DNA of 43,348 bases from Candidatus Aquidulcis sp. (GCA_020723345.1 DYJA01000011.1:1-43348), one strand, 5' to 3'; counted from the first letter of the stretch, positions 1 through 43,348 are shown. A program made the numbers and translations. Notes: generated by a model not told the origin, from the sequence alone.

Positions 1-1933
1 GCGCGGCAACCTCGGATCCTTCGCCGCCGCCGTACACGAACACGGTCACGACGATCTGCGGGTCTTCGTACGGCGCGTACGCGGTAAACCACGCGTGCGT
101 CGGCAAATGTCCGTTGACTTTCGGACCGTAATATTCGGCGGTGCCGGTTTTCGCCGCGACGTTCACTCCGGCGAGGTTTGCCTTGATCGCGGTACCGCGC
201 GTCACCGCGTCGCGCATCCCCTCGCGCACAATCGTAAAATTCTGCGGATCGACGCGCACTCGCCGAATCACTTGCGGCTCCAGCGTGCGAACGATCCGCC
301 CTTCCGAATCCCGAACGTCGGTGACGAGTTGCGGTTTGTAGAGCGTGCCGCCGTTCGCGACGATCGCGGTCATATTCGTGATTTGCAGCGGCGTCGCTAG
401 CACGTACCCCTGACCGATCCCCATGTTATACGTGTCGCCAATCGTCCAGAGATCGCCAATCGTCTTGCGCTTCCAAGTTGGATCGGGGACGAGCCCTTTC
501 GCTTCGCCGGGCAGATCGATTCCGGTCAATTCGCCGATGCCGAACATGCGCGCGTACGCGGCGAGGCGGCTTTCGCCGAGACCGCTGTCGAAGGTTGGCG
601 ATTCGCCGCCGGAGATTTTGTAAAAGAACACGTCGGACGACCAGGTGATACCGTCACGAATCGCGAGCGAACCGAACCCCGGTTTATACCAATCGTAAAA
701 TGGCTGCGCGAGCGTTGGATCGTCGGGAAAATATTGATGCGGCACCCAAATCGTGCCGGGCGTTTCGATGCGCGTGTTGATGTCCACGACGCGTTCCTGC
801 AGCGCCGCGCTCGCGGGAATGAGTTTGAATGTCGAGCCCGGCGGATATTGCCCGGTAATCGCGTGATTGACGAGCGGTCGCAGCGGATCCTGAATCAGGT
901 TAGTCAACTCTTCGGTCGAAATGCCGGTCGCGAACAAATTGTCGTCGTAACTCGGCAGCGTGACCATCGCGAAAATCGCGCCGGTGCGCGGATCGAGCGC
1001 GATGGCGACGCCTTGTTTCGCGCGCGCGCTCTTCAACGCTTTTTGCAAAATCGTCTGAACGTTCTTTTGAAATTCCGTGTCCAGCGTCAGTACGACATTG
1101 CGCCCGGGCGTCGGCGGCTCACTGCCGAGCAGCGCGACTTCGCGCCCCGTGACATCCACCTCGATATACCGTCGCCCTTTCGTCCCGCGCAGATCCGATT
1201 CGAACGTGGATTCGAGTCCCATCAAGCCGACTTGATCGGCGGGTGCGTACCCGAGCGCGCGATACGTGTCGAGTTGTTCACGCGGGATGGGTCCGGTGTA
1301 GCCGAGGATGTGCGAGAAGAGCGCGCCTTGGACGTACTCGCGCACCGGCTCCAAGCCGACGACGACGCCGGGAAAATCGAGCCGATGTTCTTCGAGGTAA
1401 AACGCGATCTCGCGCGGCACGTTCGATTTGATGAGGACGGGCGTAAATGGATCGCGCTGTCCGGTCGTGACGAGTTCGCGCAACCCTGGTTTGCGTTTCG
1501 GCGGAATGACGACGCGCGCGATCTCGCTCGGCAGACTGCCGACCGCGTCGGTCGTCACGTTTTCGATCACCGTGTCAATCGGCGTCTGGAGCAGCGCGGC
1601 GAGTTGTTGGTAAATGCGCTCGCGCTGGTCGAGCGGAAAATCGGCAGGGGTGATCGAGACGTTGAACGATGGAATGTTGCGAACGAGAATTTTGCCCGCG
1701 CGGTCGTAGATGATGCCGCGCAGCGCGTCGGTGCTGGTGAGGCGAAAGCGATTGCGATCGGCGGCGCGTTGATAGTACTCGCCGTTGACGACTTGAATGT
1801 TGCCGAGTTGGAGCACGAGGAGGACGAACGCGAGGAGGATCACGCCGCGCATGATGCGAAAGTTACCGCGCGGCGCTTGTTCCGCTTCGGTGATCGTTTG
1901 CGCGAATGAATATTGACTTTCGGAATCGTTCAC
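1..1933 (-). CDS. mrdA: Penicillin-binding protein 2 (peptidoglycan D,D-transpeptidase), 3' end cut by window edge
   Basis: This is the transpeptidase that cross-links peptidoglycan during lateral wall elongation, working with the MreBCD/RodA elongasome at the outer face of the membrane. Translating the minus strand gives a short cytoplasmic start, one membrane segment (IMRGVILLAFVLLVLQ), then the PBP dimerisation domain (GIIYDRAGKILVRN). The active-site motifs are visible: STFK (SxxK, near 830-840), SSD in SSDVFFYKISGG (the SxN position, with Asp as is common in PBP2), and KTGTAEYYG (KTG box, near 160). The start is GTG at 1931-1933. A TATAAT box (1941-1946 on the complementary strand) ends 7 nt before it, so the message is probably leaderless. 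Roughly 644 codons are present and only the extreme C-terminus is missing. It is the last visible gene of the mre series, 102 bp after mreD. Confidence 0.95.
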   Translation of the reverse strand, partial: MNDSESQYSFAQTITEAEQAPRGNFRIMRGVILLAFVLLVLQLGNIQVVNGEYYQRAADRNRFRLTSTDALRGIIYDRAGKILVRNIPSFNVSITPADFPLDQRERIYQQLAALLQTPIDTVIENVTTDAVGSLPSEIARVVIPPKRKPGLRELVTTGQRDPFTPVLIKSNVPREIAFYLEEHRLDFPGVVVGLEPVREYVQGALFSHILGYTGPIPREQLDTYRALGYAPADQVGLMGLESTFESDLRGTKGRRYIEVDVTGREVALLGSEPPTPGRNVVLTLDTEFQKNVQTILQKALKSARAKQGVAIALDPRTGAIFAMVTLPSYDDNLFATGISTEELTNLIQDPLRPLVNHAITGQYPPGSTFKLIPASAALQERVVDINTRIETPGTIWVPHQYFPDDPTLAQPFYDWYKPGFGSLAIRDGITWSSDVFFYKISGGESPTFDSGLGESRLAAYARMFGIGELTGIDLPGEAKGLVPDPTWKRKTIGDLWTIGDTYNMGIGQGYVLATPLQITNMTAIVANGGTLYKPQLVTDVRDSEGRIVRTLEPQVIRRVRVDPQNFTIVREGMRDAVTRGTAIKANLAGVNVAAKTGTAEYYGPKVNGHLPTHAWFTAYAPYEDPQIVVTVFVYGGGEGSEVAA

Positions 1934-1969
1934 GGGGGGAATTATACTCTGGTTGGAAAAAGTAGACAA
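1934..1969 (-). promoter_or_regulatory. Putative leaderless promoter of mrdA
   Basis: On the minus strand a TTGTCT (-35, 1964-1969), a 17-nt spacer and a perfect TATAAT (-10, 1941-1946) lie directly before the GTG start. Seven nucleotides separate the -10 box from GTG, so transcription should begin at or next to the start codon. No Shine-Dalgarno-like sequence is present. Confidence 0.6.
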
Positions 1970-2030
1970 GTAAACAGGCAAACAAGTAGACGAGTCGCGC
2001 GACCGGTTGACCTGTCTACCGGTCTACTTT
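1961..2030. repeat. Hairpin-word repeat between mreD and mrdA
   Basis: Degenerate words of the type AAGTAGAC and AACAGG are tandemly repeated and then followed by their complements (CCTGTCTACC, GTCTACTT), so the spacer folds into a hairpin. It is one member of a class of locus-specific word palindromes seen throughout the window. It overlaps the -35 of mrdA and could also act as a terminator or processing site for the upstream transcript. Confidence 0.6.
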
Positions 2031-2035
2031 GCTTC

Positions 2036-2533
2036 CTAGAATTCAAGTTGCGGTCGCATCCAGCGCACGATCCGGCGCAGCGGGAAATAGACGAGCGGCA
2101 GCGCGAGCGTGTTCAAAATCGCGCTCGGCAGCGTGACGCGGAGCAAATAATCGCCCCAACTGATTTGCCAGTTGAAGAGCGCCAACATTCCCAGCACGAT
2201 GATATTGTGGAGGACGGTCGCGAGGACAATCGCAATCGGCGGCGCGAGTAGATTGCCGCGAAAGAAGGTTTCTTGTCCCCAGCCGATCAGCCAGCCGATT
2301 GTCGTCAGCGCGAGGGTATGCGCGCCGAACGGCAAGCCGGACGCGAGATCGAGAAAGATGCCGATGATGAAACCCCAGATCGCGGCTTCGCCGACCGGCG
2401 CAAGCAGCGCCCACGCGACGACGAGCGCGAGCGCGAGATCGGGCTTGTAGCCGAAGATCGGAACCTGCGGTAGGATCGTGATTTGAATGATCGCACTGAG
2501 CGCGAGTAGCGGAATGAGAATCCAGAGGGGCAT
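2036..2533 (-). CDS. mreD: Rod shape-determining protein MreD
   Basis: This 165-residue integral membrane protein is the MreD component of the elongasome, coupling MreC/PBP2 outside to MreB inside. It has the MreD size and pattern: hydrophobic segments span nearly the whole length, with the family-like stretch GFIIGIFLDLASGLPFG around residues 55-70, a marker of MreD, and a basic C-terminus (LRRIVRWMRPQLEF). The ATG at 2531-2533 lies 6 bp after the stop of the large cyclase/TPR gene, so it is probably co-transcribed with it. mreC is not adjacent but about 7 kb away, with signalling genes between. Confidence 0.9.
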   Translation of the reverse strand: MPLWILIPLLALSAIIQITILPQVPIFGYKPDLALALVVAWALLAPVGEAAIWGFIIGIFLDLASGLPFGAHTLALTTIGWLIGWGQETFFRGNLLAPPIAIVLATVLHNIIVLGMLALFNWQISWGDYLLRVTLPSAILNTLALPLVYFPLRRIVRWMRPQLEF

Positions 2534-2536
2534 GGT

Positions 2537-2575
2537 TAGTCAATTGGTCGATTGGTCAATCGCTTGGTCGAGCGA
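2537..2575. repeat. Tandem word repeat at the cyclase/mreD junction
   Basis: Variants of the words GATTGGTC and CAATTGGTC repeat four times. They encode the last residues of the upstream cyclase protein (SLDQAIDQSTN), supply its stop codon, and form the spacer before the mreD start. The end of the large protein has therefore apparently been set by a repeat insertion. Confidence 0.5.
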
Positions 2576-5500
2576 CATTTGCGCGCGTTGCGCCCACGCC
2601 GCGAGGATCTCGCGATGGCAAGGCACATTTGCCAGCAACGAACGGCGCGCGCTTGGATCGGAAACGCGCGCAGCGCGCTGGCGCAATCGTTTGAAAGTGG
2701 TTTGCAGTATTTCAGCCGCGCGCGGATGATCGTCTGCCGCCAAGACTTGGTAACAAGTTAGCAGAATCCGCAGAGGTTCATCCGCGCCATCGAGCGAACG
2801 AGCTTGGTCTACGTATGCCAAAACCTCTTGCGTCACTGCCGATGCTTTTGATAAATCGCCTTGCGCGAGATAAACGCGTGCCAACGCTGCCAGAGATTCC
2901 ATCCGCAGCGGCGTTTGCCCGATGTCTCGTCGGATGGCAATGGCTTGCTGCAACGCGTCCGCGGCGTCGGCGTATTGTCCCAACCCCGCGTGCGCTTCGC
3001 CCAGTCCGGTCAGCGTATAACCGATCCGATCCTGATCCCCCAACTCGCGCGCAATGGCAACGGCGTGAGCGTAATATTCCCGCGCGCGTTCATACGCCTG
3101 CTGACCCAGCGCCGCCAGACCCAAATTACTGAGTGCAATACTTTCGCTGCGGCGTTCGCCCAACGCGCGCGCGATCGTGAGCGCCTGCGCGTAATACTCC
3201 TTCGCCCGATCATAATTGCCTTGCATCCGCGTCGATTCCCCGAGACTGTTGAGTTTTCTGCCCGCGCCTTGCCGATGACCAATCGCGCGGTCGATCGCGA
3301 GGGCTTGCTCGGAATAGGCGATAGATTGCGCATAGTCTTCGCGATAGCGCGCGACAATTCCCAGGTTGCCGAGCGCGTTGCTCTCACTGCGCCGATTGCC
3401 AGTTTCGCGCGCGATCAACAGTGTCTCCGCGTAATAACTCGACGCGCGCGCATAGTCGCTTTGATAGAGCGCGACGGTTCCCAGGTTGCCCAGCGTGACT
3501 CCCTCGTCCGTGCGCGCGCCGATCTTGCGAAAAATCGCTACCGCGCGTTCATAGTAGCCCGATGCGCGCGGATAATCGGCTTGAAAGATGGCGACGTTCC
3601 CGAGCGAGTGGAGCGCGTTGCCCTCGCCGCGTTGATCGCCCAGTGCGTGTCGAAGCGCCAGGGCTTGTTCAAAGTAATTCTGTGCGCGCGCGTAATTTCC
3701 TTCCTCGCTCAGAATCGTGCCCAGCGTGTGCAGACAATCCGCTTGTAGCGCATCCGCGCCTGCCGCGTGCGCGAGCGTCAATGCTTGCGCCAAGTGCTCG
3801 CGCGCTGGCGCGTATTGGGCTTGCCGCGCCAGCGCGCGTCCCCATTCGATTTGTCCTGCCGCCTGGAATGTTTGGTCTTGGGCGGTCTGCGCGGCATCTC
3901 GCGTCGCTCGAGCGTGCGTGACCGCTTCGGCATAGTTGCCCGTTTCCACCGCCAGTTTCGCCCGGCGCAGGGAGACCTGGGTTTGCGCGAGCAGGTCATT
4001 GCTCCTTTGCGCTAGAGTTGCCAACGTGTCCAGATCTGCCGTTTGGGCTGGGCGTTTGCCTTGAATATGATAGATTGCTTCACGCGCCAACAGTAACGCG
4101 CAGCAAGTCGTCGCATCATCGACGGGGGTCAACTCCAGCGCGCGGCTCAGATAACTCACTGCCGCGTCGTTCGCATATTGTCGCGCCGCCGCTTCGCCCG
4201 CCAGTCGCGCGTACCGCCGTTCCTTTGCCCCATCTTCGGCGTGACGATAGTGATACGCGAGAAGCGGATAGTATACCGTCGGCGACTGTTCACTGTTCAC
4301 GGTTGACCGTTCACCGCCTTCATACCATTCCGCGACAACGCGATGCAATTCGCGCCGCTGTGAAAACAACAACGTTTGATACGCGGCTTCTTGTGTGATG
4401 ATGTGCTTGAAGATGTACGTCAGGTCGGGTTCGAGCGTTTCGAGAAATGTGAAATCCGCTTTCGTCAACGCGGTGAGATGCTCCGTGAGCGATTGCGCGA
4501 TCAGCCCCACATACCGATTGACGACGTGATGCAACGGCGCGAACATAAACGCGCGCCCAATCACCGCCGCGACTTTGATGACGAATTGGCGTTCGGGCGG
4601 CAGGCGATCGATACGCGAGAGAATGAGACCGTGAAGCGTGTGGGGAAGCGTTTCGGCGGATTGATCCCAATCTGGTGAAAGCGTGATGCGTGAGGCGCGT
4701 TCCGTTGACGTTTCAATCGTCATGGCGTTCGTATCGCGCAAATTGAAAACCAGTTCTTCGGCGAAGAATGGATTTCCGTTCGCGCGCGCCTGCACCAGCG
4801 CGACGAGCGGCGCGGGTAGTGCATCGGTTGCGACATTCAAACGATTCGCGATGAGCGCGACGATCGCGTCTGGTGCGAGCGCGGACAGGACGAGCGATTG
4901 CGTGTTGCTCATCGCGCGCAGTTCGGCGAAAATTTTTTGCCCTGCGCTGTTTTCGTCGAGCGGACGATTGACGAGGATGAACAAGAGTGGCGCGTTCGCC
5001 AGCGACAACGCGCGCGCCACTTGCGCCGCCAATTGCCACGACAACCCATCAAGCCAGTGCGCGTCTTCGAGAACGAGGATCAACGGACGCTCGCTAGTCC
5101 ACGCGCGCAAGAGCGCGGTCGACACCGTCATCACATTTTGTTGTCGCAACTTGGCGTCGAGCGATTGCGTCAACTCGTTTTCTGGAATGTTCAGCCCCAG
5201 CACATCGTTGAGGACGGGGAGACGTTGCGCGTGTTCGGGAACGAGTTGCGGCACAAGTGATTCGACGCGCGCGCGGCGTTCGTTTGCGTCGGTCACGTCG
5301 TCGAGATCAAAGTACGAATTGAACGCATCGCGCCACGCGCGGTACGACGTCTGCTGTTCGATGCTCTGCCCATTGCCGACGAGTCCCGTCAAACCGCGTT
5401 CGCGCGCCAAGCGTTTCAACTCGTCCACCAAACGCGATTTGCCAATGCCCGCTTCGCCTTCGACGATCAGCACGCGCGTCGCGCCGTTTTGGACTGCGTC

Positions 5501-6883
5501 CAACGCTTTTTCGATTTCGGCGATCTCCGCGCGTCGCCCGATGATTTTGGTCGTAGAGACGTTCCGCCGGAACGTCTCTACCGTCGGACGATACACGCGT
5601 ACCAATCCGGCTTTGCCCTTGACGCGCACCGGCGGCAAGGTTTCAAATGCGATGCGCGCGTTCGTCGCGCGATACACGTTGTAATCGCACCGGATTTCGC
5701 CGCTGGGCGCGAGCATCATCAAGCGCGCGGCGAGATTTGTCGCATCGCCGATGACGCCGTACGTGCGCCGCGTCGCGCTGCCGTACGCGCCGACGCGCAT
5801 CATCCCGCGACTGACGCCGATGTGGAGTGTCACCGCCGGCAGCGTCTGCAACTCTCGCGCGGCGTTCATCGCGCGGCGCGCGTCGTCTTCGTGCGCGTGC
5901 GGCGCGCCAAACGCGGCGTACAAATAACTCCCCTTGTCGCCAATCGTCAGTTGAATCAGCGCGCCGTCGTGCCGCGCGATAATCGCTTGCGCGCCGCGCA
6001 CGAACGCGTCCAATCGCGCGTGCGCATCGTCGCGTTCATAGGCGATCCCTTCAAAGCGCGCGAACAACGCGGCGGCAGGGCGCAGTTCAATCGAAAATTC
6101 ATCCAAGCCCGCGCGCCGACGTTCGTACACGGCAGGCAAGATCCACGCGCGCAGTTGTTCGTCGCTGAGCGCGGGCACATCAGACCTCACCGGTTTTGAG
6201 AAACCTGTGAGGTCTATGGCGTCCAGCGCGGCGAACCGCTCGCCGCTTGTCTCGTCCTGTCGCCATTCAGGCGTGCGGACGCGCTCGCCCGCCGCGTCAA
6301 TCGTCGCGCGGTCGGCAATAATTTCGCCGGGTTGCGCGAGTGGTTCCGCCCACGCGACGCGCGTCGGCGCGTCGCCCGCGAGCGCGTCGATCAATTGGAT
6401 CGCTGGATCGCCGACGACAAAGCGCCGCGCTGTGCCGCTCGCGATGGCGATGTGAATCGCGTGCTGCGGAAACGCGCGCAGTGCGTCTTGCATCACCAAC
6501 GCGCAAGCAATAGCAAGGGCAGAGGGATGCAGGATGAAAGATGAAGCATCCGCTTTTTCTTCATCCTTCATCCCGCGAAGCGTGCCTTCATCCTTTCTGC
6601 TGAACCAGCACATGATCGCGTCACCGCTAAACCCGATGACGCTGCCGCCGAACGTGTCCACCTGCGCGATGAGCGCGTCGTACACCGCGTTGATCTGGCG
6701 CGTCAATTCTTCCGCGCCGCGTTGCGCGCCGTGCGTCCGCGCGAGGTCGTCGGCAAGCGGCGTGAAACCGGAAATGTCGGCAAAGAGCGCGGCGCCGCGG
6801 GTGCGGTCGGGCAAAGTTTCGCCGCGCGCGAGCGCGCCGCGACGGTCGGACGGGAGGTACGCTTCGAGCGAGGAGATTGCCAC
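2540..6883 (-). CDS. Double class III nucleotide cyclase domain - AAA ATPase - TPR signalling protein
   Basis: This is a 1447-residue cytoplasmic signalling protein. A first cyclase domain (residues about 25-230) has the two metal-binding Asp motifs, ALFADISGFTPL and FSGDAIMCWF. A second (about 240-430) lacks the first Asp (ALFARFEG) but keeps the base/ribose-binding stretch GDATNLAARL. The two may form one composite active site, as in C1/C2 pairs of eukaryotic adenylyl cyclases (inference). Next come an AAA_16-type ATPase with Walker A GEAGIGKSRL (about 475-484) and Walker B LILVLEDAHWLD, and then about ten TPR units with the core (A)LGNLG..A..Y..A..YY. The architecture is typical of bacterial cyclase/AAA/TPR proteins. 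The GTG start at 6883 lies 7 nt after a strong promoter. Four short palindromes are read through in frame inside the gene. Whether it makes cAMP, cGMP or nothing cannot be told. Confidence 0.9.
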   Translation of the reverse strand: MAISSLEAYLPSDRRGALARGETLPDRTRGAALFADISGFTPLADDLARTHGAQRGAEELTRQINAVYDALIAQVDTFGGSVIGFSGDAIMCWFSRKDEGTLRGMKDEEKADASSFILHPSALAIACALVMQDALRAFPQHAIHIAIASGTARRFVVGDPAIQLIDALAGDAPTRVAWAEPLAQPGEIIADRATIDAAGERVRTPEWRQDETSGERFAALDAIDLTGFSKPVRSDVPALSDEQLRAWILPAVYERRRAGLDEFSIELRPAAALFARFEGIAYERDDAHARLDAFVRGAQAIIARHDGALIQLTIGDKGSYLYAAFGAPHAHEDDARRAMNAARELQTLPAVTLHIGVSRGMMRVGAYGSATRRTYGVIGDATNLAARLMMLAPSGEIRCDYNVYRATNARIAFETLPPVRVKGKAGLVRVYRPTVETFRRNVSTTKIIGRRAEIAEIEKALDAVQNGATRVLIVEGEAGIGKSRLVDELKRLARERGLTGLVGNGQSIEQQTSYRAWRDAFNSYFDLDDVTDANERRARVESLVPQLVPEHAQRLPVLNDVLGLNIPENELTQSLDAKLRQQNVMTVSTALLRAWTSERPLILVLEDAHWLDGLSWQLAAQVARALSLANAPLLFILVNRPLDENSAGQKIFAELRAMSNTQSLVLSALAPDAIVALIANRLNVATDALPAPLVALVQARANGNPFFAEELVFNLRDTNAMTIETSTERASRITLSPDWDQSAETLPHTLHGLILSRIDRLPPERQFVIKVAAVIGRAFMFAPLHHVVNRYVGLIAQSLTEHLTALTKADFTFLETLEPDLTYIFKHIITQEAAYQTLLFSQRRELHRVVAEWYEGGERSTVNSEQSPTVYYPLLAYHYRHAEDGAKERRYARLAGEAAARQYANDAAVSYLSRALELTPVDDATTCCALLLAREAIYHIQGKRPAQTADLDTLATLAQRSNDLLAQTQVSLRRAKLAVETGNYAEAVTHARATRDAAQTAQDQTFQAAGQIEWGRALARQAQYAPAREHLAQALTLAHAAGADALQADCLHTLGTILSEEGNYARAQNYFEQALALRHALGDQRGEGNALHSLGNVAIFQADYPRASGYYERAVAIFRKIGARTDEGVTLGNLGTVALYQSDYARASSYYAETLLIARETGNRRSESNALGNLGIVARYREDYAQSIAYSEQALAIDRAIGHRQGAGRKLNSLGESTRMQGNYDRAKEYYAQALTIARALGERRSESIALSNLGLAALGQQAYERAREYYAHAVAIARELGDQDRIGYTLTGLGEAHAGLGQYADAADALQQAIAIRRDIGQTPLRMESLAALARVYLAQGDLSKASAVTQEVLAYVDQARSLDGADEPLRILLTCYQVLAADDHPRAAEILQTTFKRLRQRAARVSDPSARRSLLANVPCHREILAAWAQRAQMSLDQAIDQSTN
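4277..4318. repeat. In-frame GTTCAC word repeat inside the cyclase/TPR gene
   Basis: The word TGTTCAC and variants repeat four times, encoding the stretch GGERSTVNSEQSPTV between the ATPase and TPR parts. The same word in complement (GTGAACAG) reappears at the Crp/LuxR junction near 7931-7952. It does not break the frame. Confidence 0.45.
5554..5580. repeat. Perfect in-frame hairpin inside the cyclase/TPR gene
   Basis: TAGAGACGTTCC, a 3-nt loop GCC, then the exact complement GGAACGTCTCTA: a 12-bp perfect stem. In the protein it becomes ETFRRNVST, in the linker between the second cyclase domain and the ATPase. Confidence 0.75.
6182..6215. repeat. In-frame hairpin inside the cyclase/TPR gene
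   Basis: A 15-bp stem with one mismatch (arm AGACCTCACCGGTTT) around the loop TGAG. It encodes DLTGFSKPVRSD in the linker between the two cyclase domains. The reading frame is kept. Confidence 0.7.
6522..6597. repeat. In-frame word palindrome inside the first cyclase domain
   Basis: Words of the form GGATGAA and GATGCA are repeated and then complemented (TTCATCCTTCATCCC). The stretch encodes about 25 extra residues (EGTLRGMKDEEKADASSF and onward), placed just after the FSGDAIMCWF strand of the cyclase fold. This is probably a surface-loop insertion tolerated by the domain. Confidence 0.65.
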
Positions 6884-6918
6884 GCGGAGAATTGTACAGA
6901 CAAACGCGAGGTTGTCAA
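6884..6918 (-). promoter_or_regulatory. Strong promoter of the cyclase/TPR gene, leaderless
   Basis: On the minus strand TTGACA (6913-6918), a 16-nt spacer and TACAAT (6891-6896) match sigma-70 boxes closely. The GTG start codon begins 7 nt after the -10 box, so the predicted transcript starts at the codon itself. No ribosome-binding site is visible. Confidence 0.7.
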
Positions 6919-6992
6919 AAAGGTGAATGTATCAAACGCGAGGTATGCATAATCCTTTGTGTTAGTGGGAATTATGTGATCTGATAATGAAA

Positions 6993-7094
6993 AAGTGCGG
7001 AGTGTCCGCCAAGGTTTGCGATCAGTCGTTTGCCGTGTGAAATGGCACGGGCATGATCGTAGGGATGGGCGAAATTTCGGCAGACACTCCGCGC
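6993..7094. repeat. Long inverted repeat in the divergent cyclase/Crp intergenic region
   Basis: The 319-bp gap between the divergently transcribed cyclase and Crp genes holds GCGGAGTGTC near 6997-7006, repeated as its complement GACACTCCGC near 7082-7091. Between them is a smaller stem (TTTGCCGTG with CACGGGCA) and a pair of GATC-containing arms. The whole stretch of about 100 nt can fold into one branched hairpin. It may be a terminator-like insulator, a structured RNA or a regulator target; the sequence does not decide. Confidence 0.5.
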
Positions 7095-7184
7095 TCACGG
7101 AAACAGTATAACCTAGCCCAACGCGCGCGTCTGTATGGTCTTTAACTCACCAGATGTTAACTTATCAACAGACGCATTTTGCGC

Positions 7185-7202
7185 CTATGGTATAATGCAC
7201 CT
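7185..7202 (+). promoter_or_regulatory. Extended -10 promoter of the Crp-family gene, leaderless
   Basis: TGGTATAAT (7188-7196) is a perfect extended -10 element. No convincing -35 is seen at the usual distance. Six nucleotides separate TATAAT from the ATG at 7203, which makes the transcript leaderless and argues against the upstream in-frame GTG/ATG codons as starts. Confidence 0.65.
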
Positions 7203-7934
7203 ATGCCACTTACCGCCAACCCAGCCGCTCAAACCCAGATCGCCGACTTTTTGAAACGCGTGCCGCTTTTCGCCAATTTGAGCGAAGAAAAACGAAACGC
7301 ACTGGCGCGCGATTTCCGCCGTTTTGTCTACCCGCGCGGCAACATTATTTTTCATCAGGGCGAAACCGGACGCGCGCTGTACATCATCATGACCGGCAAA
7401 GTCCGGATCTACAAGACCACGTTGGAAGGCGGCGAGACGACGACGAACATTTTCACGACCGGCGACATCTTTGGCGAATTTTCGATCTTCGATCAACAGC
7501 CGCGCTCGGCGTCCGCCAAGACGCTGACCAAATGCGATCTCCTCCAAATTGCCGATGTCGATTTTATGCGCCATCTGCGCGCCCTCCCCGAATTGGCGGA
7601 AGCGACGGTGCGCATGCTCGCGCTCAAAGTGCGCTGGACGGCGGCGATTACCGAAGCGCTCGCGCAGTATGACGCGACCAGTCGGCTCTTGCGCATTCTA
7701 CTGTTGTACGTGGAGCAATTTGGGGAGAAGCAAGCCGAAGGGCGGTACGTGCTGGATTGGGGACTCACCCAGTCCGACATCGCTTCGTTATTGGGCGTGC
7801 GCCGCGAGTGGGTCAATCAGATTTTGAAGCAATGGTCTCGGAGCAAACTGCTGGTGTTCGAAGAAGGCAAGATCACCATTCTCGATCTGTCGCGCGTGTT
7901 GGCGGAGCGCGATGCGTTGACGCAAAGACAGTGA
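7203..7934 (+). CDS. Crp/Fnr-family transcriptional regulator
   Basis: This 243-residue cytoplasmic regulator has an N-terminal cyclic-nucleotide-binding-type beta-barrel (from about VPLFANLSEEKR to residue 125), with the pattern IIFHQGETGRALYIIMTGKVRIY and GDIFGEFSIFDQQPRSASA. The latter resembles the phosphate-binding cassette of Crp, with a Glu and an Arg present. A long dimerisation helix follows, then a winged HTH (LTQSDIASLLGVRREWVNQIL, about 190-210). It has no N-terminal Cys cluster, so it is not a classical Fnr oxygen sensor. It is divergent from the cyclase/TPR gene, so that enzyme could supply its ligand (inference). The LuxR-type gene follows 10 bp downstream and is probably co-transcribed. 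Confidence 0.9.
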   Translation: MPLTANPAAQTQIADFLKRVPLFANLSEEKRNALARDFRRFVYPRGNIIFHQGETGRALYIIMTGKVRIYKTTLEGGETTTNIFTTGDIFGEFSIFDQQPRSASAKTLTKCDLLQIADVDFMRHLRALPELAEATVRMLALKVRWTAAITEALAQYDATSRLLRILLLYVEQFGEKQAEGRYVLDWGLTQSDIASLLGVRREWVNQILKQWSRSKLLVFEEGKITILDLSRVLAERDALTQRQ

Positions 7935-7944
7935 ACAGCCCACA

Positions 7945-8616
7945 GTGAACAGCGACTCTCTCCGAATCTTGCTCGTGGATAAACACGCGCTCACCTGCGC
8001 CGGCTTGCGTTTGCTCATCGAACAACGCGCGGGCTGGGTTGTGGTCGGGCAAGCCCACAATCCTGCCGATGCGTTGACGCTTGCCGCCGCGACCGATCCC
8101 CACATTATTCTGTACGAACTGAGCGACGGGTACGATGAGAGCGTCGATCTCATCGGCGATTTGCTGGCGGTGGCGCGCGCGGCGCGGCTGTTGCTGGTGA
8201 CCGGCGTCCACAATCCCGAAGTTCACCACCGCGCCGTCCAGCGAGGCGCGATCGGCATCGTGTTCAAAGATCATTCCGCCGAGACGCTTTTCAAAGCGAT
8301 TGTCAAAGTCCACGCCGGCGAGGCATGGTTCGAACGCGCGCTGATCGCCGATGTCCTCACAAAATACTCGCGCGCCTGGACCGCCCCGCAGGATCCAGAA
8401 CAGAAAAAGATCGCGGCGCTGAGTATGCGCGAACGCGAAGTGATTTCGCTCATCGGCGCGGGCTTGAAGAACAAGGAGGTCGCCGACCGGCTTTGTATCA
8501 GCGAGATCACCGTCCGCCATCACCTGACTTCGATTTTCGCCAAGTTGGCTGTCGCGGATCGTTTGGAACTTGTCATTTACGCGTACCGGAACGGATTGGC
8601 GCAGTTGCCGACTTGA
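7945..8616 (+). CDS. LuxR/NarL-type regulator with degenerate receiver domain
   Basis: This 223-residue protein has a receiver-like domain (about 6-125) and a C-terminal LuxR HTH (MREREVISLIGAGLKNKEVA, then CISEITVRHHLTSIFAKL). The receiver is atypical. The acidic pair is altered (LLVDKHALT in place of VDDH), and the phospho-acceptor Asp is replaced by Glu (HIILYELSDG where families show D-V-V-L-L-D-L). The conserved Lys is kept (GIVFKD). Phosphorylation-independent or constitutively active-like behaviour is inferred, since Glu can mimic phospho-Asp. The start is GTG at 7945, 10 bp after the Crp-family gene, inside a repeat of the word GTGAACAG. No histidine kinase is nearby. A clear terminator follows. 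Confidence 0.9.
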   Translation: MNSDSLRILLVDKHALTCAGLRLLIEQRAGWVVVGQAHNPADALTLAAATDPHIILYELSDGYDESVDLIGDLLAVARAARLLLVTGVHNPEVHHRAVQRGAIGIVFKDHSAETLFKAIVKVHAGEAWFERALIADVLTKYSRAWTAPQDPEQKKIAALSMREREVISLIGAGLKNKEVADRLCISEITVRHHLTSIFAKLAVADRLELVIYAYRNGLAQLPT

Positions 8617-8626
8617 CCAGACGCGC

Positions 8627-8666
8627 AAAAAAAGCGGAGAGGATGCACGACATCCTCTCCGCTTTT
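8627..8666. terminator. Bidirectional intrinsic terminator
   Basis: GCGGAGAGGATG and its exact complement CATCCTCTCCGC enclose a 5-nt loop, with A7 on one side and T5 on the other. It lies 10 bp after the LuxR-type gene and 4 bp after the end of the convergent GGDEF gene, so it serves both. Confidence 0.92.
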
Positions 8667-8670
8667 TGTA

Positions 8671-9678
8671 TCAATCTGCCGCGCGCAGCCGCCGTTTGAG
8701 AAAGTACATTCCCTGGTCGGCGCGCTCGGTCAGTTCGATCACCGAGTGGACATCGTGCGGATAAGTGGCGACGCCGATGGTCGCGCTCAACGCGCGACCC
8801 GTCAATTCTTGACCGCGCGCTGAACTGGATAGCGCATACCGAATCCGCGCTGCGATCACACGCGCCTGATTCCACTCGGTGTCCGCCAGAAACACGACGA
8901 ACTCATCGCCGCCGTAACGAAACACCTTGTCCTCGGGGCGCACTTGCGCCTCAATCGCCCGCGCGGCAACGGTCAGCACAATATCGCCAATTTGGTGCCC
9001 GTGCGCGTCGTTGATCGCTTTGAAATCGTCCAGGTCGATCATCAAGCACGACATTGGCTCGCACGCGTCTGGAATCCGCGCGGCTTGTTCTTGCAAAAAT
9101 TCTGCGAACGCCTGTCGATTCAGCAGCCCGGTTAGCGGATCGCGCCGCGCCATCTCCCAAATCTGCTGACAACGATTTTGCACGACGAGACAATCGGCGA
9201 GGTGATTGGCAAAGTGGATCAGCATACGCAAATCGCCGGAGTCGAACGCGTGATTGCCTGCCTTGTCCGTCACGTTCAGCACGCCGATGCTTTCCTGCGC
9301 GGAAAGTACGGGCGCGCACGCGAATGAGCATGTCGAATAATCCGCGCGGCGCGTGAGGGGCAACAGTGCGGTGTCGCTGCGATCACCGACGAGCACGGGC
9401 TGACGCGCTTGAGCAACCCAGCCCGCAATCGGCGTACCGATGGCGACGCGGCTCTCGCGAATGACGCGCGCGTTGATCCCATGCGCGAGAGCGATGCCTA
9501 ATTCGTCGGGATGTTCGCGCGCGCGGAGTAACAGCGAGGCGCGCCGTGCGCGCAGAGTGTGCGTGGCAAGGTCAAATGCTGAAGCGACCAGGTCGGATTG
9601 AGGATGTCCCGCGTCGCTGTTCTGAAAAGATAAAGCCAACTCGCTTTCGGTCACGCGTTCATAGTACGGCGAAACCAC
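8671..9678 (-). CDS. GAF - GGDEF diguanylate cyclase
   Basis: This 335-residue soluble protein should make cyclic di-GMP from two GTP. Residues about 25-165 form a GAF-type sensor domain (RRASLLLR.., IGTPIAGWVAQARQPVLVGD, APVLSAQESIGVLNVTDK), and about 170-330 a GGDEF domain. The catalytic loop RYGGDEFVVF is intact, the upstream GTP/metal motif MIDLDDFKAINDAHGHQIGD is complete, and an inhibitory site RPED lies exactly five residues before GGDEF, so product feedback inhibition is expected. The GTG start at 9678 is the best candidate; no ribosome-binding site is obvious. It is on the mre strand, 115 bp downstream of mreC, separated by a hairpin-word repeat. Confidence 0.93.
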   Translation of the reverse strand: MVSPYYERVTESELALSFQNSDAGHPQSDLVASAFDLATHTLRARRASLLLRAREHPDELGIALAHGINARVIRESRVAIGTPIAGWVAQARQPVLVGDRSDTALLPLTRRADYSTCSFACAPVLSAQESIGVLNVTDKAGNHAFDSGDLRMLIHFANHLADCLVVQNRCQQIWEMARRDPLTGLLNRQAFAEFLQEQAARIPDACEPMSCLMIDLDDFKAINDAHGHQIGDIVLTVAARAIEAQVRPEDKVFRYGGDEFVVFLADTEWNQARVIAARIRYALSSSARGQELTGRALSATIGVATYPHDVHSVIELTERADQGMYFLKRRLRAAD

Positions 9679-9732
9679 CGAGTTGGCTATGCTGTGGCGA
9701 ACAAAGAGGGTGTTAAGTTGTTAACGGAGATT

Positions 9733-9792
9733 GGTCAACCAGGTAATCGGTCAATCAGTGACGGGTCGCCTGATTACTGATCGCCCGATTAC
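9733..9792. repeat. Hairpin-word repeat after mreC
   Basis: Words of the type GGTAATCGGTCAATCAG are followed by complements (CTGATTACTGATCGCCC). The outer arms GTAATCGG (9743-9750) and CCGATTAC (9785-9792) pair perfectly. It begins 2 bp after the mreC stop and lies upstream of the GGDEF gene, so it could terminate or process the mreC transcript. Confidence 0.6.
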
Positions 9793-9793
9793 T

Positions 9794-10711
9794 TCACTGC
9801 CCCGGCGTCGGCGAGCGCGTCGGTCGCGGTGCCGCCGTCGGCGTGGGCGTCGGTTCTTGCGTGATGTCGGCGGGCGTGAACTTTTTCAGGACGAGGACAA
9901 ATTCGAGCCGCGCGAAATCGACGGTCGGTTGAATGCTTGCTTCTTGAAATAGTTCAATGTCGTGTTTGCGGACTTGTGTCACCTGTCCAATCACCAGGCG
10001 TTTTGGAAAACCGCCGCCCATCCCCGAAGTCAAAATCAAATCGCCGGTCTTGATCGCTTCACCTTGCGGCACGTACTTGATCGTCAGATTGCCGTTCACG
10101 TCGCCCTGTACGATGCCGGTCGCGCGCGTCGATTGCACGACCGCGTTGACGGAACTCGCCGCGTCGGTGATGAGCAGCGCTTTCGCCCAATGCGTTCCGG
10201 TCGCGGTGATGCGCCCGGCGAGACCCTGCGGCGTGACGACCGGCATGCCGGACTTGATGCCTTCTTCGCTCCCCTGGTCTATAATGATGTACCGCGCGAG
10301 GTTCGACGGGTCTTGCCCGACGACGCGCGCGAGATCGGGATTGCTCTGCAAAACTGCCGCGCCGAGAATGTCGAAATCGGGATTGGCTTGTTTGTACGCG
10401 AGTTGGCGGCGCAGCAGCGTATTTTCGTTTTCGAGTTCGCGGATGCGGACGCGCGCGATGGTTAATTCGGTGACCTGGCTTTGCAGTTGCTTGACTTGGT
10501 CGCGCAGCGCGGTCACGTCCGCGACGGTGCCGGTGACGGCTTGCGCGCCAGCGCTGATGCCGAGCGCGCCGCGTAGCAGCGGCTGAAGCCAGCCAAACGC
10601 CAAATCTTCGAGCGGTTGCAATTGACCGGTCAGGTGGAGAATCAGCGCGAGGATCGCAATGACGACGAGGGCGACGAGCAGCGCATTGCGGTTGCGGTTT
10701 GAAGCATACAT
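9794..10711 (-). CDS. mreC: Rod shape-determining protein MreC
   Basis: This is the bitopic membrane scaffold of the elongasome that binds PBP2 in the periplasm-side space. The 305-residue product has an N-terminal membrane segment (ALLVALVVIAILALILHLTG), a coiled coil (about 60-100, LRDQVKQLQSQVTELTIARVR), and the MreC beta-domain with motifs GSEEGIKSGMPVVTPQGLAGRI and VNGNLTIKYVPQGEAIKTGDLILTSGMGGGFPKRLVIGQV (family hallmark, given here in two parts). It ends in a Thr/Pro-rich tail (TPTPTAAPRPTRSPTPG). The ATG at 10711 is preferred over the in-frame TTG two codons upstream. The gene follows mreB across a 72-bp spacer that is almost wholly a hairpin repeat. Confidence 0.95.
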   Translation of the reverse strand: MYASNRNRNALLVALVVIAILALILHLTGQLQPLEDLAFGWLQPLLRGALGISAGAQAVTGTVADVTALRDQVKQLQSQVTELTIARVRIRELENENTLLRRQLAYKQANPDFDILGAAVLQSNPDLARVVGQDPSNLARYIIIDQGSEEGIKSGMPVVTPQGLAGRITATGTHWAKALLITDAASSVNAVVQSTRATGIVQGDVNGNLTIKYVPQGEAIKTGDLILTSGMGGGFPKRLVIGQVTQVRKHDIELFQEASIQPTVDFARLEFVLVLKKFTPADITQEPTPTPTAAPRPTRSPTPGQ

Positions 10712-10714
10712 TGG

Positions 10715-10781
10715 CAAATAGCGAATTGCGAATGGCGAACAGCGAATTGCAAATCCATTCGCAATTTGCTATTCGCAATTT
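10715..10781. repeat. Hairpin-word repeat filling the mreB-mreC spacer
   Basis: Variants of GCGAATTGCGAATGG are followed by complements (CCATTCGCAATTTGCTATTCG in part). On the mre mRNA this would be a stable stem ending 3 nt before the mreC start codon. It may lower MreC translation relative to MreB, or be an RNase processing site; both are inferences. Confidence 0.65.
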
Positions 10782-10783
10782 CG

Positions 10784-11839
10784 TTAGCGTCTTCCGCGCG
10801 TGGGCGTGACGATTTTGTGGAGCGTGTCCAGTTCTTCCAAAACGTGCCCAGCGCCGCGCACGACGCAGGTGAGCGGATCTTCGGAGACATACACGCGCAT
10901 CTTGGTTTCTTGCGACAGCCGCTCGGCGATGCCGCCGAGCAATCCGCCGCCGCCCGCGAGCGCGATGCCGTACTGCATCAAGTCGGATACGAGTTCGGGC
11001 GGCGTTTCGTCAATCGTCGTTTTGAGCGCGTCGATGATTTGGTTGAGTGGGTTCGCGAGCGCTTCGCGAATTTCGACGGACGACACTTCGATTTCAGTTG
11101 GCAGCCCCGTGATCAAATTGCGTCCGCGCAGCATGTGCGTTTTTTCCTCCGGCAGCGGAAACGCCGAGCCGATGTTTGTTTTGATTTCTTCCGCCATCCG
11201 TTCGCCGATGAGGACGTTGTATTTTTCGCGCGCATAGCGGATAATTTCTTCGTCCATCTCATCGCCCGCGACGCGGATCGAGCGGCTGGTGACGATGCCG
11301 CCGAGCGAGAACACCGCCATCTCCGTCGTCCCGCCGCCAATGTCGACGATCATGCTGCCGATCGATTCGGTGATCGGCAAGCCGGAACCGATTGCCGCCG
11401 CCATCGGCTCTTCGATCAAAAAGACTTCGCGCGCGCCCGCATTCATCGCCGCGTCGTGCACCGCGCGCTTTTCCACTTCGGTCACGCCGCTCGGAATTCC
11501 GATGACGATGCGCGGGCGATGCGGCAAAGGCAAGAGCGCCTGGTCGTGAACCTTGGTAATGAAATACTCCAGCATCTTTTCCGTTACGTCGAAATCGGAA
11601 ATGACGCCGTCGCGCAGCGGACGAATCGCGACGATGTCGGCAGGCGTGCGCCCGACCATTTGCTTGGCTTCGGAGCCAATCGCGAGGACGCGCTTGGTGC
11701 GCTTTTCGACGGCGACGACGGAGGGCTCGTTGATGACGATGCCAACGCCGCGCACGAGCACGAGCGTGTTCGCGGTGCCGAGATCGATCCCAATGTCACG
11801 GGAAAAGAGACCGAGAATGGAGTTTAGGGGACTAAACAA
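10784..11839 (-). CDS. mreB: Rod shape-determining protein MreB (actin homologue)
   Basis: This 351-residue ATPase polymerises under the membrane and positions the elongation machinery. Actin-fold signatures are intact: phosphate 1 DIGIDLGTANTLV (about 15-27), connect motif, phosphate 2 MIVDIGGGTTEMAVFS (about 165-180) and the adenosine motif LAGGGGLLGGIAERL (about 295-309). The N-terminal MFSPLNSILGLFSRD could be an amphipathic membrane anchor. The likely start is TTG at 11839 with AGGAG about ten nt upstream; no ATG fits. It heads the minus-strand mre series. Confidence 0.96.
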   Translation of the reverse strand: MFSPLNSILGLFSRDIGIDLGTANTLVLVRGVGIVINEPSVVAVEKRTKRVLAIGSEAKQMVGRTPADIVAIRPLRDGVISDFDVTEKMLEYFITKVHDQALLPLPHRPRIVIGIPSGVTEVEKRAVHDAAMNAGAREVFLIEEPMAAAIGSGLPITESIGSMIVDIGGGTTEMAVFSLGGIVTSRSIRVAGDEMDEEIIRYAREKYNVLIGERMAEEIKTNIGSAFPLPEEKTHMLRGRNLITGLPTEIEVSSVEIREALANPLNQIIDALKTTIDETPPELVSDLMQYGIALAGGGGLLGGIAERLSQETKMRVYVSEDPLTCVVRGAGHVLEELDTLHKIVTPTRGRR

Positions 11840-11859
11840 TTATCAATGCTCCTAGAACC

Positions 11860-12112
11860 CTAGCCGATGTTTCGATCGTACTGATCATGTTTACCAATCC
11901 AATACCAATACACTGTCATTTCGCAAGATACCGAGGGCGCGATAATCACGTCCGATACGGACGGAGACTTGATCGCCGACGCGCTTGAAGCGCAGTCCCG
12001 GCAAGTTTGGATTCTCCAACCACATTTTGTATGCTCTTCTGGCGCGCTGTTGTACGACAGGGGGGAGCGCGTCGAATGCATCTCGAAAACTGCGGGTGGT
12101 ATGCGAATTCAT
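11860..12112 (-). pseudogene. RelE/ParE-superfamily toxin, frameshifted near the C-terminus
   Basis: Reading from ATG at 12112 gives a toxin-like protein (RSFRDAFDALPPVVQQRARRAY, then FKRVGDQVSVRIGRDYRALG) that stops early after LVLDW at 11891. In the next frame the sequence continues as VYWYWIGKHDQYDRNIG down to 11860. That matches the ending of the second toxin in this window (TATWWWIGSHAEYDALIK). A single-base loss near 11913-11920 explains this. The truncated form lacks the conserved C-terminal strand and the His/Tyr residues, so it is probably inactive; a sequencing error or programmed frameshifting are alternatives. The start overlaps the antitoxin stop as ATGA, the usual coupling for such pairs. 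Confidence 0.75.
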
Positions 12113-12438
12113 CGTGTCTTGATTTCGCCGCGCTCATCGAACATGGGTTGAGTCGCGCCCGCGTCAATCTCAGCCCGTGCGGCTTGCGCGAGCGCCGTGA
12201 ATTCATCGCGCTGACGGGTGAAAGTTGCATCCCAGAGCGCATCTTCTGCTTGCATTTGTTCTTCCGAGTCGTTCAACCAATCGTCGTCTTCTTCATTGGC
12301 GCGAGTGCGGGTGGATTGTGCTTGAAGAAAGCGCGCAAAATCATACACTTGAGCGGCACGTTCCAGAGGCATTTTTGCCACCAAGTCGGCTATGGCTTTG
12401 GCATAGTCAATAGATTTGTTAATTAGCGAGGTTTGCAT
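12109..12438 (-). CDS. Antitoxin of the frameshifted toxin pair
   Basis: This 109-residue acidic protein is encoded directly before the toxin, with a 4-bp overlap. A helical N-terminal part (KAIADLVAKMPLERAAQVYDFARFL) resembles the start of small antitoxins with a DNA- or dimer-binding helix pair. The C-terminal half is acidic and ends in the pattern ARAEIDAGATQPMFDERG, mirrored in the second antitoxin ([19 protein letters not shown]). The shared ending suggests the two are paralogues, with this segment wrapping the toxin. The start at 12438 is preferred because GAGAGG lies 6 nt before it. A TGGTATAAT promoter element lies about 75 bp upstream. Confidence 0.75.
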   Translation of the reverse strand: MQTSLINKSIDYAKAIADLVAKMPLERAAQVYDFARFLQAQSTRTRANEEDDDWLNDSEEQMQAEDALWDATFTRQRDEFTALAQAARAEIDAGATQPMFDERGEIKTR

Positions 12439-12511
12439 TCTATCCTCTCTACGCCTAATCAAGTATGTTGCAGCGAGGACACGACCACCAGATTATGCGA
12501 CTACCCAACCC

Positions 12512-12520
12512 ATTATACCA
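12512..12520 (-). promoter_or_regulatory. Extended -10 promoter of the first toxin-antitoxin operon
   Basis: On the minus strand the 9-mer TGGTATAAT is present. The same 9-mer precedes the second toxin-antitoxin operon and the Crp-family gene, suggesting a common host promoter style with weak or absent -35 boxes. Confidence 0.55.
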
Positions 12521-12536
12521 CAATCCATCGGTACGC

Positions 12537-12569
12537 AAAAAAGCGGAGTTGCAACCCAACTCCGCTTTT
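12537..12569. terminator. Intrinsic terminator of rplY
   Basis: GCGGAGTTG (12543-12551) pairs with CAACTCCGC (12557-12565). On the minus strand the stem is followed by T6, about 30 bp after the rplY stop. The plus-strand side has T4, so weak bidirectional use is possible. Confidence 0.88.
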
Positions 12570-12597
12570 CCAACATCCGCCCTCCAACTTCCAGAGG

Positions 12598-13311
12598 TTA
12601 TTTCTTTTCTTCCTTCTTTGCGGCTTCTGGTTTCTTGACTTCGCCGCCGGCGGCAGGCGCTTCGCCTTCCGCGCCTTCCTCTTCGATCTTGCCCTTCTTG
12701 ATCACTTCGACTTCGGCGGTGGCGACCGGCGCTTCGGCGGCAATCACTTCTTCCTTCACCGGCACAACCTTGGCGACCATTTCATCGCCGGAGGTGAGGA
12801 CTTCGATCTTGTCGCTGACCTTGAGATTCTTGACGAACAAACTCTGGTTGAGACTTTCGAGTCCGCTCACATCCACTTCGATTTGCGGAATGAGATCGCC
12901 GGGCAGCACGCGAATCTGCACCGTATCGATGCCGTGGATCAACAGACCTTCGCCGCGCGTGACGGCGGGCGATGTGCCGACAAGCACGAGCGGCACCGGC
13001 GTCGTGATTTTTTCGGTCATCGAGACTTCTTGCAAATCGACGTGAACGATCCGACCCGACATCGGATTGCGCTGCACTTCGCGCGTCAAGACAAGGCGCG
13101 GCGTGCCGGTATCGACAGTCAATTTGATCAAGCGATTGTGCCCGGCTTTGGCGACGACGGTTTGCAAAGTCTTTTCTTCCACTTGCAGCGCGAGCGGTTG
13201 GTCGAGATGTTTGCCGTACAGCACCGCGGGAATCGTGCCGGCGCGGCGCATCGCGTTTACTTGTTTGCCAATGACCGTCCGGGGTTGGGCGGTCAAGAAA
13301 ATTTCTTCCAT
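12598..13311 (-). CDS. rplY: 50S ribosomal protein L25 / general stress protein Ctc
   Basis: This 237-residue protein binds 5S rRNA in the large subunit. It has the L25 beta-barrel start (TVIGKQVNAMRRAGTIPAVLYGK), the two-domain TL5/Ctc form (VDLQEVSMTEKITTPVPLVLVG, IPQIEVDVSGLESL) and a long Glu/Ala/Lys-rich tail (AEGEAPAAGG.., ending KKEEKK) typical of long Ctc versions. The ATG at 13311 is chosen: an AGAAAGG box precedes it, and the longer in-frame extension upstream would be encoded by a palindrome and by the promoter. It is a single-gene unit with its own promoter and terminator. Confidence 0.95.
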   Translation of the reverse strand: MEEIFLTAQPRTVIGKQVNAMRRAGTIPAVLYGKHLDQPLALQVEEKTLQTVVAKAGHNRLIKLTVDTGTPRLVLTREVQRNPMSGRIVHVDLQEVSMTEKITTPVPLVLVGTSPAVTRGEGLLIHGIDTVQIRVLPGDLIPQIEVDVSGLESLNQSLFVKNLKVSDKIEVLTSGDEMVAKVVPVKEEVIAAEAPVATAEVEVIKKGKIEEEGAEGEAPAAGGEVKKPEAAKKEEKK

Positions 13312-13340
13312 GGTGCGAAAACCTTTCTCAGTCGAAAATG

Positions 13341-13366
13341 TAGGGCAAGTTTGCAAACTTGCCCTA
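13341..13366. repeat. Perfect 26-bp palindrome in the rplY leader
   Basis: TAGGGCAAGTTTG followed immediately by its exact complement CAAACTTGCCCTA. It lies between the rplY promoter and its start codon, so it would form a hairpin in the 5' leader about 30 nt before the ATG. Autogenous control or simple repeat insertion are both possible. Confidence 0.8.
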
Positions 13367-13384
13367 CTCAAAAATTGCTGGGCT

Positions 13385-13413
13385 ATTATACGAGGAATGA
13401 AGGATTTGGTCAA
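13385..13413 (-). promoter_or_regulatory. Sigma-70-type promoter of rplY
   Basis: On the minus strand TTGACC (13408-13413), 17 nt, TATAAT (13385-13390). The predicted start is near 13378, giving a leader of about 65 nt that contains the 26-bp palindrome. Confidence 0.75.
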
Positions 13414-13454
13414 ATCGAAGTAGGGGCGAGGGTGTGCGTCAAACTTTTGGTTGA

Positions 13455-13607
13455 GACCGCCGTCGTTTCAAAACGACGGCTCAACGAGGTGGAAACTCGA
13501 CACCTGCACTTGCGTAACCGCAGGTGCAAGTGTGAATCGAGTTGATGCCAATCGGTTTCCAACCGATTTTCACCTCATTGAGACGCCGAATTCATTCGGC
13601 GGCGGTC
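13455..13607. repeat. 153-bp multi-branched palindromic element
   Basis: An outer stem (GACCGCC 13455-13461 with GGCGGTC 13601-13607) encloses several hairpins. They are GCCGTCGTTT/AAACGACGGC (13459-13480), a long arm 13481-13495 pairing with 13567-13582 that itself contains ACTCGA/TCGAGT with an inner imperfect stem (13495-13542) and AATCGGTT/AACCGATT (13550-13568), and GCCGAA/TTCGGC (13585-13600). The element fills the gap between the divergent rplY and lipoprotein genes and has no coding frame worth noting. It could be a MITE-like or REP-cluster element, or a structured RNA gene. Confidence 0.7.
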
Positions 13608-13656
13608 GCCTACGCGCGGTTTGCCCCCTCGTGTGACCTGTGTTAAACTTGCGCGC

Positions 13657-15255
13657 GTGGTCTTTCAATCTTGTCCGCGTTTGTCCGCGTTAATCCGCGT
13701 CCTGTTCTTGATATTTCTCTTTGCTTGCGCGCCGACTGCCAAGCGCGTTGTGCTGCTCGTGGACGGCGACCGGCGCGTTTTGGAAACGATGGCGGTCACT
13801 GTTCAAGAAGTCTTAACTGAGCAAAACATCGCGCTCGGCGATAACGACAAAGTGGAACCACCGCCGTTCGCCGAAGTCGGGCTGGGTACGACGATCACGG
13901 TGACGCGCGTCACGTTCAAAACCGAAACGACGACGCGCCCGCTACCATTCACGCGCCAACTCGTGCGCGACGAAACGTACCCACAAAACCAGATCCGCGT
14001 CGTCCAACTTGGCGCAAATGGCGCCGTCGCGATCACCTACACGATCACGTTGGAAAACGGCAAAGAGACCGCGCGACGCGAGTCCGGGCGTATGGTGGTC
14101 GCGCAACCCAAAGACGAAATTTTGGCGATTGGCACGCAGGGCAGTTTGCGCGCGGTTCCGCTTTCACTCGGCACGATTGTGTACATCGCGAACGGCAACG
14201 CGTGGGTGATGCGCCACTCCAGCGGCGACAAGCGCGCGCTGACGACGACCGGCGATCTCGACGGGCGCGTCTTTTCACTCTCGCTCGACGGACGTTATCT
14301 TGTTTTCACGCGCGCCGCCGACGAAACATCGTCCGCGCTCAATTCACTCTGGATCGTCGACACGCTCGTGCTTGGCGAAACGCCGCGCGCGTTGCCGGTC
14401 AAAGACGCGCTTGCCGCGCAGATCGCGCCGGACGCGCGTTCGCTGGTGTATTCGACCGGCGAGAAAACCACCGGCGCGCCGGGCTGGAAAGCACGCAATG
14501 ATCTATGGCAGTTGCCGCTCACGCCGGGCGAAAGCAACATCGCCGGCCGCGCCGCGCAAATTTGGCTGCCGAGTATGCCCGCGCCGTACAGTTGGTGGGG
14601 TGCGAATTTCGCGTTCGCGCCGGATGGTCGCGCACTCGCGTACGCGTTCGCAAACGAAATCGGCGTGATCGAACTGGCGGGACGCGCGATCCCCGTGCCG
14701 AACGTGCCCGCGCCGCGGCGCGTCCTCAAAAAATTCGCGCCGTTTCGCACGCCCGCCGATTGGGTCTGGGTTCCGCAAGTCGCGTGGTCGCCCGACAGCC
14801 GCTTTATCGTTACGACGATTCATGCGCCGCTTGGCAATCCCGCGGTTGCAAGCGCCGATCCGACGTTCGAAGTGTGGGCGCTTGCGCGCGATGCGACGGT
14901 GACCGCATCGCTCGCGAAGCAAACTGGGATGTGGGCGAAGCCATTGTGGTCGCTGCCGGACGCGCGCGGCGAAAGTCGCATCGCGTTTGGCGTCGCACTT
15001 GCGCCGAGCAACAGCGAACGCAGCCGGTACGCGCTCGTCATCATGGATCGTGATGGTGGCAACAAGCAGCAGATTTTTCCGCTGAGCCAATCGCCCGACG
15101 AGGGATTGACGACGATGCAGATTGCGTGGTCGCCGGATGCGCGGCAACTGATCGCGGTGCGCGAAAACGATCTGTGGCTGTACGATCTCGCGTCGAAAAA
15201 TTGGGCGCAGTTGACCGCGAACGGCGCGTCCGCGAAACCGCAGTGGGGGAAGTGA
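13657..15255 (+). CDS. DUF348 - G5 - beta-propeller lipoprotein
   Basis: This secreted, probably lipid-anchored protein of 532 residues has a signal sequence with a lipobox-like LFAC (LFLIFLFACAPTAK). A DUF348 domain follows (KRVVLLVDGDRRVLETMAVT..), then a G5 domain (TVTRVTFKTETTTRPLPFTR through TARRESGRMVVAQPKDEILAIGT, quoted in parts), and a TolB/PD40-type propeller with repeated S..LSLDGRYLVFTR, FAPDGRALAYAF, WSPDSRFIVT and WSPDARQLIAV blades. DUF348-G5 is usual in wall-binding proteins of Gram-positives; joined to a propeller it suggests an envelope-associated binding or sensing role (inference). The GTG at 13657 is preferred: TGTTAAACT (-10-like) ends 7 nt before it. The signal-peptide start lies in TCCGCGTT word repeats. 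Confidence 0.82.
   Translation: MVFQSCPRLSALIRVLFLIFLFACAPTAKRVVLLVDGDRRVLETMAVTVQEVLTEQNIALGDNDKVEPPPFAEVGLGTTITVTRVTFKTETTTRPLPFTRQLVRDETYPQNQIRVVQLGANGAVAITYTITLENGKETARRESGRMVVAQPKDEILAIGTQGSLRAVPLSLGTIVYIANGNAWVMRHSSGDKRALTTTGDLDGRVFSLSLDGRYLVFTRAADETSSALNSLWIVDTLVLGETPRALPVKDALAAQIAPDARSLVYSTGEKTTGAPGWKARNDLWQLPLTPGESNIAGRAAQIWLPSMPAPYSWWGANFAFAPDGRALAYAFANEIGVIELAGRAIPVPNVPAPRRVLKKFAPFRTPADWVWVPQVAWSPDSRFIVTTIHAPLGNPAVASADPTFEVWALARDATVTASLAKQTGMWAKPLWSLPDARGESRIAFGVALAPSNSERSRYALVIMDRDGGNKQQIFPLSQSPDEGLTTMQIAWSPDARQLIAVRENDLWLYDLASKNWAQLTANGASAKPQWGK
13672..13702. repeat. TCCGCGTT word repeat coding part of a signal peptide
   Basis: The words GTCCGCGTTTGTCCGCG, TTAATCCGCG and TCCTG are tandemly repeated. 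They encode the basic n-region of the lipoprotein signal (CPRLSALIRVL). The repeat is in frame and may have created or replaced the original N-terminus. Confidence 0.45.
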
Positions 15256-15315
15256 AGCGTGAAGCGTGAAGCGTGAGGAGTTTGTAGTAATCGCTTTAGC
15301 GATTTTTGGAAATAG

Positions 15316-18039
15316 ATGACAAACAACCAACGACAGACAGCAATCAAGCTCTTTGTTTTCTTGCTTTGTGCGATCATTCTCGCTGCCGCTTTCGCGTTTC
15401 TTTTCGCGTCCTTTCGCGACATGCAGGCGAAGACGCGTGGCGTCGAATTTGGCGCGCGCGTGGAAACCGCGTTCGGCGTGAACGTCGCGCTGGAACAGTA
15501 CTCTGACGCGGAGTTGACGCGCGCGCTCGCGCTCATTCGGGACGGCGGCTTTGGTTACACAAGGCAACATTTCTACTGGAACGATCTCGAACCGCGCCGG
15601 AATGAATTTGCGTGGGACAAATCAGATCGCATCGTCGCGCGCGCGAACGAGTTTGGCTTGCAAATGATCGCGGTGATCGACACGACGCCGGTGTGGGCGC
15701 GGCATCCCGGCGAAGCCGATCTCGTCAACGCGCCGCCCGCGAATCCCGACGATTATGGGCGCTTTATCGCCGCGTTCGTCAAGCGTTACGGCGACCGCGT
15801 GCGGTACGTACAAGTCTGGGACAACCCAAACGTGCATCCGTTTTGGGGACGCCGCAACGCGGATCCGATTGAGTACGCCGCGCTGCTGCGCTCTGCCGCG
15901 ACAAACGCGCGCGCGGTCTCCCTCCCTGCGAGCGGGGAGGGCAGGGGAGGGGTGAAGATTTTGTCGGCGGGACTCGGTTACAGCGGCGAGTTGATTCGCG
16001 GTCATCCCGATTACTCCGACATTTTGTTTTTGCGCGGCTTGTATAAAGTCGGCGCGCAAAATTATTTCGACATCGTCGGCGCGAAAGCGTACGGCATGTG
16101 GAGCGGTCCCGATGATCGCCGCGCAGACAAAGACGTGTTCAACTTTTCGCGCGCGATTTTGCTGCGCGATGAAATGCTCGCGTACGGCGACGCGCACAAA
16201 CCGATCTGGGCAGTCGAGTTTGGTTGGAACGCGCTGCCGCCGGGATGGGGCGGCAAACCATCGCCGTGGGGATCGGACGCGGAAGAAACGCAGAGCGCGC
16301 GCTTGGCGAATGCAGTTCAGCGCGCGCGCAGCGAGTGGGCGTGGATGCCGGTGCTGATCGCGCAGACCTTCCAGCCGAACGCGCCAAGCGACGATCCCGT
16401 CTGGGGCTTTTCGCTCGTCGGCAAGAATTTCCAGCCGCGTTCCGCGTACACCGCGCTGACGCGCGCGCTTGCCGCGCCGGTTCAGCCCGCGTCATTCGAT
16501 TTTACGCGGTTCTACTTGACGCTCGGCGCGCTCGCGCTTGTCGCGCTCGTCGCGGCGTGGCGCGGCGCGGTTGCCGCGTGGCGCTTGCCCTGGGAGATCG
16601 TTTGGCAGCCGATTCAAGCGCGCTTTGCTGCGCTGCCCGAACTCGCGCAGTTCGCGCTGCTTGCGGGCGCGGCAATCGCGCTGTACTACTCGCCAAACGC
16701 CGCGCTGAATTTCGCGTTCCTCGCGCTCCTTGTTTTTCTTTTCGCGCTGCGCCTTGATCTGGGTTTGGCGATCACCGTTTTCACGATCCCATTCTATCTC
16801 CTGCCGAAAAATCTGATCGGCGGCGCGCAGTTCTCAGTGGTCGAGTTGCTCGTGTTGGTTTCCGCGGCGGCGTGGCTTGTGCGAGCGACCGCCGACCGCC
16901 GACAGCTGACCGCGCTCAAAGACCTGCGGTCTGCGGTCAGCTGTCTGCGGTCAATGGATTGGGCAGTCATTTGCTTTGTCCTGCTCGGTCTCCTCTCCGT
17001 GAAAATCGCGTCCAACTTTGGCGTGGCGATGCGCGAGTTTCGCGTGATCGTGATCGAACCCGCGCTGTTGTACGCGCTGATCCGCGCGTCGAATTTGTCG
17101 CGGCGCGATTTGTGGCGACTGGTGAACGCGTTCATTCTGTCGGCGGTTGCGGTGTCGCTGATCGGCTTGTACCAGTTCTTTTTCACGAGCTGGGTCATCA
17201 TCGGCGAAGGGGTGCGGCGAGTGCTCGCGGTCTACGGCTCGCCGAACAATCTCGCGCTGTACCTTGATCGCGCGTTGCCGCTGGTGATCGCGCTCGCGCT
17301 GTTGGGGCGACTGGAAGTCGCAGCAACAACATCGCCAAGTCTGCCTACGCAGACTAAACCTGCGAAGGCAGGTTTAGTGAACTTGTTGCGGCGAATTTAT
17401 TCGCCCGCCTCCGCGCTCATCATCGCGCTCGCGCTGTACTTGACGTACTCGCGCGGCGCGTGGCTGGGCATCGCGGCAGGTCTCGCGTGCATCGGTTTGG
17501 CAAGCGGCAAGCGCGTGCGAATCGCGATGATCGTCTTGCTCATCGTCGGCGTCATCGTCGTCATTCCGTTTTTGCAAACGGAGCGCGCGCAATCGTTCTT
17601 TCAGATCGGCACAGGCACGGGATTTTTCCGCGTGAGCGTTTGGGAATCGGCAATCGCGATGATCCGCGATCATCCCATCTTTGGTGTTGGTCTCGACAAC
17701 TTTTTGTACGAGTACCCCAAGTACATTCATCCCGACGCGTGGCGCGAGCCGAACCTTTCGCACCCGCACAACATCGTTTTAGATTTTTGGGCGCGACTGG
17801 GAGTGGCGGGGGTAGTCGTGTTGGCGTGGATGATGTTCGCTTTTTATCGTAGGGGATTGAGGGAACTAAGGGAACTTGTGGGAACTCAGAGGGCAGTCGT
17901 GATCGGTTTGATGGCGAGTATGACGGCGGCGCTCGCGCATGGGATGATCGACGCGGCGTATTTCTACGTTGATCTCGCGTTTGTGTGGATGCTGACGTTG
18001 GGGGTGATCGAAGCAATCAGCGTGCAGGAAGTTGTATGA
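15316..18039 (+). CDS. Fusion: glycoside-hydrolase-like extracellular domain + O-antigen ligase (Wzy/WaaL) membrane domain
   Basis: This is a 907-residue envelope protein. One N-terminal membrane segment (about 10-31) is followed by a TIM-barrel-type domain (about 40-390) resembling clan GH-A enzymes: RQHFYWNDLEPRRNEFAWDK, YVQVWDNPNVHPFW, and IWAVEFGWN with the putative nucleophile Glu301. The usual WNEPN acid/base motif reads WDNPN (residues 168-172), with Glu replaced by Asn170, so retaining hydrolysis is doubtful and glycan binding is more likely (inference). From about residue 400 a dozen membrane segments follow, with the Wzy_C/O-antigen-ligase signature ALYLTYSRGAWLGIAAGL and GVGLDNFLYEYPKY... 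HPHNIVLDFWARLG. Three in-frame hairpin repeats are read through. It probably polymerises or ligates surface glycan while holding it. Confidence 0.88.
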   Translation: MTNNQRQTAIKLFVFLLCAIILAAAFAFLFASFRDMQAKTRGVEFGARVETAFGVNVALEQYSDAELTRALALIRDGGFGYTRQHFYWNDLEPRRNEFAWDKSDRIVARANEFGLQMIAVIDTTPVWARHPGEADLVNAPPANPDDYGRFIAAFVKRYGDRVRYVQVWDNPNVHPFWGRRNADPIEYAALLRSAATNARAVSLPASGEGRGGVKILSAGLGYSGELIRGHPDYSDILFLRGLYKVGAQNYFDIVGAKAYGMWSGPDDRRADKDVFNFSRAILLRDEMLAYGDAHKPIWAVEFGWNALPPGWGGKPSPWGSDAEETQSARLANAVQRARSEWAWMPVLIAQTFQPNAPSDDPVWGFSLVGKNFQPRSAYTALTRALAAPVQPASFDFTRFYLTLGALALVALVAAWRGAVAAWRLPWEIVWQPIQARFAALPELAQFALLAGAAIALYYSPNAALNFAFLALLVFLFALRLDLGLAITVFTIPFYLLPKNLIGGAQFSVVELLVLVSAAAWLVRATADRRQLTALKDLRSAVSCLRSMDWAVICFVLLGLLSVKIASNFGVAMREFRVIVIEPALLYALIRASNLSRRDLWRLVNAFILSAVAVSLIGLYQFFFTSWVIIGEGVRRVLAVYGSPNNLALYLDRALPLVIALALLGRLEVAATTSPSLPTQTKPAKAGLVNLLRRIYSPASALIIALALYLTYSRGAWLGIAAGLACIGLASGKRVRIAMIVLLIVGVIVVIPFLQTERAQSFFQIGTGTGFFRVSVWESAIAMIRDHPIFGVGLDNFLYEYPKYIHPDAWREPNLSHPHNIVLDFWARLGVAGVVVLAWMMFAFYRRGLRELRELVGTQRAVVIGLMASMTAALAHGMIDAAYFYVDLAFVWMLTLGVIEAISVQEVV
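15918..15953. repeat. In-frame CCCTCCC palindrome in the GH-like domain
   Basis: CTCCCTCCCTGCGAGCGGGG and the adjoining GAGGGCAGGGGAGGGG form an imperfect hairpin. It encodes SLPASGEGRGGV, a peptide of the kind produced by widespread short palindromes in many bacterial genomes, and sits between two strands of the barrel domain. Confidence 0.6.
16885..16953. repeat. In-frame GACCGC word palindrome in the O-antigen ligase part
   Basis: Left words (GACCGCCGACAGCTGACCGC) are matched by complementary right words (GCGGTCAGCTGTCTGCGGTC) around the centre CTCAAAGACCT. It encodes a hydrophilic loop (ATADRRQLTALKDLRSAV and onward) between two membrane helices. Confidence 0.65.
17338..17376. repeat. 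Two adjacent in-frame perfect hairpins in the O-antigen ligase part
   Basis: AGTCTGC-CTAC-GCAGACT (17338-17355) is followed directly by TAAACCTGC-GAAG-GCAGGTTTA (17355-17376). Together they encode SLPTQTKPAKAGLV, an inter-helix loop. The frame is kept. Confidence 0.75.
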
Positions 18040-18066
18040 TTTCGGCGCGCGAATGAAGGATCATTT

Positions 18067-18342
18067 TTACTTGATCAGGGCATCGTATTCGGCGTGGCTG
18101 CCGATCCACCACCATGTTGCTGTATCGTTGTCCACGAACGCCGATGCCCGCCAGTGCAGTCCGATTCGGACAGAATAGATTGGTTCACGCTCGGACACGC
18201 GTTTGAACTGTAAACCGGGATGATGCGGGTTGCGTCGCCATAGACGATATGCTTGGCGCGCCTGACGGCGCACTTCAGCGGGGAGTTGCTGATACTTTCG
18301 TCTGAACTGGCGAGTCGTCCTGGACTTTATTGTTTGTCTCAT
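18067..18342 (-). CDS. RelE/ParE-superfamily toxin, intact
   Basis: This 91-residue basic protein has a typical small mRNA-interferase/gyrase-toxin fold pattern: [24 protein letters not shown] (helices), FKRVSEREPIYSVRIGLHWR (central strands) and TATWWWIGSHAEYDALIK (C-terminal strand). Whether it cleaves ribosome-bound mRNA or acts elsewhere cannot be told from sequence. It is the intact relative of the frameshifted toxin near 12 kb. Its start lies 68 bp inside the antitoxin gene, so translation is tightly coupled. Confidence 0.82.
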   Translation of the reverse strand: MRQTIKSRTTRQFRRKYQQLPAEVRRQARQAYRLWRRNPHHPGLQFKRVSEREPIYSVRIGLHWRASAFVDNDTATWWWIGSHAEYDALIK

Positions 18343-18601
18343 CCTCGGTCAACAATTGTTCCAGTGGCTCAGTCGCGCCACTAGCGATCTCCGCGCGCAC
18401 TTCGGCAGCCATGCGCGCGAGGAACTTTTGCGATGCTTCAGTGGCAAATAGTTGATCCCATTCGCGGTCGTCGGCTTCCATCTCCGCGGGAGTAGCATCG
18501 AACGGCCATTCTGTCTGCGCCAGAATAAGTTCGTACACCTTGGGCAATCGCTCCACGGGCACGCATTTGAGCGCGACTTCAAGATCGTGGTAGGTTAACA
18601 C
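18275..18601 (-). CDS. Antitoxin of the second toxin pair
   Basis: This 108-residue acidic protein overlaps its toxin by 68 bp. The N-terminus ([23 protein letters not shown]) looks like a helical antitoxin head, and the segment [19 protein letters not shown] resembles the first antitoxin in this window. GTG at 18601 is preferred because AGGAGG lies 5 nt before it; the GTG two codons upstream overlaps that box. An extended -10 TGGTATAAT lies at 18619-18627. Confidence 0.75.
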
Positions 18602-18618
18602 GAGCACCTCCTGCCCAC

Positions 18619-18627
18619 ATTATACCA
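18619..18627 (-). promoter_or_regulatory. Extended -10 promoter of the second toxin-antitoxin operon
   Basis: TGGTATAAT on the minus strand, about 18 bp before the antitoxin GTG. No good -35 is visible. It is the same 9-mer as at the first toxin-antitoxin operon. Confidence 0.55.
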
Positions 18628-18680
18628 CGCGAGACAAATCGCGCGCAAATGGCTCATTTGTCATTTGTTCATTTGTCATT

Positions 18681-18686
18681 TATAAT
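18681..18686 (+). promoter_or_regulatory. Putative -10 box upstream of the epimerase gene
   Basis: TATAAT, preceded by tandem words of the form CATTTGTCATTTGTT. If used, the leader of the UDP-glucuronate decarboxylase-like gene would be about 95 nt long. Confidence 0.4.
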
Positions 18687-18789
18687 TGCGCCACATCGCT
18701 TGTGGTCGCACGCGTTCGCCGCCGCTGACCGCGCGAGCCGCGCGGAAATTCAAAAAAAGGCGAATGCGCGCGAGAAGGGATTAACACCG

Positions 18790-19725
18790 ATGCGTATTCT
18801 AGTCACTGGCGGCGCGGGTTTTATCGGCTCGCACCTGTGCGATTATTTTCTCGCGCGCGGCGAGCAAGTGATCGCGATTGACAATTTCATCACGGGTAGC
18901 CCCGACAACATCGCGCACTTGAAAAATCATCCGCGCTTTACTTTTATTCGGCAGGATGTGACCGATTATCTCCGCGTCGAAGGTTACGTGGACGCGATTT
19001 TGCATTTTGCGTCGCCTGCCAGCCCCGTTTCGTACCTCGCGTACCCGATTCAAACGCTCAAGGTCGGCGCGCTCGGCACGCACAAGGCATTGGGCTTGGC
19101 GCGCGCCAAAGGGGCGCGCTTTTTGTTGGCGTCCACGTCCGAAGTGTACGGCGATCCGCTCGTGCATCCGCAGCGCGAAGATTACTGGGGCAACGTCAAT
19201 CCGATCGGTCCGCGCGGCGTGTACGACGAGGCGAAGCGTTTCGCGGAAGCGATCACGCTGGCGTATCGTCGCGCGCACAACGTCGACACGCGGATCGTCC
19301 GCATCTTTAATACGTACGGTCCGCGCAACGCGCTCGACGATGGACGCGTTGTGCCGAATCTGATCGGGCAGGCGCTGCGCGGCGAGCCACTGACGGTACA
19401 CGGCGACGGGATGCAGACGCGTTCGTTCTGTTACGTGAGCGATGAAGTCGAAGGGATCGCGCGCTTGCTCGCGTCGGATGAAACGATGCCCGTCAACATC
19501 GGCAATCCGAACGAGATGACGATTCGCGCGTTCGCCGAAAAAATCAACGCGCTGACGGGAAACAAAGCGGGCATCATGTACATCCCGCGTCCGATTGACG
19601 ATCCCAGCCGCCGTTGTCCCGACATCTCGAAAGCGAAACGTCTCCTGGGTTGGGAACCGAAAGTCGGTCTCGACGAAGGACTGGAAAAGACGATTGCGTA
19701 TTTCAAGGCGAAAATAGTGCGATAG
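18790..19725 (+). CDS. NAD-dependent epimerase/dehydratase, UDP-glucuronate decarboxylase-like
   Basis: This 311-residue cytoplasmic enzyme of the extended SDR family most likely converts UDP-glucuronate to UDP-xylose for surface polysaccharide. Visible features are the NAD-binding motif [15 protein letters not shown] (about 7-21), the negative selector IDNFITG, the catalytic STSEVYGDP and Y-D-E-A-K (YxxxK) motifs, FNTYGPR, and the C-terminal [40 protein letters not shown] matches the decarboxylase subgroup better than 4-epimerases; substrate remains inferred. The ATG at 18790 has AAGGGA upstream, and the longer in-frame extension has a different composition and is left out. Confidence 0.88.
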
Positions 19726-19788
19726 TTGGATAGTGCAATAGTGCGATAGTTGAACTATCGCACTACCGCGCTATTGCACTATTGCACT
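19714..19788. repeat. Hairpin-word repeat between epimerase and O-antigen ligase genes
   Basis: Words TAGTGCGATAGT and GCAATAGTGC are followed by complements; GTGCGATAGTT (19741-19751) and AACTATCGCAC (19753-19763) form a perfect 11-bp stem. It includes the last codons of the epimerase and ends next to the next start codon. Confidence 0.7.
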
Positions 19789-19789
19789 T

Positions 19790-21229
19790 ATGCGAATCTC
19801 AACTATTCAACGAAACGTGTCCAGGTTTTGGATCGCGCTTGCGTTGATCGCCATCGCGCTTGCGTTGATCGTGCTGCCGACGACGAGCGCGGTCGCGGTG
19901 ATCGGCGGCGCGCTCGTCGCGCTGGCGCTGCTGCGCTGGCACGAGATCGCGCTGTACAGCGCGATTGTCGCGGTGCCGTTCGGATCGTGGTTTCCGATTT
20001 CGGTCGGCGCGGGCAATCTGACGGCAGTCGACATCGCAGTCGCGCTGTTGATCGTGCTGTGGCTCGCGCGGATGATCGTGATCGAGCGCGGCATCACGAT
20101 TCATTTCCCGCCGCTGTCGCTTCCATTCGCGCTGTTTCTCTTCGCCGCGATGCTTTCGATCACGGGCGCGCTGTCGCTGCAATTCGCGATCAAGGAATCG
20201 ACAAAGTGGATCGAGATGTTCGCGATGTACGTTTACGTCGCGAATAATTTCGACACGGCGAAAATGAAACGCGCGCTCGCGGTGATGTTTCTAGCCGGTT
20301 TCGCCGAAGCCGCGATTGGCATATACCAATTTCTATTTCAGTGGGGACCGAAGGGGTTCCTGCTGTTTGGCAGTTACATTCGCGCGTTCGGCACGTTCGA
20401 GCAGCCCAATCCGTTTGCGGGTTACCTCGCGCTGATTTTGCCGGTCGCGTTGGGCGTGGTGATTGCGGTGTTCAGTGTTCAGTATTCAGTATTCAGAAAA
20501 ACTGAACACTGGATACTCAATACTGGATACTCTGCGCTTGCCGCATTGTCGCTTGGCGCGATGTTGACCGCCGCGGTGATGAGTTGGTCGCGCGGCGCGT
20601 GGCTGGGAATCGCGACGGGCTTGATCGTTACGGTGATCGTCCAGAGTCGCCGCGCGTTCGTGCTGACGATCATCGCCGCGTTCGCGCTGACGTTCGGCAT
20701 TTTGCTCAACAGCATCAACGTCATTCCCGACGTGATCGTCGAGCGCTTTAGCGGCGTCGCGGATTACTTGGGCGTATTTGATGTGCGCGGCGTCAAAGTC
20801 GACGACGCGAATTTCGCCGTCGTCGAACGGATGGCGCACTGGCAAGCCGCGTGGGGAATGTTGCACAATCACCCGGCGCTTGGCGTCGGCATTGGCAATT
20901 ACGCTGTCGTGTATTCCGATTACGCGCTGCCGCGCTGGGACGATCCGCTCGGACACGCGCATAATTACTATCTCAACGTCGCCGCCGAAACGGGGTTCAT
21001 CGGACTCGCGGCGTACGCGATTCTGTGGCTCGCGATCTTTTGGCAGAGTTGGCGCGCGCTTCGCGCGTCGCGTGGATTCTGGCAGAGTGTCGCGGCAGGA
21101 CTGCTGGGAATGCTCGTCGCGCTTTCCGCGCACAACGTGTTCGACAATTTGTTCGTGCATGGCATGGCGGTTCAAGTCGGCATTGGGCTGGGCATGCTCG
21201 CGTGGATCGAAGATTCGGCGATTGGGTGA
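19790..21229 (+). CDS. O-antigen ligase / polymerase family membrane protein
   Basis: This 479-residue polytopic membrane protein has about 11-12 hydrophobic segments. It carries the O-antigen-ligase domain marks SWSRGAWLGIATGLIVTVIV, a large loop with MAHWQAAWGMLHNHPALGVGIGNY, and GHAHNYYLNVAAETGFIGLAAY (His-rich loop typical of Wzy_C). It should transfer or polymerise undecaprenyl-linked glycans on the outer face. It lies two genes after the GH-like/ligase fusion, so the locus has two such enzymes. One hairpin repeat is read through in frame near residue 230. The ATG at 19790 has no clear ribosome-binding site. Confidence 0.9.
   Translation: MRISTIQRNVSRFWIALALIAIALALIVLPTTSAVAVIGGALVALALLRWHEIALYSAIVAVPFGSWFPISVGAGNLTAVDIAVALLIVLWLARMIVIERGITIHFPPLSLPFALFLFAAMLSITGALSLQFAIKESTKWIEMFAMYVYVANNFDTAKMKRALAVMFLAGFAEAAIGIYQFLFQWGPKGFLLFGSYIRAFGTFEQPNPFAGYLALILPVALGVVIAVFSVQYSVFRKTEHWILNTGYSALAALSLGAMLTAAVMSWSRGAWLGIATGLIVTVIVQSRRAFVLTIIAAFALTFGILLNSINVIPDVIVERFSGVADYLGVFDVRGVKVDDANFAVVERMAHWQAAWGMLHNHPALGVGIGNYAVVYSDYALPRWDDPLGHAHNYYLNVAAETGFIGLAAYAILWLAIFWQSWRALRASRGFWQSVAAGLLGMLVALSAHNVFDNLFVHGMAVQVGIGLGMLAWIEDSAIG
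20469..20531. repeat. In-frame TATTCAGT word palindrome inside the O-antigen ligase gene
   Basis: Words GTTCAGTGTTCAGTATTCAG are followed by complements CTGAACACTGGATACTC and so on. It encodes VFSVQYSVFRKTEHWILNTG between two membrane helices. The gene stays open. Confidence 0.7.
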
Positions 21230-21296
21230 TTCGGTGATTGGATATCGCCCGCGCCTCTCGTAGTTCGCAATTTGCAATTCGCTTGGAGGATTTTCG

Positions 21297-21737
21297 TTGG
21301 CAAATTTTTTCTCATTCGATTCGAGTAACAATGGCGAGTTGACGCGCTTTATGAAGTTTGCAACCGTTGGCGCGATTGGCGCGGTAGTTGACTTTAGTGT
21401 GCTCAATCTGCTCGTGTTGGGCGTTGGCGTACCAAAAGAATACGCGAATCTGGTTTCAGTATCGTGCGCGATTTTCAGCAACTTTACCTGGAATCGTTTA
21501 TGGACGTTTCCCGAATCGCGCGAACGTCCGGTGCATACGCAATTCGGCAAGTTCGCGCTGGTGAATCTGATCGGTTTGGGCATCAACCAAATCGTGTTCT
21601 TGACGACGGATGCGCTCGTCTTCGGCGAGTTATTTTCGCACCCGATTGATTACAACTTTGCCAAAGCGACGGCGATCATCGTCGTGTTGTTTTGGAATTT
21701 CTTCGTCAATCGAAACTGGACGTATCGGGGAATTTAG
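21297..21737 (+). CDS. GtrA-like membrane protein
   Basis: This 146-residue, four-helix membrane protein belongs to the GtrA/DPMS3 family, which helps move or present lipid-linked sugars for glycosyltransferases. Family pattern: ELTRFMKFATVGAIGAVVDFSVLNLL, AIFSNFTWNRLWTF and VVLFWNFFVNRNWTYR at the end. The start is TTG at 21297 with a good GGAGGA 6 nt upstream; no ATG is nearer. It lies between a ligase and a GT4 glycosyltransferase, which fits a role in glycan assembly. Confidence 0.9.
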   Translation: MANFFSFDSSNNGELTRFMKFATVGAIGAVVDFSVLNLLVLGVGVPKEYANLVSVSCAIFSNFTWNRLWTFPESRERPVHTQFGKFALVNLIGLGINQIVFLTTDALVFGELFSHPIDYNFAKATAIIVVLFWNFFVNRNWTYRGI

Positions 21738-21812
21738 TTTGTTGGTTCGATAGTTTGATAGTTTGTTAGGCAAACACCAGCCAACTAACCAACCATCCAA
21801 CTATCTAACTAT
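21738..21812. repeat. Hairpin-word repeat between GtrA and GT4 genes
   Basis: Words GATAGTTTGATAGTTTGTTAG are followed by complements of the form CCAACTAACCAACCATCCAAC and ATCTAACTAT. The start codon of the GT4 gene lies at its right edge, so the repeat forms the whole leader. Confidence 0.65.
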
Positions 21813-22965
21813 GCAACTACGCATCGGCATTGATTTCACCTCCGCCTCACGCGAACGCGCGGGGATTGGGCGGTACGCGCGCGAACTTGTCCGCGCGTTG
21901 TCGCGTCTCGATCACGCGAATCAGTACGTCCTCTTCGTTCCGCGCGACGCGCACGCCGATTTGTTGCAGTTCGATTGGTCTCCCAATTTCTCGATTGTCC
22001 GCGCGCCGCTGACCGAACGCTACCTCGCCGCGCTGTGGCAGCGCGCGCGTATTCCGCTGCCGATTGAAGCGTTCATCGGCGCGGTGGACGTGTTCTACTC
22101 GCCCGATTTTCTTCTGCCGCCGACGCGCGCGCGGCGCAAACTCGTCACGGTTCACGATCTCTCCTACGTCCGCGTGCCCGAATGTTTTCCCGCGCCACTG
22201 TTGAACTATCTCAATCGCGCGGTGCCGCCTTCCGTCGCGCGCGCGGACTTGGTTCTCGCCGACGCGGCAAGCACGCAGCGCGATCTGGTTGACGTGTACC
22301 GCGTTCCGCTCGAAAAAATTCGCGTGCTGTACTCTGGCGTTGATCCGCGCTTTCGCCCCGATGTCTCGGACGACGCGCGCGCGCGGGTGCGCGCACTGAC
22401 GCGCGGCAAGCCGTACTTGCTCTCGGTCAGCACGATTCAGCCGAGAAAAAATTACGCGCGGTTGATCGAAGCGTTCGCGCGAATTGCGAATAGCGAATCG
22501 CAAATTGCGAACTCGCAATTCCTAATTCGCGATTTGCAATTGATCATTGCGGGCGGACGCGGCTGGATGTACGAAGAGATTTTCCAGACCGTCGAACGAT
22601 TGAACTTGCGCGAGCGTGTCATCTTCCCCGAGTTTTTCGCCGACGACGATCTGCCGGCGCTGTACGCAGGCGCGACGTTGTTCGTGTACCCGTCGTTGTA
22701 CGAAGGATTCGGTTTGGGAATCGCGGAGGCGATGGCGTGCGGCGCGCCCGTTGTTTGCTCCAACGCATCGTCGCTGCCCGAAGTCGCGGGCGACGCCGCG
22801 CTGTACTTTGATCCGCGCGACATCGACGCGATGGCGGACGCGATTCAACGCGCGCTGGCGGATGAAGCGTTGCGCGCGGATATGCGCGCGAAAGGATTCG
22901 CGCAGGTGAAGCAGTTTATGTGGGAAAAAGCGGCGCGCGAGTTGCGTCAATACTTGGAAGGATGA
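21811..22965 (+). CDS. GT4-family glycosyltransferase (GT-B fold)
   Basis: This 384-residue cytoplasmic enzyme transfers a nucleotide-linked sugar during surface polysaccharide assembly; donor and acceptor are unknown. The N-terminal Rossmann-like domain begins LRIGIDFTSASRERAGIGRYARELVRAL, the glycine-loop typical of GT4. The C-terminal half has LLSVSTIQPRKNYARLIEAF, the donor-binding EGFGLGIAEAMACGAPVVCSN (E-x7-E motif) and GDAALYFDPRDIDAMADAI. The ATG at 21811 starts the conserved domain directly; upstream in-frame codons lie in the repeat. One in-frame hairpin repeat is tolerated between the two motifs. Confidence 0.92.
   Translation: MQLRIGIDFTSASRERAGIGRYARELVRALSRLDHANQYVLFVPRDAHADLLQFDWSPNFSIVRAPLTERYLAALWQRARIPLPIEAFIGAVDVFYSPDFLLPPTRARRKLVTVHDLSYVRVPECFPAPLLNYLNRAVPPSVARADLVLADAASTQRDLVDVYRVPLEKIRVLYSGVDPRFRPDVSDDARARVRALTRGKPYLLSVSTIQPRKNYARLIEAFARIANSESQIANSQFLIRDLQLIIAGGRGWMYEEIFQTVERLNLRERVIFPEFFADDDLPALYAGATLFVYPSLYEGFGLGIAEAMACGAPVVCSNASSLPEVAGDAALYFDPRDIDAMADAIQRALADEALRADMRAKGFAQVKQFMWEKAARELRQYLEG
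22481..22542. repeat. In-frame AATTGCGAAT word palindrome inside the GT4 gene
   Basis: Words AATTGCGAATAGCGAATCGC are followed by complements (GCGAACTCGCAATTCC, ATTCGCGATTTGC). It encodes RIANSESQIANSQFLIRDLQ, a loop in the donor-binding domain. The words resemble those in the mreB-mreC spacer. Confidence 0.7.
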
Positions 22966-23219
22966 CTACACAGATGGACATCGCTCTTTTTATCAATGTG
23001 ATCGGTTGGATCGGTTCTGCTGCTGTGCTCTTGGCGTACGCGCTGGTTTCCGCCAAGCGCGTGCAAGGCGATTCGGTGGTGTATCAAGTCATGAATCTGG
23101 TCGGCAGTGTGTGCCTGCTGAGCAATACGATTTATTGGGGCGCGTACCCATCGTCGTTTGTCAACATCGTTTGGACGGGCATTGCGCTCTTTGCGCTCGC
23201 GCGCTCGGTCAAACACTGA
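22962..23219 (+). CDS. Small membrane protein, CBU_0592-like
   Basis: This is an 85-residue protein with three hydrophobic segments (INVIGWIGSAAVLLAYALVS, VMNLVGSVCLLSNTIYWG, FVNIVWTGIALFALAR). The pattern resembles the CBU_0592 family of uncharacterised bacterial membrane proteins. Function is unknown. It overlaps the end of the GT4 gene as ATGA, so it is translated together with it; a second possible ATG lies four codons on. Confidence 0.72.
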   Translation: MTTQMDIALFINVIGWIGSAAVLLAYALVSAKRVQGDSVVYQVMNLVGSVCLLSNTIYWGAYPSSFVNIVWTGIALFALARSVKH

Positions 23220-23261
23220 TCTTCACAAAGATCACGCAACACGCATTACGGTTCATTTTCC

Positions 23262-23753
23262 ATGCAAAACGCAACTCTCATTTTCCTCACGCGCGACAAC
23301 CAAATTCTCTTGGGGTTGAAAAAGCGCGGTTTCGCACAAGGCAAGTTGAACGGATTCGGCGGCAAGATCGAAGCAGGTGAGACGATTCCCGCCGCCGCCG
23401 CGCGCGAACTGCGCGAGGAATGCGGCGTTCAGGTTGACGCGAACGATCTCGCGCCCGTCGCGCGCCTAGAATTTTTCTTTCCCGCGAAACCCGAATGGGA
23501 TCAAATCGTCCACGCGTTTCTCGCGCGGCGTTGGCGCGGCGAGCCGCGCGAGACGGACGAAATGCAGCCGATGTGGTTTGACACAAAAGCTATTCCTTAT
23601 GCTAAAATGTGGGCGGACGACGCACACTGGCTGCCGCTCGTTCTGCAAGGCAAGCGTGTCGAGGCAACATTCACGTTTGCGGATGATAACGAGACGGTGA
23701 GGGAAACAAGGATACGCGAATTGAAGTTATGCGCCACTTCTACTGCCGAGTAG
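23262..23753 (+). CDS. Nudix hydrolase, MTH1-like 8-oxo-dGTP diphosphatase
   Basis: This 163-residue cytoplasmic hydrolase has a complete Nudix box, GKIEAGETIPAAAARELREECGV (G-x5-E-x7-RE-x2-EE-x-G), at about residues 37-59. It is preceded by LNGFGG and followed by an MTH1-style aromatic segment (EFFFPAKPEWDQIVHAFLA, MQPMWFDTKAIPYAKMW). This spacing matches mammalian MTH1-type enzymes, which clear oxidised purine nucleotides. Other nucleotide substrates are possible. It begins 42 bp after the small membrane protein. Confidence 0.88.
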   Translation: MQNATLIFLTRDNQILLGLKKRGFAQGKLNGFGGKIEAGETIPAAAARELREECGVQVDANDLAPVARLEFFFPAKPEWDQIVHAFLARRWRGEPRETDEMQPMWFDTKAIPYAKMWADDAHWLPLVLQGKRVEATFTFADDNETVRETRIRELKLCATSTAE

Positions 23754-23798
23754 AAGTAGAAATTTTGAGACGCAGGCAAGGAAGCAGCAAGAGGAAAA

Positions 23799-24206
23799 AT
23801 GAAGGGTCAATTGACTGGGATGCGAGGAGTCTACCTTGTCTCAGCAGAACTTGCACGGCGTGGTTTCATCGCATCTCCCACGTCACGGAGTGCGATGGGG
23901 GCCGACATTCTTGTGACAGACCAGGCTTGTCGTCGAACTTTCTCGGTTCAGGTGAAGACGAATGCGCGAGCGTTCACCGCTTGGCTTGTGGGCAAGAAAC
24001 CGATGGTATCCACAAACCACATCTATGTTCTTGTGAATCTCCGTCCTACCAAGACAGGCGAGTCCATTGAGTATTTCGTTGTGCCAAGTCAGGTGATTGC
24101 TAAGAATACGAAGAGTATACGAAGGCCCCATTCTGTATGGTACGCTGTGTTCAAGAAAGCTGTGGCAGATTACCAAGACGTGTGGGGAGTATTCGGAGAG
24201 CCATGA
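23799..24206 (+). CDS. PD-(D/E)XK-like endonuclease-fold protein
   Basis: This 135-residue protein keeps the layout of small nuclease-fold proteins: a helix with Glu17 (LVSAELARRGF), then GADILVTD (Asp36) and FSVQVKT (Gln51-x-Lys53), the D...QxK core of the PD-(D/E)XK superfamily. A catalytic role is likely but no specific family is recognised. Base composition is less GCG-biased than its neighbours, hinting at later arrival. GAGGAAA lies just before the ATG. Confidence 0.65.
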   Translation: MKGQLTGMRGVYLVSAELARRGFIASPTSRSAMGADILVTDQACRRTFSVQVKTNARAFTAWLVGKKPMVSTNHIYVLVNLRPTKTGESIEYFVVPSQVIAKNTKSIRRPHSVWYAVFKKAVADYQDVWGVFGEP

Positions 24207-24266
24207 GAGGCGTTCGCTGATTATGGAGTGACGTACTCGCCTGCGCTCAAGTCTGGAGGTCTCGCA

Positions 24267-25229
24267 GTGTCCCAAGGCACCATCACCATCGAAACCATCG
24301 CCAGCGAAGTTCTGCGCGGCAATCCGATCGGCGATCCATTCGTGCGCCGCGTGCCAATCTACTTGCCGCCTGATTACGACAAAAGCAGCGCGCGCTATCC
24401 CGTCGTCTTCGTCCTCGCGGGATTCACCGGGCGCGGTCTCACGTTCTTGAACGACGCGCCGTGGGGCGAAACGATTGCGGAGCGCATGGATCGTTTGATC
24501 GCGCAGGGCAAGGTGCAGCCGATGATTCTCGTGATGCCCGATTGCTTTACGCGCATCGGCGGCAGCCAGTACATCAACTCGCCTGCGGTCGGGCGGTACG
24601 AAGATCACGTCACGCAAGAACTCGTCGCGTTCGTGGACAACAAATATCGCACGATTGCTGATCGCGATCATCGCGCGGTCGTCGGCAAATCGTCGGGCGG
24701 GTACGGCGCGGTGATGCTGGCGATGCGTCATCCCGAAATCTTTGGTATAATGGCGTCGCACAGCGGCGATCTCTATTTCGAGTTTTGCTACAAACCCGAT
24801 TTTGCGGGCGCGCTGCGCGGCTTGAAAAAGTACGGTGGTCTCGACAAATTCTGGAACGAGTTTTCGACGATTCATCCGCATGATCGCGAATTCAACGCGC
24901 TGCTCAACATCGTCGCGATGTCCGCCTGCTACTCGCCGAATCCGAACGCGCCGCATGGTTTCGATCTCCCATTCGACCTCGAAACGGGCGAACTGCGCGA
25001 TGACGTGTGGCAGCGCTGGCTCGCCTGGGATCCCGTCTGCATCGTCGATCAACATCTCGACGCGCTGCGCTCATTGCGGCTGATTTATCTTGACGCGGGC
25101 TTGCGCGACGAATTCAACTTGCAATACGGTGCGCGCATTTTTGCCAAACGCTTGAAAGAGCGCGGCATCAATTTCGTTCACGCAGAATTCGACGACGGAC
25201 ATTTCGACATCCGCTACTCAGTTTCTTGA
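24267..25229 (+). CDS. Esterase (EstD/putative esterase family), C-terminus probably truncated by the mobile element
   Basis: This alpha/beta-hydrolase of 320 residues has an oxyanion-region PVVFVLAGFTGRG, a nucleophile elbow GKSSGGYG (Ser142), an acid in LDAGLRDEFN and a His in FDDGHFDIRY. The GTG start at 24267 is supported by GGAGG 7 nt upstream. The family usually continues some 15 residues past the catalytic His (RYDxSLP-type ending); here it stops after RYSVS. The final 62 bp overlap the end of the serine recombinase gene on the other strand. The end is therefore probably the left attachment junction, with a new C-terminus supplied by the element (inference). The catalytic triad is complete, so activity may remain. 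Confidence 0.85.
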   Translation: MSQGTITIETIASEVLRGNPIGDPFVRRVPIYLPPDYDKSSARYPVVFVLAGFTGRGLTFLNDAPWGETIAERMDRLIAQGKVQPMILVMPDCFTRIGGSQYINSPAVGRYEDHVTQELVAFVDNKYRTIADRDHRAVVGKSSGGYGAVMLAMRHPEIFGIMASHSGDLYFEFCYKPDFAGALRGLKKYGGLDKFWNEFSTIHPHDREFNALLNIVAMSACYSPNPNAPHGFDLPFDLETGELRDDVWQRWLAWDPVCIVDQHLDALRSLRLIYLDAGLRDEFNLQYGARIFAKRLKERGINFVHAEFDDGHFDIRYSVS

Positions 25230-26772
25230 CGTGTTTGCCGATAAGCCCCGTTACTGTTAGATCACTGGTCTTGTAGTCGTAGAAACAAAGCACGCGAAGT
25301 ATTTCAAACAGAGTCGCCCTCTGCTGTGGTGTACCCCAGTCCAACTTTTCCGCAATCTCCGCTGCAACCTGCCTCAGTTGTGCTTCCTCATTACTATCCA
25401 GGATCCTAACCTCACCCAGCCGTTTCAGCATGTCTTCGCGCTCGGACTCGAGTTTTTTGAATTCACCTTGAATCGTGGCTTTCTTCTCGGTGAAGGTCGT
25501 CTTGTCAATCTCGCCGGCAGTGTAAAGGTCCACCAGCCGATTGACTCGATCTCGTGTCTTCTCAATCTGTGCCACAATCACGGCGAGGTTTGCTTCAACC
25601 ATTTTTTGCGCACGTTTTGCTTCCTGACGCATTTCAGCAATGCCCGCAAACAATCGGTCAGGATTCATTAGCGCCTCGCGAACGCATGCCCAAGCGGCAT
25701 CGTCCATGAGATCACCATTGACATGTCCCTTGCATCGTTCGGATTCGGCGACGTCGGTCAGGCTTCGTCGGCAGCGATAGTAATGCCACCGACCACGGCT
25801 CGTCGCTCCATTGTACGTTCCATTGCACACCGCGCATTTCAATCGTCCTGATCCCAGAAGGTAGGTGACCTTAGCAGGACGATGGAACCTGCGTCGGTTC
25901 TCGGCGAGTTGCGCCTGGGCATCCGCAAATAGTTCTTTTGAGATGATCGGTGAGACCGGCACAATGATCGCATCGCTGCGATTGCGCTCTACAACACAGG
26001 ACTTGCGTTTGCCAGGAGCATCCAACAATTGGAATCGTGATTTGCCATAACGCCATTCCCCGATATAGACCGTTGATTTCAGAATCAGTCCGACGGTCCG
26101 TCGAGTCCATCTGCCCCCTTTAGGCGCAGGAATGCCCTTTTCGTTCAGTCGCATGGTGATCGCATAAGTAGTCATACATTCATCGACGAGCCAATGGAAC
26201 ATGACCTCGACAACGCGTGCCTCGGATTCGATCACTACCAGCGTGCAAGAAATCTTGCGTCCGCGTTCATCGCGTTTAGTTTCAAACTTGTATCCATATG
26301 GACGACAGGCAGTGGCAATCACCCTTCCCGTTGCCGCGCGATCGCGCTTGCCTTGCAGCCCGCGTCGCCGAATATTCAACCGCTCAATTCCGCTAACCAA
26401 TTGGTCGGTCGCTTTCAGTGCCAGACCTTCAATCGTCGAGACATCACGCCCAGGGGATGCGTATTCAACCGGAGCGCCGCTTAATTGGGCCAGTAATTCC
26501 AGCTTGGCGATGGCATCGCCGCGTCCCAAGCGGTCAGGAATGTCGCACACAAGCACGTCAATCAGGCCATTGCCCGCCATTTCAAGTAGTTCGTTAAATC
26601 GGGTTCGCGCGAGAACAAAACTGCCAGAGATTGCTTCTACCTGCTCGGTGACAATCTCATAGCCGCGCTCGATGCAATATTGTCTGCAACGCGTCAACTG
26701 AGATTCAGGGCTGGTATTCTCAAGTTGTGCGCCTGTACTCACTCGTGCATATAATCCTGCACGTTTGCTCAC
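25168..26772 (-). CDS. Large serine recombinase (integrase)
   Basis: This is a 534-residue site-specific recombinase, expected to integrate and excise the element. The N-terminal resolvase domain (about 1-150) has the nucleophile Ser12 in YARVSTGAQ, then FVLARTRFNELLEMA and DVLVCDIPDRLGRG. The recombinase domain (about 160-270) has GRVIATACRPYGYKFE and GGRWTRRTVGLILKSTVYIG. A zinc-ribbon follows (LKCAVCNGTYNG... YYRCRRS), and a coiled coil (about 390-460) separates it from the C-terminal tail. It starts with GTG at 26772, which overlaps the stop of the preceding 90-residue gene as GTGA with AGGAGG upstream. Its last ~20 codons run into esterase sequence, as expected of a recombinase sitting at an element end. 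Confidence 0.95.
   Translation of the reverse strand: MSKRAGLYARVSTGAQLENTSPESQLTRCRQYCIERGYEIVTEQVEAISGSFVLARTRFNELLEMAGNGLIDVLVCDIPDRLGRGDAIAKLELLAQLSGAPVEYASPGRDVSTIEGLALKATDQLVSGIERLNIRRRGLQGKRDRAATGRVIATACRPYGYKFETKRDERGRKISCTLVVIESEARVVEVMFHWLVDECMTTYAITMRLNEKGIPAPKGGRWTRRTVGLILKSTVYIGEWRYGKSRFQLLDAPGKRKSCVVERNRSDAIIVPVSPIISKELFADAQAQLAENRRRFHRPAKVTYLLGSGRLKCAVCNGTYNGATSRGRWHYYRCRRSLTDVAESERCKGHVNGDLMDDAAWACVREALMNPDRLFAGIAEMRQEAKRAQKMVEANLAVIVAQIEKTRDRVNRLVDLYTAGEIDKTTFTEKKATIQGEFKKLESEREDMLKRLGEVRILDSNEEAQLRQVAAEIAEKLDWGTPQQRATLFEILRVLCFYDYKTSDLTVTGLIGKHVKKLSSGCRNVRRRILRERN
25196..25232. other. Probable left junction (attL) of the integrated element
   Basis: The esterase reading frame loses family similarity here and the serine recombinase gene begins on the opposite strand. 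A core such as CATTTCGACATCCG would be expected to recur at the other end, but no second copy is seen in the window. The exact crossover is not resolved. Confidence 0.45.
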
Positions 26773-27041
26773 GACGCCTCCTTCCTTATCAATAGGCTGC
26801 CAGGTCGAAACGCAGTGTGTCTGCCGCCGTCAACCTGGATGCAGTGTGCGTTCGGAATGGAAAGCACCAATGTGCCGTTGTCGTCGTTCGTTACCGTCAC
26901 TTGTAGTCCTGCTTGCAAGCAGAAGTTTGACGCGCTTTGCAAAAGCTGCAAGGCTTCGATTGGCATCACTGGTCGCGGAATGCTGCATGGAGTGCCCGAC
27001 GTAGGTTTTCGGCATCTGTGAAATTGCCTGATCTGTTTCAT
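26769..27041 (-). CDS. Small protein translationally coupled to the serine recombinase, unknown
   Basis: This 90-residue protein has a Cys/His-containing start (MKQIRQFHRCRKPTSGTPC) and a more conserved-looking body (PIEALQLLQSASNFCLQAGL, LVLSIPNAHCIQVDGGRHT). AAAAGGTG precedes the ATG, and its stop overlaps the recombinase GTG by 4 bp, which strongly argues that it is real. No family is recognised. A directionality factor or regulator of the recombinase is a possible role from position only. Confidence 0.62.
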   Translation of the reverse strand: MKQIRQFHRCRKPTSGTPCSIPRPVMPIEALQLLQSASNFCLQAGLQVTVTNDDNGTLVLSIPNAHCIQVDGGRHTAFRPGSLLIRKEAS

Positions 27042-27066
27042 AATGCACCTTTTGTTGTAAGAGAAT

Positions 27067-27091
27067 GCGGAGGCGAATTGCTCGCCTCCGT
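27067..27091. repeat. Perfect hairpin in the leader of the small coupled gene
   Basis: CGGAGGCGA, loop ATTGC, TCGCCTCCG. On the minus strand it precedes the start of the 90-residue gene by about 25 bp. It is not followed by a T-run, so a leader hairpin or operator is more likely than a terminator. The rest of 27042-27216 shows nothing else. Confidence 0.55.
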
Positions 27092-27216
27092 GAGCGTGTA
27101 GCTCTGGTTCACGAGGGGTTGGAGCAGGTCTTCAGGGTCGTGGCCGGCGGTTGCCGTTACGCGCGGTATCCGAGCGCGGATGGGTGCGCCGTCCACTTGC
27201 CGTCGGACGGGTGAGA

Positions 27217-27501
27217 CTAGCGAGTCGGGTTGCCGCCTGACCGCTTCGTCAGCATCTTCTGAAATGCGCCTTGACTTTTCTGATCTGGGCAACGAGGCGA
27301 GTGGCGAACGATAACAACGCGCCCATGGCCGTCCGGGTCGGCAGCACTGGCATCTCGGCGCCAGGACTCGCCACGCTTGATGGGTTGACCACATGCCAAG
27401 CATTTGCGCGGGTTGTACTTGGCTATGCCCACACCAAAAGTTGCGTAGGCAATTCGGGTCATGTCAATGATGTGACATGACCGCTTGGTTAGTTTCCGCA
27501 T
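27217..27501 (-). CDS. Small zinc-ribbon-like protein, unknown
   Basis: This 94-residue basic protein has a CxxC knuckle (KCLACGQPIKRGESW, about 34-48) and a distal His/Cys pair (VIVRHSPRCPDQ), so it may bind zinc through C-x2-C...H-x3-C. Its role is unknown. The start is either the first ATG (27501) or MTRIAYATFG thirteen codons on. It is flanked by element genes on the same strand. No clear promoter is seen close by; the candidate small RNA lies upstream. Confidence 0.55.
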   Translation of the reverse strand: MRKLTKRSCHIIDMTRIAYATFGVGIAKYNPRKCLACGQPIKRGESWRRDASAADPDGHGRVVIVRHSPRCPDQKSQGAFQKMLTKRSGGNPTR

Positions 27502-27600
27502 TTTGTGTACCTCGCAAGGGATTTTTTTCGGGCGTTACTGGGTTCGGGAAGCTCTTTGTCGGCTTATTGTGATCACCCCAACGAGTCTCCCACCGTAATC

Positions 27601-27641
27601 CAAAAGAAAACGGGCAGCCCGCCAAAAGTGGCAGACTGCCC
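27601..27641 (-). terminator. Intrinsic terminator of the candidate small RNA
   Basis: GGGCAG and CTGCCC arms with an inner GCC/GGC pairing, followed on the minus strand by GTTTTCTTTT. It would end transcription from the strong minus-strand promoter. Confidence 0.7.
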
Positions 27642-27649
27642 GCACTGTG

Positions 27650-27657
27650 ATATAATG
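27650..27657 (+). promoter_or_regulatory. Possible plus-strand extended -10 box inside the small RNA locus
   Basis: TGATATAAT (27648-27656) with GTGGCA about 17 nt upstream could drive an opposing transcript across the same hairpins. It may be chance. Confidence 0.25.
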
Positions 27658-27749
27658 CGGTTAGCCCGCTCACCGGTCTCTTCGGTGGGTTGGGTTAGTG
27701 CCGTGTAAGTGTTACCAGCACTTGCGCGGCACGATTTAGGGTCTCAAAT

Positions 27750-27794
27750 GTTGACTATATCAACAATTATATCATAGAGTTCAACCAAAGTCAA
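27750..27794 (-). promoter_or_regulatory. Strong sigma-70 promoter with overlapping operator-like palindrome
   Basis: On the minus strand TTGACT (27789-27794), 17 nt, TATAAT (27766-27771). The palindrome GTTGACTATATCAAC (27750-27764) covers the predicted start site, a typical place for a repressor. The -35 overlaps the stop codon of the HTH gene, whose product is the obvious candidate repressor. Confidence 0.75.
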
Positions 27795-27991
27795 GCAGGT
27801 TTGGGACCACGGCGTTCGCCGAGTTCTTTCACTCGCGTCAAATAAGCAAGCAACGACTTGCGGTTGACTTGCCAGACGGTCGCAAACTTGCGAGCTTTGA
27901 CCTCGCCGGTTCGGGTAAGTCGTCGGATATGTTCTATGTGATATCCGCTCAGTCGAGCAGCTTCTCGAACTGTGATCCACTCATCAGCCAT
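27791..27991 (-). CDS. Excisionase-like / HTH_17 DNA-binding protein
   Basis: This 66-residue basic protein consists of a single MerR-type winged helix: ITVREAARLSGYHIEHIRRL, TRTGEVKARKFATVWQVNRKSLLAYL. Such proteins act as excisionases (directionality factors) or small repressors on mobile elements. GGGGGAG precedes the ATG. Immediately downstream its own stop overlaps a strong promoter with an operator-like palindrome that it might bind (inference). Confidence 0.85.
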   Translation of the reverse strand: MADEWITVREAARLSGYHIEHIRRLTRTGEVKARKFATVWQVNRKSLLAYLTRVKELGERRGPKPA

Positions 27992-28082
27992 TGATGTATC
28001 GTCTCCCCCATGTGGGCCGATTTTACATCATTTGCCACGCCATTGCAATTCTGCCGTCCTATTTACTTTTCAAAGTTCAGCG

Positions 28083-28280
28083 TTAGTTACGTCTGTCCGA
28101 TGGCTCGTCTGCCTGGGTGGGCCGCGCCGCGTTCTCATTTGAACTCTTGCTACTTGCTTGGGCTGCATCTTTGATCCATGTCAGAATGTATGCGTAAGCG
28201 CGCGCGAGTATCGCTGCCTCTCGATCGGGATTCTTGTGTGTTGTCTGGAAACGAGGATAACTGTTCGGTGTTTGTTGCAT
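28083..28280 (-). CDS. Small element protein, unknown
   Basis: This 65-residue protein has a helical middle (DREAAILARAYAYILTWIKDAAQ) and a hydrophilic tail (SSNENAARPTQADEPSDRRN). AAAGGAG lies 6 nt before the ATG at 28280, which decides the start over an upstream ATG. It is first in the minus-strand series of the element, downstream of leader copy A. No family is recognised. Confidence 0.55.
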   Translation of the reverse strand: MQQTPNSYPRFQTTHKNPDREAAILARAYAYILTWIKDAAQASSKSSNENAARPTQADEPSDRRN

Positions 28281-28295
28281 CTGCTCCTTTCTCAT

Positions 28296-28529
28296 AACTT
28301 GTCAATTGAAGATCAAAAAATGTGGTGTCCTATACATGATTCTCTCCTTCGATGGTGTAAATGCCTCAATTACAAGCTATAGTTTCCCCCGTTACAGGGA
28401 CACTACCGGAATTTGCACCCAACTTTCGATGCTACCCCCTCACGGCGTGGTCAACTCCTTCACCCCGATCCGCTCGTCAGACCAGATTTGTACGTAATAC
28501 AACATAACAGATCTGCCTTCGGCTGAGAA
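28296..28529. other. Non-coding stretch between small gene and leader copy A
   Basis: About 230 bp without a convincing gene on either strand. Short frames exist but lack ribosome-binding sites and family-like patterns. On the minus strand it would be the downstream part of the leader of the 65-residue gene. Confidence 0.5.
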
Positions 28530-28690
28530 GGATTTTTCTGACAATCGCCTCGCGCCATTTGGCGCGCCGAATGCATCGGCACTTGTACATGCAAAGAAAG
28601 CACTCGGCAGGAAAATGAGAACAGCCAAGTGGAAAAGGGAACAACGTCCTTTCGTGCATTCCTAATCGAAATGAAGGGACTCTCCAACAA
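28530..28690 (-). promoter_or_regulatory. Element leader copy A
   Basis: Read on the minus strand: a hairpin around GTCCCTTCATTTCGAT...GGAC, a T-rich tract (TTCCCTTTTCC), a 79-nt spacer, the palindrome CGCGCCAAATGGCGCG (28551-28566), then GGCGATTGTC and AGAAAAATCC. It aligns over about 160 bp with copy B (32858-33018) and shares order and spacing with copy C. It points to the small-gene/excisionase/recombinase side. Confidence 0.6.
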
Positions 28691-28716
28691 GCCGTGCTGC
28701 AACTCATCCCTGAAAA

Positions 28717-30729
28717 GAGAGTGTTGCAGAATTAGGCGTGCGGGGCGTTGAGCGGCGTTGAGGACGCACTTTGCCGCTTGATTTGAGGGTCGCACTTGGT
28801 CTTCAGAACTTACACTCGCTCAATCAACCCAGGTCAGGTCATCCCGGTAACTCCATGCCGCTTGTTCAAACGACGTGCGCTCGGCTTTTGGCAGCCGGTC
28901 CTCCTTCGTCCATCTGATTTCGTGCAGTGCACCCAATGCAATTTCACGGACTCGCGGCTTGCGCGGTCTTGATGTTTAACAACTTCATCCACTTTTTCAG
29001 ATTGTACGCCACGGCATTCATCTTCGCTTGAAAATCGCACTTGAACTTGCCGCGCCGGCGCGCGTTCCGCGCGCCGTTGTAGCGGACGAGCGCGGCAATA
29101 ATCCGTTCCACCCTGGGACGCGCCTGCATATCGAGCTGAAATTGCTCGGTCGCATTGTAGCGGCGCGCCGCTTCCACTTCGCGGCGGTAATCACTGATGA
29201 AGACTTGGCGCATACGCTTCGACCCAGGTTTGTGGGTGCGACATAATTCCCAGACGGGACAATCGCGGCATTGCAGACCCAGGAAACGAAAGAGTCGTCC
29301 GTCGCCACTGCCGGAGCGATACGCGATGGTCGTGGTCTGTTCGTTCGGACACATCAACGTTGTACCATCGTCCGACAATTGAAAGCGGTTGGGGGTGAAT
29401 TTGCCGGTGGGGGTGTGCGTGGGCGGCAGGGGTGCGACGAGTTGCGTTTGTCCCTGGGTCGCTTCGGTGACCAAGGCGCGCGTTTTGCCGTTGCCGGCGG
29501 CCGTATCGTAAATGAATTTCGCGGGAGCCAGGTCGTGGTGTTCCGCTTCGGCGCGGAGCACCGCGGGAATCGCGACGGCATCGGGTTGTGCGCCGGTCTC
29601 GACCTGGATTTCACGGACAAAGTTTTCCGTGACGGCAACTTGGACGTTGTAACCGAAATCGGTTTTGTCGGTGGCGGCGCCATGCACGCGATAGGTCGCT
29701 TCCGGATCGGTGGCACTGCCGAGGCGATACGCGCCTTTGTCGTCCGCCGGTCGTTCGGTGACTTGGGGCAGCGTCGGATTTTCCGTGGGCACGAGCACCA
29801 CTTCATCGGCGATGATTTTGTCGAGATAGCACAACCATTCCAGAATCGGCGTGCGTTGCTCAGCCGATAGCGGGGTGGGCGTGTCGAGTTGGTCGCGCAC
29901 CACGCGCGCACAGTCGAGCGCGGCGCGGACGGTGGTTTGCAAGCGCGCGGCGCGTTCGGTGGGGGTGAGATGAAACTCGCGGCGTTCGTCCTTCGCCCCG
30001 AAGAGCGCGACCGGATCCAAGTCCGCGCGCACGGCGGCGGCGCGTGCCGCATCCACTTTGTGGAGCGCCGCGAGCACGCGTTTGCAGGTGTGGCGTAACA
30101 AATCGACCAAGGATTCTTTCGCCGCATTCGCGCGTAAGGCATACGTATCGCCAACCTGGGAGTGTTGCCGTTCATTGGGAAAGTCGGCGTCAATCTGGCG
30201 CAAAGTTTCATCGAAGAGCGTGCGCGGCTGTTTGCAGCAGACCCACAACTCGAAGCGTTCGAGCGTGGAGTGGTCGGGACCCTCGGCGAAGATCGGATAG
30301 CCGACAAACCATTTGACGACGAGGTTGAAGCCGCGAAGCGTGTGCCATTCGAGATCGCGCAGCGACCAGTTGTAGAGATACTTGACGAGCAAGGCACGCA
30401 CGAGGCGCGGCGCGGGATGTGTGGGAGGCGTCCCCGGTCCGGTCGAGTGATGATAGGGCGCGCACGCGGTTTCGAGGGGAGTGAAGTTGAGGCAGTCCGC
30501 GAGTTTGACGAGGAGATGCGCGGCATCACGTTTGAGGAGCGTGAGGTAAGTTTGGTCGCTCAACCAAACGAGCAGTTGGGTGAGGTAGAGTTTGAAGACA
30601 GCGAGCGCAAAATCGGGTATAATAGGCATGGTGGTCTCTCGTGTACAAAAGGTTGTTGGTCGGCACCACAATCATTGCACATTTTGAGACCACTTTCAAG
30701 TTCACGTCACTGAATTCTGCAACACTCTC
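28717..30729. mobile_element. Intact IS1182-family insertion sequence
   Basis: This 2013-bp element has perfect 17-bp terminal inverted repeats, GAGAGTGTTGCAGAATT at 28717-28733 and its complement at 30713-30729. It is flanked by the direct repeat GAAAA (28712-28716 and 30730-30734), a 5-bp target duplication. It carries one transposase gene and looks recently inserted. It separates leader copies A and C, which would otherwise face each other back to back. Confidence 0.92.
28944..30629 (-). CDS. IS1182-family DDE transposase
   Basis: This 561-residue transposase has an N-terminal DUF772-type region (LVRALLVKYLYNWSLRDLEW, GPDHSTLERFELWV). The catalytic core has Asp in SQVGDTYALRANAAK, a second Asp in KFIYDTAAGNGKT, and a downstream Glu in ISDYRREVEAARRYNAT. 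It includes the family-type HGAATDKTDFGYNVQVAV and a Cys cluster (LQCRDCPVWELCRTHK). The ATG at 30629 begins the conserved protein; upstream codons to 30671 are less likely. The frame is intact within a complete IS, so it is probably functional. Confidence 0.95.
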   Translation of the reverse strand: MPIIPDFALAVFKLYLTQLLVWLSDQTYLTLLKRDAAHLLVKLADCLNFTPLETACAPYHHSTGPGTPPTHPAPRLVRALLVKYLYNWSLRDLEWHTLRGFNLVVKWFVGYPIFAEGPDHSTLERFELWVCCKQPRTLFDETLRQIDADFPNERQHSQVGDTYALRANAAKESLVDLLRHTCKRVLAALHKVDAARAAAVRADLDPVALFGAKDERREFHLTPTERAARLQTTVRAALDCARVVRDQLDTPTPLSAEQRTPILEWLCYLDKIIADEVVLVPTENPTLPQVTERPADDKGAYRLGSATDPEATYRVHGAATDKTDFGYNVQVAVTENFVREIQVETGAQPDAVAIPAVLRAEAEHHDLAPAKFIYDTAAGNGKTRALVTEATQGQTQLVAPLPPTHTPTGKFTPNRFQLSDDGTTLMCPNEQTTTIAYRSGSGDGRLFRFLGLQCRDCPVWELCRTHKPGSKRMRQVFISDYRREVEAARRYNATEQFQLDMQARPRVERIIAALVRYNGARNARRRGKFKCDFQAKMNAVAYNLKKWMKLLNIKTAQAASP

Positions 30730-30754
30730 GAAAAGGATCTGCAACGGGTGAATT

Positions 30755-30870
30755 GCACATTCGACGGGAACGAAAGGACCGATTTGAGAAATTTGCGTAA
30801 ACAGAACCGTCGTGCTACAAGTAAGGGTACATAAATTATCTGGCGCAAAGGCACGCGCCATTTGGCGCGT
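30755..30870 (+). promoter_or_regulatory. Element leader copy C
   Basis: It has the same order as copies A and B: ATTCGACGGGAACGAAAGGAC, a 73-nt spacer, then the palindrome ACGCGCCATTTGGCGCGT (30853-30870). Outside these blocks similarity is weaker. It ends 97 bp before the response-regulator gene. Confidence 0.45.
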
Positions 30871-30967
30871 CAGGTTTCGTGTTTACCACCTTACTTTTCT
30901 CGTTCCCAGAGAGTATCTTTGTCAGTAATAGCAAGATCAATTCTGCAGATTCGGTATTGGAGGAACG

Positions 30968-31681
30968 ATGCCCAAGTCTCCTGTGATTCGCGTGGTTCTG
31001 GCTGACGATCATCCTGTCGTCAGGGAAGGAATAAAGGCATCCTTGGAGAAAGAACCAGGAATTCGTGTCGTGGGTGAAGCGAGCAATGGCGAAGAAGCCA
31101 TCCGCCTGGTGAAAGAAGAGGAGCCCCAGGTCGCGATCTTCGACATCAAAATGCCGCCGCTGAACGGCATCGAAGCGATGAAGCGCGTCTTGAAAGAATG
31201 CCCAGAGACGCGTGTGATCATTTTGACAGGGTATATTAGCGACCCGTATCTGGATGCGGCGCGCCATGCCGGCGCGAGCGGCTTCCTTGACAAACACGCC
31301 AGCTCCGACCAGTGTCGCTTGGCGGTACGGGCCGTTGCGCAGGGAGGAACCTTCTTTTCAGAAGAGACGCATAGACGGCTGGTTCAGCGCGAAAAGGGAA
31401 AATACAATCTAGGTGACCGCTACGTCGAGGTGTTGACGCAGAAAGAACTTGATACGCTCCTCCTTGTAGCCAAGGGTGATTCGAACAAAGAGATTGCCGA
31501 AAAGATTGGGATTGACGCGCGCGCCGTGCAGTCACGGCTACGCAGTATCTACCTCAAACTTGGAGTCTACACTCGGACCGCGGCCGTGAATGTGGCATTG
31601 CGGGAGCACTGGATTGACCTTGACGCAGATGAAGTATTACTGCCGGGAAAACCCATTGGAGGCGAAAAGAATGTGGAGTAG
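30968..31681 (+). CDS. NarL/FixJ-type response regulator
   Basis: This 237-residue DNA-binding response regulator has a complete receiver: acidic pair in VVLADDHPVVREGI, phospho-acceptor Asp in VAIFDIKMPPLNG (about residue 58), Thr in VIILTGYIS and Lys in SGFLDKHAS. The C-terminal HTH (LTQKELDTLLLVAKGDSNKE, IDARAVQSRLRSIYLKLGV) is of the LuxR type. GGAGGA precedes the ATG. The histidine kinase gene overlaps its last 11 bp, so the two form one unit. The genes it controls may include the three leaders of the element (inference). Confidence 0.93.
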   Translation: MPKSPVIRVVLADDHPVVREGIKASLEKEPGIRVVGEASNGEEAIRLVKEEEPQVAIFDIKMPPLNGIEAMKRVLKECPETRVIILTGYISDPYLDAARHAGASGFLDKHASSDQCRLAVRAVAQGGTFFSEETHRRLVQREKGKYNLGDRYVEVLTQKELDTLLLVAKGDSNKEIAEKIGIDARAVQSRLRSIYLKLGVYTRTAAVNVALREHWIDLDADEVLLPGKPIGGEKNVE

Positions 31682-32672
31682 TCTGCGTTTTCGCATCGCT
31701 ATCTTGGTGCTGGCTACCCTCGCCACGGTCATGGTCAGTTTGTTTTCCGTCTCAACCATGACCGTTTCCTCCATGGCAGGTCCATTTCTTGGGCAGTTTG
31801 TGACACTGGCAGTCCTCAGCCTGCTGGGTGTTCTCGTGATCGCGTTCAGCTATCTCTCTCTGCGCCAACTCATTGTTCCCCTACGCATTCTCACCGAGAC
31901 AGTGGATGAAATCGCGCGCGGAGATTACCATGCGGCTGCGAAACCGACTGGCGGGGTGCGCGAAATAGAGCAGTTACGGATGGCGCTTGATCACTTGGCG
32001 CAGCAAGTGCTTGCCGGGCAAGATGCGACGGAGTTCTACATCGCGCGAATTACCGACGCGGAAGAAGAAGAACGGAAACGCCTGGCACGCGAGATCCACG
32101 ACGATACCATCCAGTCGTTGGTGGTCCTGGGACAGCATGTGGACAATCTGCGAGATTTGATTGGGCCAGCGGCACCGGCTACAGTAGCCGTCGCTGAAAT
32201 CCGCAAACAAGTATCCAGTTTGTCAGATTCGCTGCGCCGGTTCGCCAGCGACCTCCGTCCACCCTACTTGGAAGATCTCGGGCTACTCGTCGCGCTGCGA
32301 CAACTCGCGCAAGAATCGGGAGCTCAGATTCAAGTCACCGGTGAAGAATATTCTCTCGGTGTGGACCGCGAGATTGCGCTTTACCGCATTGTCCAGGAAG
32401 CGCTGCGCAACGCGGGCAAACATACTCGGGCGCAGCAAATCGGGTTAAACGTTTCGTTCCTGTCGAACCAAATCATCGTCACGATAGCGGACGATGGAGA
32501 AGGTTTCGACGTGCCGGCAGACCGAACGGCATTCGCCCGCACGAATCATTTCGGGCTGATGGGGATGCAGGAGCGCGCTCACCTATTGGGCGGCGCCTTG
32601 CAGATCAGGTCTGCGCGCGGCAAAGGAACTGAGGTTAAGGTGAGTGTGCCGCGCGCGATCAAGGCATCCTAA
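31671..32672 (+). CDS. NarX-type sensor histidine kinase
   Basis: This 333-residue membrane kinase has two N-terminal membrane segments (FRIAILVLATLATVMVSLF; FVTLAVLSLLGVLVIAFSYL), which leave almost no external sensor loop. A HAMP domain follows (LIVPLRILTETVDEIARGDY). The HisKA_3 domain has the phospho-His in KRLAREIHDDTIQSLVVLG, the HDxxxQ-type motif. The ATPase domain has N box EALRNAGKHT, G1 DDGEGFDV and G2 HFGLMGMQERAHLLGG. The ATG at 31671 overlaps the response-regulator stop. With such a short external part it probably senses within the membrane or cytoplasm. Confidence 0.93.
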   Translation: MWSSLRFRIAILVLATLATVMVSLFSVSTMTVSSMAGPFLGQFVTLAVLSLLGVLVIAFSYLSLRQLIVPLRILTETVDEIARGDYHAAAKPTGGVREIEQLRMALDHLAQQVLAGQDATEFYIARITDAEEEERKRLAREIHDDTIQSLVVLGQHVDNLRDLIGPAAPATVAVAEIRKQVSSLSDSLRRFASDLRPPYLEDLGLLVALRQLAQESGAQIQVTGEEYSLGVDREIALYRIVQEALRNAGKHTRAQQIGLNVSFLSNQIIVTIADDGEGFDVPADRTAFARTNHFGLMGMQERAHLLGGALQIRSARGKGTEVKVSVPRAIKAS

Positions 32673-32857
32673 TCCTGGCGTCGGTTTCTCGCAACTTGCA
32701 ACTCCTCTCGGATGCTCCCAAGAACGTCGATCGTCTCATCCCCGAAGGCAACGCGAAATCAACTGCATTCGCCTCTGATCCAGTCTCCTGAGTTACCTCT
32801 CTCGACCTGGGATTACTCCCTCACCTTTTCTCGTAGGATGATTGAGCAACATTAGAT

Positions 32858-33018
32858 TGAGGCGTCCCATCCATTTCGATATGAAATGGATGCAAGGACG
32901 CCGTTTCTTTTTCCTCTTGGATGTTCCCACTTCACCGCCCAGAGTTTTTCGCCCGCGCAAATGCCGACACATTCAGCGCGCCATTTGGCGCGCGGCGAGT
33001 GTTGGAAAAATCCTTACC
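32858..33018 (+). promoter_or_regulatory. Element leader copy B
   Basis: On the plus strand: a perfect-stemmed hairpin (GGCGTCC 32861-32867 with GGACGCC 32896-32902, inner CATCCATTTC/GAAATGGATG), the T-rich GTTTCTTTTTCC, a 76-nt spacer, the palindrome GCGCGCCATTTGGCGCGC (32976-32993), then GGCGAGTGTTGGAAAAATCC. It is the inverted homologue of copy A. The hairpin plus T-tract also qualifies as an intrinsic terminator for the two-component operon, so it may be a terminator/attenuator followed by the primase promoter. A CCTTAC/GTAAGG inverted pair follows near 33012-33031. Confidence 0.65.
32861..32912 (+). terminator. Terminator-like hairpin within leader copy B
   Basis: A long stem with an interior loop followed by GTTTCTTTTT. 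It lies 190 bp after the histidine kinase gene and 140 bp before the primase gene. Confidence 0.6.
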
Positions 33019-33051
33019 CGCTAATGTAAGGTACGGTATGCTGTCGTCCAT

Positions 33052-35601
33052 ATGGTCAAACCTCTTGAGACGGAAATCGGAGAGATGAAGTTATCCGACA
33101 ACTCTTTGCGACTTGTGACGACGACGCATCGCGGCGGAGAATATGGGTACTGGTGGAATGCGGAGAGCAAGCAAAGCATCTGGTGGCAGTCCGTCAACCC
33201 AACGGCTATTCCTTCAGGGCAGGGCAATTGGTTCTATGGGATCCATCCGACGAGCCACAAGCGCAGCAATCACGAGCGTGCGCGAATCGGGGACATCGCC
33301 GGCATCAATTGTGTCTTCGCCGATTTCGACGCGGCGGATTTTTGCGACAAAGGAAAAGCGCGGGAGCACATTGATGCATTGAAAGTCTCGCCATCTGTCA
33401 TCGTCGATAGCGGCGGGGGCTATCATTGCTACTGGTTCTTGTGCGATACGTTCGTGATCACGACTGAGTCAGATCGAGACCGCGCCCGCCAATTGCAGGC
33501 GGACTGGGTTGTGTTGGTCGGAGGCGATCTTGGCGCGAAAGACCTCGCACGAGTCCTGCGTGTTCCTGGCACGCACAACCTCAAGCCGCAGTATGCGCCG
33601 AACTATCCACTCGTTGATTTCGCGCGCGCGGATTTGGAACTGGTCTACGCGCTTGAGGATCTTGAGCGACTGACCATCTGCGTCACCCGTGCGCCACGCG
33701 GATTTCCAACTCGACAGAATGCCCCCAGTCGCATCAATGATGCAACGGCTTTGCAGCGCGAGATCGACACACTCTTAGCGACTGCCGAGGGCAACCGCAA
33801 TACGCAGTTGAACAAATCCGCGTTCACGCTCGGTCAACTCGTCGCGACTGGATCGCTTGATCGTTCGACCGTCGAGGCGCGCCTCTCTGATGCCGCGCGG
33901 ACGGTTGGGCTGGGAGCACGCGAAGCCATCGCAACGATTCAAAGTGGACTGGATGCCGGGATGAGAGTGCCACGCCTGGTGCGAAATCAGCATTCCGAAC
34001 ATCCTGCCGCGAAAACTTTGGAGGAGGACTTGGGCGGTGACGACAACTTGATCAACGTGCGGATCGCAGAGTTGGAAGCGAAGGTGGAGGGGGTGCCAAC
34101 GGATACCGACAAGCTGCGCCTGCCCCTGGTGCTGCGCCCGATCCTTGAGGAGCTTGCGCCAATGGACAAAGCAATCGCTAGCGCGTTTCTGAACTACAAG
34201 ATCAAACCGCACTTTGGGCTCACCTATTCGGCAGTCCGCGCATACGAAAGCGATCTGGCGAAACTGCGCGATGCCTGGGAACAATCAGAGCAGATACGCC
34301 AGGTCAAGGAGAGGGCGGCGGAGGAAGAGGCACAAGCCGCCAAAGTAAGGGAGATGACAAACGAAGAACGCGCCGAAGCAATCGCTTTTCTCCAAGACCC
34401 GCGCCTGTTCGAGCGCATTGTCGAAGACATTACCACGTTGGGCTACGTCGGCGAGGACGCCAACAAAATTCTCCAGTATCTGGTGGCGACATCGCGCAAA
34501 CAGGATCGTCCTCTTTCGACGGTCATCAAGAGTCCGTCGGCTTGGGGCAAATCAGAGATGGTCAAAAAGGTTGTGCGCTTGATGCCGCCCGAGGACGTGG
34601 TCGAATACACGCGGTTAACGGCTCAGTCTCTGGCGTACCTGCCTCCGAACGCATTGCAACACAAGTTCATGGCGGTGACGGAACGCGACGGCTCTGAGGA
34701 AAGTGACTATACCATTCGGGTCCTGCAATCGGAGAATATAATTCGAGTTGCATATGCTGCAAAGGATCCACTGACGGGAGAAATGCGCACGCGGGAGAAT
34801 CAGGTCAACGGGCCGATGGCGTATACCGAGACGACGACGCGTCCCACCATTCACAACGAGAACGCGACGCGCGTTTTCGAGCTGTATCTGGACGGGACCG
34901 AGAAACAAACACAACGCGTCCATGAACTACAGCGAAGGAATGCGACCCTTGAGGGATTGCGGAGCGAGAAAGAGAAGGAAGCGATTGTGCGTCGGCATCG
35001 CAACGCTCAGCGGTTATTAGAGCCGGTCAAGGTGGTGATTCCTTATGCTGACTTGATCAAATTCCCGGCGGACATTCCACGCACGCGACGTGACTTGCCG
35101 CGTTTTCTGGAAGTCATCAAGGCGATTGCCTTCCTTCGCCAGAAGCAAAAACCCAAGAAGACAGATTCGGATCCCAGGATGAATGATAGACTCGAGTACA
35201 TCGAAGCAGATTTGGCGGATTATGAGGTGGCTTATCGCTATGCTGCCCCGGCAATTGCCGCGGGATTGGATGAACTGACGGAACACAGTCGAGCCCTGTT
35301 GGGAATCATTCGCGCTGGCTTGGCAAGATGGGTGAGCGAAGATGAAGGCAAACCAGAGCACGAACGACGCAGCACGTTCACTCGTTCTGACATCGCGACC
35401 TGGGCAAAAACGACCTACGATTTTGTGGTGACCTACGTTCGTCCACTTGAGAATAGAGAATACCTTGAGGTTATCAGCGGTGGGCAAGGAAAGAAATACG
35501 TCTACAAGATAAGCGAAGAGGGTCAACTCGACGAGGGCATGTTGACGATCCGTGGACTGAGTACTCCGGCCGAGATCGCGGAGTCTATCGCATTGGAATG
35601 A
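33052..35601 (+). CDS. Primase-ATPase of the mobile element (AEP-type primase + P-loop domain)
   Basis: This 849-residue replication protein has an N-terminal part (about 60-220) resembling archaeo-eukaryotic (RepB/PrimPol-type) primases: INCVFADFDAADF (metal-binding Asp pair), SVIVDSGGGYHCYWF and KDLARVLRVPGTHNLKP. A PriCT-like helical segment follows (SDAARTVGLGAREAIATIQSGL). A coiled stretch (about 410-450) leads to an ATPase-like region with SPSAWGKSEMVKKV as Walker A (about 488-501). The C-terminus has a winged-helix-like end (FTRSDIATWAKTTYDFVV). It should prime and unwind the element for replication or after transfer. The start at 33052 may be leaderless; a second ATG is at 33085. Confidence 0.8.
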   Translation: MVKPLETEIGEMKLSDNSLRLVTTTHRGGEYGYWWNAESKQSIWWQSVNPTAIPSGQGNWFYGIHPTSHKRSNHERARIGDIAGINCVFADFDAADFCDKGKAREHIDALKVSPSVIVDSGGGYHCYWFLCDTFVITTESDRDRARQLQADWVVLVGGDLGAKDLARVLRVPGTHNLKPQYAPNYPLVDFARADLELVYALEDLERLTICVTRAPRGFPTRQNAPSRINDATALQREIDTLLATAEGNRNTQLNKSAFTLGQLVATGSLDRSTVEARLSDAARTVGLGAREAIATIQSGLDAGMRVPRLVRNQHSEHPAAKTLEEDLGGDDNLINVRIAELEAKVEGVPTDTDKLRLPLVLRPILEELAPMDKAIASAFLNYKIKPHFGLTYSAVRAYESDLAKLRDAWEQSEQIRQVKERAAEEEAQAAKVREMTNEERAEAIAFLQDPRLFERIVEDITTLGYVGEDANKILQYLVATSRKQDRPLSTVIKSPSAWGKSEMVKKVVRLMPPEDVVEYTRLTAQSLAYLPPNALQHKFMAVTERDGSEESDYTIRVLQSENIIRVAYAAKDPLTGEMRTRENQVNGPMAYTETTTRPTIHNENATRVFELYLDGTEKQTQRVHELQRRNATLEGLRSEKEKEAIVRRHRNAQRLLEPVKVVIPYADLIKFPADIPRTRRDLPRFLEVIKAIAFLRQKQKPKKTDSDPRMNDRLEYIEADLADYEVAYRYAAPAIAAGLDELTEHSRALLGIIRAGLARWVSEDEGKPEHERRSTFTRSDIATWAKTTYDFVVTYVRPLENREYLEVISGGQGKKYVYKISEEGQLDEGMLTIRGLSTPAEIAESIALE

Positions 35602-36125
35602 CTTGCGAAGTGAGAGACCGACGGGTACGGGAATTGTTCATCCTCCGAAACAGGCACGGAAAGCGATTTGTAGTCGTGCTACGTTCTCCTCGGACTTTGG
35701 GCGGGGACATTCACTCCGCGTGTGTGCGTGACTCCTTCGTTCGCTTTCTCGGCAAGCCCGTTGCTTGGCACTGCAACATGAGTTCGTTCCGGGACAAATG
35801 CCAATGTCAATTGGGTTGGCCCCGCCGTGTCGCGGGTTGGTTGGGTTGGCAGGCAGTTTGCGCACACACACCAGGTCAGACTGCCTGCCTTCCAAAGCAC
35901 GAAGAGTCGCGTCACGTCGAGCTGCTGATTGTACGCCGATGGTTGAGTTGGTTCCCTGCTCCTGTACGGCAGAAGAAATGCGGGACAATCCCGCCAGAAA
36001 AAGCGAGTGTACGCGCGTACGACTGTAGCATCGTCCAAGACTCATACCGGCCCACAGCCACCTCGACCTGCTTCGTCTCGTGGGAGCCAAGTTAGCACGC
36101 GCACGACCTTGAAAGGAGACCACCA
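35602..36125. other. Long non-coding stretch upstream of the coupling gene; possible oriT region
   Basis: A 524-bp gap with no convincing gene. It contains G-rich direct words (GGTTGG repeated near 35833-35849) and a hairpin with arms GGCAGGCAGT (35848-35857) and ACTGCCTGCC (35880-35889). Position directly before the coupling and relaxation genes is what an origin of transfer or their promoter would have, but no nic consensus is recognised. A GAAAGGAG box for the next gene is near 36110. Confidence 0.35.
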
Positions 36126-39100
36126 ATGCGAAATCTAGCCATCTATCGCTGTCCGAAATGCAGAACCCAATACCGCCCGCTTGATGCCGGCGCACGCCGC
36201 TTCATCTGTTGTGGTATAGCGCTCGAACGCATCAAGACGGGCGCACGCGGGTTTGCGGCTATTCCGCAACTCAGTGCGCTTTCGCCACAACTCGGCGCGC
36301 CCATGCGTCCTGTGGTGGTGAGTGCCCCAGCACGTCAGTCGTCCACGGGCCCGACTGAGGTTCTTGAGATCATTCCCCCGCGCGACAATACGGTCGACGC
36401 GCTCGCGGTGGAACTCCTGCTCAGTCGGTTTGCAACTGAGACACCGTTTTCGCTTGAGATTGCTGGCGATTCGCACATGCGGCGTTTCACAATTCGCGCG
36501 CCGCACGAAACCCTCGCGCATCTCCGCCGCCAGATTCAGGCGACCTATCCCCAAGCCGAGTTCCGAACCGTTCCGCCTGAAGAGGATCCGGCGTACGACC
36601 ATAAACTCGCGCAGATGTCAGCGGATTTCACTTTGCGGCGACAGCTGTATCTTCCCTTGCGAACCTTCCGCAACGGCGATTTCCTCGAAGCCGATCCGGT
36701 GCTCGGACTCCTCGGCACGTTTGCCGACCTGGAACAAGGGGAACGGATGCTGTCGCAACTGATTCTCTTTCCCGCGCCGGCGAACTGGGCAGATCGTTAC
36801 CAAGGCATGGAGCGTCAGGTTGACCCATCCAGAGGCGAAGTGCCACGTTCTGCGAGTTTGTTCATGCGGCAACTCGTTGGATTGGTTGTGGCAATCATTT
36901 TTCTCGCGACGGTGTTGTGCGGGGTCATCACGTACCTGCAACACCGCTGGTTGGAATTCGGTGTGGCTCTTGTCACCGGAGTGGTAATACTCACGGGATT
37001 GCTCTACGTGATTAAACTGATGATGGACGAGACCAACATCAATCCCGAAATGGTAAAACGAAAATTGGAGGGTTCGTCGGCATATGACGTCTCACTTCGT
37101 CTGACCGCGTTCGCGCAAACCCCCGAACTCACACGACTGCGCTTGCGGTCGCTCGTCAAAGCGTACGCTCAATTCAATCTCGCGAGCGGGAACGCGCTCG
37201 AGCCGCACATCGCGGAGTTTGATCCCCGCGACATCTCGCTGCCATGCAAACCGTTGTGGGACGAATGGTTGGATCGCGGGGTGCGCCTGACCGTCGCCGA
37301 GATCGCGTCGATGTGGCATCTGCCAGTTGGATTCGAGGCGCCGTTCGTCGAACGCGCCAAAGCGAAACGACTCCTGCCCCTGCCCAATACTGTCGAGCAA
37401 GGGATTCTGATTGGGCATTCGGTGCATCAAGGGCAACGGATTCCCGTGCATCTGGATGCCGATACATTGTGGCATCACAACTTTATGGTCGCCAAGACCC
37501 AGAAGGGCAAGTCAACGTTAATGGCAAATCTCGCGGTCGAGGCGATGAAGAAAGCCGCGGCGGTCGTCGTGATCGATCCGCACGGCGACCTGGCGCGCGC
37601 GGTGCTCGGCGTCGTTCCGCCTTCGCGCGCGAAGGATGTCGTTTACGTCGATCTGAGCCTGTTTTCAAGGGTTACGCGATTCTTATCGCTTTTGAGCACC
37701 AAATTGAACGCTTTTCAGACGCAGTTTACGTAAGAACACTCGAAACTGCATTGAAACAGCGGCAAAATGAATAAGATTTCGACAACCCTTGAATACAGGC
37801 TGAGCGACTCAAGCCAGATCGTCGGGCTGAATCTGCTGGACATGACGCAGGGACGCAGCGCGGATAGGGTCGTTTCGCACCTCGTCCACGTCGGCGAAAT
37901 GATCTGGAGTGACTACTGGGGACCGCGGATGGAAGACGCGCTGCGAATGGCGGCGCGCACCTTGCTCTACATCAACGAACGCTTCGCGGCGCACGGACAG
38001 CAGCAATTCACGCTCCTCGATATTCTGCCACTCTTTGAATTGGGCAACTTTCGCCATCGCCTCTTGAAGGATTACGTCAAAGACGCCGACATTCTGGAAT
38101 GGTGGAGCGGCTACTTTGAGCGCATGTATCAGAATCTGCAGATCGACGTGATCAACCCAGTCCAGACCAAGATTCACCGCTTTTCGACGCACGCGACGAT
38201 TCGCGGCGTTGTCGCGCAATCCCGGTCGACGATCAACTTTCGCGAACTCCTCGCTGAACGCCGCATTCTGTTGGTCAACACAGCGACAGGGGTGATCGGT
38301 CCCGATGCCGGCGGAATCCTGGGCGCGGTGATCGTGGATTACATCAACTTTGCCGTGCGCGAGCAGATGGCAATTCCCGATCCGTCGGCGCGCGCCAAGG
38401 TCATCGTCGTGATCGATGAATTCCAATCCATCCCTGGCGTGGATTACAAGGGACTACTCGCCGAATTGCAAAAGATGGGCGAGTTTCATTCTCGCGACCC
38501 AGGCATTGGGGCAGCTCGATGCAATCAACAAAGAATTGCGCGCCTCGATTCTGTCGAACATCGCGTCACTCTTTGTGTTCCAGACGAGCGCGGAGGATGC
38601 CGATTTGTTGCGGCACGAATTGGACGAGGCGGTGACCGCGACCGACATCATCAATCTGGACGACTACGCCTGCTACGTCAAAACCCAGTTGCGGCACACG
38701 CGGCTTCCTGTGATGCACGTCGCGACGCTGCCCCCGCCGCCGCAGAATCGTGCGGTCATCGCGCAGATTACCGAACAGATGGGACGGTACACGCGTGCGA
38801 TGTCCGTCGTCGCCTCCGAACGCGATGCTTTTCAGGAACAATGGTACGGCCGTGAGCGCGCGATGCTGAAAAAGTTGATGTTGGAAAACAAACTCCCTGG
38901 TTCGACCAGGGATCGATCAGGTGATAAAAGGAACGCAGAGAGTCCCAAGCCACCGGCGTCAAGTCAGACACCGTCGGATGACAGTTCGGTAGTCAGGGGC
39001 AGTGAGTCAAGCACGTCAGGTCAAATTCCACCGGAGGCAGATTCGGTGATTGACGGTACAGAACCAGCAGCGTTAGGTCAAACGCCAGGAGCCGATTTGG

Positions 39101-39237
39101 TGATTCGCGGTAATGAAACAATGGAGTCAGAGCAGAATCCTCTGAATGGTAACCTGGGAGTTTCGGAAGACCAAGCCGAACGAGACCGCCGTGCGCGCAA
39201 TGAGGAGGGGGATGAAGAAGCGATCGCTAATCCGTGA
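36126..39237 (+). pseudogene. VirD4/TraG-like conjugative coupling ATPase, broken by a MITE and a frameshift
   Basis: The gene encodes a DNA-transfer coupling protein that would link the relaxosome to a type IV secretion channel. From the ATG it has a zinc-ribbon (YRCPKCRTQYRP... FICCGIALE), a soluble domain, two membrane segments (LVGLVVAIIFLATVLCGVIT; FGVALVTGVVILTGLLYVI), and Walker A VAKTQKGKSTLMANL followed by VVVIDPHGDLARAV. A 142-bp insertion plus 5-bp duplication at 37653-37804 adds 49 in-frame codons containing stops. The frame resumes at DSSQIVGLNLLDMTQG and reaches Walker B IVVIDEFQSIPG. A 2-nt loss near 38478-38483 then shifts it to the frame of SFILATQALGQLDAINKEL. The tail is acidic low-complexity. 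Transfer by its own coupling protein is therefore lost. Confidence 0.85.
37658..37799. mobile_element. 142-bp MITE with 16-bp terminal inverted repeats
   Basis: The ends are CCTGTTTTCAAGGGTT (37658-37673) and AACCCTTGAATACAGG (37784-37799), complementary in 15 of 16 positions. CTGAG flanks both sides (37653-37657 and 37800-37804). Removing the element with one CTGAG restores an uninterrupted coupling-protein frame (VYVDLS joined to DSSQIVG). No transposase is encoded, so it depends on a transposase elsewhere. Confidence 0.85.
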
Positions 39238-41116
39238 TGAAATCCTGAAGGCGTTGCGTGAGCATCCGCTGCTTTCCCGGCGACAATTGGAACTGCTTCT
39301 CCACGTCTCATCGGCTGGGGTGCGGTACGGATTGCGTGAACTGCGGAAGCGCGGCTGGATCTGGCAGGCGAATGCGCGGCGACCAGGGATGCGCGCGCGG
39401 GCGATCTACGCGCCGACGCGCGCCGGGCTTGAGGAATTGGCGCGGCAGGTGGGAGTGCCTTTCAGCGATGTTGCCGCGCATGCTCGCTTGTCAACGGAAC
39501 GGCTGAATCGGCTTGTCGTCACGCTGGAGCGCGTCTTTCAGTTGCGAACCCTGTTTCTGTGGTTATCTCCTCCCAAGCCCAACCGCTTGATGAGCCGAAA
39601 CCGTTCGGGCAAGCAAGTGAGCAAACCAACGAACGTTTCGCCGAGCGCCGCAGGACTCTGGCAGGCGGTGGCCTGGGATGTCGAAGTGGGAAAGCTCTTC
39701 AGCACGAAACGGAGCGCGGTCTGGATTCCATTTCACGGCGCCGCGATCATGCAACACAAAGACAAGAGGTGGACATTCGTCGTCGTCGAGTTCGATCTGA
39801 ACCGCGCGCCAGTGGAGGGTGTCCGCGAACGCTTTGCGCAATTCGTTGCGGCGCAGGACGATCCGCGCTATTGGGGCAAGGAGAAGGAAGTACTTTTCCC
39901 GGTTCTCCTGGTCATCGCGCAAGACGAATTGCGTCTCCAGGAGTACTATTCCATTCTGCGTTCGACTGCTCTTTCGCGACAATTGCCGATGCCGCGCGCC
40001 TACCTCACCACTGTCCGCGCGATGTTATCGCTGCGGAACGACCGTGCCAGTCCGATCTGGTACTCGACCATTTCGGGACATCGCACTGCACTCTTGTTCG
40101 ATACGGAGGGGTCGCGAGCTCCGCTGCCGGATCAAGTCCCGTGGCGAAAGATGCCGTTGAGTGGAACGAAACCCAAGAGTGAAGGACGTGAGAAGATTAA
40201 TGGCGTAATTACGCCAGAATTGTCAGGCATTGAACAGGGAGTCCGACAAGATAAAAAGAAGATTGAAGGCGCGTCAAGTTTGAGTGAGCTCGCGCAGATC
40301 TCGCTCAATCTGACGCCACTCGCCAAGCGACTCCTGGACGAGATTGCCGCGCATCCCTTGCTGACACGCGAGGAATTGACTCTCTTGCTCAGGGGTACGT
40401 TGCGCTGGGTGCGCCCGGCTCTTGCGGAGATGATCCAACTGAAACTGATCGAGCCATACGAATCGCGCTATCTTATCGCGCCAAAAGGGCAACAGTATCT
40501 CGCGTTGGTTGCTGGGTTTGGGAACGCGGTGTGCCGATACGCGCGAGCGCGCGGATGGGCGGGCGGCTTTAGCGAACTCGTGAGACACCTGGAACATACG
40601 AAAGCCGAAAACGAATTCTTTCTCCACCTGGCGGAGGTCGCACGTGTGCGCCATCATCGGCTGACCTGGCTCTCGGAATTGGAGGGACGTTTGTATTACG
40701 AGGCAGGACCGCGCTGGCACAGTTTTCTACCGGATGGGCGCGGCGCGTACATCGCTGGCAAAAAGCGGTACGAATTCGCGCTCGAAATTGATCGCAGCCG
40801 TTCACCGCTCGCGCGGTTTCGCGGCAAGTTGTCGGAGTACGACGCCTGCATCAACTCGAACGTTCTTCGCAGCGAGGGGATCGAGTTCTTGCGGTTGCTC
40901 GTCGTGACCAATAGCTGGGAGCGCGCAGAAGCGTGGCGGCGTTCGGCGGTTGAGGAAAAAGCCCGCTTTCCGATTTTCATCACGACCTTTGATCGCCTCG
41001 AGGCGAGCGGCGTCGACGCGCCGATCTGGTTGCGCGGAGATGTCGCGCGTTCTGAGCGTGCGGCGGCGAGTCCCAAAGTCTACTGCTTTGAATGTTTTTC
41101 CGACAAGTCGCTATGA
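39212..41116 (+). CDS. Replication-relaxation-family protein, duplicated winged-helix modules
   Basis: This is a 634-residue protein with two related halves. Each begins with a winged helix (LREHPLLSRRQLELLLHVSS, then LRKRGWIWQA; and IAAHPLLTREELTLLLRGTL, then IQLKLIEPYE) followed by a Replic_Relax-like domain (second half: FSELVRHLEHTKAENEFFLH, LTWLSELEGRLYYEAG, FALEIDRSRSPLARFRGKLSEY). Such proteins accompany conjugative or mobilizable elements and bind DNA at transfer or replication origins; the catalytic chemistry is not established. The ATG at 39212 is chosen for GAGGAGGGGG directly before it. It overlaps the coupling gene by 26 bp. Confidence 0.8.
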   Translation: MKKRSLIRDEILKALREHPLLSRRQLELLLHVSSAGVRYGLRELRKRGWIWQANARRPGMRARAIYAPTRAGLEELARQVGVPFSDVAAHARLSTERLNRLVVTLERVFQLRTLFLWLSPPKPNRLMSRNRSGKQVSKPTNVSPSAAGLWQAVAWDVEVGKLFSTKRSAVWIPFHGAAIMQHKDKRWTFVVVEFDLNRAPVEGVRERFAQFVAAQDDPRYWGKEKEVLFPVLLVIAQDELRLQEYYSILRSTALSRQLPMPRAYLTTVRAMLSLRNDRASPIWYSTISGHRTALLFDTEGSRAPLPDQVPWRKMPLSGTKPKSEGREKINGVITPELSGIEQGVRQDKKKIEGASSLSELAQISLNLTPLAKRLLDEIAAHPLLTREELTLLLRGTLRWVRPALAEMIQLKLIEPYESRYLIAPKGQQYLALVAGFGNAVCRYARARGWAGGFSELVRHLEHTKAENEFFLHLAEVARVRHHRLTWLSELEGRLYYEAGPRWHSFLPDGRGAYIAGKKRYEFALEIDRSRSPLARFRGKLSEYDACINSNVLRSEGIEFLRLLVVTNSWERAEAWRRSAVEEKARFPIFITTFDRLEASGVDAPIWLRGDVARSERAAASPKVYCFECFSDKSL

Positions 41117-41310
41117 AAGATACGCTCAAGCATGATCCGCGTGCAGTGGAACGAACTCTGGCTCGCGTCAAGTCATGCGCGCGATCTGTAGCCGACGTCA
41201 GGTCCGAACGCAAGTGTTTCGTTCGGGCATGGCAAGGGGATGAACTGGCTGTGCTGTGCGAACTCGCGCACTTCCGTTCTGGGGAGGCATCCGCGTTTTC
41301 ACAAAATTAG
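41113..41310 (+). CDS. Small coupled protein, unknown
   Basis: This 65-residue basic protein (KDTLKHDPRAVERTLARVKS, then CFVRAWQGDELAVLCELAHF) starts inside the stop codon of the replication-relaxation gene (ATGA overlap), which supports its being translated. No family is recognised. Confidence 0.45.
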   Translation: MKDTLKHDPRAVERTLARVKSCARSVADVRSERKCFVRAWQGDELAVLCELAHFRSGEASAFSQN

Positions 41311-41373
41311 GAAACGGCGCCGTACTTCACGTTATTCTCGCAGGACGGCTAATGAATCTCTTGTATTGATCAA

Positions 41374-43348
41374 TCAGCGAGGCAAAGCATATACGCTTTG
41401 ACCTTCGCCGTAGTAGGAATCAAAGACGTGTTGATAAACGACGTCACATTTGGCGCGGTAGAGATCGGGCATATATGTTTTGGGTAGTCGCTCAAGATTC
41501 TGCTGGATCACAACGCGCACCGCCGCGCGCGCCTGCTGTTTCTTGCGCCAGTCGAGTACGAGTTTCGATTCCTTCAGTGTCCCCAAAAGTTCTTGCGCCA
41601 CTTTGCGGACTTGCTTCTTTTCCGCAGCGGTTAGCTGCAAATCGGGCTTGGTCAACAAATCAAAGAGCGCGAGTTCCTCTTCGGTGAGTTGTTCGGCGAT
41701 ACCGCGTTTTTCTTCCTCGTTCAATCCCCGCGCGAATTTGACCAACTGCGCGAAGAACGCATCTACATTCGTTGCGCCTGCGTTATAGTCCGCGATCATC
41801 TGTTGGAATTTCTCGTAATAGTCCATCCGCGTCCGATTGAGCCGCACCATCTTGCTCAGTTTGCGATTGATGACGCCGCGCAATTGCTCGACTTCGGTTT
41901 GTTTCCGACTCGCATCGAATTGTTTCTTGAGCGCATCGAAATCAACCTGGCTTAGATCGAGCAGTGCTTTCTCAGGAGTAGTGCGGGAGATTGCGTATGT
42001 TACAGGGGTTATGGATTGATCGAGCAAGTCCTCGACCTTCTTTGCCGCACTACCAATCTCTGGCTTGTCCTCGAACGTCCGAATCTTGTCGGCGAGCGCG
42101 CGCACGAGATGGTAAGTTGCCGCGAATTCACTCGCCGCGCGGTCGGGCAAAACCGCTTGATAGAGTTGCACGACATCCGATGCCAATAACGAAAACTTGC
42201 GTTTGATGTCGTCGTTCTTGACGAGCGCATCTGCCGCTTGACCGAATAGCGCGACGCGTTGCAATTCCTTCGCCGTTATGATTGCCTTCAAATCCACACG
42301 TTGCTTTCGACAGAACGTGCGCGTTTCCTCGACGGCACGACGCAAGTCCTCTACCAACTCGCGCTTTGCTTGCACGGGTGTATCGCCAGGTTCGATGCCG
42401 CCGCCCGACGCCGATCCGTAAATCGCGAGCGCTTGTTGCAGATTGCGAAAGACGCCGATGTAATCCACGATCAAGCCGTTGATCTTGTCGCCAAAGACGC
42501 GGTTGGCGCGGGCAATCGTCTGCATCAAGGTGTGGTTACGCATCGGCTTGTCGAGATAAATCGTCGCGCACGATGGCACGTCAAACCCCGTCATCCACAT
42601 CGCGCAGACAAAGACGATGCGAAATGGATCGTTCGGGTCTTTGAACTTGGTGTCCAGGTCTTCTCTCACAATGCGGCGACGGTGCGGTTCGATGTCAACG
42701 CCTTTGGCGCGCAAATCCTCGATCTCGTTTTGCGATTGCGATACGACGACCGCCAGATCGGTCTCTTGCATAAACTGGATGCGCGCTTGAATTTTCTCGC
42801 GCGCCTCAGCGTGCGCGTCGGACAATTCCGCTTGCCAAAAGACAAGTTGCTGGCTCCAGAATTTTTTCACCTTGTCGTACATCTTGACCGCCGTCGCCTT
42901 GTCCACCGCGACAACCATCGCTTTGGAACGGTCTATCTGATCGGCGGGCGTGAGCAAACCGTAGTCGTCGGGCTGATCCATTTTCTTGAACGCGCGGACG
43001 AGGAAATGCTGAACAATGTCCTCGGCGATTTTCTCCAGACGCTCGTCGCGCGTGATGAGGTGATACTCGCGCGTAAATTCGCGTTCGAGACGTTTCTCTT
43101 GCGCTTCGTCTACGGCGGCATCATCAAGCACACGTTCCATATCTTCGTTCAATTCTTCGTTCGTGAGTTGCAGTTCAGGAATGCGATTTTCGTAGTAGAG
43201 TGGAACAGTCGCGTGATCGTCCGCCGATTGCTTGAAATTGTAGATGCTGACGTAATCGCCAAAGACCTGGCGCGTGCGTTCTTCGCCGACAATCAACGGC
43301 GTGCCCGTGAACGCGAGGAACGCGGCATTTGGCAGCGCATTCCGCATA
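41374..43348 (-). CDS. hsdR: Type I restriction enzyme R subunit HsdR, N-terminal part outside the window
   Basis: The visible C-terminal part (at least 657 residues) belongs to the DNA-translocating and cleaving subunit of a type I restriction system. It contains the helicase motifs FTGTPLIVGEERTRQVFGDY (motif III and onward), IVFVCAMWMTGFDVPSCATI (motif V) and QTIARANRVFGDKINGLIVD (motif VI), followed by the HsdR C-terminal helical domain and the ending VYALPR. The nuclease and Walker A parts lie beyond the right edge. hsdM and hsdS are not in the window. Codon style resembles the left chromosomal genes more than the mobile genes, so it may be outside the element or an older cargo. It converges on the 65-residue gene. 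Confidence 0.92.
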   Translation of the reverse strand, partial: MRNALPNAAFLAFTGTPLIVGEERTRQVFGDYVSIYNFKQSADDHATVPLYYENRIPELQLTNEELNEDMERVLDDAAVDEAQEKRLEREFTREYHLITRDERLEKIAEDIVQHFLVRAFKKMDQPDDYGLLTPADQIDRSKAMVVAVDKATAVKMYDKVKKFWSQQLVFWQAELSDAHAEAREKIQARIQFMQETDLAVVVSQSQNEIEDLRAKGVDIEPHRRRIVREDLDTKFKDPNDPFRIVFVCAMWMTGFDVPSCATIYLDKPMRNHTLMQTIARANRVFGDKINGLIVDYIGVFRNLQQALAIYGSASGGGIEPGDTPVQAKRELVEDLRRAVEETRTFCRKQRVDLKAIITAKELQRVALFGQAADALVKNDDIKRKFSLLASDVVQLYQAVLPDRAASEFAATYHLVRALADKIRTFEDKPEIGSAAKKVEDLLDQSITPVTYAISRTTPEKALLDLSQVDFDALKKQFDASRKQTEVEQLRGVINRKLSKMVRLNRTRMDYYEKFQQMIADYNAGATNVDAFFAQLVKFARGLNEEEKRGIAEQLTEEELALFDLLTKPDLQLTAAEKKQVRKVAQELLGTLKESKLVLDWRKKQQARAAVRVVIQQNLERLPKTYMPDLYRAKCDVVYQHVFDSYYGEGQSVYALPR

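Follow-up and report, generated by a model that had tools for sequence, protein, structure and literature searches.

A known mobile element that carries its own two-component system is the Bacteroides conjugative transposon CTnDOT, in which RteA and RteB govern the genes for excision and transfer and may act on genes of the host as well (PMC1976400). The RteB protein acts via RteC and responds to tetracycline. Response regulators of the NarL type, including those of the NarX/NarL, DevR and VraR systems, combine Response_reg and GerE domains and activate from upstream sites; NarL recognizes inverted repeats of the 7-2-7 type, one of which, at -67.5, is enough to activate a promoter whose -10 hexamer is TATCTT (PMC7419079). 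Yet another mobile element, ICEclc, places transfer competence under a bistable switch (PMC7423338).

Here we consider a mobile element of Candidatus Aquidulcis sp. contained in a window of 43,348 nucleotides, by which we mean the whole stretch of DNA that was analysed (GCA_020723345.1 DYJA01000011.1:1-43348). Like CTnDOT, the element carries a two-component pair that may control its excision and transfer genes, as judged here from gene order and operators. However, its response regulator is of the NarL/LuxR type, the putative operator is located directly at three promoters of the element, and relatives of the pair are found in copper-type loci of the chromosome. The 7-2-7 layout and the predicted activation from upstream sites resemble NarL, whereas the operator (CGCGCCA/TGGCGCG) differs from the NarL heptamer and the kinase has no sensor domain. 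Positive feedback, proposed for one of the three sites, could act in the manner of the ICEclc switch; the proteins differ from those of ICEclc, and bistability in our element is at most suggested by a predicted autoregulatory site. Our main reading, to which we assign a probability of roughly 0.7, is that the element's response regulator binds at the three sites, referred to as A, B and C, and activates all three transcription units.

Modules A (28500..28687, minus strand) and B (32857..33043, plus strand) are homologous and have arisen by duplication, with 71% identity over 189 nt in a blastn comparison (E about 1e-27). The alignment of about 160 bp described in the original prediction is thus borne out and is somewhat longer, running from 28687 to 28500 on the minus strand against 32857 to 33043 on the plus strand. 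Module A faces the small genes, the excisionase-like gene and the serine recombinase gene and is also similar to a counterpart, A', in a sister element of the same genus (G039); module B faces the primase gene. The palindrome CGCGCCATTTGGCGCG, with the symmetric structure CGCGCCA-AA-TGGCGCG in A, is exact at all three sites, namely operator A (28551..28566, minus), operator B (32977..32992, plus) and operator C (30854..30869, plus), the last of which is located 5' of the response regulator gene and is kept in the sister copy C'. The distances from GGAC to the palindrome, given earlier as 79, 76 and 73 nt, were measured as 79, 77 and 74 nt and so agree to within 1 nt. The claim that C is a third copy of a single leader did not hold, since its common ground with A and B is the palindrome CGCGCCAWWTGGCGCG only. 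Outside these 16 nt no blastn similarity of C to A or B was detected, and the proposed anchor GAAAGGAC is not kept in C'. A TGGCGC half-site is found a few bases 5' of operator C (30841-30846) and a similar one, TTTGGCGCG, is present in C'; these half-sites are possible second sites for the response regulator. A 20-nt match to A in a viral contig (L150) does not include the palindrome and was dismissed as a chance match.

Sites A and C are separated by an insertion sequence (28717..30729, minus) with a transposase of the DDE_Tnp_1_6/DUF772 type, perfect terminal repeats of 17 bp and a target site, GAAAA, that is duplicated at 28712-28716 and 30730-30734. This insertion sequence, absent from the original prediction, is a later insertion outside the regulatory system. 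With the insertion sequence removed on paper, A and C form one divergent promoter region, as they do in G039, and this region can be aligned from end to end with A' and C' of the sister element, which are contiguous there (contig C200). Both sites are kept in the latter, and the block that contains the operator and the promoter, from just 5' of the palindrome to ACGTACAAA, is identical at 94 of 99 positions between A and A'. The two central A/T bases of the palindrome are flipped between C and C', which fits a DNA site with internal symmetry. The original prediction had called for further copies upstream of homologous element genes in relatives, and A' and C' are such copies for A and C. The contig of G039 breaks off within the primase gene, so that for operator B we have a single example. 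Similarity of the G039 response regulator to that of our element stops at residue 167, near a contig end (L073 1-121), which may reflect a truncation, an insertion or a misassembly; a close homologue of the kinase was not found in G039.

The comparison with the sister element also bears on whether the repeats are transcribed 5' RNA leaders with a conserved fold that is read by a regulator. As predicted, a GTCC/GGAC hairpin can be formed in both A (28646..28680, minus) and B (32861..32902, plus), and the strong hairpin of B, which is followed by GTTTCTTTTTCC, folds better than each of 200 shuffled sequences. However, a clear excess over shuffles is seen in B only (z = -4.8), whereas A (z = -2.0), A' (z = -1.6) and C (z = -1.0) do not fold much better than shuffled sequences, and C has no hairpin. 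Furthermore, the hairpin half is identical at only 36 of 67 positions between A and A', with a 16-nt deletion inside the hairpin, as compared to 94/99 in the operator-promoter block, so that the hairpin is not kept in A' and the suggested selection on structure in A is not supported. A search of Rfam returned no family match for the repeats. Since the palindrome is placed 5' of a predicted promoter and its core also occurs 5' of unrelated chromosomal operons, the conserved unit is better described as DNA upstream of a predicted promoter, and we consider a structured leader very unlikely. The hairpin of B is located 3' of the kinase gene and 5' of a T-rich run, and it is likely to be the terminator of the response regulator-kinase operon; it was not listed by a simple terminator scan. 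The weak hairpin of A may then be a terminator that was copied along with the module and is decaying in its new position.

The unit downstream of A begins with a small open reading frame of 70 amino acids (28083..28295, minus), the first annotated one past A, to which a similar short open reading frame was seen by eye at the same place in an element of another genome (G301). The unit also encodes an HTH_17 excisionase-like protein (27791..27991, minus) and ends with a serine recombinase (25168..26772, minus), both identified by domain matches. A protein of the G301 element matches the HTH_17 protein at 92% identity, the other shared genes being far less similar, and the G301 element has no two-component pair. 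The first gene past B encodes a replication protein of the primase/helicase type (33052..35601, plus) with a weak match to RepB_primase. Plasmid-encoded matches cover the C-terminal half only, at about 36% identity, and no relatives were found in viral contigs. Further downstream, a gene for an ATPase of the HerA/DUF87 type is broken up into three open reading frames that overlap and lie in different frames (36126-39237), while its G301 counterpart is a single open reading frame of 967 amino acids (L044 13688-16591); the split represents either frameshifts or assembly errors. The right end of the window encodes a protein similar to type I restriction subunits, with SWI2/SNF2 and T1R domains (41374-43347).

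All three sites are organized alike, with the palindrome followed by 21 nt, TTNNNN, 17 nt and TATNNT. The hexamers of the predicted promoters are TTCTCA (28529-28524) and TATGTT (28506-28501) for A (28501..28529, minus), TTACTT (30891-30896) and TATCTT (30914-30919) for C (30891..30919, plus), and TTACCC (33014-33019) and TATGCT (33037-33042) for B (33014..33042, plus), where the predicted start falls just 5' of the ATG at 33052. The promoters of A and B were identified from consensus matches only. The spacing in C represents independent evidence, because C is otherwise unlike A and B; a promoter match at that exact place has a probability of 0.002 in shuffled sequences, and the hexamers are kept in C' as TTACTT/TATCCT. 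A general promoter scan did not list any of the three, which are weak matches to the consensus. Assuming a start 7 nt past the -10 hexamer, the palindrome would be centred near -64.5, upstream of the predicted promoter and in a position that suits an activator; the NarL site at -67.5 mentioned above is a close parallel.

We also considered the possibility that the palindromes are operators for a repressor of the three promoters, either the response regulator or a different dimeric protein, for instance the HTH_17 protein. Palindromic operators are common among repressors and the unit past A itself encodes an excisionase-like protein with an HTH. However, the site is located about 64 bp 5' of the predicted start and not over the promoter, and the elements that encode a relative of the HTH_17 protein in the absence of a two-component pair, such as the one in G301, lack the site even when one mismatch is allowed, with the exception of a 1-mismatch match in L076. 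Repression thus appears quite unlikely, and activation by the response regulator is the reading that we favor.

The operator core CGCCATTTGGCG is present in seven copies in the 6.34-Mb host genome, three in the element and two each on contigs C111 and C106. The sites on C111 are found beside genes for a response regulator (51% identity to that of the element), a kinase (46%) and a metal P-type ATPase, and those on C106 are accompanied by the remnant of a kinase, pieces of an ATPase and a multicopper oxidase. The C-terminal kinase remnant and the fragments of the P-type ATPase gene are located by two exact cores (L102 5122-5490), and the composition of the locus suggests that it is a decayed copper-type locus. 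Across ten genomes, 79 core sites were identified as compared to four for the reversed control. In each of eight genomes drawn from these ten, all of the same order and with the chromosomal response regulator gene located, a site was found within 2.5 kb of that gene, giving 9 such sites against 0.09 expected.

Many of the chromosomal sites are located 5' of operons for a multicopper oxidase and a SHOCT protein, for PCYCGC/Fer4/cytochrome c-COX2, for an HMA protein and for DoxX. A -10-like TAnnnT hexamer was observed at an offset of 61-62 from the operator start in 7 of 25 promoter-directed chromosomal sites, the offset in A, B and C being 60, and further small groups have their hexamers at offsets of 73 and 85-87. 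The core is not exclusive to the copper-type regulon, since a large share of the 79 sites have no gene from our panel in their vicinity. Exact 16-mer matches such as C4:61570 and several in relatives (L090, L091, L093, L096, L099 and L101), for which no copper-type panel gene was nearby or which were inspected by eye, look unrelated and were set aside. To judge from its content of multicopper oxidase, HMA and P-type ATPase genes, the regulon may respond to copper. In literature searches we found nothing directly relevant on copper-controlled excision of integrative and conjugative elements or on a copper motif in the Anaerolineae, and no description of the operator and gene set of a copper-type regulon in a Chloroflexi order.

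The distribution of the core also speaks to a different role for A and B, namely as inverted repeats around an invertible or mobile segment, or as repeats of a replication origin. The two modules are mutually inverted and flank the two-component genes. Yet the same palindrome recurs at a third place, C, the arrangement of A and C is the same in G039, and the chromosomal copies are located in the promoters of copper-type operons. We regard a function in recombination or replication as highly improbable and retain the interpretation of A, B and C as promoter-associated operators.

The response regulator of the element (30968..31681, plus) has the Response_reg (PF00072) and GerE/LuxR HTH (PF00196) domains of the NarL/LuxR type, and its best matches in the PDB are VraR, DevR and NarL. 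The 7-2-7 layout of the site fits a NarL-like operator, and the core is linked to this response regulator family by genomic proximity. In a tree of 23 response regulators, the protein clusters with the G039 fragment in a clade that is sister to the response regulators from the copper loci (support 0.97-0.98). Identity to the chromosomal proteins is about 51-54%; the recognition helices have VQ in common and differ at neighbouring positions.

Likewise, the kinase (31671..32672, plus; 333 amino acids) is a HisKA_3 sensor kinase with two transmembrane segments, a HAMP domain and the HisKA_3 and HATPase_c domains, and it is 47-52% identical to the kinases of the copper loci over residues 48-327 (tblastn). 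The next relatives in four genomes do not exceed 39% over comparable lengths, apart from a 46% match over a shorter stretch. Both proteins thus group with the copper-locus pair of the order. In the chromosomal kinases, which are 540 amino acids long, a segment of roughly 210 residues with a weak match to dCache_1 separates the transmembrane helices. This segment is missing from the kinase of the element, in which the two transmembrane segments are close together and no dCache-like extracytoplasmic sensor was identified. The missing segment and the close relationship to the copper-locus pair together indicate that the two-component pair of the element is related to the circuit of the host but is devoid of its sensor; judging from its domain composition, the input of the kinase has presumably changed with the loss of the extracytoplasmic sensor. 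The linkage of the core to related response regulator and kinase loci across the order, and the placement of the element's pair as their closest relatives, support the original proposal of a common regulator: the three units are probably controlled by the same protein, for which the adjacent two-component pair is the best candidate.

The loss of the sensor raises the question of whether the three operators could be bound chiefly by the copper-type response regulator of the host chromosome and not by that of the element, such that stress in the host would drive the element directly. The operator core is common to the element and the host loci, and the host system on C111 is apparently complete. 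On the other hand, operator C is located at the promoter of the element's own response regulator gene and is kept in G039, where all further matches in a search for relatives of the response regulator stayed at or below about 40% identity. We therefore consider it unlikely that the host protein is the main binder. A mixed arrangement, in which the host copper-type system acts either by activating the element's response regulator or by direct binding to the three operators, while the element's pair only amplifies the signal by positive feedback, is a minor option of similarly low probability. If so, the sensor of the kinase may have been lost because it was no longer needed, and metal or redox stress in the host would be the direct trigger of excision and replication.

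According to our main reading, in which the element's own response regulator is the activator, A, B and C would be DNA operators, each about 64 bp 5' of a weak predicted promoter. The adjacent kinase would control the response regulator, which in its phosphorylated form would bind the 7-2-7 palindrome as a dimer. Binding at A would activate the unit that contains the small genes and the genes for the excisionase-like protein and the recombinase, binding at B the primase unit, and binding at C the operon of the response regulator and the kinase itself. In this manner a single switch, reinforced by positive feedback, would couple excision and replication. In host chromosomes, the related two-component system that belongs to the copper-type loci would use the same operator core, and the element would carry a diverged relative of this system. 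A borrowed stress-response circuit thus probably decides when the element excises and replicates, as far as can be judged from sequence comparisons.

Our findings name candidates for the regulator, the operator and the trigger of a mobile element in the Chloroflexi, all of which are open to testing. For an order of this phylum, they also provide a predicted operator, with the core CGCCAWWTGGCG, and the genes of a copper-type regulon. More broadly, they suggest that a circuit related to a stress response of the host was taken over by a mobile element, which removed the sensor from it.
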